Of a stretch of DNA of 50,981 nt, positions 1 to 50,981 are shown piece after piece. Location of the stretch: the NCBI GenBank assembly GCA_029879245.1, contig JAOUQQ010000007.1, positions 1 to 50,981 on the forward strand. Direction: 5' to 3'. The notes below the pieces were generated by a model, which made no database searches, was not told the DNA's origin, and saw only the letters and a program-made list of their open reading frames with translations. The stretch's first letter is position 1. Each line of letters starts with the position of its first letter. Made by a program: the position numbers and the translations under genes. This DNA comes from Chromatiales bacterium (GTDB lineage Bacteria; Pseudomonadota; Gammaproteobacteria; Thiohalomonadales; Thiohalomonadaceae).

Positions 1-264
1 ACGCAGTAACATCTGCAGGCGGGTGTTGGGCAGGGCACGGCGCAGTTCTCGCAGTCGCTGCCACGGGTCCTCGGCAAGAAAACGCAGACAAGCGTCGAAG
101 GTGGCACCGCCCCATACCTCCAGCGACCAGTAGCCGATCTGATCGAGCCGCTGGCAGATGGGGAGCATATCGGCGGTGCGCATCCTCGTCGCCAGCAGTG
201 ATTGGTGTGCATCACGCAGGATGAGGTCGGTGATCTCTACACGGGGCGCTGCTTCATCAATCAT
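1..264 (-). CDS. Pyruvate carboxylase subunit B / oxaloacetate decarboxylase alpha subunit, N-terminal part
   Basis: Partial gene that runs off the left edge; only the first 88 residues are visible. The start ATG is at 264-262 with a GAGGAAA ribosome site about 8 nt upstream. The visible part has [14 protein letters not shown] followed by the [14 protein letters not shown] stretch. That stretch is the metal-binding start of the carboxyltransferase TIM barrel shared by PycB, OadA and transcarboxylase 5S. It lies 13 nt after the biotin carboxylase gene, as in two-subunit pyruvate carboxylases. The enzyme would transfer CO2 between biotin and pyruvate/oxaloacetate in the cytoplasm. Carboxylase and decarboxylase cannot be told apart because the C-terminal biotinyl domain is outside the window. 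Confidence 0.9.
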
Positions 265-277
265 TTATATAGTTTCC

Positions 278-1714
278 TCAGACCAGGCCTGCGGCGGTAA
301 GGGTGGCTGCGATGGCGGCGACCTTGCGTCGGTCATCATCGCTCTCCTGGTATTCGATTAGTTCCGGGTGATCGGTAACATAGCCGGTATCGAACTTACC
401 CTCCTGAAACTCCACCTCTTCGAGCAGTGTCAGGTAGTAGGGGATGGTGCTCTTGACCCCGTCAATACGTAGCTCCCTGAGTGCTCGGCGGGCACGCTGT
501 AGCAGACCGGGCCAATCACTGGCATGCACGATGAGCTTGGCGCAGAGCGAGTCGTAGTGGGGCGGGATCACGTAACCCGAGTAGAGAGCGCTGTCGATGC
601 GCACACCGGGTCCCCCTGGCGTGAGATAGCGACGCACATGGCCCAGACGTTCGCCGAACTGCGGTGCAAAGTCGTGCTTTGGCTCCTCAGCGTTGATGCG
701 CAGCTCCATCGCATAGCCACGGGCGGTGACCTCTTCCTGCCTGATGGTTAGCGGATCACCGGCGGCGATGCGCAGTTGTTGCTGCACGATATCGATACCG
801 GTGATCGCCTCGGTGACAGGATGCTCTACCTGCAGACGGGTATTGACCTCCATGAAGGTGATGTCGCCGTTGGGGGCGAGCAGGAACTCCACGGTACCGG
901 CATTGGTGTAGCCAACGGCACTGGCGATCTGTACCGCCCACTCTCCGAGTTGACGGCGCTGTGTATCGGTGATCTGGGGTGAGGGGGCGATTTCGATGAG
1001 CTTCTGGTGGCGCCGCTGGATCGAACAGTCGCGTTCCAGCAGGTGGAGGGAATTGCCGTGGTGATCGCCCAGCACCTGCACCTCGATGTGACGGGCACGG
1101 TCGATGCACTTTTCCATGAATATCCCGCTGTGACCGAATGCCTTCTCCGCCTCGCTGGCGACACGGGCAAAGCCCTGCCGGAGCTCATTCACATCATTAC
1201 AACGGCGGATACCACGCCCACCACCGCCACCGGTCGCCTTGAGCATTACCGGGTAACCGATCTCCGCGGCCAGATGAACTGCCTGCTCGATATTGCTCAA
1301 ATTTTCATCGCTGCCTGTGGTGACCGGCAGTCCAGCCTCAATGGCGCTGCGACGCGCCGCGAGTTTGTCTCCAAGGTGCTGGATGACGGCAGAGGAGGGG
1401 CCCACATAACGGATTCCCTCTCTCTCGCAGGCGGCGGCTAGCAACGGGCTCTCGGCAAGAAAGCCGTAGCCGGGGTGGATGGCATCACACTGGAGTTGGC
1501 CTGCCAGCTGTACCAGCCCCTCGGCATCAAGATAGCCGCGCAATGGCTCAGGTCCCAGACTGTGGGCTTCATCGGCCATCTTTACATGCAGCCCCTCACG
1601 GTCCGCATCGCTATAGACGGCGACGCTGTGGATACCCATCTCGGCGCAGGCCCGGACGATTCGTACGGCGATCTCACCACGGTTAGCGATGAGCAGCCGG
1701 GTTATTTTTCCCAT
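278..1714 (-). CDS. Biotin carboxylase subunit (pyruvate carboxylase subunit A / AccC-like)
   Basis: 478 residues from the ATG at 1714; a TTG eight codons upstream is possible, but the ATG gives the family start (ANRGEIAVRI at residues 10-19) and the usual length. The enzyme carboxylates biotin with ATP and bicarbonate. Seen: PGYGFLAE near residue 81, the glycine-rich ATP-grasp loop GGGGGRG at 162-168, and the catalytic EVNTRLQVEH at 289-298. Its pairing with the downstream carboxyltransferase gene (13 nt gap) argues for a PycA role rather than the AccC of acetyl-CoA carboxylase, whose gene is normally paired with accB. No clear Shine-Dalgarno precedes the ATG. It is divergent from the fatty-acid cluster. 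Confidence 0.9.
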   Translation of the reverse strand: MGKITRLLIANRGEIAVRIVRACAEMGIHSVAVYSDADREGLHVKMADEAHSLGPEPLRGYLDAEGLVQLAGQLQCDAIHPGYGFLAESPLLAAACEREGIRYVGPSSAVIQHLGDKLAARRSAIEAGLPVTTGSDENLSNIEQAVHLAAEIGYPVMLKATGGGGGRGIRRCNDVNELRQGFARVASEAEKAFGHSGIFMEKCIDRARHIEVQVLGDHHGNSLHLLERDCSIQRRHQKLIEIAPSPQITDTQRRQLGEWAVQIASAVGYTNAGTVEFLLAPNGDITFMEVNTRLQVEHPVTEAITGIDIVQQQLRIAAGDPLTIRQEEVTARGYAMELRINAEEPKHDFAPQFGERLGHVRRYLTPGGPGVRIDSALYSGYVIPPHYDSLCAKLIVHASDWPGLLQRARRALRELRIDGVKSTIPYYLTLLEEVEFQEGKFDTGYVTDHPELIEYQESDDDRRKVAAIAATLTAAGLV

Positions 1715-1746
1715 TGGTTTGCATGCCCGGTATGTCAATATAGTTA

Positions 1747-1775
1747 GTACTATGTGAGTGGTTCCAATGTGTCAA
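1747..1775 (-). promoter_or_regulatory. Candidate sigma-70 promoter for the carboxylase genes
   Basis: On the minus strand a perfect TTGACA (1775-1770) is followed after 17 nt by TAGTAC (1752-1747), a weak -10 match. The position suits the divergent carboxylase operon. Transcript start would be near 1740, giving a short leader. The poor -10 keeps confidence low. Confidence 0.4.
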
Positions 1776-1827
1776 GTTCAGGGCCACCTGCATTACGGAA
1801 CAGCCCGATTTTATTGACTTTTTCCCT

Positions 1828-1856
1828 TTGACACCCGTGGGTGATGGGCGTATTAT
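1828..1856 (+). promoter_or_regulatory. Strong sigma-70 promoter of the yceD-rpmF-fab cluster
   Basis: TTGACA at 1828-1833, a 17-nt spacer, and TATTAT at 1851-1856. Transcription should start about 1863, only about 3 nt before the yceD ATG at 1866, so the mRNA would be leaderless or nearly so. Confidence 0.75.
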
Positions 1857-1865
1857 CGCGCGCTT

Positions 1866-2405
1866 ATGTTTGATGAGCGCTTACCGGTTCATATAGACCC
1901 TCTGAGGATGGCTGAAACAGGCCGTCTGCTGGAGGGGGGCTACTCCCTTGAGGAGATGGAGCGGTTGCACGATTCGCTACTAGAGCAGAGCGGCAAAGTG
2001 GTCGTCTCCCTGGAGTTTGGTGTCGATGCCGAGGGTATCCGATACATGAAGGGGCGATTGCAGACAGCCTTGACACTGGAGTGTCAGCGTTGTCTGCAGG
2101 CGATGCAACAGCCCGTCGATACGGAGTTTGCCCTCGGGCTGGTTCGTAGCAACGATGCGGCAGAGTTGTTGCCCTCCCACTATGAACCGCTACTGGTAGA
2201 GGATGACACCCTCTTCCTGCGTGATGTGATTGAAGATGAGTTGCTGCTTGCACTGCCCCTGGTGGCAATGCACGAACCGTCTCAATGTGTCGACATTCAC
2301 GCCCAGGCGGATCAGGCGCAGCGCGATGAAGATAACTGTGGTGAGGAGAAGAAGGCTAACCCCTTTGCAGCCCTGGCCACGTTGAAGAGTAACGGTAACA
2401 CCTGA
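1866..2405 (+). CDS. yceD: YceD family protein (DUF177), large-ribosomal-subunit accumulation protein
   Basis: 179 residues. YceD is a conserved cytoplasmic protein encoded just upstream of rpmF and linked to 23S rRNA/large-subunit accumulation. Seen: the family metal-type motif CQRC (Cys73, Cys76), the acidic [23 protein letters not shown] block, and the C-terminal [10 protein letters not shown]. The start at 1866 is chosen because LPVHIDPLR aligns with the beginning of E. coli YceD (LPLTLDPVR). No ribosome binding site precedes it and the promoter -10 ends only 9 nt upstream, so translation is probably leaderless. It is the first gene of the rpmF-plsX-fab cluster. Confidence 0.92.
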
Positions 2406-2418
2406 CGAGGTTTTAGCA

Positions 2419-2598
2419 ATGGCTGTACAGCAGAACAAGAAGTCCCCCTCCCGTCGCGGCATGCGTCGTTCACACGACTCGCTGACCGCCGCAGCGGTTT
2501 CCATCGAGCCCACTACCGGCGAGACCCATCTGCGTCATCACGTGAGTGCAGACGGCTACTACCGTGGTCGTAAAGTGGTAAATGTTAAGGGCGAATAA
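2419..2598 (+). CDS. rpmF: 50S ribosomal protein L32
   Basis: 59 residues: [20 protein letters not shown] at the start, then a [11 protein letters not shown] stretch and YYRGRKVV near the C-terminus. L32 is a small basic large-subunit protein near the exit tunnel. This copy lacks the zinc-binding cysteine pairs of the C+ form. GAGG at 2407-2410 lies 8 nt before the ATG. It sits 13 nt after yceD and before plsX, the conserved order that couples ribosome and lipid synthesis. A very strong hairpin follows. Confidence 0.95.
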
Positions 2599-2625
2599 GC
2601 CCTTGCCACTGGCTGTATAGCTCAA

Positions 2626-2667
2626 TAATACCGGCCCGCGATCCTGACGGATCGCGGGCCGGTATTA
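2626..2667 (+). terminator. 19-bp perfect hairpin between rpmF and plsX (attenuator or processing site)
   Basis: The arms 2626-2644 and 2649-2667 are perfectly complementary over 19 bp, with a TGAC loop. No T-run follows, so it is not a textbook intrinsic terminator. It may stabilise the rpmF mRNA 3' end, be an RNase cleavage site, or reduce read-through into the fab genes. Confidence 0.7.
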
Positions 2668-2681
2668 CGTTAGGAAACCCT

Positions 2682-3710
2682 ATGACGCAGACTGTAATCG
2701 CTATCGACGCCATGGGCGGTGATCACGGCACGACGACCACCGTACCGGCGGCATTGAGCGCGTTAAAGCGCCACCCTGGTATTAAGCTGATTCTGGTCGG
2801 GGATGAAAAGGTGTTAAGTGACACCCTCGCCAGTCACGGTGCGGCCCCCGGCGACCGTCTCCAGCTGCACCACGCATCGCAGGTGGTCGGGATGGATGAG
2901 AAACCTTCCCAGGCGCTACGCGGCAAGAAAGATTCATCCATGCGGGTGGCCCTTAACCTGGTTAAGGAGGGGGAGGCACAGGCCTGTGTCAGTGCTGGCA
3001 ATACCGGTGCCCTGATGGCCACCGCCCGCTTTGTGTTGAAGACACTCGATGGTATCGATCGTCCCGCCATCATCTCATCACTACCAACGATCAGCGGCCA
3101 CACCCACATGCTCGATCTCGGTGCCAATGTCGACTCCCCCGCAGAGGTGCTCTACCAGTTTGCGCTGATGGGCTCGGTACTCGCCAGTGCGGTTGACGGT
3201 ATCGCTAACCCCACTGTCGGTCTTCTCAATATCGGTGAGGAGGAGATGAAGGGTAATGAGCAGGTTAAGGAGGCAGCGCACCTGCTGGCGGCAAGTGGCC
3301 TGAACTATGTCGGGTTTGTTGAGGGCGATGACATCTATAAGGGTAGTGTCGATGTGGTCGTCGCTGATGGTTTTGTGGGTAATGTGTCACTGAAAACGGG
3401 CGAAGGGCTGGCTAAGATGATCAGCCATTACATGAAGCAGGAGTTCAAGCGCAACCTCTTCACCAAGCTGGCTGGTCTGGTGGCGATGCCGGTGCTAAAC
3501 GCCTTCAGGAGTCGTATCGACCCTCGCGTCTATAACGGTGCTACGCTGGTGGGATTACGTGGGATTGTGATAAAAAGCCATGGTAGTGCTGATGACTTCT
3601 CCTTTAGCAACGCGATCAATGTTGCGGTGCTGGAAGTAGAGAAGAATGTACCGGAGATGATCAGCGAAGAGTTGGGTAATTTGCTGGAACAAGCGAGGCA
3701 AGCAGTTTGA
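2682..3710 (+). CDS. plsX: Phosphate acyltransferase PlsX
   Basis: 342 residues, normal family length. PlsX makes acyl-phosphate from acyl-ACP for glycerolipid synthesis as a membrane-associated cytoplasmic protein. Seen: the N-terminal IDAMGGDHG (residues 8-16), [11 protein letters not shown] (residues 103-113), the LDLGANVD motif, and the C-terminal [15 protein letters not shown] signature. GGAAA lies about 7 nt before the ATG. Its TGA stop overlaps the TTG start of fabH in a TTGA arrangement, so the two are likely translationally coupled. Confidence 0.95.
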
Positions 3711-4675
3711 TCTATTCACGTATCAGCGGTACAGGTAGCTATCTACCGGAGAAGGTTTTGACCAATGCCGATATGGAGAAGATCGTCGATACCACCGATG
3801 AGTGGATTGTTACCCGTACCGGCATTAAGCAGCGCCATATCGCCGCAGCGGGTGAGAACACCGTCGACCTGGCAGAGCGAGCCGCACAACATGCGATGGA
3901 GGCGGCAGGGGTCTCTGCCGAAGAGCTAGACCTCATTATCGTCGCTACCACCACACCCGATCAGATTTTCCCCAGTACCGCCTGTCTGCTACAGGGACGT
4001 TTGGGTAACCATGGCGCCACTGCCTTTGATGTGCAGGCGGTCTGCACCGGTTTTGTCTACGCCCTCGGCGTGGCCGATAAGTTTATCAAGAGCGGCACCC
4101 ATAAGACGGCACTGGTGATCGGTGCTGAGACCATGTCACGTATTATCGACTGGAGTGATCGTACCACCTGTGTGCTGTTTGGCGATGGCGCCGGGGCGGT
4201 GGTGCTGAAGGCCTCCGATGAGCCCGGAATCCTCTCGACTCATCTGCATGCGGACGGTCAGTACAAGGAGCTGTTGGAGGTACAGGCCGGGGTATCCAAC
4301 AACTCGCCCGAGATACGAGCCGAGCATGGTTTTGTCGAGATGAAAGGCAACGAGGTGTTCAAGATGGCTGTCAACACCCTGGGGCGTATCGTTGATGAGA
4401 CCCTGGAGGCGAACAACCTGCAGAAGAGTGATGTTGACTGGCTGGTGCCACACCAGGCCAACACACGGATCATTGCGGCGACCGCCAAGAAGCTGAAGAT
4501 GAATATGGATCATGTGGTGATGACCGTGGCTGAACACGGCAACACCTCGGGTGCCTCGGTTCCGCTGGCCCTCGATGCGGCAGTACGTGATGGGCGTATC
4601 CAGCGCGGTGAGACCCTGCTGCTGGAGGCCTTTGGCGGCGGTTTTACCTGGGGCTCGGCGCTGGTTAAATTCTGA
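3707..4675 (+). CDS. fabH: Beta-ketoacyl-ACP synthase III
   Basis: 322 residues. It condenses acetyl-CoA with malonyl-ACP to start fatty-acid synthesis. The catalytic triad is complete: Cys113 (AVCTGF), His249 (PHQAN) and Asn279 (EHGNTSGAS). The start is the TTG at 3707, which gives the typical N-terminus [16 protein letters not shown] and overlaps the plsX stop by 4 nt. The first in-frame ATG would remove the start of the domain. A hairpin and a 63-nt gap separate it from fabD. Confidence 0.95.
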
Positions 4676-4683
4676 TTTTCCTG

Positions 4684-4703
4684 GTTGAGCGTCCTCGCTC
4701 AAC
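4684..4703 (+). terminator. Hairpin between fabH and fabD
   Basis: Perfect 8-bp stem, GTTGAGCG (4684-4691) and CGCTCAAC (4696-4703), with a TCCT loop, followed by TTTCG. The T-run is too short for an efficient terminator, so partial termination or mRNA processing is more likely. Confidence 0.5.
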
Positions 4704-4738
4704 TTTCGTAGTTAATAATAAACGTAGGGGGAAGCACG

Positions 4739-5674
4739 GTGTCGATTGCATTTGTCTTTCCGGGACAGGGATCCCAGTCTGTAGGCATGCTGGCTGAATT
4801 GGCCGGTAATTTTTCCATTGTGGCGGACACATTCGCCGAGGCCTCCGAGGCGCTGGGCTATGACCTCTGGCAGCTAGTGCAGAATGGCCCGGCCGAAGAG
4901 CTGAACAAGACCCACATTACCCAGCCAGCAATGCTCACCTCGGGCATCGCTGTCTGGCGCGTTATGCAGGATCAGGGACGAGCCAAACCCGCTGTAGTTG
5001 CAGGACACAGCCTGGGCGAGTACACCGCCCTGGTGGCTGCCGGTGTGATCAGTTTTGCCGATGCGGTAAAACTGGTGGCCGAGCGTGGTCGTCTGATGCA
5101 GGAGGCGGTACCGGCGGGACAGGGTGGTATGGCAGCGATCCTGGGTCTTGATGATGCCACCGTGATCAATGTTTGTGAGTCGGCCGCCCAGGGTGATGTC
5201 CTCTCTGCGGTCAACTTCAACGCCCCCGGTCAGGTGGTGGTTGCCGGTACCGCTGCGGCGGTGGAGCGGGTAGTCGATGCGGCGAAGGAGGCGGGAGCCA
5301 AGCGTGCCCTGCCACTGCCGGTCAGCGTCCCCTCTCACTGCGCGCTGATGAAACCTGCTGCCGATAAGCTGGCTGAACAGCTGTCGGCGATCACTATCGC
5401 GACACCTATTATTCCGGTAATCAATAACGTCGATGTGACGGTGGCTAGTGATGCCGATGCCATCCGTGATGCGCTGGTACGTCAGCTCTATAGTCCGGTT
5501 CGCTGGGTGGAGTCGGTACAGAAGATGGCGCAGGATGGGGTTGATACCCTGGTCGAGTGCGGCCCCGGCAAGGTGCTGGTGGGGCTTAACAAACGTATTG
5601 AGAATTCGATGAATGCAATGGCGGTATTTGATGCCGCCAGCCTGGAGAAGGCGCTGGCCGAACTGCCCGCCTGA
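4739..5674 (+). CDS. fabD: Malonyl-CoA:ACP transacylase
   Basis: 311 residues from a GTG start at 4739, preceded by the purine-rich AGGGGGAA. It loads malonyl groups onto acyl carrier protein. Seen: PGQGSQ at residues 8-13, the nucleophile Ser91 in GHSLGE, His200 in VPSHCALM, and the C-terminal VECGPGKVL. The length matches E. coli FabD (309). It lies 11 nt before fabG. Confidence 0.96.
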   Translation: MSIAFVFPGQGSQSVGMLAELAGNFSIVADTFAEASEALGYDLWQLVQNGPAEELNKTHITQPAMLTSGIAVWRVMQDQGRAKPAVVAGHSLGEYTALVAAGVISFADAVKLVAERGRLMQEAVPAGQGGMAAILGLDDATVINVCESAAQGDVLSAVNFNAPGQVVVAGTAAAVERVVDAAKEAGAKRALPLPVSVPSHCALMKPAADKLAEQLSAITIATPIIPVINNVDVTVASDADAIRDALVRQLYSPVRWVESVQKMAQDGVDTLVECGPGKVLVGLNKRIENSMNAMAVFDAASLEKALAELPA

Positions 5675-5685
5675 AGGAGAGATTG

Positions 5686-6429
5686 ATGTCACTAGAGAAT
5701 GAAGTTGCACTGGTCACCGGTGCCAGCCGCGGGATCGGTAAATGCACGGCCCTGGCCTTGGGCGCCAAAGGAGCCACAGTTATTGGTACCGCCACCTCTG
5801 AGTCGGGTGCCGAGGCAATCACTGCCTACCTCAGCGAGGCAGGTATCAAGGGCAAGGGCGTAGCGCTGGACGTGAACAGCCAGGAAAACGTCGACGAGGT
5901 ACTCAAGGCGATTGGCGAAGAGTTCGGCGCACCGAGCATCCTGGTCAATAATGCCGGTATCACCCGCGATAATCTGCTGATGCGGATGAAGGACGATGAG
6001 TGGGATGCGATCATGGAGACCAATCTGAAATCGGTCTACCGCATGTCCAAGGCCGTGCTGCGCCCGATGACCAAGGCTCGCAAAGGGCGCATCATCTCCA
6101 TCGCCTCGGTGGTTGGTCTGATGGGCAATGCAGGCCAGACCAACTACTCCGCCGCCAAGGCGGGGATGATCGGTTTTACCAAGTCACTCGCCCGTGAGCT
6201 GGGCCCCCGTGGCATTACCGTCAATGCGGTCGCCCCCGGGTTTATCGATACCGACATGACTAAGGCACTGGCCGATGAGCACAAACAGATGCTGCTTAAC
6301 CAGATCCCGCTGAATCGTCTCGGTCAGCCCGAGGAGATCGCCTCGGCGGTCGCCTTTTTGGCCTCAGCAGACGCCGCCTATATCACTGGTGAGACCATCA
6401 GTGTCAATGGCGGCATGTATATGCAGTAA
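5686..6429 (+). CDS. fabG: 3-oxoacyl-ACP reductase
   Basis: 247 residues from the ATG at 5686, with AAGGAGA about 5 nt upstream. It is an NADPH-dependent reductase of the elongation cycle (SDR family). Seen: the cofactor loop TGASRGIGK (residues 11-19), NNAG near 88, the active-site Ser141, Tyr154 and Lys158 (YSAAK), and the C-terminal VNGGMYMQ. A TTG one codon earlier is unlikely. The 148-nt gap to acpP carries a separate promoter candidate. Confidence 0.96.
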   Translation: MSLENEVALVTGASRGIGKCTALALGAKGATVIGTATSESGAEAITAYLSEAGIKGKGVALDVNSQENVDEVLKAIGEEFGAPSILVNNAGITRDNLLMRMKDDEWDAIMETNLKSVYRMSKAVLRPMTKARKGRIISIASVVGLMGNAGQTNYSAAKAGMIGFTKSLARELGPRGITVNAVAPGFIDTDMTKALADEHKQMLLNQIPLNRLGQPEEIASAVAFLASADAAYITGETISVNGGMYMQ

Positions 6430-6495
6430 ATAAATTTAGTTAAATCAACAGGATAGCGTAAAAGTAGGGTAGGGGTCGCGGATTGCCTCCAATCT

Positions 6496-6525
6496 CTGGC
6501 ATCCGTAGTCGCTTTTCTCTACAAT
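6496..6525 (+). promoter_or_regulatory. Candidate promoter for acpP
   Basis: CTGGCA (6496-6501), an 18-nt spacer, and TACAAT (6520-6525). Predicted start is near 6532, giving a leader of about 46 nt. acpP usually needs very high expression, and a private promoter in this 148-nt gap would fit. The -35 matches consensus at only 4 of 6 positions. Confidence 0.4.
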
Positions 6526-6577
6526 ACCGCGCAACCAAACGAATTATTTCTATATCTCCTGGGAGGATATAACCGTC

Positions 6578-6814
6578 ATGAGTAGTATTGAAGAGCGCGT
6601 CAAGAAGATCGTTGTCGAGCAGTTGGGTGTTAAAGAGGAGGAAGTCACCAATGCTGCCTCTTTCGTTGATGACCTGGGCGCCGACTCTCTCGACACTGTT
6701 GAGCTGGTAATGGCACTGGAAGAGGAGTTCGAGACCGAGATCCCCGATGAAGAGGCTGAGAACATCACCACCGTGCAGCAGGCGATCGACTACGTCAATG
6801 CTCATCAGGGCTGA
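6578..6814 (+). CDS. acpP: Acyl carrier protein
   Basis: 78 residues, acidic. It carries growing acyl chains on phosphopantetheine attached at Ser37 of the invariant [16 protein letters not shown] lies about 11 nt before the ATG. It sits between fabG and fabF, the conserved order. An intrinsic terminator directly after it suggests that acpP is mostly a single-gene mRNA, with fabF receiving read-through. Confidence 0.97.
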
Positions 6815-6833
6815 TAGCTGAACATCATCCCCG

Positions 6834-6868
6834 GGCCGCAACCACCTGGTGGCTGCGGCCTTTTGTTT
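6834..6868 (+). terminator. Intrinsic terminator after acpP
   Basis: 12-bp stem (6834-6845 with 6849-6860) with one A-C mismatch and a 3-nt loop, followed by TTTTGTTT. It is 20 nt after the acpP stop and 38 nt before fabF. Confidence 0.85.
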
Positions 6869-6906
6869 GTCTGATAGAAATAGAAAGATTATAAGAGGGT
6901 AGTCCC

Positions 6907-8145
6907 TTGTCTAAGCGTCGTGTTGTAATTACTGGTATGGGTATGGTTTCGCCTGTGGGGCTGACCGTTAAGGAGTCATGGGAGAACATCCTGGCTGGTA
7001 AGAGCGGGATTGCACCAATCACCCACTTTGACACCACCGGTTTTTCCACCATCTTTGGTGGTTCGGTGAAGGATTTTGATGTCACCAGCTACATCTCGGC
7101 CAAAGACGCCAAGAAGATGGACCCGTTTATCCATTACGGCATCGCCGCTTCAATGGAGGCGATTGCAGATTCCGGCCTGGAGGTGACTGAGGCCAATGCC
7201 GAGCGTATAGGTGTCGCGGTTGGATCCGGTATCGGTGGCCTGCCCGGCATTGAGAAGGGCAACGAGGCCTTTGTGAAGGGTGGCCCTCGAAAGATCTCCC
7301 CCTTCTTTGTACCGAGCAACATCATTAATATGATCTCCGGTCACGTCTCTATTATGTATGGCATGAAGGGACCTAATATCGCACTGGTTACTGCCTGTGC
7401 CACCGGCACGCACAGTATTGGCGATGCGGCTCGATTAATTGAATACGGTGATGCCGATGTGATGATCGCCGGCGGTGCCGAGATGGCCACCTCGCCCTGT
7501 GGCCTGGGTGGCTTTGGTGCTGCGCGTGCCCTCTCTACTCGCAACGACTCACCTGAGACCGCGAGCCGCCCCTGGGACGTGGACCGCGACGGTTTCGTAT
7601 TGAGTGACGGTGCAGGTGTGGTGGTGCTGGAGGAGTACGAGCACGCCAGAGCACGCGGCGCCAAGATTTACGCCGAGGTGATCGGTTACGGTATGAGTGG
7701 CGACGCCCACCATATGACCCTTCCTGCACCGGGTGGTGAGGGGGCAATGCGTTGTATGAACAACGCGATGCGTAACGCTGGTATCAACCCAGAGCAGGTC
7801 AACTATATCAACGCCCACGGCACCTCTACCCCTGCCGGTGACAAGGCGGAGACCGATGCCGCCAAGGGTGCCTTTGGCGATCACGCTTACAAGCTGGCAA
7901 TGAGCTCAACCAAGTCGATGACCGGCCACCTGCTGGGGGCGGCCGGTGGTATTGAGGCGATCTTCACCGCCCTGGCGGTGCACCAGCAGGTCGCACCACC
8001 CACCATTAACATCTTTAACCAGGACCCGGAGTGTGATCTCGACTACGTGCCCAACACCGCACGAGAGATGACGATCAACGTCGCCCTCTCTAACTCCTTC
8101 GGCTTCGGTGGTACCAACGGTACCCTGATCCTCGCCAAGGTCTAA
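6907..8145 (+). CDS. fabF: Beta-ketoacyl-ACP synthase II
   Basis: 412 residues from a TTG start at 6907, which reproduces the family N-terminus [15 protein letters not shown] is about 8 nt upstream. It is the elongating condensing enzyme. The catalytic residues are Cys164 (TACATGTHS), His304 ([11 protein letters not shown]) and His341 ([12 protein letters not shown]). The C-terminal [10 protein letters not shown] is present. A perfect hairpin follows before pabC. Confidence 0.96.
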
Positions 8146-8154
8146 TTGGCAGTT

Positions 8155-8177
8155 GTTCCGGGCGCTCCGCCCGGAAC
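8155..8177 (+). terminator. Hairpin between fabF and pabC
   Basis: Perfect 10-bp GC-rich stem, GTTCCGGGCG (8155-8164) and CGCCCGGAAC (8168-8177), with a CTC loop. No T-run follows. It probably protects the fabF mRNA end or attenuates pabC. Confidence 0.55.
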
Positions 8178-8211
8178 CCTTCACCCTGTTATCAGCGTTC
8201 AGGATTCTCTC

Positions 8212-9021
8212 GTGATAATGGTTAACGGAGAGGTAATGGATGCGCTCCCGCTCAGCGATCGCGCCCTGCACTATGGAGATGGGCTATTCGAGACGATCGC
8301 CGTCATCCGAGGCAAGCCACGCCTCTGGGATTCCCATCTAGCTCGCCTTGTCCGTGGTTGCGAGCGGCTTAAGATTCCACCGCCCAATCTCAACACGCTC
8401 TATGATGAGGTGGTTACCGTTGCTGACAGTGATGAGCGTGTGGTCGTCAAGGTGATCTACAGCCGTGGCAGTGGTGGTAGAGGCTATCGTCTGCCTGATG
8501 AATCCTCTCCGCGCCGTATCGTGATGCGCTATCCGTGGCGGCTCCTTCCTGCTGGTGATATCCGTCTTCGCTTCTGTCACACACCATTGTCATGTAACCC
8601 GGTTCTCGCCGGTATCAAACACCTCAACAGGCTGGAACAGGTGATGGCGCGTGCCGAGTGGGTTGTGCCGGAAATTTATGAGGGCTTGATGTGTGATCTG
8701 AACGGAGCGGTGAAGGAGGGGACGATGAGCAATCTCTTCTGGGTAAAAAAGGGGCGACTCTATACCCCCGACCTCTCAACATGCGGTGTCGCCGGTGTGA
8801 TGCGCGAACAGTTATTTGCTGTTGCTGCAACTCAGGGGGTCACAGTAGAGACCGCAGAGATTGCCCCTGAAGAGTTGTTGCTGGTCGATGAGATCGGCAT
8901 TACCAATGCTCTCATTGGCTTAACGCCCGTCGCATGGCTGGAGGATTATCAGCTCCCTTCAAATAAGCTGCTTTCACAACTTCAAATTGCACTCAACGAA
9001 AGTCTGGAGTATTCGCGTTGA
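8212..9021 (+). CDS. pabC: Aminodeoxychorismate lyase
   Basis: 269 residues from a GTG at 8212, chosen because AGGA lies 7 nt upstream and the resulting IMVNG aligns with the FLING start of E. coli PabC. The ATG at 8218 is the alternative. It is a PLP fold-type IV enzyme that releases pyruvate from aminodeoxychorismate to give p-aminobenzoate for folate. Seen: SDRALHYGDGLFET near the N-terminus, the PLP lysine in AGIKHLNRLEQV, and a KEGTMSNLFW motif. Its stop overlaps the mltG start (TTGA). Confidence 0.9.
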   Translation: MIMVNGEVMDALPLSDRALHYGDGLFETIAVIRGKPRLWDSHLARLVRGCERLKIPPPNLNTLYDEVVTVADSDERVVVKVIYSRGSGGRGYRLPDESSPRRIVMRYPWRLLPAGDIRLRFCHTPLSCNPVLAGIKHLNRLEQVMARAEWVVPEIYEGLMCDLNGAVKEGTMSNLFWVKKGRLYTPDLSTCGVAGVMREQLFAVAATQGVTVETAEIAPEELLLVDEIGITNALIGLTPVAWLEDYQLPSNKLLSQLQIALNESLEYSR

Positions 9022-10055
9022 AACGACTTCTATTCAAACTGCTGGGGACACTCATTCTACTTGGCAGCCTGTCGGTTGGTTGGCTATTGATCGCTTACCA
9101 GCAGTTCAGTGAGCAGCCCCTGTCACTTACGCAGCCGGTACAACTTGTGGTTGAACCGGGTAGTTCGGTACGGGGTGTCGCGCGCGATCTTGAGCAGATG
9201 GGGCTGGTGAAAGATGGGCGTTATTTTGTCTGGATGGCACGGCTAGGTAATCACTCCAGTAGCATCCAGATTGGTGAGTACACCATTGAACCAGGCATGA
9301 CCCCTTCTCAGTTGCTGCAGAACATGGTAAGTGGAAAGGTCAGGCAGTATGCCATCACCCTGTTGGAGGGGTGGAATTTTAACCAAATGATGACGGTGAT
9401 CAATGAGAACCCCTATCTGGAACATCAGTTAAAGGGAAAATCGGATACGGAAATAATGCTCGCCATTGGCAGAGAGGGCGAGCATCCGGAGGGACGTTTT
9501 TTTCCTGATACATATCACTTTCACAGGGGGATGAGTGATATCGATTTTCTCAAACGCGCCTATAGTGCAATGGAGAAGCGACTGGACCAGGAGTGGCAGA
9601 AGCGTGCTGAAAGCCTTCCTCTGAACTCTGCTTATGAAGCGTTGATTCTCGCCTCCATAGTTGAGAAGGAGACAGGTGCTACCTATGAAAGGGCGCAGAT
9701 TGCGGGTGTCTTTATCCGCAGACTACGAAAGGGAATGCGACTGCAGACCGACCCGACCGTGATCTACGGCATGGGGAAGGCCTACGATGGTAATATCCGT
9801 AAAAAGGATCTACTCACAGATACCCCCTACAACACTTATACCCGCAGCGGTCTCACGCCGACACCCATCGCGATGCCCAGTGGGGCGGCGATCCACGCGG
9901 CACTCCACCCGGACAGTGGTGACAGTCTCTACTTTGTAGCCCGAGGTGATGGCAGTCATCACTTCTCTGCAACCTTTGAAGAGCATGATTGTGCGGTAAA
10001 AAAATACCAAATTAAAAGAGCGAACTGTGACCACCCCAACTTTCGTAAGGAGTAG
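9018..10055 (+). CDS. mltG: Endolytic murein transglycosylase MltG
   Basis: 345 residues from a TTG that overlaps the pabC stop as TTGA. It is an inner-membrane glycan-strand endolysin thought to set glycan length. One N-terminal membrane helix is seen (about residues 5-27), then a LysM-like part, HPEGRFFPDTY (156-166), and the catalytic Glu216 in ASIVEKETG. The C-terminus has LTPTPIAMPSGAAI. In many relatives tmk and holB follow, but here the cluster ends and the next genes are on the other strand. Confidence 0.93.
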   Translation: MKRLLFKLLGTLILLGSLSVGWLLIAYQQFSEQPLSLTQPVQLVVEPGSSVRGVARDLEQMGLVKDGRYFVWMARLGNHSSSIQIGEYTIEPGMTPSQLLQNMVSGKVRQYAITLLEGWNFNQMMTVINENPYLEHQLKGKSDTEIMLAIGREGEHPEGRFFPDTYHFHRGMSDIDFLKRAYSAMEKRLDQEWQKRAESLPLNSAYEALILASIVEKETGATYERAQIAGVFIRRLRKGMRLQTDPTVIYGMGKAYDGNIRKKDLLTDTPYNTYTRSGLTPTPIAMPSGAAIHAALHPDSGDSLYFVARGDGSHHFSATFEEHDCAVKKYQIKRANCDHPNFRKE

Positions 10056-10065
10056 GGGGAACCGG

Positions 10066-10254
10066 TTATACCGCTGCTATCAGTAGGATAACAAAGCCCA
10101 CCACGGCCAGTAGCGGCAGTATTGCTGAAATCCAGTCTACACCACTGCCTTTGGGACTGTGTTGCATCATCGCTCGTGCCCGGGGCCAGAACATCACCAG
10201 GATCCCCAGGGTTAGCAGACCCGATAGCACCATGAATGTCGTGTTGTTTTCCAT
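10066..10254 (-). CDS. Small two-helix membrane protein
   Basis: 62 residues from the ATG at 10254, with GGAAA about 9 nt upstream; a GTG two codons earlier is possible. Two hydrophobic segments, about residues 6-22 and 42-61, flank a basic loop with RARAMM and a GSGVDW stretch. No family is recognised. It lies downstream of the BI-1 gene, separated from it by an intrinsic terminator, so it may have its own promoter. It converges on mltG with a 10-nt gap. Confidence 0.55.
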   Translation of the reverse strand: MENNTTFMVLSGLLTLGILVMFWPRARAMMQHSPKGSGVDWISAILPLLAVVGFVILLIAAV

Positions 10255-10281
10255 AATCACATTTCCATTTTAACTCTGTCG

Positions 10282-10307
10282 AAAAAAAGCCCCGCATAAG
10301 CGGGGCT
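10282..10307 (-). terminator. Intrinsic terminator of the BI-1 family gene
   Basis: Stem AGCCCCGC (10288-10295) and GCGGGGCT (10300-10307) with a 4-nt loop. Read on the minus strand, it is followed by seven T residues (10288-10282). Confidence 0.85.
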
Positions 10308-10341
10308 CTCTCTTAACTGGCTAAGTAAGATAACTCCTTAC

Positions 10342-11016
10342 TCAGTCATCACCGGAGAGTGCACCGAGCAGATGCAGCAGACTGGTGAACAGGTTGAGTA
10401 TGCTGAGGAACATGGATGCAGCCATCATGATGTAGTTGACATGTGGGTCATGAATCAGTTGACTGGTTTCATAGAGAATAAAGCCGGCCATCAGCATGAT
10501 GATGGCGGCGTTAAGTGCCAGATGCAGGGCAGGCATCTGGAGGAAGAGGTTACCAATGATCGCCAGCAGCACTACGATCAGCCCGGCAGCGAGGAAACCA
10601 CCCATAAAACTGAAGTCCTTGCGGGTCTGCATCGCATAGGCGGAGAGCCCCAGGAAGATCACGCCAGTTCCACCTGCGGCGGTTGCAATTAACTGCCCAC
10701 CATTAGTGAAGGCGTGGAGGTAGTGTGCCAGTAGTGGCCCCAGTCCAAAGCCAAACAGGCCGGTGATGGCAAACAGCACACCAATGCCGGTACTGGAGTT
10801 GGCAGTCTTTGGTAGTACCAGCCAGAGCAGGGCGATTGCGACAATATTGGCTATGAGCCCGGTCATGAAGGAAACATTCATGCCGGTTGAGATCACCGCC
10901 ATCACAGCACTGAAGATGAGGGTCATCGACAGCAGGGTATAGGTATTACGAATAGTCTTATTGGCAGCAAGCACCTGTTCCGGTGAGCGGACAACAGCGG
11001 TTTCGTTATGGTTCAT
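10342..11016 (-). CDS. Bax inhibitor-1 / YccA family membrane protein
   Basis: 224 residues from the ATG at 11016, chosen for the GAGGAG site 7 nt upstream and for matching the length of YccA (about 220). Longer in-frame starts lack a ribosome site. There are seven predicted membrane helices. Late in the sequence come GFILYETSQLIHD and a SILNLFTSLLHLL helix, both typical of YccA. In E. coli YccA is a substrate and modulator of the FtsH protease. Whether this protein does the same is inference. Confidence 0.88.
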   Translation of the reverse strand: MNHNETAVVRSPEQVLAANKTIRNTYTLLSMTLIFSAVMAVISTGMNVSFMTGLIANIVAIALLWLVLPKTANSSTGIGVLFAITGLFGFGLGPLLAHYLHAFTNGGQLIATAAGGTGVIFLGLSAYAMQTRKDFSFMGGFLAAGLIVVLLAIIGNLFLQMPALHLALNAAIIMLMAGFILYETSQLIHDPHVNYIMMAASMFLSILNLFTSLLHLLGALSGDD

Positions 11017-11178
11017 TCCATGCTCCTCATGGTTGAATGGTCTGTCTGGAACTACTAATTTACGTCTATCTGCAACGTCTGACAACGTAAACCTCAGTAC
11101 GTTCATAGGATAACTTCAAGATTTGCGAAATCAAGCTGGAAATGTCTTTTCGATTCCGCTATTCTGCGCGCTCCTTTC

Positions 11179-11266
11179 GGAGAGGTGGCTGAGTGGTCGA
11201 AAGCGGCGGTCTTGAAAACCGTTGAAGGGTGACCTTCCGTGGGTTCGAATCCCACCTTCTCCGCCA
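11179..11266 (+). tRNA. tRNA-Ser (TGA)
   Basis: 88 nt with CCA encoded. The acceptor GGAGAGG pairs with CTTCTCC. The anticodon loop CTTGAAA carries TGA. There is a long variable arm and a T-arm GTGGG-TTCGAAT-CCCAC. TATTCT at 11160-11165 followed by GCGCGC looks like a stable-RNA promoter -10 with a GC-rich discriminator; no clear -35 was found. Confidence 0.97.
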
Positions 11267-11667
11267 TTTAATCCCTCGTTCTGAACTACCTACCCGTACT
11301 ACCAAATCAACATAGAGCCCTACGCTAATCCTAATCGCCATATTCTATATTAGAGAAAGCTTGATTAGTATTTCGCGAACTGCTAATATGTTTGCTAAAC
11401 AATAAAAGCATATAGATAATCAATACAAGTTTCAGGTTGGCACTAACTTCACTTCTTTATGATGTGTGGAGAGAGCTGTCCATCTGTGATACGGTATGGA
11501 AAATTATTAGTTTCAACAGGTTATGCGGGATTTTTAATCAATAGGGTAATTCCTGCAGTAATTAAGTTCCTGCCATATCAAAAATAAAGTCGCCACAGTA
11601 GTATGTCTGTGCACTCTGTTGGTGAATGAAGCGACGTATACGATGGATCAGACGGGGGCAGTACCCA
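11267..11667. other. Non-coding stretch of about 400 nt
   Basis: An AT-rich spacer between tRNA-Ser and the RND adaptor gene. Nothing coding, repetitive or terminator-like stands out. It presumably holds the promoter of the envelope cluster, but no -35/-10 pair could be chosen with confidence. Confidence 0.5.
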
Positions 11668-12786
11668 ATGGCAGGTAAAGTATCTAAGACTCTCACCGCG
11701 GCAGTCACTCTGTTAGTGTCACTCAGCACGCAGGCTAGTGAAGCCGATGTTACGACAGTGGTGGAGATCATCAAGCACCAGAGTCAGATCGTGTTGGGTG
11801 GCTCGGTCGTCCCATCACGGCAGGTTACTATTGCTGCACAGTTACCTGGACGGGTCGAGTTTATTGCCGGTTCAGAGGGCGACTTATTTGAACAAAATAC
11901 GGTATTAATTGCACTTGATGATGACGAATTGCTGGCGCAACGTCGATCGGCACTAGCATCAATGTCAAATGCCGATGCCTCATTACGTAATGCTGGTGTT
12001 CAGTTTCAACGAGAACTTACTTCTCCCTCTTCACGTAATAGCATCTCAGGGATGGGTATCCCAGGGATGTTTGACCAGATGTTTACCCGTAATTTTTCCG
12101 ACATGATGGGTATTAATAACCCAGGTGTTGAGCGTCAGGCCGACCTATACAACCGCAGTACCAACATTGAACAGGCACGCAGTGCCTATATGCAGTCACG
12201 TTCACAGCTGGAGCAGGTCGATGCAAAACTTCGAGATGCGGTTGGTTATGCTCCATTCAATGGTGTCATTGTCGATAAGCGCGTCGAGGTTGGTGATACT
12301 GTGCAGCCAGGTCAACCGCTTCTAGTCTATGCAGACATCGAGGCCTTGCAGACAGAGATCGATGTACCAGCTCGCCTGATGCCTGGGATCCATCCAGGAG
12401 AAGAACTTGAGGCGCGATTTGATATCGACAGGGATAAGCCCGTAAAGGTTCGCGTTGCACAGATCTATCCCATGGCCGATCCGGTCCGTCATACCGTTAA
12501 GGTGAAGCTTGATATTCCTCTCAACTCCTCTGCTGCTCCAGGCATGTATGCGGAGGTCTATGTACCCGATGTCTCTGTTCCGGCAAGGGACATACCTGTC
12601 ATCCCAAAGTCAGCCATCATACGTCGTGGCAGTCTCCCAGCCGTATATATTCAGAATCCAAAGGGGAAACGGGAGTTGCATGTCGTGCGCTTGGGACAGC
12701 AACTTTCGGATGATCGTGTTGCCGTGCTTGCAGGCCTGCATGGCGGTGAAAGAGTCGTTAGAAATCCGAACCGTACTAACGATTGA
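11668..12786 (+). CDS. RND efflux periplasmic adaptor (membrane fusion protein)
   Basis: 372 residues from the ATG at 11668, which has a GGGGGC site and starts a clear signal peptide (AAVTLLVSLSTQASEA). An ATG 14 codons upstream is the alternative. Adaptors join an inner-membrane RND pump to an outer-membrane channel. Seen: the lipoyl half AAQLPGRVEFIAGSEGD, a helical hairpin, the second lipoyl half YAPFNGVIVDKRVEVGDTV, and a beta-barrel domain. Odd: a methionine/glycine-rich insert near residues 115-145 (GMGIPGMFDQMF) inside the hairpin region. It is the first gene of the envelope cluster. No TolC-like gene is nearby. Confidence 0.88.
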   Translation: MAGKVSKTLTAAVTLLVSLSTQASEADVTTVVEIIKHQSQIVLGGSVVPSRQVTIAAQLPGRVEFIAGSEGDLFEQNTVLIALDDDELLAQRRSALASMSNADASLRNAGVQFQRELTSPSSRNSISGMGIPGMFDQMFTRNFSDMMGINNPGVERQADLYNRSTNIEQARSAYMQSRSQLEQVDAKLRDAVGYAPFNGVIVDKRVEVGDTVQPGQPLLVYADIEALQTEIDVPARLMPGIHPGEELEARFDIDRDKPVKVRVAQIYPMADPVRHTVKVKLDIPLNSSAAPGMYAEVYVPDVSVPARDIPVIPKSAIIRRGSLPAVYIQNPKGKRELHVVRLGQQLSDDRVAVLAGLHGGERVVRNPNRTND

Positions 12787-12858
12787 TTCGGTATTGGGGC
12801 AAGCAAACGTTTAAATACGCCTCAAGCGGCATAAACTAGACAAATAGAATAATCAGCC

Positions 12859-15800
12859 ATGAGTGAAAACGACGACAAGACCCTGCAACAGGGCGGTGCC
12901 GAAGAGCGCCAACAGGCGCTAGGACTGGCTGGCCGCATGGCGCGCGCCTTCATCCACTCACCGTTATCTCCTCTGCTCTTTTTTGCCATGCTCGCAATGG
13001 GCGTACTTGGCTTAATCTTTACCCCGCGGCAGGAAGACCCACAGATATCTGTACCGATGGTCGATATCTATGTTGCTTATCCCGGAGCCTCCTCGTCGCA
13101 GGTAGCCAGCCTTGCTATCGATCCGCTGGAGCGGATCATGAGCGAGATCCCCGGTGTCAAACATGTCTACTCAGCCTCGCGTCACTCTCAGGGTATCGTG
13201 ACGGTTCAGTTTAAGGTCGGGGAGCATCTGGGCCCATCTATCGTTAAGGTGCACGACAAGATCCAGTCGAATCTAGACAAGATACCACCGGGTGTACAGA
13301 TGCCACTGGTCAAACCAAAGGGGATCGACGATGTACCGGTGGTGACCCTGACCTTGTGGTCCGATATCGTCGATGACGGGATGATGCGCACCCTTGCCTT
13401 AGACCTGTTGCAAAATCTCAAGCAGATCCCGAATACAGGTCAGGGATTTATCGTTGGTGGTCGTAGTGAGCAGGTTAGGGTAGAGGTGTTACCCGAGCGT
13501 CTCTCCGGTTTCGGTATCTCGCTGGATCAGGTTGCCAACACCATTCGTACCGCCAACTCCGAGCAGATGGCTGGAAGTGTTGAGAGTGGTAATCAGTACT
13601 ATACCGTGAACACTGGTGCCTTTCTCACCAGTGCCGAAGATGTTGGCAGGCTTGTAGTAACAACCCAACACGGTACACCTGTCTATGTTCGTGACGTGGC
13701 CCGTGTTACTCAGGGACCTTCAGAGGCCAACCAATTGGTGCAATATTACACTGGTCCTGCCTATGCCGGTGAAGGTTATGCCGATGGGGCATCGGCCGTC
13801 ACAGTGGCCATATCAAAGAAGGAGGGAACCAATGGGGTTTCGGTTGCCACTGATATCATTGAAAGGGTTGAGAGCCTTCGCGGACGGTTGATTCCCGAAA
13901 ATGTGCAGGTTGAAATTACTCGTGACTACGGTAAGACCGCCAATGACAAGGTCAATGACCTGATCAAAAAACTCTTCATTGCAACGGGGCTAGTTGGGTT
14001 ACTGGTACTGATTTCTCTTGGGCGCCGTCCTGCAATGGTGGTGCTGCTGGTAATACCTGTTGTGATCCTCATCACCGTCTTTTCGGCGATGATCCTCGGC
14101 CTGACTATCGACCGAGTCAGCCTTTTCGCCCTTATCTTTTCGATTGGTATCCTTGTCGATGATGCTATTGTAGTGGTTGAGAATATCTATCGGCGCTGGC
14201 TGGAGAAAGGGACGATGGATACCGAAACCGCGGTTGATGCGGTACGTGAAGTGGGTAATCCAACAATCCTTGCTACCTTTACCGTTATCGCCGCGCTGCT
14301 GCCGATGGGCTTTGTTAGTGGCATGATGGGCCCCTATATGGCTCCGATCCCAACACTTGGTTCGGTTGCCATGTTCTTCTCCCTGTTTGCCGCATTTGCA
14401 TTTACCCCCTGGTTGGTGATGCGTCTGCGTCCCTCTATGGCCTTTCTGAAACGCCAGGAGGAGAAGGAACATGCCTCTAATGCGCGTCTCGAACAACGTT
14501 TTCGTAACATTATTACCCCGATCGTCAACGACCGTAAACGCGGTTTTCTCACACTGGGCATTATTCTAGCTCTCTTCTTTATCTCCTGTGCCTTCTTCTA
14601 TACCAAATGGGTGACGGTGAAGATGCTTCCACTGGACAACAAACCGGAGTTCAGTATCACAGTCGACCTGCCTGAGGGAAGCGCGCTACCACAGACTGCT
14701 AATCTTACCAGTCGCCTTGCCGAGGTGCTGCGTGAATTCCCCGAGGTGACGGCATTGCAGACCTATGCGGGTATTGCACAACCGTTCGATTTTAACGGTA
14801 TGGTTCGTCACTACTACCTGCGACAGGATCCGTGGCAGGGAGAGGTCCATGTACAACTGCTGGATAAGAGAGAGCGTGATCGTAGTAGCCACGAGGTGGC
14901 GCTTGAGGCGCGTGAAAAACTGACACCTATCGCACGTGAGATGGGGGCAAGAATCACCATCGTTGAGATGCCGCCTGGACCACCTGTGCTGCAGGCGATG
15001 GTCGCAGAGATCTATGGTCCAGATGCAGAGACCCGGCGCGAGGTGGCCACTCGCATGACGGAGATCTTCGAACAGGCTGAGGGCGTGGGTGATGTCGATA
15101 ACTACATGCAGCAGCCATACTACACATGGCGCTTTGAGGTCGATACCGAAAAGGCTGTGCGCCGTGGCATCTCTGTTGACACCATCAATCGTAATCTCAC
15201 CATGGCGATGGGTGGCCATAAATTGGGTGATATCAAACAGGGTACGGTACTCGATCCTACCTATATTGTAATGCAGGTTCCTTTTGAGATCCGCGCAGAA
15301 ACGGCGCGCCTGGGTGAACTTCCCATCCCAACCACGGATGGCACCACGGTACCACTGGCTGAATTGGGTCGTTTCCACAGGGTGCTGCAGGACCCGATTA
15401 TCTATCATAAGGATCTCCGTCCTATCGAATATGTCGTAGGTGAAGCGATTGGTGATCTGGCTGCCCCTATCTACGGCATGTTTACCGTCGAGGATATGCT
15501 CAAAGACTATACAACCCCAGATGGCGAGGTTATGAGTGGTGAGATGTTGGGACCGCCCGCAGCCAACGGTAAGTCGGCCTTTGAGTGGACTGGTGAATGG
15601 ACCGTAACCTATGAGACCTTCCGCGACATGGGCGCCGCCTTTGGTGTGGCATTAATCCTCATCTACATACTGGTGGTATGGGAGTTCGGTAATTTTGTCG
15701 TACCGGCAGTGATCATGGCACCGATCCCGCTTACCCTGATCGGGATAATTCCCGGACACTGGCTAATGGGTGCGGAGTTTACTGCTACCTCGATGATCGG

Positions 15801-16815
15801 TTTTATTGCGCTTGCCGGAATTATCGTACGCAACTCGATCCTGTTGGTGGACTTCACAATCAACCAGGTGAAAAAGGGTGTTGATGTACGAGAGGCTGTG
15901 ATCCTCTCCTGTAAGGCGCGTACCCGCCCAATCCTGATCACGGCAGGTGCACTGGTCGGAGGGTCCGGTGTGATCCTGTTCGACCCGATATTTCAGGGGA
16001 TGGCCATCTCACTTATGTTTGGCGTACTTGTCTCAACACTCCTGACCCTTATCGTGATCCCACTTGGCTGCATCAGTGCGCGTGCCTACTTCTGCCCGGC
16101 AGGGGGTGGCGGTGTAGTGTGTGAGGCCCCCGTTGGGGGTGCCGAGACTGTAGCGGACACTAATAACGGGGTCTCTATTACTGATCTGGCTATCGGATTC
16201 TGGCGCCTGTTCATGATGATGGCAAAGGGGCTGTTGTTCAGATTTTGGAGTATTACGGTCTCAGCGATCTTTGCGCTCATCGATATGTGGCAGAGGCGCA
16301 AGGCTGCAGCGGTTACCTCCGACATACCGACAACTACGACGACCCAGACAGTGGCGTCAGCACCACGCCCAGACCCCGTGACTGCACCGAAGGCCCCGCA
16401 GCGATCCCCAGAAGCGAGGCAGGCTAGTGAGCCTGTTGTGGCAGTTAAATCGGACTCCAATGACAAAGCTGAGAATATGTCTGAGTCTGAGGTTGGGGCT
16501 AAGACGGATGACAATGAAGTGGCAGCGGCTAAGAGCAGCGTTGAAACAGTTGTGCACGACAAGGTTGCGGTATCTGATGAGGTTATAAAGCAAAAGATCG
16601 CCCCGAAGAAGAATACTGTTAAAAAGAAGGTAGTAAAAAAGAGTCCTGTTAAGAAGAAGAGTGTTACAAAGAAAAAGATCACACTAAAGAAAAGTTCGGC
16701 TACCAGGGAGACTCCTGCGGAAAATAGCGTTGCGATCAAAGAGGGTGGCGCTAAAGAAAGCAAGGGGCGTCGTGGTATTCGGCTGAAGAATTTTGATGAT
16801 GATTTTAATCTCTAA
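12859..16815 (+). CDS. RND transporter permease with a long lysine-rich C-terminal tail
   Basis: 1318 residues, about 250 longer than usual. The core (about 1-1078) is a typical proton-driven RND pump: the N-terminal helix, two large periplasmic loops, TM4 SIGILVDDAIVVVENIY with the proton-relay aspartates near 432-434, and TM10-12 with GIIVRNSILLVDF. Beyond the core lie a Gly/Val segment, an extra hydrophobic stretch (about 1108-1142), a low-complexity acidic/alanine region, and a histone H1-like block of KKK/VKK repeats (about 1250-1282), ending in FDDDFNL. The tail should be cytoplasmic. The adaptor gene precedes it by 72 nt and two exported-protein genes follow. Substrate is unknown; context suggests sulfur compounds or globule components (inference). 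Confidence 0.9.
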   Translation: MSENDDKTLQQGGAEERQQALGLAGRMARAFIHSPLSPLLFFAMLAMGVLGLIFTPRQEDPQISVPMVDIYVAYPGASSSQVASLAIDPLERIMSEIPGVKHVYSASRHSQGIVTVQFKVGEHLGPSIVKVHDKIQSNLDKIPPGVQMPLVKPKGIDDVPVVTLTLWSDIVDDGMMRTLALDLLQNLKQIPNTGQGFIVGGRSEQVRVEVLPERLSGFGISLDQVANTIRTANSEQMAGSVESGNQYYTVNTGAFLTSAEDVGRLVVTTQHGTPVYVRDVARVTQGPSEANQLVQYYTGPAYAGEGYADGASAVTVAISKKEGTNGVSVATDIIERVESLRGRLIPENVQVEITRDYGKTANDKVNDLIKKLFIATGLVGLLVLISLGRRPAMVVLLVIPVVILITVFSAMILGLTIDRVSLFALIFSIGILVDDAIVVVENIYRRWLEKGTMDTETAVDAVREVGNPTILATFTVIAALLPMGFVSGMMGPYMAPIPTLGSVAMFFSLFAAFAFTPWLVMRLRPSMAFLKRQEEKEHASNARLEQRFRNIITPIVNDRKRGFLTLGIILALFFISCAFFYTKWVTVKMLPLDNKPEFSITVDLPEGSALPQTANLTSRLAEVLREFPEVTALQTYAGIAQPFDFNGMVRHYYLRQDPWQGEVHVQLLDKRERDRSSHEVALEAREKLTPIAREMGARITIVEMPPGPPVLQAMVAEIYGPDAETRREVATRMTEIFEQAEGVGDVDNYMQQPYYTWRFEVDTEKAVRRGISVDTINRNLTMAMGGHKLGDIKQGTVLDPTYIVMQVPFEIRAETARLGELPIPTTDGTTVPLAELGRFHRVLQDPIIYHKDLRPIEYVVGEAIGDLAAPIYGMFTVEDMLKDYTTPDGEVMSGEMLGPPAANGKSAFEWTGEWTVTYETFRDMGAAFGVALILIYILVVWEFGNFVVPAVIMAPIPLTLIGIIPGHWLMGAEFTATSMIGFIALAGIIVRNSILLVDFTINQVKKGVDVREAVILSCKARTRPILITAGALVGGSGVILFDPIFQGMAISLMFGVLVSTLLTLIVIPLGCISARAYFCPAGGGGVVCEAPVGGAETVADTNNGVSITDLAIGFWRLFMMMAKGLLFRFWSITVSAIFALIDMWQRRKAAAVTSDIPTTTTTQTVASAPRPDPVTAPKAPQRSPEARQASEPVVAVKSDSNDKAENMSESEVGAKTDDNEVAAAKSSVETVVHDKVAVSDEVIKQKIAPKKNTVKKKVVKKSPVKKKSVTKKKITLKKSSATRETPAENSVAIKEGGAKESKGRRGIRLKNFDDDFNL

Positions 16816-16836
16816 ATGCATTGCTGGAGAGCGGTT

Positions 16837-17139
16837 ATGAACAGTTCAACTCGTGATGTGATGATGGCCGGGCTTTTGGGAGTATTTGTGACGGCTGGTG
16901 CGCAAGCTATGGGTGAAGAGTCGATGGCAGATATGTCGCTGCAAACGCCACCACCAGGCCCCTATGTCAGCTCAAGGCCTAATATAAATCCTTCCAGCAC
17001 GCCACAACAGGAAAGAGCTAATCGTCTACCCTTTGTCGGTAACATGCCGACTCCGACCATGCCGATGCGCTACATGCCATCCCCCGATCAATATGTGCCA
17101 CCACCACCCTGGTGGGGTAAGCCAAATTGGCGTCGATGA
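16837..17139 (+). CDS. Exported proline-rich small protein
   Basis: 100 residues from the ATG at 16837 (GGAGAG upstream); an ATG right after the RND stop is the alternative. A signal peptide ends at GAQA near residue 23. The mature part is rich in Pro, Met and Asn (TPTMPMRYMPSP, VPPPPWWG) and ends PNWRR. No family is recognised. It is adjacent to the RND gene, and the next gene's frame opens within its stop. The Trp/Pro-rich end resembles the following two exported proteins, so the three may act together outside the cytoplasm. Confidence 0.6.
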   Translation: MNSSTRDVMMAGLLGVFVTAGAQAMGEESMADMSLQTPPPGPYVSSRPNINPSSTPQQERANRLPFVGNMPTPTMPMRYMPSPDQYVPPPPWWGKPNWRR

Positions 17140-17150
17140 GGAAATCATCA

Positions 17151-17645
17151 ATGGGATTCAGGTTGCAGCGTGCAGCTCACTATTTGCTACTGTTACTGCT
17201 AGGCACTAGTTTCAATTCGGTTGCTGCAGATGAGCAGCCAGGACGTCCATGGGGAAGAATGGATAATAGTATGCAACGAGATGCATCGCAGAAAGAGCCA
17301 TCGGGCTATCGCGGCCGTTACAACCCTTGGGGAAGCGCATCACGACAAGAAGAAGATGGCGTTGAGTCAACGCCGCGATATCGTGAGCCCATAGTAGTAG
17401 ATACTGATCGTTACCGTAGAGTACCAAACGCTGCCCAGTGGGCTTATCAGCAGCCTCCAGCTTATAACTCAGGAGTACCTAATAATTATGGCTCCCCATA
17501 CGGCAGCTTCTATCCCGGTGATATGCAGGGGATGGCGCCATGGCATGGCGGTATCAATCCGAACTATGGTAACTACTGGAACGACCCCTACGGCACACTT
17601 CAACCGGATACCGGATTGCTCTGGTCCGATATGTGGCGCTGGTAA
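17151..17645 (+). CDS. Exported Tyr/Asn/Pro-rich protein, sulfur-globule-protein-like
   Basis: 164 residues from the ATG at 17151, preceded by GAGGAAA; the ATG at 17136, overlapping the previous stop as ATGA, is possible. A signal peptide (HYLLLLLLGTSFNSVAA) is followed by a low-complexity mature chain rich in Tyr, Pro, Gly, Asn and Trp (NNYGSPYGSFYPGD, NPNYGNYWNDPYG), ending WSDMWRW. Composition resembles the sulfur globule protein encoded next. The specific family is not recognised, and a structural envelope or globule-coat role is inference. Confidence 0.6.
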   Translation: MGFRLQRAAHYLLLLLLGTSFNSVAADEQPGRPWGRMDNSMQRDASQKEPSGYRGRYNPWGSASRQEEDGVESTPRYREPIVVDTDRYRRVPNAAQWAYQQPPAYNSGVPNNYGSPYGSFYPGDMQGMAPWHGGINPNYGNYWNDPYGTLQPDTGLLWSDMWRW

Positions 17646-17722
17646 CTTTTCAATGGCTATATCTGTGGCTGGGGAGGCGCAGATGTTGCCCATTTATACT
17701 TCCCCGCAATAGGAGTATGACT

Positions 17723-18142
17723 ATGAATAAGTTTGCGAAAGTAATCGCAGTAGCGGCTCTGGCCGGAGCTAGTGCTCTGACCATGTCTACCGCTCAGGCC
17801 TGGTGGGGACCGTGGAACAACAACGGCTGGGGTAACAACAACTGGAACAACAACGGTTGGGGTAACGGCAACGGTTGGGGTGACATGATGGGTGACGGTG
17901 ACTTCAGCATGAGCTTCAGCGGTAAAGGCCGCGGCAATGGCTACGGCTATGGCAACAACGCATGGGACGGTTATAACGGATACAACGGCTATAACGGTTA
18001 CAACGGATATGGTCCTGGCTATGGCCCGGGCTGGGGTGCTCCTGCATGGGGCGGTCCTGGTCCTGGTTGGGGTGCACCTGCATACGGCCCCTATGGCCCG
18101 GCTCCTATGGCCCCTGCTGCACCGCCCGCAGGTAACAACTAA
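17723..18142 (+). CDS. Sulfur globule protein
   Basis: 139 residues from the ATG at 17723; the ATG at 17717 lies too close to the AGGAG site at 17711-17715. The signal peptide cleaves after STAQA (about residue 26). The mature protein starts WWGPW and has repeated NNGWGN units, then GDMMGDGDFSMSFSG, a run of NGY repeats (about 85-105), and a Gly/Pro/Tyr/Ala tail. This architecture matches the coat proteins of periplasmic sulfur globules in purple and other sulfur bacteria (Sgp family). They are thought to form the protein envelope around stored elemental sulfur. A hairpin follows the gene, as expected for a highly expressed structural gene within an operon. Confidence 0.85.
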   Translation: MNKFAKVIAVAALAGASALTMSTAQAWWGPWNNNGWGNNNWNNNGWGNGNGWGDMMGDGDFSMSFSGKGRGNGYGYGNNAWDGYNGYNGYNGYNGYGPGYGPGWGAPAWGGPGPGWGAPAYGPYGPAPMAPAAPPAGNN

Positions 18143-18155
18143 GGGCTGAATGTAT

Positions 18156-18177
18156 GGTGGGGGTGATCACCCCCGCC
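18156..18177 (+). terminator. Hairpin after the sulfur globule gene
   Basis: GGTGGGGG (18156-18163) pairs with CCCCCGCC (18170-18177), with one G-T wobble and a TGATCA loop. No T-run follows. It lies 14 nt after the sgp stop and likely stabilises the sgp message or attenuates the downstream genes. Confidence 0.55.
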
Positions 18178-18193
18178 ACACAGTGAACGTAAA

Positions 18194-18922
18194 GTGAGTT
18201 CAAGATTCTCTATTTCAGTAACTATTTGCCTGCTAATGGTTTATGCCGCGAGCGCAAACTCCGGTTGGTTTGGTGCAGACTTCTCAGCCCAGATGATTAA
18301 GGGTGATAAGACAGGGGAGAGTGCTAACGGCACCATATACGTCAGTAGTGGACGAATGCGTACTGAAATGAAGAGTGATGATGAGACGCTTGTCGAGATA
18401 GTTGACCCGATTAATGGCGTTAGTCTGCTCCTGGATGTAAAAAATCACAGCTATCAGGAGCAGGCTATTCCAAAGTTGAGTAACCAGAGTTTGCAGAGTA
18501 AAAATCCGTGTGATCGGATCCCCGATGCAAAATGCAGAAGGCTTGCCGATGAGATGTTAAAAGGTCGCATGGCAAACAAATGGCACCTGAGTATCGCTGG
18601 TGGTGAACGCCTGCAATGGAATGATGCCCTTCATGGGTTTCCCCTACAGGTGGTAGAAGGCGGGAAGGTAGTCATGGCAATGGTCTATCTGGCAGAAGAG
18701 CAAGTAAATGGTAGAAAGGTAGAGCGCTGGCGTGCCCTGCAGCAGAAGTCAAACACACTGATGGAGAGTGAGCAGTGGTATGACCCTGAGCTTAACATTG
18801 CAATCCGCCAACGCTCACAGGATGGTTCATACAGGGAGTTGCGTAATATACAACTGGGCGAACAATCCGAGTCACTTTTTAAAGTGCCACCGGGTTATGA
18901 AAGGGTAGACGCCAATCATTAA
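18194..18922 (+). CDS. Exported protein of unknown function, DUF4412/LolA-like
   Basis: 242 residues from a GTG at 18194; no good ribosome site is visible. A signal peptide ends near ASANS (about residue 22). The mature part (FSAQMIKGD, GTIYVSSGRMRTEM, VEIVDPINGVSLLLDVKNHSYQEQ) has the alternating strand pattern seen in DUF4412 and LolA-type half-barrels that bind lipophilic ligands. Two cysteines (CDRIPDAKC) could form a disulfide. It lies between the sulfur globule gene and the ParA-like gene. A ligand-binding periplasmic role is inference. Confidence 0.6.
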   Translation: MSSRFSISVTICLLMVYAASANSGWFGADFSAQMIKGDKTGESANGTIYVSSGRMRTEMKSDDETLVEIVDPINGVSLLLDVKNHSYQEQAIPKLSNQSLQSKNPCDRIPDAKCRRLADEMLKGRMANKWHLSIAGGERLQWNDALHGFPLQVVEGGKVVMAMVYLAEEQVNGRKVERWRALQQKSNTLMESEQWYDPELNIAIRQRSQDGSYRELRNIQLGEQSESLFKVPPGYERVDANH

Positions 18923-18948
18923 TAGGGCGTTGATGTATTAACTTCTGA

Positions 18949-19611
18949 GTGAGTGATACGAAGATGATTACAGTAATCGGCAATCTGAAAGGGGGCTCGG
19001 GGAAAAGTACCGTGGCGTTTAATCTTGCCGTTTGGCTGGCGGTGCACGGTGAGCGGGTGAGTGCCTTTGATCTCGACCCACAACGGACCCTGACCGATGT
19101 AGCTGAGGTGCGAAGTGATGAGGGTTACACCCCTCTATTCAGTCTGCATTATGGGGGAGCTGATCTGGTTGATGAGCTAACCAGCAAAAGTGGTGAGGTG
19201 ATTGTGGATGTTGGTACGGCAGATATGGAGGCACTAAAATCTGCCCTTTCAGTAGCAGACCGCATCGTCATTCCTGTACCCCCCAGCCAGGCAGATATCT
19301 GGTCAACACAGCGTTTCCTTACCGTTATTGATCGAGTTACTACGCAGAAAAAACCGCAAATTTGTGTCTTTGTTAATCGGGCGGATACCCACCACTCGAT
19401 CCGTGAATCGGATGAGGCCGAAGAGGCACTGGGCGAGCTCGATGGTGTTACGCTTATTCATAACCGACTACATCAGCGCACTGCCTATCGCCGCTCGTTT
19501 AGTGAGGGGGTAGGGGTGTTTGAACTGGTACCCTGGAGTAAGGCATCCAAAGAGTTTAAGTCCTTTGCAGGAATTCTCTACCCTGAAACCCGTGAAAAGA
19601 AGGGGAAATAA
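18949..19611 (+). CDS. ParA/MinD-like ATPase
   Basis: 220 residues from the GTG at 18949; the ATG at 18964 (MITVIGNLKGG) is equally plausible. It has a deviant Walker A, KGGSGKST, with the signature lysine at residue 14, FDLDPQRTL (41-49), and IVDVGTAD as Walker B. These are features of the small ParA-type ATPases that dimerise with ATP and position DNA, chemoreceptors or organelles. No parB or parS-like gene is next to it, and the chromosomal parAB normally lies elsewhere. Its place inside a membrane and sulfur-globule cluster suggests cargo positioning, which is inference. It lies 3 nt before the TPR gene. Confidence 0.85.
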   Translation: MSDTKMITVIGNLKGGSGKSTVAFNLAVWLAVHGERVSAFDLDPQRTLTDVAEVRSDEGYTPLFSLHYGGADLVDELTSKSGEVIVDVGTADMEALKSALSVADRIVIPVPPSQADIWSTQRFLTVIDRVTTQKKPQICVFVNRADTHHSIRESDEAEEALGELDGVTLIHNRLHQRTAYRRSFSEGVGVFELVPWSKASKEFKSFAGILYPETREKKGK

Positions 19612-19614
19612 ATC

Positions 19615-20595
19615 GTGCGCCTGTTGAAATGGCTGTTTCAGCCCGTCTATCTGTTACTGATCATCGTGATCGTTGCCCTTTACGTTAATCGCGACGAAAT
19701 TTTTCCCAAAGAGGTGGCTGAGTCACTTGAGGCGAAAGTTCTGGTTGCGAAGATAGGAAGTATCACGGAGGGATTACGCGAGGAGTTTGGTGACGCACTA
19801 GGGTCGATCGAGACCGGGCCGCAGGAGGAGCGAACCAGTGAAAGTGAGACAATCGAAGAGGTAGTTGTTGCCCCGATTGAGGAAGTTGCGACAGCCCCGG
19901 TAAATTCAGAAATGGCCGATCCCGCACACCAACCAGTGCAGGTTGTAGAAAACGAAGCCATCGCTGATACAACGCCTGATGCTTCATCTGCAGAACCCAC
20001 TGTCGGAAGTGACAAGGTTGATGCGCCAGATACTGTCGTGGCTGAAAATAGTGCAACCACATCCAACGACACAATAGACTCAAAGCCGATTGTAATGCAG
20101 TCCCCTGTAGCTGATGTGGCAGCTGAGCCGATTAGTATTGAACCTCCAGTCGAAAGCATTCAGTCTGAATCGACTATCAGCCAATCTCCAGCCGCAGCCC
20201 CTGCGCCCGTGCTGACCCAAATCCCAGTCATATCTGTTGCCCCAGCTCCGTCCTTCAGCACAGCTCCAGTGGATAGCCGTCAGACACAAACGCAATCACC
20301 TCTTGTCGTGTGGCGCCAGGCTCGCAGTTCGGTATGGCAGGGTGACCTTGATAGTGCGGTCTCACATTATCGCCAGCTCATTTCCCAACAACCAGAAAAT
20401 TATGATGCCTATGGTGAGATGGGGAATGTGTTGTTGGCGCAATCTCGCGTCGACGAGGCGACACAGGCCTATGCTATTGCGGCACGCCTTATCTATCGCA
20501 GCGGGAATCGTGAGATAGCCTATCGGGTTGTCGATATTGTTCGACAGCTTGACTCGCGTCAGGCAGAGAATTTAAGGCGGGAGTTTACGCAATAA
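19615..20595 (+). CDS. Membrane-anchored protein with TPR-like C-terminus
   Basis: 326 residues from a GTG at 19615, with AAGGGG upstream. An N-terminal membrane helix (about residues 8-24) is followed by a long low-complexity Pro/Ala/Val/Glu/Ser linker (about 60-225). The C-terminal part (about 230-326) has tetratricopeptide-like helices (NYDAYGEMGNVLLAQSRVDEATQAYAIAAR). The linker would span space between the membrane and the TPR platform. It is tightly coupled to the ParA-like gene, so the two probably act together. No named family is recognised. Confidence 0.7.
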   Translation: MRLLKWLFQPVYLLLIIVIVALYVNRDEIFPKEVAESLEAKVLVAKIGSITEGLREEFGDALGSIETGPQEERTSESETIEEVVVAPIEEVATAPVNSEMADPAHQPVQVVENEAIADTTPDASSAEPTVGSDKVDAPDTVVAENSATTSNDTIDSKPIVMQSPVADVAAEPISIEPPVESIQSESTISQSPAAAPAPVLTQIPVISVAPAPSFSTAPVDSRQTQTQSPLVVWRQARSSVWQGDLDSAVSHYRQLISQQPENYDAYGEMGNVLLAQSRVDEATQAYAIAARLIYRSGNREIAYRVVDIVRQLDSRQAENLRREFTQ

Positions 20596-20654
20596 AAACG
20601 TGATATAGTTCACACGATGCTGTCATGGTATCGATTTTTACGAGAGAGCAACCG

Positions 20655-21143
20655 ATGACTGATAAAACCCCAGAGACACCAAGCAAAGATCGTCGTGCCA
20701 ATGTAACCAGCATTGGCTCAGGCAATGCCTCCAGCGACTTTGAGAGTGGTGAACACCACATGGAGCGTCTGGCGACCACCTTCGAGAGCAGCGCGCGCCG
20801 CTGGGAGATGATCGTCTACCCTTCGCTTTTCGCATTCATTGTACTGGCCAGCTATGGCTTCTACCTTATTTACAGCCTTACCCACGATGTTGCCTCACTG
20901 GCCCGTAATGTCGCCGCACTGACCAAGAGTATCGATCATATGGTGGTAAATATGGACAGCATTACCGGTAATATGGTCTCCATTTCTGGCGATCTCACCC
21001 GTATCAATCACAGTATGGATACGATGAATACCTCGACACGAGCCATGGCAATTAGTGTTGATGGTATGAGACATCAGGTTGGCGCCATGAACTACAACAT
21101 CGGGCGTCCCATGAGCCAGATGAGTAGTTTCATGCCCTGGTAG
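20655..21143 (+). CDS. Membrane protein with coiled-coil periplasmic part
   Basis: 162 residues from the ATG at 20655 (GAGAGAG upstream); the ATG at 20625 is an alternative. A polar N-terminus is followed by a single membrane helix (about 52-76) and a heptad-like stretch with recurring SI/MD/IT units (SIDHMVVNMDSITGNMVSIS), ending SQMSSFMPW. The helical repeat recalls the signalling stalk of chemoreceptors, but no MCP hairpin motif is present. It belongs to the same run of genes as the ParA and TPR genes. Function unknown. Confidence 0.65.
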   Translation: MTDKTPETPSKDRRANVTSIGSGNASSDFESGEHHMERLATTFESSARRWEMIVYPSLFAFIVLASYGFYLIYSLTHDVASLARNVAALTKSIDHMVVNMDSITGNMVSISGDLTRINHSMDTMNTSTRAMAISVDGMRHQVGAMNYNIGRPMSQMSSFMPW

Positions 21144-21168
21144 TTTTACTCAAGAGCAGGTGCACCCA

Positions 21169-22710
21169 ATGTTTGGTCCCGATCCGGTAATCGTAAATCG
21201 CCTTCAGAGCCTGGAGTCTCACCTGCGCCAGGAGAACCCGATACTGCTCAATGCGGTACAGAGTTATCGGGAAGTGGATAAGGTGGCTTATCGGATGGGG
21301 TTGCTGCCGCGCAGTAACTCCTACGCCATGATGATCCCCTGGTGGCCCTTGATCTCCATTCTGGGAACCTTCTCTGCCGGAAAATCGACCTTTATTAATC
21401 ATTACCTGGGACTACAGCTACAAAGCTCGGGCAATCAGGCGGTCGACGACAAATTTACCGTCATCTGCCATAGTCGTGAGGATGCGATTCATGTCCTACC
21501 TGGGCTGGCACTGGACGCCGACCCCCGTTTTCCTTTCTATCAGATCAGCGAAGATATCGAGACCGTTGCGGGGGAGGGTAACCGCGTCGACAGTTACCTG
21601 CAGTTAAAGACCTGTCATAGCGAACCGCTCAAGGGGAAGATCATCATCGATTCCCCCGGCTTTGATGCCGATGATCAGCGCACTGCTACCCTGCGTATTA
21701 CCGAACACATTGTTAATCTTTCGGATCTGGTGATCGTCTTCTTCGATGCCCGCCACCCTGAACCCGGGGCGATGCAGGATACACTGGAGCATCTGGTGGC
21801 GCGCAGTATTCACCGTGCCGATGCCAGTAAATTTCTCTACGTACTCAATCAGATCGATACCACCGCCCGTGAAGATAACCCGGAAGAGGTGTTCGGTGCC
21901 TGGCAACGGGCACTGGCACAAAAGGGGCTTACTGCGGGGCGCTTCTATACCATCTACAACCCGGATGTAGCAGTACCCATCGCCGATGAAAATACTCGTC
22001 GCCGGTTTGAGAGCAAGCGCGATGCCGACATGGATGAGATTCATGGCCGCATTCAGGCGGTGGAGGTGGAGCGTGCCTATCGTATTGTTGGCGCGCTGGA
22101 GAAGACCGCGCGCAATATTGAAAACCGTATCGTCCCTCTGATTTCTGAGGCGCTGGTTCGTTGGCGTCGTCGCACCCTGATTCTGGATGGTATCGCCTTC
22201 GGTACCCTTACCCTTCTCGCACTTATGCTCTCCATTCAGCTCGGATACTGGGAGGGGGTCAGTTTTGTCGCACCATGGGCCACGGCGGATAATGTAAACT
22301 GGCTCCTGGGTGGCGTGACGCTAATACTGGGTGCCGGACTCTATCTACACCATCGTCTGCGTGCCCTCGCTGCCCTGAGTGTTGCCAAATGGTTGCGTAA
22401 AAAGGGGCATAGCCGTGAGGAGTCACAACAACTCCAGGGGGGATTTACTCGCAGCACCCTCTTCTGGCGTAGCCTCTTTAATAACACCCCGGCAGGCTGG
22501 GGCAGACGCAGCCGTCGCCAGTTGGCCAATGTGGTGGCGGATACCGATCGCTTCGTACAACGACTCAATGACACCTTCGCCGATCCCTCAGGTGGCAAAT
22601 CTGATGAGCCACGCGCAGCAGTGATCAAATCGCTGCCTCTCTCTGAGAGAAATGAGCTGTCGGCAGAGCATGAGAATGGGAGCGAGAAAGAGGAATCTCG
22701 GCTAAACTGA
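21169..22710 (+). CDS. Dynamin-like / EHD-type GTPase with C-terminal membrane helices
   Basis: 513 residues from the ATG at 21169, with AGCAGG 8 nt upstream. The GTPase domain is complete: G1 GTFSAGKST (66-74), G3 DSPGFD (161-166) and G4 NQID (227-230). A helical region follows, then two hydrophobic helices (about 320-385) and a basic, then acidic, tail. Bacterial dynamin-like proteins remodel or tether membranes. It is 25 nt after the coiled-coil gene and 35 nt before uvrY. It could belong to the envelope cluster or stand alone. Confidence 0.8.
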   Translation: MFGPDPVIVNRLQSLESHLRQENPILLNAVQSYREVDKVAYRMGLLPRSNSYAMMIPWWPLISILGTFSAGKSTFINHYLGLQLQSSGNQAVDDKFTVICHSREDAIHVLPGLALDADPRFPFYQISEDIETVAGEGNRVDSYLQLKTCHSEPLKGKIIIDSPGFDADDQRTATLRITEHIVNLSDLVIVFFDARHPEPGAMQDTLEHLVARSIHRADASKFLYVLNQIDTTAREDNPEEVFGAWQRALAQKGLTAGRFYTIYNPDVAVPIADENTRRRFESKRDADMDEIHGRIQAVEVERAYRIVGALEKTARNIENRIVPLISEALVRWRRRTLILDGIAFGTLTLLALMLSIQLGYWEGVSFVAPWATADNVNWLLGGVTLILGAGLYLHHRLRALAALSVAKWLRKKGHSREESQQLQGGFTRSTLFWRSLFNNTPAGWGRRSRRQLANVVADTDRFVQRLNDTFADPSGGKSDEPRAAVIKSLPLSERNELSAEHENGSEKEESRLN

Positions 22711-22745
22711 GATGACACTATGAACCAATCAGACCTGCACCCATT

Positions 22746-23384
22746 ATGATCAATGTTCTCCTCGTTGATGATCACGATCTGGTACGTACCGGCATTCGTC
22801 GTCTTCTGGATGATGTTAGCGGCATTAAGGTCTATGCAGAGGCGGGCAGTGGAGAGGACGCCATCAGTTCGGCGCGCAAAACCCGTCCCGATGTGGTGCT
22901 GATGGATGTCTCGATGCCCGGCATCGGCGGGCTTGAGGCGACTCGCAAGCTGAAGCAGATCTATCCCGATCTACCCATCATCATCGTTACCGTCCACACC
23001 GATGCCCCGTTCCCCTCCAGTCTGCTCAAGGCGGGGGCAACCGGATACCTTCACAAGGGGGTCTCGGTCGATGAGATCATCAGTGCGATTAAGGCGGTAC
23101 ACAACGGCCAGCGTTATATCAGTGCCGACATTGCTCAAAATCTTGCCCTGTCACTACTTCCTGGAAATGAAGGATCCCCCTTCGAAACACTCTCGCAGCG
23201 TGAAATGCAGGTAATGATCATGCTGGTGCAGGGTAACAAGGTGCAACATATCTCAGACAAGCTCTGCCTCAGCCCCAAAACTATCAGTACCTACCGCACC
23301 CGACTGTTCGACAAACTGAATGTGGGCAATGATGCAGAGCTGACGCGTCTGGCGATGCACCACGGGATCCTCGACGGCCTGTAA
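22746..23384 (+). CDS. uvrY: NarL/FixJ-type response regulator, UvrY/GacA family
   Basis: 212 residues: a receiver domain with DDH (8-10), the phosphorylated Asp54 (VLMDVSMPG), and a C-terminal LuxR-type HTH (TLSQREMQVMIMLVQG, SPKTISTYRTRLFDKL). UvrY/GacA, with the kinase BarA/GacS, activates CsrB-type sRNAs. The assignment rests on sequence and on the conserved uvrY-uvrC-pgsA order. No weak start alternatives are seen. Confidence 0.9.
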   Translation: MINVLLVDDHDLVRTGIRRLLDDVSGIKVYAEAGSGEDAISSARKTRPDVVLMDVSMPGIGGLEATRKLKQIYPDLPIIIVTVHTDAPFPSSLLKAGATGYLHKGVSVDEIISAIKAVHNGQRYISADIAQNLALSLLPGNEGSPFETLSQREMQVMIMLVQGNKVQHISDKLCLSPKTISTYRTRLFDKLNVGNDAELTRLAMHHGILDGL

Positions 23385-23432
23385 CTACAAAGCGATTGCG
23401 CGGGCTGGTGCGCAACTGTTGTAATTCCCCTC

Positions 23433-25298
23433 ATGACTACCCCGACCTCGAACCCGAATCCGAACTCGGCGCCATTCGATAGTAAGGCATTCCTCAAAAC
23501 CCTCACCAGCCTTCCTGGTGTCTATCGTATGCTTGATAACGAGGGGAGGGTGATCTACGTCGGCAAGGCGAAAAACCTCAAAAAACGGGTCAGCAGTTAC
23601 TTTCGCAACAGTGGGTTAGCCCCCAAAACCCGGGCGCTAGTGGCCAATATTACCGCGATAGAGATCACGGTTACTCACACTGAGAACGAGGCGCTGCTGC
23701 TTGAGAATAACCTTATCAAACAGCTGCGCCCGCGCTACAACATCCTGCTGCGCGATGACAAGAGCTACCCCTATCTTTACCTCTCCGCCGATCCCTTCCC
23801 ACGTCTTGGCTTTCACCGGGGCAAGCGGGGTAAAAGCGGTCACTATTTCGGCCCCTATCCCAGTGCCTCGGCGGTGCGAGATAGTCTCAATCTGCTGCAG
23901 AAGCTCTTTCCCGTGCGCCAGTGTGAAGAGCATTTCTATCGCAATCGCTCCCGGCCCTGCCTGCAATACCAGATCAAACGCTGCTCCGCCCCCTGTGTCG
24001 GACTGGTGAGTGAGGAGGCGTACGGTGAGGATGTGCGCCACGCAGTGATGTTTCTTGAGGGCAAGGACAATGCCATCATCGATGAACTGGTCGCCGGTAT
24101 GGAGCATGCCTCTGAGGCGCTGGCATTCGAGCAGGCGGCACACTATCGGGATCAGATCGCCAACCTGCGCCGGGTGCAGGAGAAGCAGTATGTAATGGGC
24201 GAGGGGGGCGATCTCGATGTGGTTGCTGTCAGGGTCGCCAACGGTATCGGTTGTGTGCAGCTCTTCTTTATCCGCGGTGGGCGCAACTTGGGCAACAAGA
24301 GCTACTTTCCCAGCCACACCGCTCAGAGTGATGAGGCCGAACTACTGCAGGCCTTCCTCCCACAGTACTACCTGGCGGAGGGGCGCAGTGGCAGCAGCCT
24401 GCCCGATGAGATCATCGTCAGCCACACCCTGCCCGATCAGCTGCTGTTGCAGCAGGTACTGAGTGAGCGGGCGGGTCACAAACTCACTATCAGCGACAGC
24501 GTTCGGGGTGATCGTGCCCGTTGGCTACAACTGGCCCACACCAATGCCGAACAGGCACTCAGCAGCCATCTTGCCACCAGGGCCAACATATACGCCCGTT
24601 TCATCGCCCTGCAGGAGGCTTTTGCCCTGGATGAGCTGCCACAACGTATCGAGTGCTTCGATATCAGCCATACCATGGGAGAGGCCACCGTCGCCTCCTG
24701 CGTCGTCTTCGACACCAATGGTGCCCTGAAGAGTGACTACCGGCGCTATAACATTGAGGGGATCACCCCCGGTGATGATTACGCCGCTATGAAGCAGGCC
24801 CTCTCCCGCCGCTTCAAACGACTCAAGGAGGGGGAGGGGAGGTACCCTGATATCCTGCTCATCGACGGCGGTAAAGGGCAGCTGGCACAGGCAGAGGAGG
24901 TGATGGCCGAGCTGCAGGTGGTCGGAGTCTTGTTAATAGGCGTTGCCAAAGGGGCGGAACGGCGTCCCGGTCTGGAACAGTTGATATTGTCCGGTCAGGC
25001 GAGGCCCACTATACTGCCAGCTGACTCACCGGCACTGCACCTGATACAGCAGGTGCGCGATGAGGCTCACCGCTTCGCCATCACAGGCCACCGTCAGCGG
25101 CGCGCCAAAGCACGACGCGGCTCGGTACTAGAGGGGATCCCGGGGCTGGGGCCAAAGCGCCGTCAAACGCTACTTAAGCAGTTTGGCGGCCTGCAGGAGG
25201 TCGCCCGCGCCGGTGTTGAAGAGCTGTGCAAGATCAAGGGGATCAGTCGCCAGCTGGCGCAAAGCATCTACGACACCTTACATAACGACGAAGCCTGA
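23433..25298 (+). CDS. uvrC: Excinuclease ABC subunit C
   Basis: 621 residues. UvrC makes both incisions in nucleotide excision repair. Seen: the N-terminal GIY-YIG nuclease ([21 protein letters not shown]), the KRCSAPCVG cysteine motif, a UVR segment near residue 215, the RNase H-like C-terminal nuclease ([28 protein letters not shown]), and tandem HhH motifs at the end ([18 protein letters not shown]). A short Asn/Pro N-terminal extension precedes the domain. Confidence 0.97.
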
Positions 25299-25305
25299 AG
25301 AAACT

Positions 25306-25875
25306 ATGAACAGTCTGCCCAACTACCTGACCATACTGAGGATTCTGCTCATCCCGGTCTTTGTCCTCTTCTACTATATCGATATACGGCATGGCCACCT
25401 TATCGCCACCGTTTTCTTCGCTCTGGCGGGGTTAACCGACTGGCTAGACGGTTATCTGGCGCGCAAACTGGAGGTCACCTCCGCCTTTGGTGCCTTTCTC
25501 GACCCGGTTGCTGACAAGCTGATGGTTGCTACAGCACTTATCCTCATTGTCGATAGCAATCCGACGCCCTATAGCGGGATCTGGTTAGCACTTCCTGCCG
25601 CCGTCATTGTAGGGCGTGAAATCACCATATCGGCCCTGAGAGAGTGGATGGCCGAAGTAGGGGCCTCCTCAAAGGTCGCCGTCAGCATGCTCGGCAAGGT
25701 AAAAACCACCGCCCAGATGCTCGCCCTGGTGCTGCTCATCTACGGTCAGCCCGTCGCCGGCCTCAATATCGCCCAGATCGGGCTTGGGCTGCTCTATATC
25801 GCCGCTATTCTTACCCTCTGGTCAATGATCAACTATTTGCGCGCCGCATGGCCCGCGCTTATGGCCAAAGGCTAA
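25306..25875 (+). CDS. pgsA: CDP-diacylglycerol-glycerol-3-phosphate 3-phosphatidyltransferase
   Basis: 189 residues from the ATG at 25306, 7 nt after uvrC. It makes phosphatidylglycerophosphate in the inner membrane. The CDP-alcohol phosphotransferase motif DGYLARKLEVTSAFGAFLD is intact and is followed by PVADK. There are several membrane helices and an N-terminal NLPNYLT-like start (NSLPNYLTILR). Confidence 0.96.
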   Translation: MNSLPNYLTILRILLIPVFVLFYYIDIRHGHLIATVFFALAGLTDWLDGYLARKLEVTSAFGAFLDPVADKLMVATALILIVDSNPTPYSGIWLALPAAVIVGREITISALREWMAEVGASSKVAVSMLGKVKTTAQMLALVLLIYGQPVAGLNIAQIGLGLLYIAAILTLWSMINYLRAAWPALMAKG

Positions 25876-25894
25876 AATAGTTGCCCTGCGGGGG

Positions 25895-25922
25895 TTGACT
25901 TTGAGCGGTCACAGATTAGAAT
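25895..25922 (+). promoter_or_regulatory. Promoter of tRNA-Gly
   Basis: TTGACT (25895-25900), a 16-nt spacer, TAGAAT (25917-25922), and a GC-rich GTGCGCC discriminator typical of stringently controlled stable-RNA promoters. Start is predicted near 25929. Confidence 0.65.
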
Positions 25923-25939
25923 GTGCGCCATCTTGTGAC

Positions 25940-26015
25940 GCGGGAATAGCTCAGTTGGTAGAGCACAACCTTGCCAAGGTTGGGGTCGCGAGTTCGAATC
26001 TCGTTTCCCGCTCCA
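25940..26015 (+). tRNA. tRNA-Gly (GCC)
   Basis: 76 nt with CCA. Acceptor GCGGGAA pairs with TTCCCGC; anticodon GCC in CTTGCCAAG. This is the first of three tRNAs after pgsA, the same Gly-Cys-Leu order as the glyW-cysT-leuZ locus of E. coli. Confidence 0.97.
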
Positions 26016-26023
26016 AATTCCGG

Positions 26024-26057
26024 AAAAACCCCGGCCGACAAACGACCGGGGTTTTTT
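26024..26057 (+). terminator. Intrinsic terminator after tRNA-Gly
   Basis: AAAAACCCCGG (26024-26034) pairs with CCGGGGTTTTT, which starts at 26046, and six T residues end the element at 26057. The flanking A- and T-runs make it bidirectional in form. Confidence 0.85.
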
Positions 26058-26063
26058 CATAAT
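26035..26063 (+). promoter_or_regulatory. Candidate promoter of tRNA-Cys, overlapping the terminator
   Basis: CCGACA (26035-26040), 17 nt, CATAAT (26058-26063). It lies inside and just after the tRNA-Gly terminator. The -10 matches at 5 of 6 positions and the -35 at 4 of 6. Confidence 0.4.
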
Positions 26064-26081
26064 AGAGCAGCAAAAGATCCC

Positions 26082-26155
26082 GGCCGGGTAGCAAAGCGGT
26101 TATGCACTGGATTGCAAATCCATGTAGATCGGTTCGACTCCGGTCCCGGCCTCCA
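26082..26155 (+). tRNA. tRNA-Cys (GCA)
   Basis: 74 nt with CCA. Acceptor GGCCGGG pairs with CCCGGCC; anticodon GCA in ATTGCAAAT; T-loop TTCGACT. Confidence 0.97.
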
Positions 26156-26157
26156 TC

Positions 26158-26189
26158 AAAAAAGCGTTCCACAGAGAGCGCTTTTTTTT
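26158..26189 (+). terminator. Intrinsic terminator after tRNA-Cys
   Basis: AAAAAAGCG (26158-26166) pairs with CGCTTTTTT starting at 26179, followed by further T residues (eight in all). The GC core is only 3 bp. Confidence 0.65.
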
Positions 26190-26213
26190 CGTCTGAGTAT
26201 TTAAAGCAAAAGG

Positions 26214-26242
26214 CTGAAACTCTGCTGCCGCTAGGTTAGAAT
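26214..26242 (+). promoter_or_regulatory. Candidate promoter of tRNA-Leu
   Basis: CTGAAA (26214-26219), a 17-nt spacer, TAGAAT (26237-26242), then TGCGGC. The -10 and discriminator resemble those of tRNA-Gly; the -35 is weak. Confidence 0.45.
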
Positions 26243-26259
26243 TGCGGCTCTCCATTCAG

Positions 26260-26346
26260 GCCCGGATGGCGAAATTGGTAGACGCAAGGGACTTAAAATC
26301 CCTCGGTGGTAACACTGTGCCGGTTCGACCCCGGCTCCGGGCACCA
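26260..26346 (+). tRNA. tRNA-Leu (TAA)
   Basis: 87 nt with CCA and a long variable arm. Acceptor GCCCGGA pairs with TCCGGGC; anticodon TAA in ACTTAAAAT. Confidence 0.97.
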
Positions 26347-26400
26347 AATCTTCTAAACTTCATTACTACTACTCAATTTCATGAACTTAACGCAATCGTG

Positions 26401-27027
26401 TTATTGACGAAGTGAGGATAACCCTTCACGGCATCTATCCAGCTCACATCGAAATTTAAGAAAATCCTCATCATCCATAAACTCAGCGGCCATGTGGATG
26501 GCATTCTTTGCCAAACTGGAGTGCATCTGTGCTGAGGTATTGTCTCCCTGTCTGGCATAGTTGATAGCCATGTGGATGTGATGCCAGGCAGAAGCGCAAA
26601 GCCTGTTGCTGATATCGGGTTGTAGCGTAGTGGTGGCGTGGTGATGCTGAAAGTAGCTGGAGAGGCCATCACTGTGATTTGTGGTCGGGCCTGGCGATAA
26701 GGGATGAGCGTGAGGGGTATTGTGATGTTGATCACCACGGTATTTCGTATCGTCGTCGGAATGAGTTTCCGCAACAGACGAAGTAGTCTCTTTTTTCTGC
26801 TCTGTATTGGTTATACAACTGTTACAGAGTGTTCCAATGTAGTCGTCGAGATCTGAAAAGAGGCTTTCAGTTGTTACGCCAGCGGCAAAACTGTTGTGAC
26901 TGCTGAAACGAATGGTCAGGATCTTTCTGGTTACAAGCCCGTAGAGGCACTTTAATGCCGAAAGCAGATTATTAGCGTTATCATCTGACATTCTAAAATA
27001 GTAGTACTTTTCATATGACAACTCCAT
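26401..27027 (-). CDS. Hypothetical protein, His/Asp-rich middle
   Basis: 208 residues from the ATG at 27027; the ATG at 26991 (MSDDNANNLL) is an alternative, and neither has a clear ribosome site. The N-terminal part has a CNSC pair, the centre is low-complexity with Thr, Ser, His and Asp (about 80-130), and the C-terminal 70 residues are helical (AWHHIHMAINYARQGDN, HMAAEFMDDEDFLKFRCELD). No family is recognised. Base composition is more AT-rich than the neighbours. It lies just beyond the tRNA-Leu gene and may be strain-specific. Confidence 0.55.
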   Translation of the reverse strand: MELSYEKYYYFRMSDDNANNLLSALKCLYGLVTRKILTIRFSSHNSFAAGVTTESLFSDLDDYIGTLCNSCITNTEQKKETTSSVAETHSDDDTKYRGDQHHNTPHAHPLSPGPTTNHSDGLSSYFQHHHATTTLQPDISNRLCASAWHHIHMAINYARQGDNTSAQMHSSLAKNAIHMAAEFMDDEDFLKFRCELDRCREGLSSLRQ

Positions 27028-27052
27028 GTAATAAATCGGTCGAACTCCTCAT

Positions 27053-27068
27053 GGGAGGCCATGGCCTC
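27053..27068. repeat. 16-bp perfect palindrome GGAGGCCATGGCCTCC
   Basis: Perfect palindrome in the 418-nt non-coding-plus-promoter region between two minus-strand hypothetical genes. The stretch 27028-27197 contains nothing else recognisable. Confidence 0.4.
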
Positions 27069-27197
27069 CGGCCCTGTCCGCCCACCTACATAACTTCGCA
27101 TAATCTCTATTATGTAAAGTAGCGTATATGACGCAATACCAGATCGAATCTTTGGGTTTACTTCGGAGATATACGCGTGAGAAGTGTCTTTTGGCTC

Positions 27198-27779
27198 TTA
27201 ATCAGCCGATTCCGCATCCTGCGGCCCAATTTGCGGCAGTAGTTTGGCCATCCCCTCTTTGAGGGGTTTTACCAGGGCCGGGGCTTCGACCTCGATAATG
27301 GTCTCGATCACCCATTTATTGTCTGCGCCGCCCATCACAGCATCGATGTTGTTGGCAAAATAGCGCAGCATCGGGTAGCTGGGCGCACCATCGACGAGGT
27401 TGAATTCCGCGTAGCCATCTAACCGCTCATTGAGCTTTTCAACGAAGGGCGCCTGGTAGTCACCCTCACCCAGCTCTTCAATCTGGTTCTCTATCATCGT
27501 GTTAATGAGGTGGCCAGCCAGTGTCTGGGTAAAGCGCATCCGCTCATCCTGCGGTAATTCGTCGTAGGCAATGCGGTCTGCCAGTTGCAGTAAAAATATT
27601 CCAAATTCACCTATTGCATCAATAAGTTGGGCGTTATCTTTAAAGTTAAATCCATCATTGTAGAGCTTGTTTGCCGCCCCTGAGGCGAGCTTCCAGAGGT
27701 TCATCCCCATCGCCCCGGCAATGGTCTCAACCGACTTGGGCTTCTGCTTGTTGTGGAACTGGGTTCTGATACGTGCCAT
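27198..27779 (-). CDS. Conserved hypothetical helical protein
   Basis: 193 residues from the ATG at 27779, with GAGGAA 5 nt upstream; longer in-frame starts lack a ribosome site. The N-terminus is basic (ARIRTQFHNKQKPK) and the rest is mostly helical, without a signal peptide or membrane segment (GAMGMNLWKLAS, QTLAGHLINTMIENQIEEL, NKWVIETIIEVEAPALVKPL). Function is not recognised. It is divergent from the Sfum_1244-like gene, with a 116-nt shared promoter region. Confidence 0.65.
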   Translation of the reverse strand: MARIRTQFHNKQKPKSVETIAGAMGMNLWKLASGAANKLYNDGFNFKDNAQLIDAIGEFGIFLLQLADRIAYDELPQDERMRFTQTLAGHLINTMIENQIEELGEGDYQAPFVEKLNERLDGYAEFNLVDGAPSYPMLRYFANNIDAVMGGADNKWVIETIIEVEAPALVKPLKEGMAKLLPQIGPQDAESAD

Positions 27780-27895
27780 GGGGTTCCTCGTGCGGGTGTT
27801 GGCAGCGGCCGGGCTGCGTGCTAGCCTCAGGTAAAGGCCAACCATATTACTAGGTATTAATATGGTTCCTCAAGTCAGAGACAAGGGCATCGATT

Positions 27896-28939
27896 ATGAG
27901 GCATGAAGAGCACTTAGCGCTAACAGAACAGGTACAGCAGAACTGCCACCTCTCTGATGCCCACTTTGCCCGCGACTACTCGCTCTGTATCTATCTGTTG
28001 AAGATGCGTGAGTTCTATCGCTGGGAGCAGGGGATCGCGTTTGGCGAACCTCTGCCGAAGGGGCCGCTGGGAGAGTGGCTGACGGCGCGCGAGGCGCACT
28101 GGGAGACAATAGAAGAGAGCGACTTTGTGGCGCTTGAGCTCGATCAGACCCCGCTTCCCCCCTTTGAGAGCGCCCCTATCAACCAGCGGCTGGTGCAAAA
28201 CGGTATGGTCTATAGCGGCGGCTACTGTGGCGATAAGCCCCACTTTTTTCTAGCCGAACTGGAGCAGGTTGAGAAGATGGGAGAGACGACGATTTACATC
28301 TCCGGCCACGAGTTGGCCCGCGAACTGACCGCACCGCCGGCGATGAGTCTTGGAAATACCATCTTTCTGCGGCGTGAGTCGCTACGGCGGATGATCTGGG
28401 AGAAACTGGAGGAGTGGGGCTGGCAGGACCCCAACCGGGCGATTGCACGGGCCGCCGCCTACTACGACTTTGACAGCGACCTGCTGGGAGCACTCGATGC
28501 CATCACCGACGATGAGCTCAACACCCTGTTGCAGCATGAACTGGGCGAGCTGGCGGCAGGTGAGCTGCTGGGCGGTGAGTGGGAGGCGATGCTCACTGCC
28601 CTGCCCCGCTCTCGTGAACAGTTTCAGCTTCGTGCGATACGGGACCACCTGGTTGACTGTGAGCATACCCTGCCCCGACTTTTGCACGATGGACGCGAGG
28701 CGGCGATCCACTTCTACTTCGCCAACTTCACCACCATGCGCCGCGCCATCTTTCCGCTACTCCATAACGCCTATCTGCAGTGGCTTGATGGTGGTGATCG
28801 GCGTATCCTCCATCAGGCGTGCAGACGCGGTGCAGAGCACTGGCGCAAGCTGGCCGATGAGGCACTGGGGCGTTATCGTCACGGTGATGGCAAGCTGCGC
28901 AAGCGGCTGCAGATGAGTGATGAGGAGCTGATGCTTTAA
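27896..28939 (+). CDS. Sfum_1244-like conserved hypothetical protein
   Basis: 347 residues. It starts with a NCHLSDAHFARDYSLCIYLLKMREFYRWEQG motif region (about 16-46) that I associate with the Sfum_1244 family, found in sulfur-metabolising and other proteobacteria. That recall is not verified. The C-terminal half is helical with several His (QLRAIRDHLVDCEHTLPRLL, HFYFANFTTMRRAIFPLLHNAY). No catalytic motif is known to me. Its stop overlaps the start of the next gene (TAATG), so it is coupled to the acetyltransferase. Confidence 0.7.
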   Translation: MRHEEHLALTEQVQQNCHLSDAHFARDYSLCIYLLKMREFYRWEQGIAFGEPLPKGPLGEWLTAREAHWETIEESDFVALELDQTPLPPFESAPINQRLVQNGMVYSGGYCGDKPHFFLAELEQVEKMGETTIYISGHELARELTAPPAMSLGNTIFLRRESLRRMIWEKLEEWGWQDPNRAIARAAAYYDFDSDLLGALDAITDDELNTLLQHELGELAAGELLGGEWEAMLTALPRSREQFQLRAIRDHLVDCEHTLPRLLHDGREAAIHFYFANFTTMRRAIFPLLHNAYLQWLDGGDRRILHQACRRGAEHWRKLADEALGRYRHGDGKLRKRLQMSDEELML

Positions 28940-29385
28940 TGAGATGTTATACCGTTAAACGGGTGTGCTGGAGTGATGAGGCGGAGCCTTTGCGAAGGAT
29001 CCGTGAGAGCGTCTTCATGCAGGAGCAGCAGGTCCCCGCCGATCTGGAGTGGGATGGAGAGGATGAGGGTGCCATTCATCTGCTTGCCTATGACGATACA
29101 CATAGCGCCATTGGCTGTGCCCGTGTGCTTGCCGATGGGCATATCGGTCGCATGGCGGTACTCAAACCGTGGCGCGACAATGGGGTGGGCAGTGCACTGC
29201 TACGTGAGGCCATTGCGGTAGTGCGCGAGTTTGGCTGCGACGTCGCCTTTCTCGATGCCCAGTGTGAGGCGATCCCCTTCTATCAACGCGAACACTTTGT
29301 CGCAGAGGGTGAGGTCTTTCTGGATGCCGGAATTCCGCATCGAAAAATGAGGCTCCCCCTGTCACTTGAAGCTGCCGGGTACTAG
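28939..29385 (+). CDS. GNAT family N-acetyltransferase
   Basis: 148 residues, starting inside the previous stop. The GNAT fold is seen: RVLADGHIGRMAVLKPWRDNGVGSALLREAI contains motif A, R-x-x-G-x-G/A type (RDNGVGS, about 80-86), for acetyl-CoA binding. Further on come FLDAQCEAIPFYQREHF and GIPHRKM, both typical of the ElaA/YjcF branch. Substrate unknown. Confidence 0.87.
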   Translation: MRCYTVKRVCWSDEAEPLRRIRESVFMQEQQVPADLEWDGEDEGAIHLLAYDDTHSAIGCARVLADGHIGRMAVLKPWRDNGVGSALLREAIAVVREFGCDVAFLDAQCEAIPFYQREHFVAEGEVFLDAGIPHRKMRLPLSLEAAGY

Positions 29386-29428
29386 TATTAGGGTTGAGGG
29401 TAGCAAACAGATTAATGGTAGAGCAGCG

Positions 29429-29929
29429 ATGGACTACACACTCGACAGTGATAGCAGCAAACAGACCTTTGACAGCTCAGAGCAGAACCGGCAACTGGCG
29501 CTGCAACTGGTGGAACAGGCGAGCCATGAGGTTCTGATCGCCAGTTATGATTTTGATACGCGCATCTACAGCAATAGTGAATTTGTCGATGCCCTCTCCG
29601 CTCTTGCACGCAAACATCGCGACGCGCGGGTCAATATTCTGGTGTGGAACACTACCTCGGCGGTAAAAAACGGCCACCGCGTGATCGACCTGGCGCAGCG
29701 TCTCACCAGTAGCATCCACATCCACGAGCCAGACAGGGTACACAAGGACTTTGTCGAGTCGTTCATGGTGGTCGATGGCTGCGCCTATCTGCGCCGGCCC
29801 GTCGCCGATCGCTTTGAGGGAGAGGCCGACTTTCACGCCCCCCTCCTCGCCCGTGACCTGAAGGAGCGCTTTATGGAGATGTGGGAGCGCTCTACCCCCA
29901 GCTCCGAATTCCGTCGCCTGAGAATCTAG
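29429..29929 (+). CDS. PLD-like fold protein without the catalytic HKD (DUF7931-like)
   Basis: 166 residues from the ATG at 29429; the upstream TTG extension overlaps the GNAT gene and has no ribosome site. The VLIASYDFDTRIYSNSEFVDALS and NILVWNTTSAVKNGHRVIDLAQRL pattern is that of a phospholipase D-like half domain, but HxKxxxxD is replaced by RVHKDFVESFMVVDG, so catalysis is doubtful. It is coupled with the GNAT and secretin-like genes. The DUF name is from memory. Confidence 0.6.
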   Translation: MDYTLDSDSSKQTFDSSEQNRQLALQLVEQASHEVLIASYDFDTRIYSNSEFVDALSALARKHRDARVNILVWNTTSAVKNGHRVIDLAQRLTSSIHIHEPDRVHKDFVESFMVVDGCAYLRRPVADRFEGEADFHAPLLARDLKERFMEMWERSTPSSEFRRLRI

Positions 29930-29932
29930 CCG

Positions 29933-30703
29933 ATGCGGCCTCTGCTTCTGCTCTCACTCCTGCTGCTACCGCCTGCAGCGCTGGCACAGTTAAACTTTAT
30001 TACCCTGCATCATCGTAACGCCGAACAGTTGCTGCCGCTGTTGCAACCGGTAGTCGATGAGGGGATACGCCTTAGCGGTCAGGGGCCGACACTGATTGTC
30101 AACAGTCGTCCGGAGCAGTTGGCAGAGATTCAGCAACTGGTTGCGCAGCTTGATACCCCGTTGCGCTCACTGCTGATCACGGTGAGCCAGGGTGATGGTG
30201 AAGCCACCACGGGGCTAAGTGGTGACATTCACGATGAGCTACAACGGCCAACGATACATATCGCCGCAACCGCGAAAAAGTCACGTGAGAGTGTGAGGCA
30301 ACAGATTCGCGTGATCGAGGGCGAATGGGCCTTGATCTCTGCCGGTGAGTCGGTGCCGTTTGTGACACAAACCACCACGCAATCACATCGCGGCGTTACC
30401 ACACAGAAGTCGGTCGACTATCGTGACCTGCAGAGCGGATTTGAGGTACGCCCGCGTCTGAGTGGTGAGCGGGTCACCCTGGAGGTTCGTCCCTTTCGCG
30501 CCAAACGCTCAGATGATAACAGTGCCGTGATCGAACAGCAGACGATCGACACCACCGTTAGTGGCACGCTGGGCGAATGGATCGAGATTGGTGGTGTGAG
30601 TGAAGATAGGTCGCACGATCGTCTTGGCACCGTTTATGCCACAGGCAAACAACAGACCACAACCCGTAACGTTAAACTGAAGGTTGAACCCCTTCCCAAC
30701 TAA
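29933..30703 (+). CDS. Exported secretin-domain-like protein
   Basis: 256 residues, with a Leu-rich signal peptide cleaved near ALAQ (residue 19). It has an N1-type secretin domain (ITLHHRNAEQLLPLLQPVV, TLIVNSRPEQLAEIQQLVAQLD), then a part resembling the start of the secretin channel (GEWALISAGESVPFV, DLQSGFEVRPRL). Full secretins are 400-700 residues, so it lacks most of the channel and cannot form one alone. It overlaps no pilus or type II secretion genes. A periplasmic adaptor role is inference. Confidence 0.7.
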   Translation: MRPLLLLSLLLLPPAALAQLNFITLHHRNAEQLLPLLQPVVDEGIRLSGQGPTLIVNSRPEQLAEIQQLVAQLDTPLRSLLITVSQGDGEATTGLSGDIHDELQRPTIHIAATAKKSRESVRQQIRVIEGEWALISAGESVPFVTQTTTQSHRGVTTQKSVDYRDLQSGFEVRPRLSGERVTLEVRPFRAKRSDDNSAVIEQQTIDTTVSGTLGEWIEIGGVSEDRSHDRLGTVYATGKQQTTTRNVKLKVEPLPN

Positions 30704-30715
30704 CCCCACAGGCCC

Positions 30716-32509
30716 ATGCAACAACACCCCGTACACTATCGCGTAATGCCCTCTGATCCAGCGGCTCATCTCTTTACCGTTGAGCTGACGATTCAGCAAC
30801 CCAACCCTGATGGCCAGCGCCTCTCGCTGCCTGCGTGGATCCCCGGTAGCTATATGATCCGCGACTTTGCCAGGAACATTGTCACCATCACCGCTGAGTG
30901 TTGTGGCAGGGCCGTGACACTGCATAAGATCGACAAACAGGCATGGCAGGCTGATCCGTGTGACGGTGCGTTACAGATCCGCTACACCGTCTACGCCTGG
31001 GACCTCTCGGTACGCAGCGCCCACTTTGACCAGCAACACGCCTACTTTAATGGCACCAGTCTCTTTCTACGGGTAGCAGGGCAGGATGAGGTGTCATGTA
31101 GTGTCGAGCTGCTGCCGCCAGAGGGGGATGAGTATCAAAGCTGGTGTGTCGCCACCACTCTGCCGCTAAACGGTGCCACCCTCTACGGCTTTGGCGGCTA
31201 CCAGGCGGCCGATTACGATGAGCTGATCGACCATCCGGTAGAGATGGCAGACTTTACGCTGATCAAGTTTGAGGCTCGAGGTACGCCACATGAAGTGGCT
31301 ATCACCGGTAAACACTATGCCGACTGCGGTCGCATCGCAGATGACCTGAAAAAGATCTGCGAGTATGATATCGACCTCTTTGGCGAACTTCCCGAGATGG
31401 CGCGTTACCTCTTTCAGGTGATGGCCGTTGGCGAAGGTTACGGCGGACTGGAGCATCGCAGTTCCACCTCCCTGCTCTGCTCGCGCGATGACCTGCCAGT
31501 TAAAGGTGGGGACAAGATCAGTGAAGGTTATCGAAACTTCCTCGGCCTCTGCGCTCACGAGTACTTTCACACCTGGAATGTTAAGCGCATTAAACCTGCC
31601 GTCTACCTCCCCTACGACCTGCAGCAGGAGACCCACACACCACTGCTCTGGTTCTTTGAGGGGGTGACCAGCTACTACGACGACCTTACCCTCTACCGCA
31701 GTGGCTGTATCGACAAAGAGAGCTACCTCGAGTTACTCGGTCAACAACTCACCCGCCTGCTGCGAACCCCCGGGCGTAACAAACAGACGGTGAGTGATTC
31801 AAGCTTCGACGCCTGGACAAAACTATACAAGGCGGACGAAAACGCAACCAACGCGATCGTCAGCTATTACAACAAGGGGGCAGTTGTTGCACTCTGCCTC
31901 GATCTCACCATTCGCAAGATGAGCAATAACAGAAAATCACTCGACGATGTGATGCGTGCCCTGTGGCAACACCATGGAAAACCGCTGATTGGTGTGAGCA
32001 GCGAGGGTCTGGAACAGTTTATCAGCGAGGTAAGTGGTGTTGAGTTAAAACCCTTTTTCGATCTTGCCTTGCGCAGCACTGATGATCTACCGGTAGCTGA
32101 GTTACTATGCGGCTTTAATGTTACCTACCACACCCGCCCTGCCGATGGCGCCGATGACAAGGGTGGTAAGGCGGGTAATGGAAAACGGCCACCCCACTAC
32201 ACCGGGCTGCGCCTTGCCGCGGAGAGTGGTAGTGCCAAAGTAACTGCTGTACTAAATGGTTCACCGGCACACCTGGCCGGGATTAGTGCAGGAGATGTGA
32301 TCATTGCGGTAGATTGGCTAAAGAGCGATCAGGGTAAGATCAGCAAACATCTAGCTCGGTTTGCCATTGGTGATAGTGTGGTATTGCACGGTTTTCGCCG
32401 GGATGAGCTAAAAGAGTGGACGCTGGTTCTAGATACACCTATAGCTGATACTGTTTGGCTCTCCACTTCAGATAGTACAGACAAGCAACTGTGGCATAGA
32501 TCACGTTAA
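30716..32509 (+). CDS. M61 family metallopeptidase (glycyl aminopeptidase type)
   Basis: 597 residues, no signal peptide. Beta-rich N-terminal domain; zinc motif HEYFH at 281-285 followed by TWNVKRIKP; the third zinc ligand Glu is probably in WFFEGVTSYYDD; and a PDZ-like domain near the C-terminus (GSPAHLAGISAGDVIIAVDWL). Length and order match the M61 family (about 590-620). It lies 12 nt after the secretin-like gene. Confidence 0.92.
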   Translation: MQQHPVHYRVMPSDPAAHLFTVELTIQQPNPDGQRLSLPAWIPGSYMIRDFARNIVTITAECCGRAVTLHKIDKQAWQADPCDGALQIRYTVYAWDLSVRSAHFDQQHAYFNGTSLFLRVAGQDEVSCSVELLPPEGDEYQSWCVATTLPLNGATLYGFGGYQAADYDELIDHPVEMADFTLIKFEARGTPHEVAITGKHYADCGRIADDLKKICEYDIDLFGELPEMARYLFQVMAVGEGYGGLEHRSSTSLLCSRDDLPVKGGDKISEGYRNFLGLCAHEYFHTWNVKRIKPAVYLPYDLQQETHTPLLWFFEGVTSYYDDLTLYRSGCIDKESYLELLGQQLTRLLRTPGRNKQTVSDSSFDAWTKLYKADENATNAIVSYYNKGAVVALCLDLTIRKMSNNRKSLDDVMRALWQHHGKPLIGVSSEGLEQFISEVSGVELKPFFDLALRSTDDLPVAELLCGFNVTYHTRPADGADDKGGKAGNGKRPPHYTGLRLAAESGSAKVTAVLNGSPAHLAGISAGDVIIAVDWLKSDQGKISKHLARFAIGDSVVLHGFRRDELKEWTLVLDTPIADTVWLSTSDSTDKQLWHRSR

Positions 32510-32725
32510 ATTTTGTATCGTGGTACAGATAATTTTTCGACTTATATCCCTATTTTGATAATTTCCTGACTAATAACCGTAATATTGGTGTTTCGTCACA
32601 TTATAATCCTTTCTTCTTGATATAGAGTCTCCTGTAATACAAACGTTTATAGATGAGTGATCTGATCAGCATACGGGGTAGGTCATTCATCATATGAAAG
32701 AATAAATATATTGGAGGGGTCTTTC

Positions 32726-34114
32726 ATGAGTGAACTCTATATCTGGCCTGATATGCCGTTTCTCTCTATCAGCGTTCTGGTAGCTGCGAGCATGGTATTT
32801 CTCTATCTCGCGCGAACCCCCATGCAAAAGGCGCTGGAGAGTATAGATGAGGGTATCGCAGGCGGACTCACCAGAATCTCCGCCTGGATTAATTTAGTCG
32901 TCGTTAAGATGCGTGACAAAAACCGCCAGGTTCTCCTGGAGTCGAGTATTGCCGAAACGGAGGATAAGATACTGCACGAGTTTAGGCGAATGGAGTCAGG
33001 GTATGTGAAACACCTCGCCGACTACCCTGCACTGCATCTTAAGCTGGATGAGAGTATCGCCATCGTTGATGCAGACTATACCGAGTGTGGCCAGGTAATT
33101 CCTGAGGCGCCCGGCTGGAACGATGCCGCTGCATCTATCGCCCAGATCAAGAGCAACGGCTCCAGTGATCGGATGATCGAGAAGATGCTGAAAGAACTGC
33201 ACAAGTCTGCTATTGAGGGTGAGAAAAATGCCTTATCCGAGATGCGCAAAACCGCCTCACAGCGTCACAAGATCCTCTCTGGCATGTCATCCACATGGGG
33301 GAAAATTCTCAAGATAATGAAGACAGTTGAGTCGAAGGTCTCACTGGTACTGGAGACTACCCACAAGATCGAAAAATTCATGAAGGAGTATGATGCCATT
33401 CGTCAGGGGGGCGAACAATCTATCGATATGCTCTCCTCGCGCGCAACCAAGCTCTTCATCTTCTCCATGTTAGTGATTCTGGTCGCCGGTTTTGGTGCCT
33501 TTATCAACTTTCAGCTCATCGCCCTGCCGATGTCTGAACTGGTACCCGCCGGTACCCGTGTGCTGGGGCTACAGGTATCAGATGTCGCGGCACTGGTTAT
33601 AGTGACTCTGGAGGTGGTGCTGGGTATCTTCCTGATGGAGGCGTTGGGGATCACCAATATCTTCCCGCAGATCTCCAGTATGACCATGGGCAAGCGTCGT
33701 CTGCTGCTCTATGCATCTATACTGGGGCTCTTCTTTCTTGCGTCGGTAGAAGCCGCACTTGCAGTGCTGCGTGAGCATATTGCCGAGACCAACGCAGCGA
33801 CGACTCAGGCGCTGGCGGGTAAGGCAATAACCGCCAGTGAGAGCGATTCAAACATTACGGTTATTGGCCAGGCGACCCTCGGCTTCGTGCTTCCCTGGAT
33901 CCTGGCAATGGTTGCCGTACCGCTGGAGATGTTGATCGAGAGTGGCCAGCATGTGCTGACCAAACTGCTCATCCTGATCATCATCCTGTTGGGCTACATC
34001 GTTGGTATTCTGGGTCACATCCTCAATACGGCAATGAAGGCGTTCGTTCACCTCTATGATGCCTATATCATCGTGCCGATGAAGATCGGCGAACTGATTA
34101 GTCGTAAATCCTAG
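32726..34114 (+). CDS. Multi-pass membrane protein of unknown function
   Basis: 462 residues from the ATG at 32726, with GGAGGGG 8 nt upstream. One N-terminal helix (about 10-30), a long helical, coiled-coil-prone region (about 40-235), then about five helices in the C-terminal half (FIFSMLVILVAGFGAFINF, VIVTLEVVLGIFLMEAL, LLLYASILGLFFLASVEAAL and others). No family is recognised. It is followed after 27 nt by a vWA-like lipoprotein, and the two look like a functional pair. The 216-nt gap upstream contains no gene. Confidence 0.75.
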   Translation: MSELYIWPDMPFLSISVLVAASMVFLYLARTPMQKALESIDEGIAGGLTRISAWINLVVVKMRDKNRQVLLESSIAETEDKILHEFRRMESGYVKHLADYPALHLKLDESIAIVDADYTECGQVIPEAPGWNDAAASIAQIKSNGSSDRMIEKMLKELHKSAIEGEKNALSEMRKTASQRHKILSGMSSTWGKILKIMKTVESKVSLVLETTHKIEKFMKEYDAIRQGGEQSIDMLSSRATKLFIFSMLVILVAGFGAFINFQLIALPMSELVPAGTRVLGLQVSDVAALVIVTLEVVLGIFLMEALGITNIFPQISSMTMGKRRLLLYASILGLFFLASVEAALAVLREHIAETNAATTQALAGKAITASESDSNITVIGQATLGFVLPWILAMVAVPLEMLIESGQHVLTKLLILIIILLGYIVGILGHILNTAMKAFVHLYDAYIIVPMKIGELISRKS

Positions 34115-34141
34115 CGCGCGGTAATGAGGAGTGGAACAGTG

Positions 34142-34813
34142 ATGATTAAGCGAGCACTTTATACAGGCATTGTCGCCGCCTCTGCCATAACGCTGAGCTC
34201 CTGCTCAGACAATAGGGATTATGAGACTGCGATCTGTGCCCTGGCGGATATCTCTGGCACCTATGCGCAGGAGAAGGAGAGTATGGTCAATATCATTAAG
34301 GCGGGCATTCTTCCCAAACTGCTGCCGGGGGATAGCCTCTACCTTATCACCATCAACAGCAGCAGCTTTGATGAAAATAACATCAAGGCACAGCTAAAGC
34401 TCGACTACCGGCCATCCCAGGCCAATCGGCAACGACTAGAATTCTCTGAGACGCTGGACAAATTTGTTAAGGATAAGGAGAAATCGAGTCATACCGACAT
34501 CAGTGGCGCGATGATGCTCTGTGGCGGGCAGCTGAAGAAGACACAGGCGGGTACCCAACTTATGTTTATTTTTAGTGACATGAAGGAGGAGCTAAAGCCG
34601 GGGCTTAAACGCAGCTTTAATAAAGATGAGTTTAACAGTATCGATATCACGGCGATGAATGTTATTAAGCTTAAGGCCGATAACATCGACCCGCAAAAAT
34701 ACCGCTCACGGATGGAGAAGTGGGGGAAACGGGTAATGGATCATGGTGCCAGGAGCTGGAATGCCGATCTGGAGCCCGCGGATATTACCGAATACATTGA
34801 CGACAAGCGCTAA
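34142..34813 (+). CDS. vWA-like lipoprotein
   Basis: 223 residues from the ATG at 34142 (GAGGAG upstream). A lipobox, LSSC, lies near residue 21. The mature part resembles a von Willebrand A domain: DISGT in place of DxSxS, a hydrophobic strand SLYLITINS, the second MIDAS threonine in SHTDISGAM, and the strand LMFIFSDMKEE with the third MIDAS Asp. It probably binds a divalent ion and a partner. Partner and function are unknown; the upstream membrane protein is the obvious candidate. Confidence 0.65.
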   Translation: MIKRALYTGIVAASAITLSSCSDNRDYETAICALADISGTYAQEKESMVNIIKAGILPKLLPGDSLYLITINSSSFDENNIKAQLKLDYRPSQANRQRLEFSETLDKFVKDKEKSSHTDISGAMMLCGGQLKKTQAGTQLMFIFSDMKEELKPGLKRSFNKDEFNSIDITAMNVIKLKADNIDPQKYRSRMEKWGKRVMDHGARSWNADLEPADITEYIDDKR

Positions 34814-34834
34814 AAGCAATTAGTCATAATTGAG

Positions 34835-34870
34835 AGGCGGGGCCCTGGGCAATCGGGTACCGCCTTTTTT
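34835..34870 (+). terminator. Intrinsic terminator after the vWA lipoprotein
   Basis: AGGCGG (34835-34840) and CCGCCT (34860-34865) form the base of an imperfect hairpin followed by TTTTTT. Confidence 0.75.
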
Positions 34871-34937
34871 GGTTGTACAATTCATCGCAGGCAATTACGC
34901 TACAGTATCAAACTGATGGAGATCCACTGGCTATCAC

Positions 34938-36014
34938 ATGTCTCTAAACTCAATGATCTTACGTCTCCTGCAACTTGCCATATGGATGACGATTTTAACA
35001 ACCACCGCACTCAATGCCAGTGAGATAAAATCCGATGAGGCGATCACCTACTTCCCTACTAATGGTTACTATAATGAGAGGTCGGCTGAGTGGCGGATAC
35101 CGATCCATGGCTGGATCTATGAGGCAGAGTACGACTCACTGTGGCGTAATGGCGCTATGGCGTTACTCAAGTTGCGGCTTGGGCTTGAAGATGGAATGGA
35201 CGGTAGTGAGCATCTAAAAGCACGCGGATGGCCCTTTATTGTTGATAATGAGCGCGGCAAAGCGCTTAGCATCGCCTTTAGCGATACCTCGCTAACACTC
35301 CACCCATCAGAGGCCAATGGTCATTTTCATGGTGAAGTGACGCTGCAAGAAAAAGGGATGCTACAGCTCGACCTTGAGCCATGGATTGCCTTTACAACCG
35401 TAATGCCGGAGGGTGACAACCGTAGCTTCACGGCCTCTGTGCAGTTACTCTCTCCTACCGGGCTTTCTGTCATCTCCGATATCGATGACACTATCAAGCA
35501 CAGCCACGTTCTTGATCACGAAGAGTTACTGAAGAACACCTTTATTCGTGACTTCAAGGCAGTACCAGGCATGTCACAACAGTATCGTAAGTGGCAACAG
35601 CAGGAGGCAGCCTTTCATTATGTCACCGGTTCACCGTGGCAGCTCTACCCGGCGCTGAGTGATTTTGTTGTGCAACACGACTTTCCACGCGGCAGTTTTA
35701 TGATGAGGGAGCTTCGTATCAAAGATCGTTCACTAATCGACTTTCTCGGCTCCTCGTTCGATTATAAGGTGAGCGCGATCAGCGAGCTTCTGCAACGCTA
35801 TCCCCTACGCCACTTTATTCTGGTGGGTGACTCCGGAGAGAGAGATCCAGAGATCTATAGTGAGATAGCAAAACGATATCCGAAACAGATCCGTGCCATT
35901 TATATTCGCAATGTGACGGATGAAAAAGCGAGTGATGAACGTTTTAAACAGCTATTTACCGAACTACCCGATACACGATGGAAGCTGTTTAACCGTGCAG
36001 AGGAGCTGGAGTAG
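34938..36014 (+). CDS. App1-type phosphatidate phosphatase domain protein (DUF2183)
   Basis: 358 residues with an N-terminal signal peptide (LQLAIWMTILTTTALNA). The HAD-like App1 domain is seen: DIDDT at 181-185 as DxDxT, VTGSPWQLYPAL, the conserved lysine region LRIKDRSLIDF, and LVGDSGERDPEIYSEI. In fungi App1 dephosphorylates phosphatidate; the substrate of the bacterial exported form is unknown. It converges on bioA with a 2-nt gap. Confidence 0.88.
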   Translation: MSLNSMILRLLQLAIWMTILTTTALNASEIKSDEAITYFPTNGYYNERSAEWRIPIHGWIYEAEYDSLWRNGAMALLKLRLGLEDGMDGSEHLKARGWPFIVDNERGKALSIAFSDTSLTLHPSEANGHFHGEVTLQEKGMLQLDLEPWIAFTTVMPEGDNRSFTASVQLLSPTGLSVISDIDDTIKHSHVLDHEELLKNTFIRDFKAVPGMSQQYRKWQQQEAAFHYVTGSPWQLYPALSDFVVQHDFPRGSFMMRELRIKDRSLIDFLGSSFDYKVSAISELLQRYPLRHFILVGDSGERDPEIYSEIAKRYPKQIRAIYIRNVTDEKASDERFKQLFTELPDTRWKLFNRAEELE

Positions 36015-36016
36015 AG

Positions 36017-37318
36017 TTAGCGTCCCTCCAGTTCGCGAACAACCTGTACCATTGCCGAGGTCAGCCTGCTCAGTTGCTCGGATGTGATCACATAGGGTGG
36101 CATCACGTAGAGCAGCCTGCCAAAGGGTCGGATCCAGACACCCAGCTCCACCAGCCGCGGCTGAATCCAGCCCATATCAACAGGTTTCTTCAATTCAACC
36201 ACCCCTATCGCCCCCTTTATCCGTACATCGGCAACGCAATGGTACGAGGCACACTCAGCGAGTTCCGCTGTGAGCTGTGATGCAATCGCAGATACCCGCT
36301 TCTGCCAGGGCGAGGCGAGCAACAGGTCGATAGAGGCGTTGGCCACCGCGCACGCCAGTGGATTGCCCATAAAGGTGGGACCGTGCATCAACACCCCACT
36401 GCCATCGGCGGCAATCCCCTCTGCCACCGCTCTTGTGGTGAGGGTGGCGGCCAGAGTCATAGTGCCGCCGGTCAGTGCCTTACCCAGGGTGAGAATGTCA
36501 GGGACGATACCCGCCTGCTCATAAGCAAAGAGGGTACCGCTGCGCCCAAAGCCGGTGGCGATCTCATCGAGGATCAGCAACACCTGGTACTCATCACACA
36601 ACGCCCGCATCTGGCGCAGATACTCAGGGCAGTAGAAGTGCATCCCACCCGCCCCCTGTACGATCGGTTCGAGGATCACCGCGGCGATCTGTTTATGGTT
36701 CTCCTTCAGCAGGCGAACCAGCTCAAACAGATGTGAGTCGTCCCACTCATCATCGTTACGGCACTCGGGTCGTGGGGCGAAGAGGTGCTCGCTCAGCACA
36801 GAACCAAACAGGGTGTGCATTCCATTTTCCGGATCGCAGAGCGCCATCGTGCCGAAGGTATCGCCGTGATAGCCGCCCCGCACAGTCAGCAGGCGACGCT
36901 TCTCCCCCCTCCCCTGCGCGAACCAGTACTGCAGCGCCATCTTGATCGCCACCTCTACCGAGATCGAACCAGAATCGGCGAGAAAGAGATGTTGCAGCGG
37001 TTCGGCGGTGATCTCAATGAGTCGCCTGGCCAACTCAGCCGCAGGTTCATGAGACAACCCGCCAAACATGACGTGGGACATGGTGTCGATCTGCCCCTTC
37101 AGCGCCGCATTGAGTTCAGGCACGTTGTAGCCATGGATGGCCGCCCACCAGGAGGACATGCCGTCTACCAGCATTCGACCGTCTGCCAGTTGTAGTTCGA
37201 CACCGCTGGCCGAGACCACCGGAACGGTGGGAAATGGGCGAAGCATAGAGGTATAGGGGTGCCAGAGGTGGTCACGGTCATATTGGTGCCACGCTGGTGG
37301 GGGATTGCTTAGAGACAT
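36017..37318 (-). CDS. bioA: Adenosylmethionine-8-amino-7-oxononanoate aminotransferase
   Basis: 433 residues. A PLP enzyme of biotin synthesis that uses SAM as amino donor. Seen: HLWHPYTSM (18-26), SSWWAAIHGYN (56-66), the PLP aspartate in LILDEIATGFGR, and the Schiff-base lysine in TLGKALTGG. Length matches E. coli BioA (429). No other bio gene is in the window and no BirA box was found upstream. The upstream region is shared with a sigma-54 sRNA unit. Confidence 0.95.
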   Translation of the reverse strand: MSLSNPPPAWHQYDRDHLWHPYTSMLRPFPTVPVVSASGVELQLADGRMLVDGMSSWWAAIHGYNVPELNAALKGQIDTMSHVMFGGLSHEPAAELARRLIEITAEPLQHLFLADSGSISVEVAIKMALQYWFAQGRGEKRRLLTVRGGYHGDTFGTMALCDPENGMHTLFGSVLSEHLFAPRPECRNDDEWDDSHLFELVRLLKENHKQIAAVILEPIVQGAGGMHFYCPEYLRQMRALCDEYQVLLILDEIATGFGRSGTLFAYEQAGIVPDILTLGKALTGGTMTLAATLTTRAVAEGIAADGSGVLMHGPTFMGNPLACAVANASIDLLLASPWQKRVSAIASQLTAELAECASYHCVADVRIKGAIGVVELKKPVDMGWIQPRLVELGVWIRPFGRLLYVMPPYVITSEQLSRLTSAMVQVVRELEGR

Positions 37319-37405
37319 TTAGGATCAACTTTCACGATACAGTCCATTATCGGCAGAGGCGACAGCACATGCAACGGTGTGGTCGTATCAAAATTCTATC
37401 AAAGC

Positions 37406-37427
37406 CTGTCAGGATCCTGTCATGTCA
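37406..37427. promoter_or_regulatory. Candidate enhancer sites (TGTCA repeats) for the sigma-54 activator
   Basis: CTGTCAGGATCCTGTCA at 37406-37422 with a further TGTCA at 37423-37427; another TGACA lies at 37451-37455. They lie about 50-100 nt upstream of the -24/-12 promoter, a normal enhancer distance. Closely related paired sites precede the regulator gene at 40889-40906. Confidence 0.6.
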
Positions 37428-37506
37428 CTAAGCGAGCAGTGGCATGAATATGACAGATATAGACATGAATAAGCGTATAAAATGATGATCTATATTAACT
37501 TAATAT

Positions 37507-37521
37507 TGGCATGGATTATGC
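37507..37521 (+). promoter_or_regulatory. Sigma-54 promoter 1 (sRNA)
   Basis: TGGCATGGATTATGC has GG at 37508-37509 and GC at 37520-37521, the required 12-nt register. Start predicted at about 37533. Confidence 0.75.
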
Positions 37522-37532
37522 ATGGAATTGGC

Positions 37533-37623
37533 GTGTGGTTTTCTGCGGCTGGATTGGCCGCAGGACTCCTCCCTCCACGCACTGTGGTGTTTTTAACGCG
37601 TCTCGCCGAGACGCGTTTTTTTA
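37533..37623 (+). ncRNA. Predicted sigma-54-dependent small RNA, about 90 nt
   Basis: It extends from the predicted start 12 nt after the -12 element to the end of an intrinsic terminator. It has a 7-bp stem (37543-37549 with 37557-37563), then an unpaired CTCCTCCCTCC (37566-37576) able to pair with Shine-Dalgarno sequences, and the terminator hairpin with a T-run. This layout (5' hairpin, seed, Rho-independent terminator) is that of Hfq-type trans-acting sRNAs. Qrr sRNAs of Vibrio are likewise sigma-54-driven beside an enhancer-binding protein gene. No similarity in sequence to Qrr is claimed. Confidence 0.65.
37595..37622 (+). terminator. Intrinsic terminator of the sRNA
   Basis: Perfect 10-bp stem AACGCGTCTC (37595-37604) and GAGACGCGTT (37608-37617), a GCC loop, and a T-run at 37616-37622. 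Confidence 0.9.
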
Positions 37624-37663
37624 TTCCCCCCTCTACAATACGAACAATTGCACTACAGACATC

Positions 37664-37678
37664 TGGCATACAACTTGC
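37664..37678 (+). promoter_or_regulatory. Sigma-54 promoter 2 (exported peptide and rhodaneses)
   Basis: TGGCATACAACTTGC, with GG at 37665-37666 and GC at 37677-37678, closely matches TGGCAC-N5-TTGC. Start is near 37690, giving a leader of about 80 nt before the ATG at 37772. Confidence 0.8.
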
Positions 37679-37771
37679 CCGCTACTATTTCGGAGGCTGA
37701 GGCTTGTAATAGAGGCTCAGTGTGGCATTATCAACGCTGTTACGTTTTGAACGAACAAATGGAGGCCGTCA

Positions 37772-37951
37772 ATGGTAAAACGTATTGTACTTATGTTGTC
37801 GGTATTGATGTCTATCACATCAATATCCCTGCCGCTCTATGCTCAGGGGGAGGAAGAGCAGCAGTCCGATACCTCAACCACAACGACCAAACCAGATAAA
37901 GAGAAGGATAAAAAAGAGGCCGGTAGTGGTGGAAGTGAAGACTGCGATTAA
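37772..37951 (+). CDS. Small exported Lys/Glu/Asp-rich protein
   Basis: 59 residues, with GGAGG at 37761-37765, 6 nt before the ATG. A signal peptide (IVLMLSVLMSITSISLPLYAQ) is followed by a charged, low-complexity mature part with TTTTKPDKEKDKKEAGSGG and a single Cys in the final EDCD. No family is recognised. It is the first gene after sigma-54 promoter 2 and is followed by the rhodanese genes, so it is probably part of the same regulon. The lone C-terminal cysteine could take part in redox or sulfur transfer (inference). Confidence 0.65.
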   Translation: MVKRIVLMLSVLMSITSISLPLYAQGEEEQQSDTSTTTTKPDKEKDKKEAGSGGSEDCD

Positions 37952-37979
37952 AGCACAACAATAGAGTAACCAAAGCAAA

Positions 37980-38010
37980 TTCGTTACAAGTACATGTATA
38001 GCGTAACGAA
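37980..38010. repeat. Inverted repeat upstream of the first rhodanese gene
   Basis: TTCGTTAC (37980-37987) and GTAACGAA (38003-38010) are exact inverted copies around a 15-nt spacer that contains the palindrome TACATGTA. It could be an operator or an mRNA hairpin 42 nt before the start codon. Confidence 0.45.
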
Positions 38011-38052
38011 GGGTACATAACAATAGTATACAAACCAGAGGAGAGCATCGTA

Positions 38053-38709
38053 ATGAAATTAATCCAGCTCGTTACATCCGTGGCGCTGATTGGCAGTATG
38101 ACACTTGGTGCTTATGGCAGCGCCAACGCTGCGGATGTCACGGTAAAAATAACCCCTAAAATGGCAGCCGCCAAAGTCAAGCATGATGGAAAGACTATCA
38201 CTGTCATGCGTAATCAGAATCAGGAAAACACCATCAACCCCGACTTTGCCAAGACCTCTCGCAAGTGCCCGCCCTTCTGCATTCGTCCCTTCAATACAGC
38301 CAAGGGAGTTGAGACCATTGGTGAACTTGAAGTTATCGAGTATGCAAAACAGATGTCAGACGGTAAGAAGGTGATGCTGGTCGATAACCGCACCCCCGAC
38401 TGGCACGCCAAAGGCACGATACCCGGTGCCGTCAATGTACCCTTTACCAGGATCAATCGTAGCAAGGGTGCCGATGACCTCTCCTTTGCCGAGGCCCTTG
38501 AGCTGTTTGGCGCTACTGAGGGCGCAAAGGGGTGGGATTTCAGCAAGGCCAAAACCCTGGTGATGTTCTGTAATGGGATGTGGTGTGGCCAGTCTCCTCT
38601 GGGTATAGAGGGTATTATGGATCTGGGTTACCCCGCAGATAAAATTAAGTGGTACCGCGGCGGCATGCAAAGCTGGGAAATCGTCGGTCTGACTACCGTA
38701 AAGCCCTAA
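38053..38709 (+). CDS. Exported rhodanese-like sulfurtransferase (copy 1)
   Basis: 218 residues with GAGGAG (38038-38043) upstream. The signal peptide cleaves near ANAAD (residue 27). The rhodanese domain has VDNRTPDWHAKGTIPGAVNVPF and an active-site loop starting at Cys173 with the form CNGMWCGQS, a second Cys being at 178. A separate CPPFC lies at 72-76. The extra cysteine in the loop is not typical of plain thiosulfate sulfurtransferases and could form a disulfide. A role in sulfane sulfur handling in the periplasm is likely. It is paralogous to the next gene. Confidence 0.88.
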   Translation: MKLIQLVTSVALIGSMTLGAYGSANAADVTVKITPKMAAAKVKHDGKTITVMRNQNQENTINPDFAKTSRKCPPFCIRPFNTAKGVETIGELEVIEYAKQMSDGKKVMLVDNRTPDWHAKGTIPGAVNVPFTRINRSKGADDLSFAEALELFGATEGAKGWDFSKAKTLVMFCNGMWCGQSPLGIEGIMDLGYPADKIKWYRGGMQSWEIVGLTTVKP

Positions 38710-38743
38710 CCACTAACTACAGAATAAACATGAGGTTAACAAC

Positions 38744-39418
38744 ATGATGAAGAGTAATATGTTTAAGGGAATCGTTATTGCCGCAGCCGCCTCCGTTCTT
38801 GTCGCCTGCGGGGCTACGACCCCAGAAAAATCTGAGGGCGCAGATCTTGCGGTAAAAATCACTCCAAAGATGGGTAGTGCTACGGTCAGTTTGAATGGTA
38901 GTGATGTCACCATTCAGCGTAATCAGGACCAGAAAAATATGGTTAATCCTGATTTTGCCAAGACCTCACGCAAGTGTCCCCCCTTTTGTATCCGTCCTAT
39001 TTCTACGGCGAAGGGTGTCGAGACCATCGCAGAACTTGAGGTAATTGATTACATTAAACAGGTGGCTGCGGGGAAGAATGTCCTGCTTGTTGATAATCGT
39101 ACCCCAGACTGGCATGCCAAGGGCACTATCCCAGGAGCCGTTAATGTGCCGTTCACCAAGATCAACCGCAGCAAGGGTGCCGATGATGTTTCACTTGCCG
39201 AGGCACTTGAGCTATTTGGCGCCGAAGAGGCCGGTAAGGGATGGAATTTCAGCAATGCCAAGACTCTGGTGATGTTCTGTAACGGAATGTGGTGTGGCCA
39301 GTCTCCGCTGGGTATCGACGGTATCATGGACATGGGCTATCCCGCAGAGAAGATCAAGTGGTATCGCGGTGGTATGCAGGACTGGGAGATTCTAGGTCTG
39401 ACTACCGTCAAACCCTGA
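38744..39418 (+). CDS. Rhodanese-like lipoprotein (copy 2)
   Basis: 224 residues; GAGG upstream. A lipobox, LVAC, near residue 22 makes it a membrane-anchored version of copy 1. From NPDFAKTSRKCPPFC onward the two are near-identical, including DNRTPDWHAKGTIPGAVNVPF and CNGMWCGQSPLGI; the N-terminal 60 residues diverge. It lies 34 nt after copy 1 and is followed by a terminator, so both are on one mRNA. One copy is soluble and the other tethered, which suggests division of labour after duplication. Confidence 0.88.
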   Translation: MMKSNMFKGIVIAAAASVLVACGATTPEKSEGADLAVKITPKMGSATVSLNGSDVTIQRNQDQKNMVNPDFAKTSRKCPPFCIRPISTAKGVETIAELEVIDYIKQVAAGKNVLLVDNRTPDWHAKGTIPGAVNVPFTKINRSKGADDVSLAEALELFGAEEAGKGWNFSNAKTLVMFCNGMWCGQSPLGIDGIMDMGYPAEKIKWYRGGMQDWEILGLTTVKP

Positions 39419-39434
39419 GCGTTCTATCTAAACT

Positions 39435-39464
39435 AAAAAAGGCGACCGCGAGGTCGCCTTTTTT
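39435..39464. terminator. Bidirectional intrinsic terminator
   Basis: GGCGACC (39441-39447) and GGTCGCC (39452-39458), flanked by six A and six T residues. It serves both the rhodanese genes (plus) and the regulator gene (minus). Confidence 0.9.
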
Positions 39465-39484
39465 ATTGGTACAGCACAAATCAA

Positions 39485-40825
39485 TTAAGCAGTACGCAGT
39501 CGTTTCACATAACGATAGAGGGTGCGTTCACTGACGCCAAGTAGCATCGCTGCATTGGCCCGGTGTCCCTCACACTGCTCAAGGGCCCGCAGTACAGCCT
39601 CCTCACTCAGACGTCCATGGCGACGGCGCAGTAATCTATTATTACCGTACATGACCTCCCCAGCGGATTTAACCGTGTGACCTCCATGCGGAGTCTCTCC
39701 CTCCAGCACGATGTGCTCCGGCCTCAGCAGCTCTTCGCCATAGGCGAGGATTGCCGCACGTTCAATAATATTGCGCAGCTCCCGTACATTGCCCGGGTAG
39801 TCGTAACCGAGCAGTGCCTCGATCACCTCCGGCGAGATCGGGATAAAGCGATCACCCTCCTCCATTGTCAGCAGAAAGTGTTCAGCCAGGGCGGGAATGT
39901 CATCCGGGCGTTCACGTAGAGAGGGGACATTGACCGGAAAAGCGGAGAGGCGGTAGTAGAGATCCTGACGGAATAAACCACGATCTGACATCTCCTTAAG
40001 GTTTTTGTTGGTGGCGGCGATCACCCGCACATTGACCTTAATGTAACTGGTACCACCCAGGCGACGGATGGTGCCACTTTCCAGGGCGCGCAGAAGTTTG
40101 GTCTGCAGTGACAGCGGCAGCTCGCCAATCTCATCGATGAACAGCGTGCCGCCATCAGCCACCTCAAACAGCCCCTTTTTTATCGAAGAGGCCCCGGTAA
40201 AGGCCCCCTTCTCATGGCCAAACAGTTCACTCTCGATCAAATTCTCTCCCAGAGTCCCACAGTCAACGATGACGAAGGGCATTGCCGAGCGCGATGAATA
40301 TTGATGTATATATTCCGCCACATTCTCTTTTCCTACCCCACTTTCACCTAATAGCAGGACGCTGGTCTGGGTAGGTGCCACCCGCTGTAGCAGACTGGTC
40401 AGGCGCAACATTGGACGAGAGCGACCGATAAGGCTCATTCCCTCATCGCTGGATTTGTGTATCGGGTAGATATACTCCCCCACATAGATCACCTTGCCGT
40501 TGTCATCGAACAGCGGGGTTGAGTGGAGCTGCACGTGCTCCTCCTCACCATCGTGGTAGTGGATATGCATCACCTGAGTCGGCTGCTCTGTATCGAATAC
40601 CGTCTCCAGTGGACAGTGTTCACCGTGCTGGCTGCAGGGGGAGTCGACATGGTGGGAGACCTCATAACAAAAACGGCCAACCACCTCATCGGAACGTGCG
40701 TGTCCATAGTGGTTAAGATAGTTTCTGTTGGCCGCAATAATTCGGTAGTTGCGATCGATCACCACAAACGGATCGGGAATTATGTTGATGACCTGCTGAC
40801 AGGTCGGTAAACAGGGATCTGACAT
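39485..40825 (-). CDS. PAS-domain sigma-54 enhancer-binding regulator
   Basis: 446 residues from the ATG at 40825 (GAGG 5 nt upstream; a GTG two codons earlier is possible). An N-terminal PAS domain (about 10-115) has a cysteine/histidine cluster (Cys53, Cys64, His67, His70, Cys71). The AAA+ domain has Walker A GESGVGKE (160-167), the sigma-54 contact loop GAFTGA (207-212) and Walker B IDEIGEL (to 236). A Fis-type HTH ends the protein (AAMLLGVSERTLYRYVKRL). There is no receiver domain, so the PAS domain is the sensor; the Cys/His cluster suggests redox, metal or sulfur sensing (inference). It probably activates the two nearby sigma-54 promoters and its own. Confidence 0.93.
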   Translation of the reverse strand: MSDPCLPTCQQVINIIPDPFVVIDRNYRIIAANRNYLNHYGHARSDEVVGRFCYEVSHHVDSPCSQHGEHCPLETVFDTEQPTQVMHIHYHDGEEEHVQLHSTPLFDDNGKVIYVGEYIYPIHKSSDEGMSLIGRSRPMLRLTSLLQRVAPTQTSVLLLGESGVGKENVAEYIHQYSSRSAMPFVIVDCGTLGENLIESELFGHEKGAFTGASSIKKGLFEVADGGTLFIDEIGELPLSLQTKLLRALESGTIRRLGGTSYIKVNVRVIAATNKNLKEMSDRGLFRQDLYYRLSAFPVNVPSLRERPDDIPALAEHFLLTMEEGDRFIPISPEVIEALLGYDYPGNVRELRNIIERAAILAYGEELLRPEHIVLEGETPHGGHTVKSAGEVMYGNNRLLRRRHGRLSEEAVLRALEQCEGHRANAAMLLGVSERTLYRYVKRLRTA

Positions 40826-40888
40826 GGGCACCTCAAAAGAGAGCAGGAGAGACTATGACATGTCGTTTACTGTCATTTTATTCTAATA

Positions 40889-40906
40889 CTGACAGATCCC
40901 TGTCAG
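40889..40906. promoter_or_regulatory. Paired TGACA/TGTCA site in front of the regulator gene
   Basis: CTGACAGATCCCTGTCAG at 40889-40906 is a near-palindrome. ATGACATGTC at 40856-40865 and TGTCAT at 40871-40876 lie closer to the start codon. They resemble the sites at 37406-37427 and suggest autoregulation. Confidence 0.55.
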
Positions 40907-40920
40907 ATTTCATAGCCAGG

Positions 40921-41160
40921 CTATTGACCCTCCTGCCCCCCTTTCTTCACTAACACTAGCCGAATCACCTTTGCCACAAGCAGCAACGACGGCGTGCCGT
41001 GCATCAGCAGATCGAAGATATCGATCGGCCTCTGCAGTGTCCCCTCAGTGAGCATTCTCAGCTTCTCAACCAGATGCGGTTCCGGCGAGAAGGGGGCCAG
41101 ACCGAGTCCGATGGCGATTAGTAGCAGGTGTGGTAGGGGAATTCTGTCGAGCCAGCTCAT
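40921..41160 (-). CDS. Small RND-associated membrane protein
   Basis: 79 residues. LPHLLLIAIGLGLAPFSPEPHLVEKLRML followed by RPIDIFDLLMHGTP is a conserved short protein often labelled 'RND transporter' in gammaproteobacteria. One membrane helix near the N-terminus and one hydrophobic C-terminal stretch are seen. GAGAG precedes the ATG. It is divergent from mfd. The real function is not known to me. Confidence 0.75.
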   Translation of the reverse strand: MSWLDRIPLPHLLLIAIGLGLAPFSPEPHLVEKLRMLTEGTLQRPIDIFDLLMHGTPSLLLVAKVIRLVLVKKGGQEGQ

Positions 41161-41240
41161 GGTCTCTCGCTTTGATTGATCGTTGGCGGGCGCCTACAAT
41201 AGCCAGCTTTTGCGCCGCTGACCAGACCCAAAGCCCCTCA

Positions 41241-44200
41241 ATGGATAAAAGACACCTCCCCGCCCTCCTCCCCCCTGCAGCCATCAAAGCGGGTGACCGT
41301 TTCCACTGCGGCCAGCTCTACGGCAGCAGCTTCGGTCTGCTGATCAGTAACGCGGCGCAGGCCCACCACGGCATGGTGCTGGCGATCACCCCAGACACCC
41401 CCAGCGCCAGCCGTCTGGAGGAGGAGCTGCGCTTCTACAACCGGGGCGTTGAGGCGATACCTGTAGTGAGTTTCCCCGACTGGGAGACCCTCCCCTACGA
41501 CACCTTCTCCCCCTATCAGGACACCATCTCCGATCGCATCGCCGCCCTGCACCGCCTGCCGCAGCTGCAGCGCGGCATCCTGATCCTCCCCGTCTCCACC
41601 CTGATGCACCGCCTCGCCCCACGTGGTTACATTGAGGGGGGAAGCCTGATGCTCGACGTTGGCGACACCCTGGCGCTCGATGAGATGCGCCTGCGCCTGG
41701 AGCGTAGCGGCTACTCCTGCGTCTCCCAGGTGATGGAGCACGGCGACTTTGCGGTGCGCGGCTCGCTGCTGGACCTCTTCCCGATGGGCAGCAAGACCCC
41801 CTACCGCATCGAGCTGTTCGACGATGAGGTGGAGAGCATCCGCACCTTCGATGTGGAGAGCCAGCGCTCGGAAGAGAAGGTAGAGCAGATCCGACTGCTG
41901 CCGGCGCGCGAGTTTCCCCTCACCGAGGCGGCGATCAGACAGTTTCGCGAGGCCTACCGTGCCCAGTTTGAGGGCGACCCGCAGAAGAGCATCATCTACC
42001 GCGATGTGAGCGAGGGGCTCGCCCCGCCCGGCATCGAGTACTACCTGCCGCTCTTCTTCGATGAGACCGCCACCCTCTTCGACTACCTGCCAGAAGCGAC
42101 GCAGCTCTTCACCCTCGAAGGGGTCGACGAGGCGGTTGAGGCGTTTCGCAGCGAGTATCTGGAGCGCTTCGAGATCGCCCAGTACCACACCGACCACCCG
42201 CCGCTGCCGCCGCGCCGCCTCTTCCTCGAGGTAGATGAGCTCTTCTCCGGCCTCAAGCGCTACCCGCGTTTCGAGCTACAGCACTTCGAACTGCATGAGG
42301 TGAAGCACGGCAACAACTTTGCCACCGCCACGCCCCCCGCCCTGACCCTCGATGGCCGCGCCAGCGACCCGAGCGCCGCACTGCGCAAATTTGTCGCAGA
42401 GTTTGCGGGGCGCATCCTCTTTGCCGCCGAGTCGGCGGGACGACGAGAACAGCTGCTCGATACCCTGCACGGTTGCGACATCCACCCCACCGCGGTCGAT
42501 AGCTGGGGGCAATTTATCGCGAGCGATGCGAAGCTCGCCATCACCGTGGCACCGCTGGAGAGCGGCCTGCTGCTGCGCGAGCCGGCCATCGCGGTGATCG
42601 CCGAGCCGCAGCTCTACGGCGAACAGGTGATGCAGAAGCGCAGGCGACGCAGCCGCCAGCGCGACCCCGATGCGGTGGTGCGCAACCTCGCCGAGCTGCA
42701 GATCGGTGCCCCGGTGGTACACGAGGATCACGGCGTCGGCCGCTACCTCGGCCTGCAGAAGCTCTCCCTTGGTGAGACGGAGGGGGAGTTCCTCACCCTG
42801 GAGTATGCCGGTGGCGACAAGCTCTACGTGCCGGTGGTCTCGCTCCACCTGATTAGCCGCTACACCGGCGCCGCCCCGGAGAACACCCCGCTGCACAAAC
42901 TCGGTAGCGGCCAGTGGGAGAAGGCCAAACGCAAGGCTAGCGAGAAGATCCGCGACGTGGCCGCCGAGCTTCTGGAGATCTACGCCCGCCGCGAGGCACG
43001 CCAGGGCTACTCCTACCCCATCGACGATGCCCAGTACCACGCCTTCTCCGCCTCCTTCCCCTTTGAGGAGACCCCGGACCAGGCCGACGCCATCGAGGCG
43101 GTGGTGGCCGATATGCGCTCCAGCAAACCGATGGACCGCCTGGTGTGTGGTGATGTCGGCTTCGGCAAGACCGAGGTGGCAATGCGCGCCGCCTTCCTCG
43201 CGGTAATGGGGGGCAAACAGGTGGCGGTACTGGTACCCACCACCCTGCTCGCCGAACAGCACACACAAAACTTTAGAGATCGCTTTGCCGACTGGCCGGT
43301 GCACATCGAATCGCTGTCGCGCTTCCGCTCCACCAAGGAATCGAACCAGGTGGTCGATGCGCTGGAGGCGGGCAGCGTCGACATCGTCATCGGCACCCAC
43401 AAACTGCTGCAGGAGGGGATCGCCTATAAGCAGTTGGGCCTCGTCATCATCGACGAGGAGCACCGCTTCGGCGTGCGGCAGAAGGATAAATTCAAGGCGC
43501 TGCGTGCCGAGGTCGATGTCCTCACCCTCACCGCCACCCCGATCCCCCGCACCCTCAACATGGCGATGGGCGGCATTCGCGACCTCTCCATCATCGCCTC
43601 GCCGCCTGCCAAGCGCCACGCGGTGAAGACCTTCGTCCACGAGTGGAACCCGGAACTGGTAAAAGAGGCGTGCCTGCGCGAGATCAAACGCGGCGGCCAG
43701 GTCTACTTCCTCCACAATAAGGTGGAGGATATTGAGGTCATGGCGCGCCGCCTCGAAGAGCTGGTACCCGAGGCGACGTTACGCATCGCCCACGGCCAGA
43801 TGCCGGAGCGTGAACTTGAAAGGGTGATGAGCGACTTCTACCATCAGCGCTTCAACGTGCTGGTCTGCACCACCATCATCGAGACCGGTATCGACGTCCC
43901 CAGCGCCAACACCATCATCATGAACCGTGCCGACCACTTCGGCCTCGCCCAGCTCTACCAGCTGCGCGGTCGGGTTGGCCGCTCCCACCACCGCGCCTAC
44001 GCCTATTTAATGGTGCCCTCCAAGCGGGCGATGACTAAAGATGCCGTTAAACGCCTTGAAGCGATCGAGGCGATCGAAGAGCTGGGAACCGGCTTCACTC
44101 TCGCCACCCACGACCTGGAGATCCGCGGCGCCGGCGAACTGCTGGGCGATGAGCAGAGCGGCCAGATGCACGAGATCGGCTTTGGCCTCTACTCCGAACT

Positions 44201-44702
44201 GCTGGATCGCGCGGTCAAGGCGCTCAAGTCGGGCGACCAGCCAGCGTTCGATAAACCGATGTTCCACGGCGCCGAGATCGACCTGGGCGTCCCCGCCCTG
44301 ATCCCTGACGACTACCTGCCCGACGTCCACAGCCGCCTGCTGATCTACAAGCGTATCGCCAGCGCCGAATCGAAAGAGGAGCTGCGTGAACTGCAGGTAG
44401 AGATGATCGACCGCTTCGGCCTGCTGCCCGAACCGATCAAAAACCTCTTCGCCATCACCGAGCTAAAACTGCAGGCCAGCCCGCTGGGGATCAAGAAGAT
44501 CGAACTGGGCGAAAACGGAGGACGTTTCACCTTTATCCCCGAGCCCAACATCGATCCGATGAAGCTGATCACCCTGATCCAGACCAAACCTGCGGAATAT
44601 AGACTGGATGGCCAGGAGCGGCTGAAGATCATCAAACCGCTGCCCGAACTGGAGAAGCGCCTTAATTTCTGTCATCGGTTGCTGGGGTTACTAGTAGAGT
44701 AG
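41241..44702 (+). CDS. mfd: Transcription-repair coupling factor
   Basis: 1153 residues from the ATG at 41241, the usual Mfd length. It removes stalled RNA polymerase and recruits UvrA. Seen: the UvrB-like N-terminal part (FPDWETLPYDTFSPYQD), the RNA-polymerase-interacting CarD-like domain (GAPVVHEDHGVGRYLG), the translocase with CGDVGFGKTEVAMRAAF and IIDEEHRFGVRQK, TATPIPRTLNMA, QLRGRVGRS, and the C-terminal regulatory domain. Long antisense frames are GC-bias artefacts. Confidence 0.97.
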   Translation: MDKRHLPALLPPAAIKAGDRFHCGQLYGSSFGLLISNAAQAHHGMVLAITPDTPSASRLEEELRFYNRGVEAIPVVSFPDWETLPYDTFSPYQDTISDRIAALHRLPQLQRGILILPVSTLMHRLAPRGYIEGGSLMLDVGDTLALDEMRLRLERSGYSCVSQVMEHGDFAVRGSLLDLFPMGSKTPYRIELFDDEVESIRTFDVESQRSEEKVEQIRLLPAREFPLTEAAIRQFREAYRAQFEGDPQKSIIYRDVSEGLAPPGIEYYLPLFFDETATLFDYLPEATQLFTLEGVDEAVEAFRSEYLERFEIAQYHTDHPPLPPRRLFLEVDELFSGLKRYPRFELQHFELHEVKHGNNFATATPPALTLDGRASDPSAALRKFVAEFAGRILFAAESAGRREQLLDTLHGCDIHPTAVDSWGQFIASDAKLAITVAPLESGLLLREPAIAVIAEPQLYGEQVMQKRRRRSRQRDPDAVVRNLAELQIGAPVVHEDHGVGRYLGLQKLSLGETEGEFLTLEYAGGDKLYVPVVSLHLISRYTGAAPENTPLHKLGSGQWEKAKRKASEKIRDVAAELLEIYARREARQGYSYPIDDAQYHAFSASFPFEETPDQADAIEAVVADMRSSKPMDRLVCGDVGFGKTEVAMRAAFLAVMGGKQVAVLVPTTLLAEQHTQNFRDRFADWPVHIESLSRFRSTKESNQVVDALEAGSVDIVIGTHKLLQEGIAYKQLGLVIIDEEHRFGVRQKDKFKALRAEVDVLTLTATPIPRTLNMAMGGIRDLSIIASPPAKRHAVKTFVHEWNPELVKEACLREIKRGGQVYFLHNKVEDIEVMARRLEELVPEATLRIAHGQMPERELERVMSDFYHQRFNVLVCTTIIETGIDVPSANTIIMNRADHFGLAQLYQLRGRVGRSHHRAYAYLMVPSKRAMTKDAVKRLEAIEAIEELGTGFTLATHDLEIRGAGELLGDEQSGQMHEIGFGLYSELLDRAVKALKSGDQPAFDKPMFHGAEIDLGVPALIPDDYLPDVHSRLLIYKRIASAESKEELRELQVEMIDRFGLLPEPIKNLFAITELKLQASPLGIKKIELGENGGRFTFIPEPNIDPMKLITLIQTKPAEYRLDGQERLKIIKPLPELEKRLNFCHRLLGLLVE

Positions 44703-44720
44703 CAACAAGGATTTTTTAGA

Positions 44721-44785
44721 CTAATTTATCCTAACTTACACATCGGGACGACAGAATACCCGGTCAAACCCATAATTTTCTCGAC
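44721..44785. repeat. 65-bp direct repeat, copy A
   Basis: It matches 47263-47327 at 56 of 65 positions without gaps, counted by eye. Shared core: CCTAACTTACACAT, then GGACGACAGAA. It lies 108 nt upstream of the CPBP protease start. Confidence 0.85.
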
Positions 44786-44892
44786 TTAGAGCATAATCAG
44801 CTGCTGCAAACAGGCGCCTACAGCTCTCTGCAATGCCTACTCTTTTGGCTAATGCAATTATGTTGATCTAGCGTATTAATCGGGGAATGACC

Positions 44893-45729
44893 ATGACAGG
44901 CACCATAAAACACTACAAACATCCCCTTCTTTTCTATTTCCTCGCAACTGTTATTCCCTGGATATTCTGGTTCTCTGCGGCATTTGTAAGCCATTTCACA
45001 CCAGAAACCTCACCTTATAGTATTCTGGTCAGTATATTAGGATTCATGGGTTTGCTAAGCCCTGCGATCATAGCGTATTGGCTTATGGTCAAAGAGAGAA
45101 ATCTAAAGAATGATATTTTAAACCGATTATTTACACTCAAATCAATTAAGCCTGTCTATCTTGGTCTAACACTATTGATCATGCTCACCAGCATATTGCT
45201 GGCACAGGCGATCTCCTTACTGTTTGGTTACAGTGCTGACCAATTTGTAATTACTGGCCACTTTACATTCTCCTCAGGAGTCTTCCCTGTATGGGCATTA
45301 TTGATTATTGCCCCACTTCTTGAAGAAGTGGCATGGCACTCATATGGTACAGATTGTTTGAGAAACCGATTTAACTTATTTAAAACATCCATAATCTTTG
45401 GACTATTTTGGGGACTCTGGCATATCCCTTTATCATTTATCGATAATTATTACCATAGCAATGTTGTAGAAACGAGCTGGATCTACGGGGTTAATTTTCT
45501 GGTAAGCATCTTTCCGTTTGTTTTGATCATGAACTGGCTTTATTACAAAACAGGCAGGAATATTATGGTCACAGTCATATTTCACATTTCAGCCGGATTT
45601 TTTAACGAAATCTTTGCCACACACCCTGATAGCAAAATAATACAGACCGGACTATTGGTTGTGTTATCGCTAATTATCATTATTAATGATAAAGAATTCT
45701 TTTTTAAACGGAAGTATGCAGGACAGTAG
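44893..45729 (+). CDS. CPBP (CAAX-type) intramembrane metalloprotease family protein
   Basis: 278 residues from the ATG at 44893 (GGGGA 7 nt upstream; the ATG at 44887 is too close). Eight or so membrane helices. Family motifs: EEVAWH starting at Glu144-Glu145, then FGLFWGLWHIPL with His177, and a later FHISAGFFNE. In CPBP families the EExxxR motif usually has Arg; here the motif reads EEVAWH, so the branch is divergent. The gene is clearly AT-rich compared with mfd, which suggests acquisition. Possible roles include bacteriocin immunity, but nothing here shows one. Confidence 0.78.
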   Translation: MTGTIKHYKHPLLFYFLATVIPWIFWFSAAFVSHFTPETSPYSILVSILGFMGLLSPAIIAYWLMVKERNLKNDILNRLFTLKSIKPVYLGLTLLIMLTSILLAQAISLLFGYSADQFVITGHFTFSSGVFPVWALLIIAPLLEEVAWHSYGTDCLRNRFNLFKTSIIFGLFWGLWHIPLSFIDNYYHSNVVETSWIYGVNFLVSIFPFVLIMNWLYYKTGRNIMVTVIFHISAGFFNEIFATHPDSKIIQTGLLVVLSLIIIINDKEFFFKRKYAGQ

Positions 45730-45791
45730 TTGGCAAAGATATATGGAGAATAATATGTACATTCAGGGCCTTAGGAAAAGAGGATATTGAT

Positions 45792-45884
45792 ATGGTCAGG
45801 TTTTGGCTCTACACTGCGAATGGTGTCGGACTGATCGCACTGATATTACTACTATGGTGGTTGGTCAGTACGTTTTGGATATAA
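45792..45884 (+). CDS. 30-residue single-helix membrane peptide
   Basis: MVRFWLYTANG followed by one hydrophobic helix (VGLIALILLLWWLVSTFWI) and stop. AGAGGA lies 8 nt before the ATG. It sits in the 178-nt gap between the CPBP gene and the AraC-type regulator. Too short for a family assignment; supported only by the ribosome site and composition. Confidence 0.4.
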   Translation: MVRFWLYTANGVGLIALILLLWWLVSTFWI

Positions 45885-45907
45885 CGAATTGTTTGTTTGA
45901 GTAGTCC

Positions 45908-47143
45908 ATGGAATCAGGTATCACCCTCTTCTCAGTCATCATGCTGCTCGGCGCCGCCCACGGCTTGTTTCTTGCGCTGGCCCTGGTCAATGCCAGGGGT
46001 GGAAACCCAATCGGCCATCGTTTTCTCGCCCTTCTAACATTGGCATTTGCTATCGATTTAGGGCACGAGTTTCTTTACCAGACGCATTATCTCTTAAATG
46101 TATTAGAACTCGCCTACCTCGACCCGAACATCAATTTGCTCTACGGACCTTCGTTTTACCTCTATACCTGTGCGTTGACCGAGGGAGATCGGTTCCAGTT
46201 TAGAATAAAAAAGTGGCTCCACTTTTTACCTTTTGTTTTCGTCATGATTTTATGTGCATTGTTGCCATCGCTGAGCGTAGAACAGTTCTCCAATCTACTT
46301 TACGATGGTGTAGTTTCAACTAGTGATAAGGATGAGGTTATCGCCCGGCACGTTGTGGCATCTGTTGCACTTAGCTCTGGGTTGCTGATTGGTATCTATC
46401 TGATCCTGAGTATTCACAGATTGATTCGCCATACCCGGTTGATACAGCAGCAATTCTCTTCCATCGAGCAAATTAGCCTTAACTGGTTAAAAAAACTGTT
46501 CATTGCCTTATCTTTTCTCTATCTCATTCTGTTTTTTGGTGGCTTTTTATCTGAATCCTTTGGCATTAGCGAGGAAATCACCAAGCTTCTTTACCTGATG
46601 ATTGTCGTCGTAATCTATACCATGGGTTATCTGGGACTGCGCCAACCGGTCATATTTTCAGTCCAATCGACTGATAAAGATACCGAAACAACGAATTTAC
46701 TCAGAGAAACCCAGGAGAACGAAGGATTACTCAATGGCTCCGAGAGCACAAAGAAATACCAAACATCAGCCCTCGATGCGGGAATGAGTACAGCATTACG
46801 TGAAGAGTTAGAACATCACATGATGGACAAAAAACCCCATCTCGACAACAAATTGACCTTGGGGCAACTCGCTGCGCAATTAGGCATTTCAGCCAATTAT
46901 CTATCCCAGGTCATCAATGAACAGTTTGAGCGAAATTTCTTTGATTTCATCAACGGCCACCGCGTAGAAGAAGCCAAAAGACTGCTAACTGATCCCGACA
47001 ATGCAGAGACCAGCATTCTCAATATTGCACTTGATGCCGGTTTCAACTCAAAATCAGCTTTTTATACCGCTTTCAAGAAACATACAGATCTCACCCCCAG
47101 CCAATTCAAAAAGACACTGTTATCCTGTTCAAATACGGCATAA
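45908..47143 (+). CDS. Membrane-bound AraC-family regulator (7TM-HTH)
   Basis: 411 residues. About seven membrane helices (residues 8-250), a hydrophilic linker (about 255-290), and a C-terminal AraC-type double HTH (LTLGQLAAQLGISANYLSQVINE; then ILNIALDAGFNSKSAFYTAFKKHTDLTPSQFKK). Such proteins sense envelope or lipid signals and act on neighbouring genes. It lies in the AT-rich segment with the CPBP protease, its likely target (inference). Confidence 0.88.
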   Translation: MESGITLFSVIMLLGAAHGLFLALALVNARGGNPIGHRFLALLTLAFAIDLGHEFLYQTHYLLNVLELAYLDPNINLLYGPSFYLYTCALTEGDRFQFRIKKWLHFLPFVFVMILCALLPSLSVEQFSNLLYDGVVSTSDKDEVIARHVVASVALSSGLLIGIYLILSIHRLIRHTRLIQQQFSSIEQISLNWLKKLFIALSFLYLILFFGGFLSESFGISEEITKLLYLMIVVVIYTMGYLGLRQPVIFSVQSTDKDTETTNLLRETQENEGLLNGSESTKKYQTSALDAGMSTALREELEHHMMDKKPHLDNKLTLGQLAAQLGISANYLSQVINEQFERNFFDFINGHRVEEAKRLLTDPDNAETSILNIALDAGFNSKSAFYTAFKKHTDLTPSQFKKTLLSCSNTA

Positions 47144-47262
47144 AGCTCTTTGTAGTGCTCAACCCAATTGGGCCGCCGCATTCCCCACTCCCACATGCGC
47201 CATTTACATTACACCCATGAATTCTCTATAAATTCAATGCTTTATGGAATGGTGCTGCAGTA

Positions 47263-47327
47263 CTAATTTGTCCTAACTTACACATCTGGACGACAGAACA
47301 CCCCGCTAAACCCATACTCCTCTCGAC
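47263..47327. repeat. 65-bp direct repeat, copy B
   Basis: Second copy of the sequence at 44721-44785, in the same orientation, 84 nt upstream of the next gene. The two copies bracket the AT-rich protease/regulator segment. Confidence 0.85.
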
Positions 47328-47411
47328 ACCACGATCTGGGCTTGTTCTCAATACTCACAAGCCTGAAAGCCAGCCCAGGCAAGCACTGTTACATATAAAG
47401 GAGTAGTACAC

Positions 47412-50060
47412 ATGAGAAATAAACTTCGCTATCTATCAGGCTTCTCAATCATCGCCATATCACTGACTGGATGTGGTGGTGGAGGTTCAAACAGCAATAG
47501 TCCGGTAAATGCAGCCCCCGTTGCCACGGGTATTTCGATTCTCGATAACAATGCTGGCAGTATTGTACTGGGTGACATTCTCACAGGGCAGTATACCTAT
47601 CAGGATGCCGAGGGAGATACAGAAGGAGCCAGTGAGATACGTTGGCTGCGGAATGGCGCAGCCATCACTGGGGCAACGAGCAGTAATTATTCGGTGGTAC
47701 CTGCAGATGCCGGTATGGACATCAGCTTCGAGATCACCCCCGTTGCAACTACAGGCACAACCACAGGTAGCGCTGCTAACAGCGCTGTTTCCGTACCATT
47801 TCGTGCACCTGCCGTAACAGCATCTCCAGGGGATTCCGAGGTAAGCCTCAGCTGGTCAACTGAAGCTACCGATTACAAGGTTGAATTCCATGATGGTTCG
47901 GGCACGTGGGCAACTGCGACAACCACAACCGCGACACAATTTACCCATACCGGCCTGACCAACGGCCTTACCTATACCTACCGAGTCAATGGCAGTAATT
48001 CCAGTGTGACCGGTCCCAGTTCCACTGAGGTGAGCGCCACTCCCGCAGTGCCACCTACAACGGCTCCCGCTACGGTTAGCGCCGTAATTAACCATGTTGC
48101 CGTTAATGACAACCCTTTGACTCTTAGCTGGCCAGCCGTTGCGGGGGCGACGAAATATCGGGTTTATTACGATACCGTCGCATCTGTAGACACTAATGAC
48201 AGTTACATTGATTCCACCACGACTAATTTAGCGGTCAACGCCATCGCTAACGTGGGCATAAATGATGGGGAGACCTATTATTTTAGGGTATTACCCATGA
48301 ATGACGAGGTGTCTGGCACTACGATCTCTGGAGAGATTGCTGTAACAGCCACCTACTCTGGCTGGACTTATCACAGTGCCTCATCCGGTGCCCGTATCAT
48401 CCGTGGCACAGCCCATGATGCCATCAACGGTGTGACTATTCGTGTTGGTGATAGCGGAATGGTCTCTCGCAGCACCGATGGCATCAACTGGGCCATACAA
48501 TACACCGGCACCACCTATGACCTCACCGCTGTCGTCTGGACTGGCACTCGTTTTGTTGCCGTGGCAAACAGTGATGCCAGTTATTACGTCGGTTCAACCG
48601 GTCTAATTCTGACGAGTAACGATGGCATTACCTGGACGCATACCAGTGGCGCAATCAGCGGTGGCGCACAGGATATTGCCTGGAGTGGTACTCAGCTATT
48701 GGTAGTAGGGTATAATGGCGTGGCAATGATCAGTGATGATGAGGGCGATAGCTGGTCACCCATAAGTGGTCTTCCAGCTAACCTCTACGATGATTTTACT
48801 AGCGTCATTTGGGATGGTACGCAATTTATTGTGAGTAACCCATTTGGCTACCATTACACTGTAAACATAACAACAATGTCATTAACAGGTATATCAACAA
48901 ATGCCGGCAACCTATCCTGGTCTGGCACTACCTATGCCGCTGTTTATGCTACATGGGCCTATACCAGCTCAGACCTTGTTACCTGGAGTGCTGATACATT
49001 TACTGACACTACCAATTTGCAGGATATCGTCTGGGATACTACTAACAACCAATTTGTAGCGGTTGGCATGGGCGGTGTTATCTATACCACGCCCGATGGC
49101 AGCACCTGGACACGTCAAACATCCGGAGTGAGTCATGACCTGTATAACGTGACTTCAATCAATGGAAGTCTGGTTGCCAGTGGTGACAAAGGCACTGTAT
49201 TAACCTCAACAGACGGAATAGCCTGGAGCAATGGTGAAGCCAGTAACAATCAGACAATCAGAGCCATTATCAGTAATGGCGGAGATGGCTGGATGGCCGT
49301 CGGTGATGCAGGCACGATTGCAACCAGCCCTGATGGCAATACCTGGAGCTGGCAGACCCAGACTTTCTCTGGCTGGGCATCCGTCGATTTATGGCGCAGC
49401 GTTAGTTACAACGGGAGTCGTTACGTTGTCATTGGTAATGTTGGCGCAATTATTAGTTCTGATGATGACGGTGTAACGTGGACAGAGCGCACCTCAGGAA
49501 CCGTTAATAATCTAGTTCAGGTACTCTGGGATGGCGTTCAGTTTGTCGCAATCGGCGCGACTGGCACCGTGCTGACCAGCAGTGATGGGGTGACATGGAC
49601 ACCCCAGACATCCGGTACAGTAGAAAATTTAGTTCAACTTAGATATGACAATGGACTATATATCGCAGCGGGTAATAACGGGGCGATTATAACCAGCAAT
49701 GATAGTGTAACCTGGACAGTGCAAAACAGCTCAACAACACAACACCTGCGCTCTCTCACATATCACAATGGCCTCTATATTGCTGGTGGGGGCAACAGTA
49801 CGATGCTGACTAGCAACGATGCAATAAGCTGGAGTGTAACCACTGTGGCTGGAACAGGCACGGTCCGTGGCCTTGGCTGGGATGGTAATAAATTTATCAT
49901 GTCAGATAACTTTGGTGGGCTTTATCACAGCACGGATGGAATCAGCTGGACCAAAGAAGCTAAACAACCACTTGGTATTATCTTTGATTTCATTCTTAAT
50001 AGCAGTGGTCGCATGATGGCAGCGGGAGTAGGCGGCATGATTATGTCAAAAAATCCATAA
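47412..50060 (+). CDS. Large lipoprotein with Ig/FN3-like domains and BNR/YCF48-like propeller repeats
   Basis: 882 residues. A lipobox, LTGC, lies near residue 21, followed by a GGGGSNSNS spacer. An Ig-like domain (about 35-135) and two FN3-type domains (about 140-215 and 220-315) precede eight or more propeller-type repeats (about 320-882). Each repeat has a W-x-G-x-x-F/Y-V-A-V-G strand, a G-x-I-x-x-S turn and a DGxxWT motif (SNDGITWTHTSG, SPDGNTWSWQT, SSDGVTWTPQT). Such repeats form beta-propellers. Surface display or binding is likely, but the ligand is unknown. A strong terminator follows. Confidence 0.82.
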   Translation: MRNKLRYLSGFSIIAISLTGCGGGGSNSNSPVNAAPVATGISILDNNAGSIVLGDILTGQYTYQDAEGDTEGASEIRWLRNGAAITGATSSNYSVVPADAGMDISFEITPVATTGTTTGSAANSAVSVPFRAPAVTASPGDSEVSLSWSTEATDYKVEFHDGSGTWATATTTTATQFTHTGLTNGLTYTYRVNGSNSSVTGPSSTEVSATPAVPPTTAPATVSAVINHVAVNDNPLTLSWPAVAGATKYRVYYDTVASVDTNDSYIDSTTTNLAVNAIANVGINDGETYYFRVLPMNDEVSGTTISGEIAVTATYSGWTYHSASSGARIIRGTAHDAINGVTIRVGDSGMVSRSTDGINWAIQYTGTTYDLTAVVWTGTRFVAVANSDASYYVGSTGLILTSNDGITWTHTSGAISGGAQDIAWSGTQLLVVGYNGVAMISDDEGDSWSPISGLPANLYDDFTSVIWDGTQFIVSNPFGYHYTVNITTMSLTGISTNAGNLSWSGTTYAAVYATWAYTSSDLVTWSADTFTDTTNLQDIVWDTTNNQFVAVGMGGVIYTTPDGSTWTRQTSGVSHDLYNVTSINGSLVASGDKGTVLTSTDGIAWSNGEASNNQTIRAIISNGGDGWMAVGDAGTIATSPDGNTWSWQTQTFSGWASVDLWRSVSYNGSRYVVIGNVGAIISSDDDGVTWTERTSGTVNNLVQVLWDGVQFVAIGATGTVLTSSDGVTWTPQTSGTVENLVQLRYDNGLYIAAGNNGAIITSNDSVTWTVQNSSTTQHLRSLTYHNGLYIAGGGNSTMLTSNDAISWSVTTVAGTGTVRGLGWDGNKFIMSDNFGGLYHSTDGISWTKEAKQPLGIIFDFILNSSGRMMAAGVGGMIMSKNP

Positions 50061-50082
50061 TCCTCCTGTAAGTCAGCAACAC

Positions 50083-50112
50083 AAAAACCGGTGCCATGGC
50101 ACCGGTTTTTTT
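50083..50112. terminator. Intrinsic terminator after the propeller lipoprotein
   Basis: AAAAACCGGTGCC (50083-50095) and GGCACCGGTTTTT (50098-50110) with further T residues. The symmetric A and T runs let it serve the minus-strand gene as well. Confidence 0.9.
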
Positions 50113-50236
50113 GCTCTATTCACCACCACTATTGCTGATGAGTCATCGGCATTGGCATTGAATTATCTTTCATCATCGGCTTTTGCAGATGGGCCATCAG
50201 CTCCAGATCAATGTCGGTAAAGCGTGTTCGCGCCGA

Positions 50237-50854
50237 TTACGATTCGCTAATCATAGCTACCGGCTCATAGCGATAGTGCCCGGTAATCGGGTAGTCAAAC
50301 AGCATATCGTTCATTGTCGGTCCGTAACCGATGTTATGGATAATCAGCGGCACACCATCACGGGTCACAACATTTGAGACGATACCGATATGGGGGCCGG
50401 CCCCCTCGATATGCCAGGTGACAAGATCACCGGGTCGATAGTCCACCGCCTTGTCCGATATCGGCAGCTCCCCCCCGGCGCGGATGAAAAAAGTTTGCAG
50501 ATTGGGAACACGACGGTGGTCAATATTGGTATCGGTCCCCTTCAGCCCCCAGATCCGACGAGAGGGGTAGAGATCGAAGTTGGCCGCCATATCCTCATGC
50601 ACACGTTGTTGCAGGTCGATGCCGATACCCCGGTAGGCACGGATAACCACATCGGTACACACCCCGGTATTCCCCGGCACATCACCATTGGGATAAGCGA
50701 TAGAGACATAGGCGGCGTCATACCGCACCTCATGGTTAAGCCGCTCTCTGGCCGCCTCCACCAGCGGCGTGGCGGGCAGTTCGGTGTATTGGCATGCGCT
50801 GCTGAGCAGTGCCATACCTGATAGCAATACGATAGTAAGAATCCGATTTGGCAT
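50237..50854 (-). CDS. DUF1287 lipoprotein
   Basis: 205 residues from the ATG at 50854, with GGGAGGG 7 nt upstream. A lipobox, LSSAC, puts the lipidated Cys at 21. The DUF1287 domain, related to the NlpC/P60 cysteine-peptidase fold, shows NTGVCTDVVIRAYR (Cys66 as the probable nucleophile) and PGDLVTWHIEGAGPHIGIVS with the probable catalytic His. Reading continues in frame for 35 codons beyond its stop. Substrate unknown; an envelope role is likely from the lipid anchor. Confidence 0.82.
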   Translation of the reverse strand: MPNRILTIVLLSGMALLSSACQYTELPATPLVEAARERLNHEVRYDAAYVSIAYPNGDVPGNTGVCTDVVIRAYRGIGIDLQQRVHEDMAANFDLYPSRRIWGLKGTDTNIDHRRVPNLQTFFIRAGGELPISDKAVDYRPGDLVTWHIEGAGPHIGIVSNVVTRDGVPLIIHNIGYGPTMNDMLFDYPITGHYRYEPVAMISES

Positions 50855-50940
50855 ATGCGTTCCCTCCCTTATTTTACTGTTGACCATAGAAGGGAGTGGG
50901 AGTTCAGGGGGGGGGATTTTGGGTTGTTGGGGCAGATGAT

Positions 50941-50966
50941 GGTGGGTTACGCTTTGCTAACCCACC
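50941..50966. repeat. Hairpin element GGTGGGTTA...TAACCCACC
   Basis: 9-bp perfect inverted repeat (50941-50949 with 50958-50966) with an 8-nt loop, followed by CTACGGGC. This sequence type is known to me as a short dispersed intergenic element in many proteobacteria. It lies upstream of the DUF1287 gene. Confidence 0.6.
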
Positions 50967-50981
50967 CTACGGGCTGTTGAC

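Follow-up and report, generated by a model that had tools for sequence, protein, structure and literature searches.

Does the short interval beside a gene for a sigma-54-dependent activator encode a small RNA (sRNA) of its own and, if so, is the neighboring protein likely to switch it on? The interval lies in a stretch of 50,981 nt, the whole of which is here called the window. A first-pass annotation, made from the letters alone, had proposed that a -24/-12 promoter is followed by a GC stem and a T-run with no credible gene between them, and that the predicted transcript of about 90 nt has a 5' hairpin, an exposed segment and a Rho-independent end. Each of these claims held: the sequence is as described, no reading frame is conserved across the transcript (the 5' half differs between genomes in both sequence and length), and the fold prediction contains all three elements. 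The elements of the locus are as follows.

37407..37466 (+): putative upstream activating sequences of the sRNA (TGTCA at 37407-37411, TGTCATGTCA at 37418-37427, TGACA at 37451-37455)
37507..37522 (+): sigma-54 (-24/-12) promoter of the sRNA, TGGCATGGATTATGCA, score 11.0 of 11.6; TGGCA and GC invariant in 11 of 11 orthologues
37533..37622 (+): predicted sRNA transcript, about 90 nt; fold z = -4.1; matched by the covariance model in 11 genomes
37541..37565 (+): 5' hairpin of the sRNA, 10-bp stem; sequence variable, hairpin kept in every orthologue
37566..37576 (+): C-rich segment CTCCTCCCTCC resembling an anti-Shine-Dalgarno sequence, predicted seed; C-rich in 11 of 11 orthologues
37580..37593 (+): near-invariant block CACTGTGGTGTTTT; CTGTGGTG identical in all 11 sequences of the alignment
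37595..37622 (+): intrinsic terminator of the sRNA, 10-bp stem and T-run; changes on both sides at 4 of 7 pairs across orthologues

The promoter (TGGCATG-GATT-ATGC, 37507-37521) has GG at 37508-37509 and GC at 37520-37521, which is the correct 12-nt spacing, and from its position the start of transcription is predicted at 37533. The terminator – AACGCGTCTCGCCGAGACGCGTT plus T-run – begins at 37595, 62 nt after the predicted start. Folding of the 89-nt transcript gives -39.3 kcal/mol (z-score as listed), and none of 200 shuffled sequences was as low. CTCCTCCCTCC is mostly unpaired in the predicted fold, while the neighboring CCAC has alternative pairings, with GUGG at the 5' end or with a GUGG downstream. 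Only two sigma-54 sites in the 51-kb window reach a score of 10.8 (of 11.6): the one at 37507 and a second at 37664-37679, which the first-pass annotation had missed. In 2.4 Mb of the complete genome of a relative, G008, there are 65 comparable sites, of which a single one has a terminator in range, and that one is the sRNA orthologue: the pairing of promoter and terminator is therefore no coincidence of pattern matching.

The first-pass annotation had suggested that an Rfam search and an alignment across related genomes would be informative. Both were carried out: cmscan of the window and of seven orthologous loci gave no Rfam match of any kind at the sRNA, and the succession of promoter, RNA and terminator is kept in 11 genomes. 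A DNA search gave weak matches in relatives, several of them beside an orthologue of the adjacent enhancer-binding protein (EBP) gene; when these loci were screened for a sigma-54 site followed by a terminator, the unit emerged in seven relatives, and searching with a covariance model built on its 3' half extended the set to 11 of the 20 family genomes, representing seven genera. The order of parts is conserved – sigma-54 promoter, sequence-variable 5' hairpin, C-rich stretch, near-invariant CACUGUGGUGU block, terminator – and CUGUGGUG within the block is identical in all members, whereas the 5' hairpins of different genera are unrelated in sequence. Three genomes (G010, G002 and G006) matched the covariance model though not used in building it, and have sigma-54 promoters at the expected distance. 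Pairing in the 3' half is kept at 95%, with covariation above that of all 500 shuffles (the alignment was, however, fitted to the model). Covarying conserved stems had been named in advance as support; covariance support in the 3' half is confined to the terminator. No formal count is given for the 5' hairpin because MAFFT alignments misregister this variable element.

The genomic setting of the sRNA is not constant. In six genomes (G006, G008, G014, G017, G018 and G019) it is convergent with the EBP gene – fisR in what follows – and points toward it from downstream; in the window and in G007, rhodanese genes lie between the two, downstream of the sRNA and on its strand; and in G001, G002 and G010 the sRNA is on another contig, unlinked from fisR and without a conserved downstream gene. 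Since three loci are unlinked, conservation of the sRNA is not driven by its context. Presence in 11 of 20 genomes, the unlinked loci and absence from Rfam together argue for excluding a leader, an attenuator or chance. The claim that this is a sigma-54-dependent sRNA is thus supported by co-conservation of its parts, which is shown by sequence and comparison; that the unit is transcribed is inferred.

The sRNA tracks the EBP: it was found in 11 of the 13 family genomes that have a FisR-like EBP and in none of the seven without (Fisher p = 0.0005, uncorrected for shared ancestry). The two family genomes with the EBP but without a detected sRNA (G003 and G015) are both fragmented, and the sRNA was likewise undetected in three more distant carriers of the EBP (G053, G033 and G045). 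Beyond the family a single credible, weak relative was found, in G125. A scan of named genomes with TCCACACTGTGGTGTTTT returned six MAG loci (apparently genomes already searched) plus three actinobacterial matches, about the level expected by chance. Two further covariance-model matches were discarded, one in G105 that overlaps a tRNA-like sequence and a second in G008 (at 355549) that has no suitable sigma-54 promoter.

The G125 RNA (L057:1420-1570), from another family, is a divergent C-rich RNA with two CTCCTCC segments and a terminator, matching the model at 29 bits. A TGACATGAC...TTGACATG element is present, the promoter is of a sigma-70-like type, and some 4 kb away a full-length FisR-like EBP (50% identical) is encoded.

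Beyond the sRNA terminator the window contains the following.

37664..37679 (+): second sigma-54 promoter, TGGCATACAACTTGCC, for the small-ORF and rhodanese genes; just after the sRNA terminator
37772..37951 (+): small exported protein, 59 aa, ending EDCD (reading frame)
38053..38709 (+): exported rhodanese-domain protein 1 (PF00581, E = 6e-14)
38744..39418 (+): exported rhodanese-domain protein 2, a paralogue (PF00581, E = 3e-12)
39485..40831 (-): FisR-like sigma-54 activator with PAS, AAA+ and Fis-type HTH domains and a cysteine triad (PF08448, PF00158, PF02954)
40856..40905 (-): four TGWCA elements immediately 5' of the FisR-like gene, a putative operator cluster with the motif also seen in the sRNA upstream activating sequences

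An equivalent promoter precedes the rhodanese genes of G007 (L018:3492), where a short protein ending ECD occupies the same place as the 59-aa protein (L018:3622-3792). With its C-terminal cysteine, and encoded upstream of two rhodaneses, the exported 59-aa protein may be a sulfur carrier, an inference that rests on sequence alone.

What does the EBP sense? FisR is a sigma-54 activator that responds to sulfide and sulfane sulfur, in Cupriavidus through three conserved cysteines (PMC9774590); the Acinetobacter FisR protein lacks these three (PMC7315123). The cysteines of the founding FisR protein are numbered C53, C64 and C71. Every orthologue of the EBP has a C-x10-C-x6-C triad, and a homologue in Cupriavidus metallidurans (43% identical) has the same spacing and lies beside what we take to be genes for a persulfide dioxygenase (PDO) and a sulfide:quinone oxidoreductase (SQR) (read from the sequences, not from a family scan). 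These features are shown by sequence and comparison. Because the PAS-AAA-HTH layout and the triad both recur in the Cupriavidus homologue beside PDO and SQR, the EBP is likely to be a sulfane-sulfur sensor of the FisR type, an assignment inferred from sequence; activation by sulfane sulfur is itself inferred. It does not qualify as LuxO: the NCBIfam LuxO model scores 258 bits against a cut-off of 800 and matches only from the AAA region onward, and the N-terminus is a PAS domain, not a receiver. In eight genomes (G002, G007, G008, G014, G017, G018, G019 and G053) an SQR-like gene with its own sigma-54 promoter adjoins fisR; the window has no SQR beside the EBP gene, only the rhodaneses. A 79-aa hydrophobic protein is encoded upstream of fisR in the window (40921-41160, minus strand); in G053 and G017 homologues precede the SQR-like gene, suggesting a loss of SQR at this position in the window's genome.

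Sensor and sRNA are linked by a shared motif. Repeats of TGWCA, in many cases doubled to TGWCATGWCA, precede each of the 11 sRNA promoters, mostly by 55-110 nt: 48 copies in total against 4.8 in shuffled sequences (maximum 13), an excess of about tenfold. In the 51-kb window TGWCATGWCA occurs only at 37418. Each of 14 genomes, two of them outside the family, has a cluster of the same element immediately 5' of fisR (70 copies against 8.7 expected, maximum 17), from which autoregulation is implied. Among 447 sigma-54-like sites in 2.4 Mb of G008 the operator cluster accompanies just two, the sRNA and the operon for the flavocytochrome-c sulfide dehydrogenase (FCSD), the fcc operon (napC-like, ankyrin, cytochrome c, fccB and cytochrome c genes). 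The fcc operons of G001, G014, G017 and G018 have the same operator-bearing sigma-54 promoter, and family genomes without FisR lack it, with the exception of G012, in which the fcc operator is present and FisR undetected (its genus-mate G003 has FisR). No other sigma-54 promoter seen here has the operator as consistently as that of the sRNA. As an observation on the fcc operon itself, in the G008 copy (C1:917878-922534, minus strand; L179) the FCSD subunits are preceded by a tetrahaem cytochrome of the NapC type and by a protein with ankyrin repeats.

One class of promoter does not fit. The SQR-like promoters beside fisR are near-consensus sigma-54 sites, yet no recognizable operator lies within 260 nt of them (L018, L020-L025, L027), and on this account FisR was at first disfavored as the activator. 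The sharing of the operator by sRNA and fcc in G008, together with its presence at fisR in all 14 genomes, settles that doubt. The distribution of the motif, which is shown by comparison, is most simply explained by a regulator that uses one operator at its own and at its target promoters, although this is inferred by comparison and there are no binding data. We consider it very likely that the adjacent FisR-like EBP activates the sRNA, an inference from comparison, as binding by FisR has not been shown. The first-pass annotation had placed the sRNA beside its probable activator and guessed at control of sulfur or redox genes. The former is supported by the common operator and by co-occurrence; for the latter the sulfur link is supported by the FisR-like triad, the SQR neighbors in relatives and the fcc operator.

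Targets were sought by scanning G008, with some 2,200 roughly called gene starts. The most stable duplex, at -41.0 kcal/mol with the runner-up at -35.8 (mean of the distribution -17.7, sd 4.9), is predicted at the start of a gene for a FadL/TodX-like outer-membrane protein (PF03349). This duplex comprises 17 contiguous pairs including one G-U, covers the Shine-Dalgarno sequence and uses the equivalent of the C-rich segment. The orthologue in G014 keeps 15 of the 17 positions in the same place (188154-188170, with the gene starting at 188174). The site was not seen in the orthologues of G017, G018, G001 and G007, and no close FadL orthologue was found in G000, G006 and G010 or in the window's own genome: FadL is thus not a universal target, since more distant orthologues lack the site and some genomes lack a close orthologue. 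The FadL-like porin mRNA is the strongest predicted target, conserved in only two genomes. Separately, a dispersed repeat of the G008 chromosome (gtcgcgcagcccagggaggggcgggagcgacctgaaaagtccaggATGGACTTATTCAGACCTTCC; C1, for example at 358551, 781377, 2296203, 558918, 226135 and 108791) lies partly in the fadL-like leader, and its G-rich stretch could pair with the sRNA.

Because strong ribosome-binding sites can base-pair with the C-rich segment, repression by occlusion of those sites is the likely mode of action, direction of control and targets both being inferred. RpoN and Hfq are encoded in G008, and the sRNA meets the features of an Hfq-type sRNA (intergenic position, own promoter, intrinsic terminator with U-tail, single-stranded seed); dependence on Hfq is likewise probable, its use being inferred.

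Our main reading, to which we assign a probability of roughly 0.8 in the absence of any experiment, is of a trans-acting sRNA of about 90 nt that is activated by FisR and sigma-54, probably depends on Hfq and blocks ribosome-binding sites. Sulfane sulfur – polysulfide or persulfide from sulfide oxidation – would modify the PAS-domain cysteines of the FisR-like protein, which, acting on the TGWCATGWCA repeats, would activate the sRNA as well as the fcc sulfide-dehydrogenase operon of several relatives. The sole promoter of the sRNA would be sigma-54 dependent and switched on by this adjacent EBP. The sRNA, probably with Hfq, would then use its exposed C-rich stretch to pair with ribosome-binding sites rich in G, repressing the mRNAs, the leading candidate in one genus being that of the FadL/TodX-like protein. 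A bolder version, which is less likely than not, makes this the first sRNA of a sulfane-sulfur (FisR) regulon and a new RNA family, by which sulfide-oxidizing Gammaproteobacteria would link the polysulfide level inside the cell to translational repression of envelope proteins, FadL-type channels for hydrophobic compounds among them, with the G125 RNA (L057:1501-1558) a distant branch whose promoter type has switched.

Four alternatives need to be considered. The first accepts a real sigma-54 sRNA but has it activated by another EBP – of the GlrR/QseF type, or a second PAS paralogue – with fisR a mere neighbor. For it speak the three sRNA loci unlinked from fisR, the SQR-like promoters beside fisR that lack the operator, and the fcc operator of G012 without a detected FisR; against it stands the operator immediately upstream of fisR in every one of the 14 genomes, including the two from outside the family. 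We regard it as unlikely. As to specific candidates, the GlrR/QseF operator TGTCN10GACA (PMC8745638) is absent from all 11 sRNA upstream regions, and the second PAS-EBP paralogue is also found in G011, G013 and G016, all without the sRNA.

A second alternative, also improbable, is that the sRNA binds a protein and pairs with no mRNA, either as a CsrA/RsmA sponge or through another RNA-binding protein that recognizes the invariant CUGUGGUGU block. In its favor, CUGUGGUG is better conserved than the C-rich segment, and several members have GGA triplets in or near the 5' hairpin. There are, however, only one to three such triplets per RNA and their placement is inconsistent; moreover, Hfq-dependent pairing sRNAs typically have a single-stranded C-rich stretch and then a terminator with a U-tail, as here.

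A third holds that the sRNA is the 5' leader or attenuator of the small-ORF and rhodanese genes. In the window and in G007 the rhodanese genes do follow it on its strand, but these have their own sigma-54 promoter (37664) past the terminator, and the sRNA is convergent with fisR in six genomes and elsewhere altogether in G001, G002 and G010: comparison largely refutes this view, which is very unlikely. Chance juxtaposition of a promoter and a functionless hairpin, which one genome alone could not have ruled out, is all but excluded by conservation in 11 genomes, by the single site of 65 in 2.4 Mb and by the roughly tenfold excess of the operator over shuffles.

Returning to the proposed FisR-activated sRNA, its interest lies in what it would add. 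Few sigma-54-dependent sRNAs are on record (the Qrr, GlmY/GlmZ and CrcZ types), and none tied to sulfide or polysulfide sensing was found in the literature searched. If the reading is true, FisR-type sensors, known for inducing detoxification enzymes, also command a gene-silencing RNA, and the repression of genes in sulfide-oxidizing bacteria by a purely activating regulator would be explained. Conservation of the unit suggests that this group of bacteria, which have sulfide-oxidation genes, respond to sulfide not only with enzymes but also with a regulatory RNA; RNA, operator and sensor make a compact regulon.

How does this system compare with those already known? The Qrr RNAs of the Vibrio LuxO-Qrr circuit are short, Hfq-dependent sigma-54 sRNAs with hairpins and a Rho-independent end, encoded beside an EBP gene. 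The sRNA described here is similar in its sigma-54 promoter (37507), adjacent EBP gene (39485-40831), hairpins and Rho-independent end; it differs in having no Rfam Qrr match, in an activator with a PAS domain and cysteines where LuxO has a phosphorylated receiver, and in a predicted regulon of sulfide oxidation rather than quorum sensing. The first-pass annotation had called the two analogous but unrelated, and the lack of a Qrr match and an EBP that is not LuxO support this.

GlmY and GlmZ of the Enterobacteriaceae have a sigma-54 promoter, upstream activator sites and a gene near the operon of their activator (PMC8745638, PMC6075780). The present sRNA likewise has a sigma-54 promoter, putative upstream activator sites and a gene near its presumed activator, but it has no Rfam match, lacks TGTCN10GACA, and differs in length and signal. 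The CcsR or 'cuckoo' sRNAs of Alphaproteobacteria combine an exposed anti-Shine-Dalgarno sequence of the CCUCC type with a terminator hairpin. An exposed C-rich segment of this kind and a terminator hairpin are found here too, in a single-copy, gammaproteobacterial sRNA without an Rfam match, whose promoter is of the sigma-54 and not the RpoH type.

In the FisR regulons of Cupriavidus pinatubonensis and Acinetobacter baumannii a sigma-54 activator responding to sulfide and sulfane sulfur turns on sulfide oxidation genes (PMC7315123, PMC9774590, PMC12170894); no sRNA was found in the accessible literature on these two. The EBP has the PAS-AAA-HTH architecture too, its cysteine spacing and PDO/SQR neighbors are found with the Cupriavidus metallidurans homologue, and in relatives it is linked to SQR-like genes with sigma-54 promoters. 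Set against these systems, the sRNA is likely to represent a sigma-54 sRNA family of its own, previously unlisted and not a relative of Qrr, that forms part of a sulfur-sensing regulon of the FisR type.
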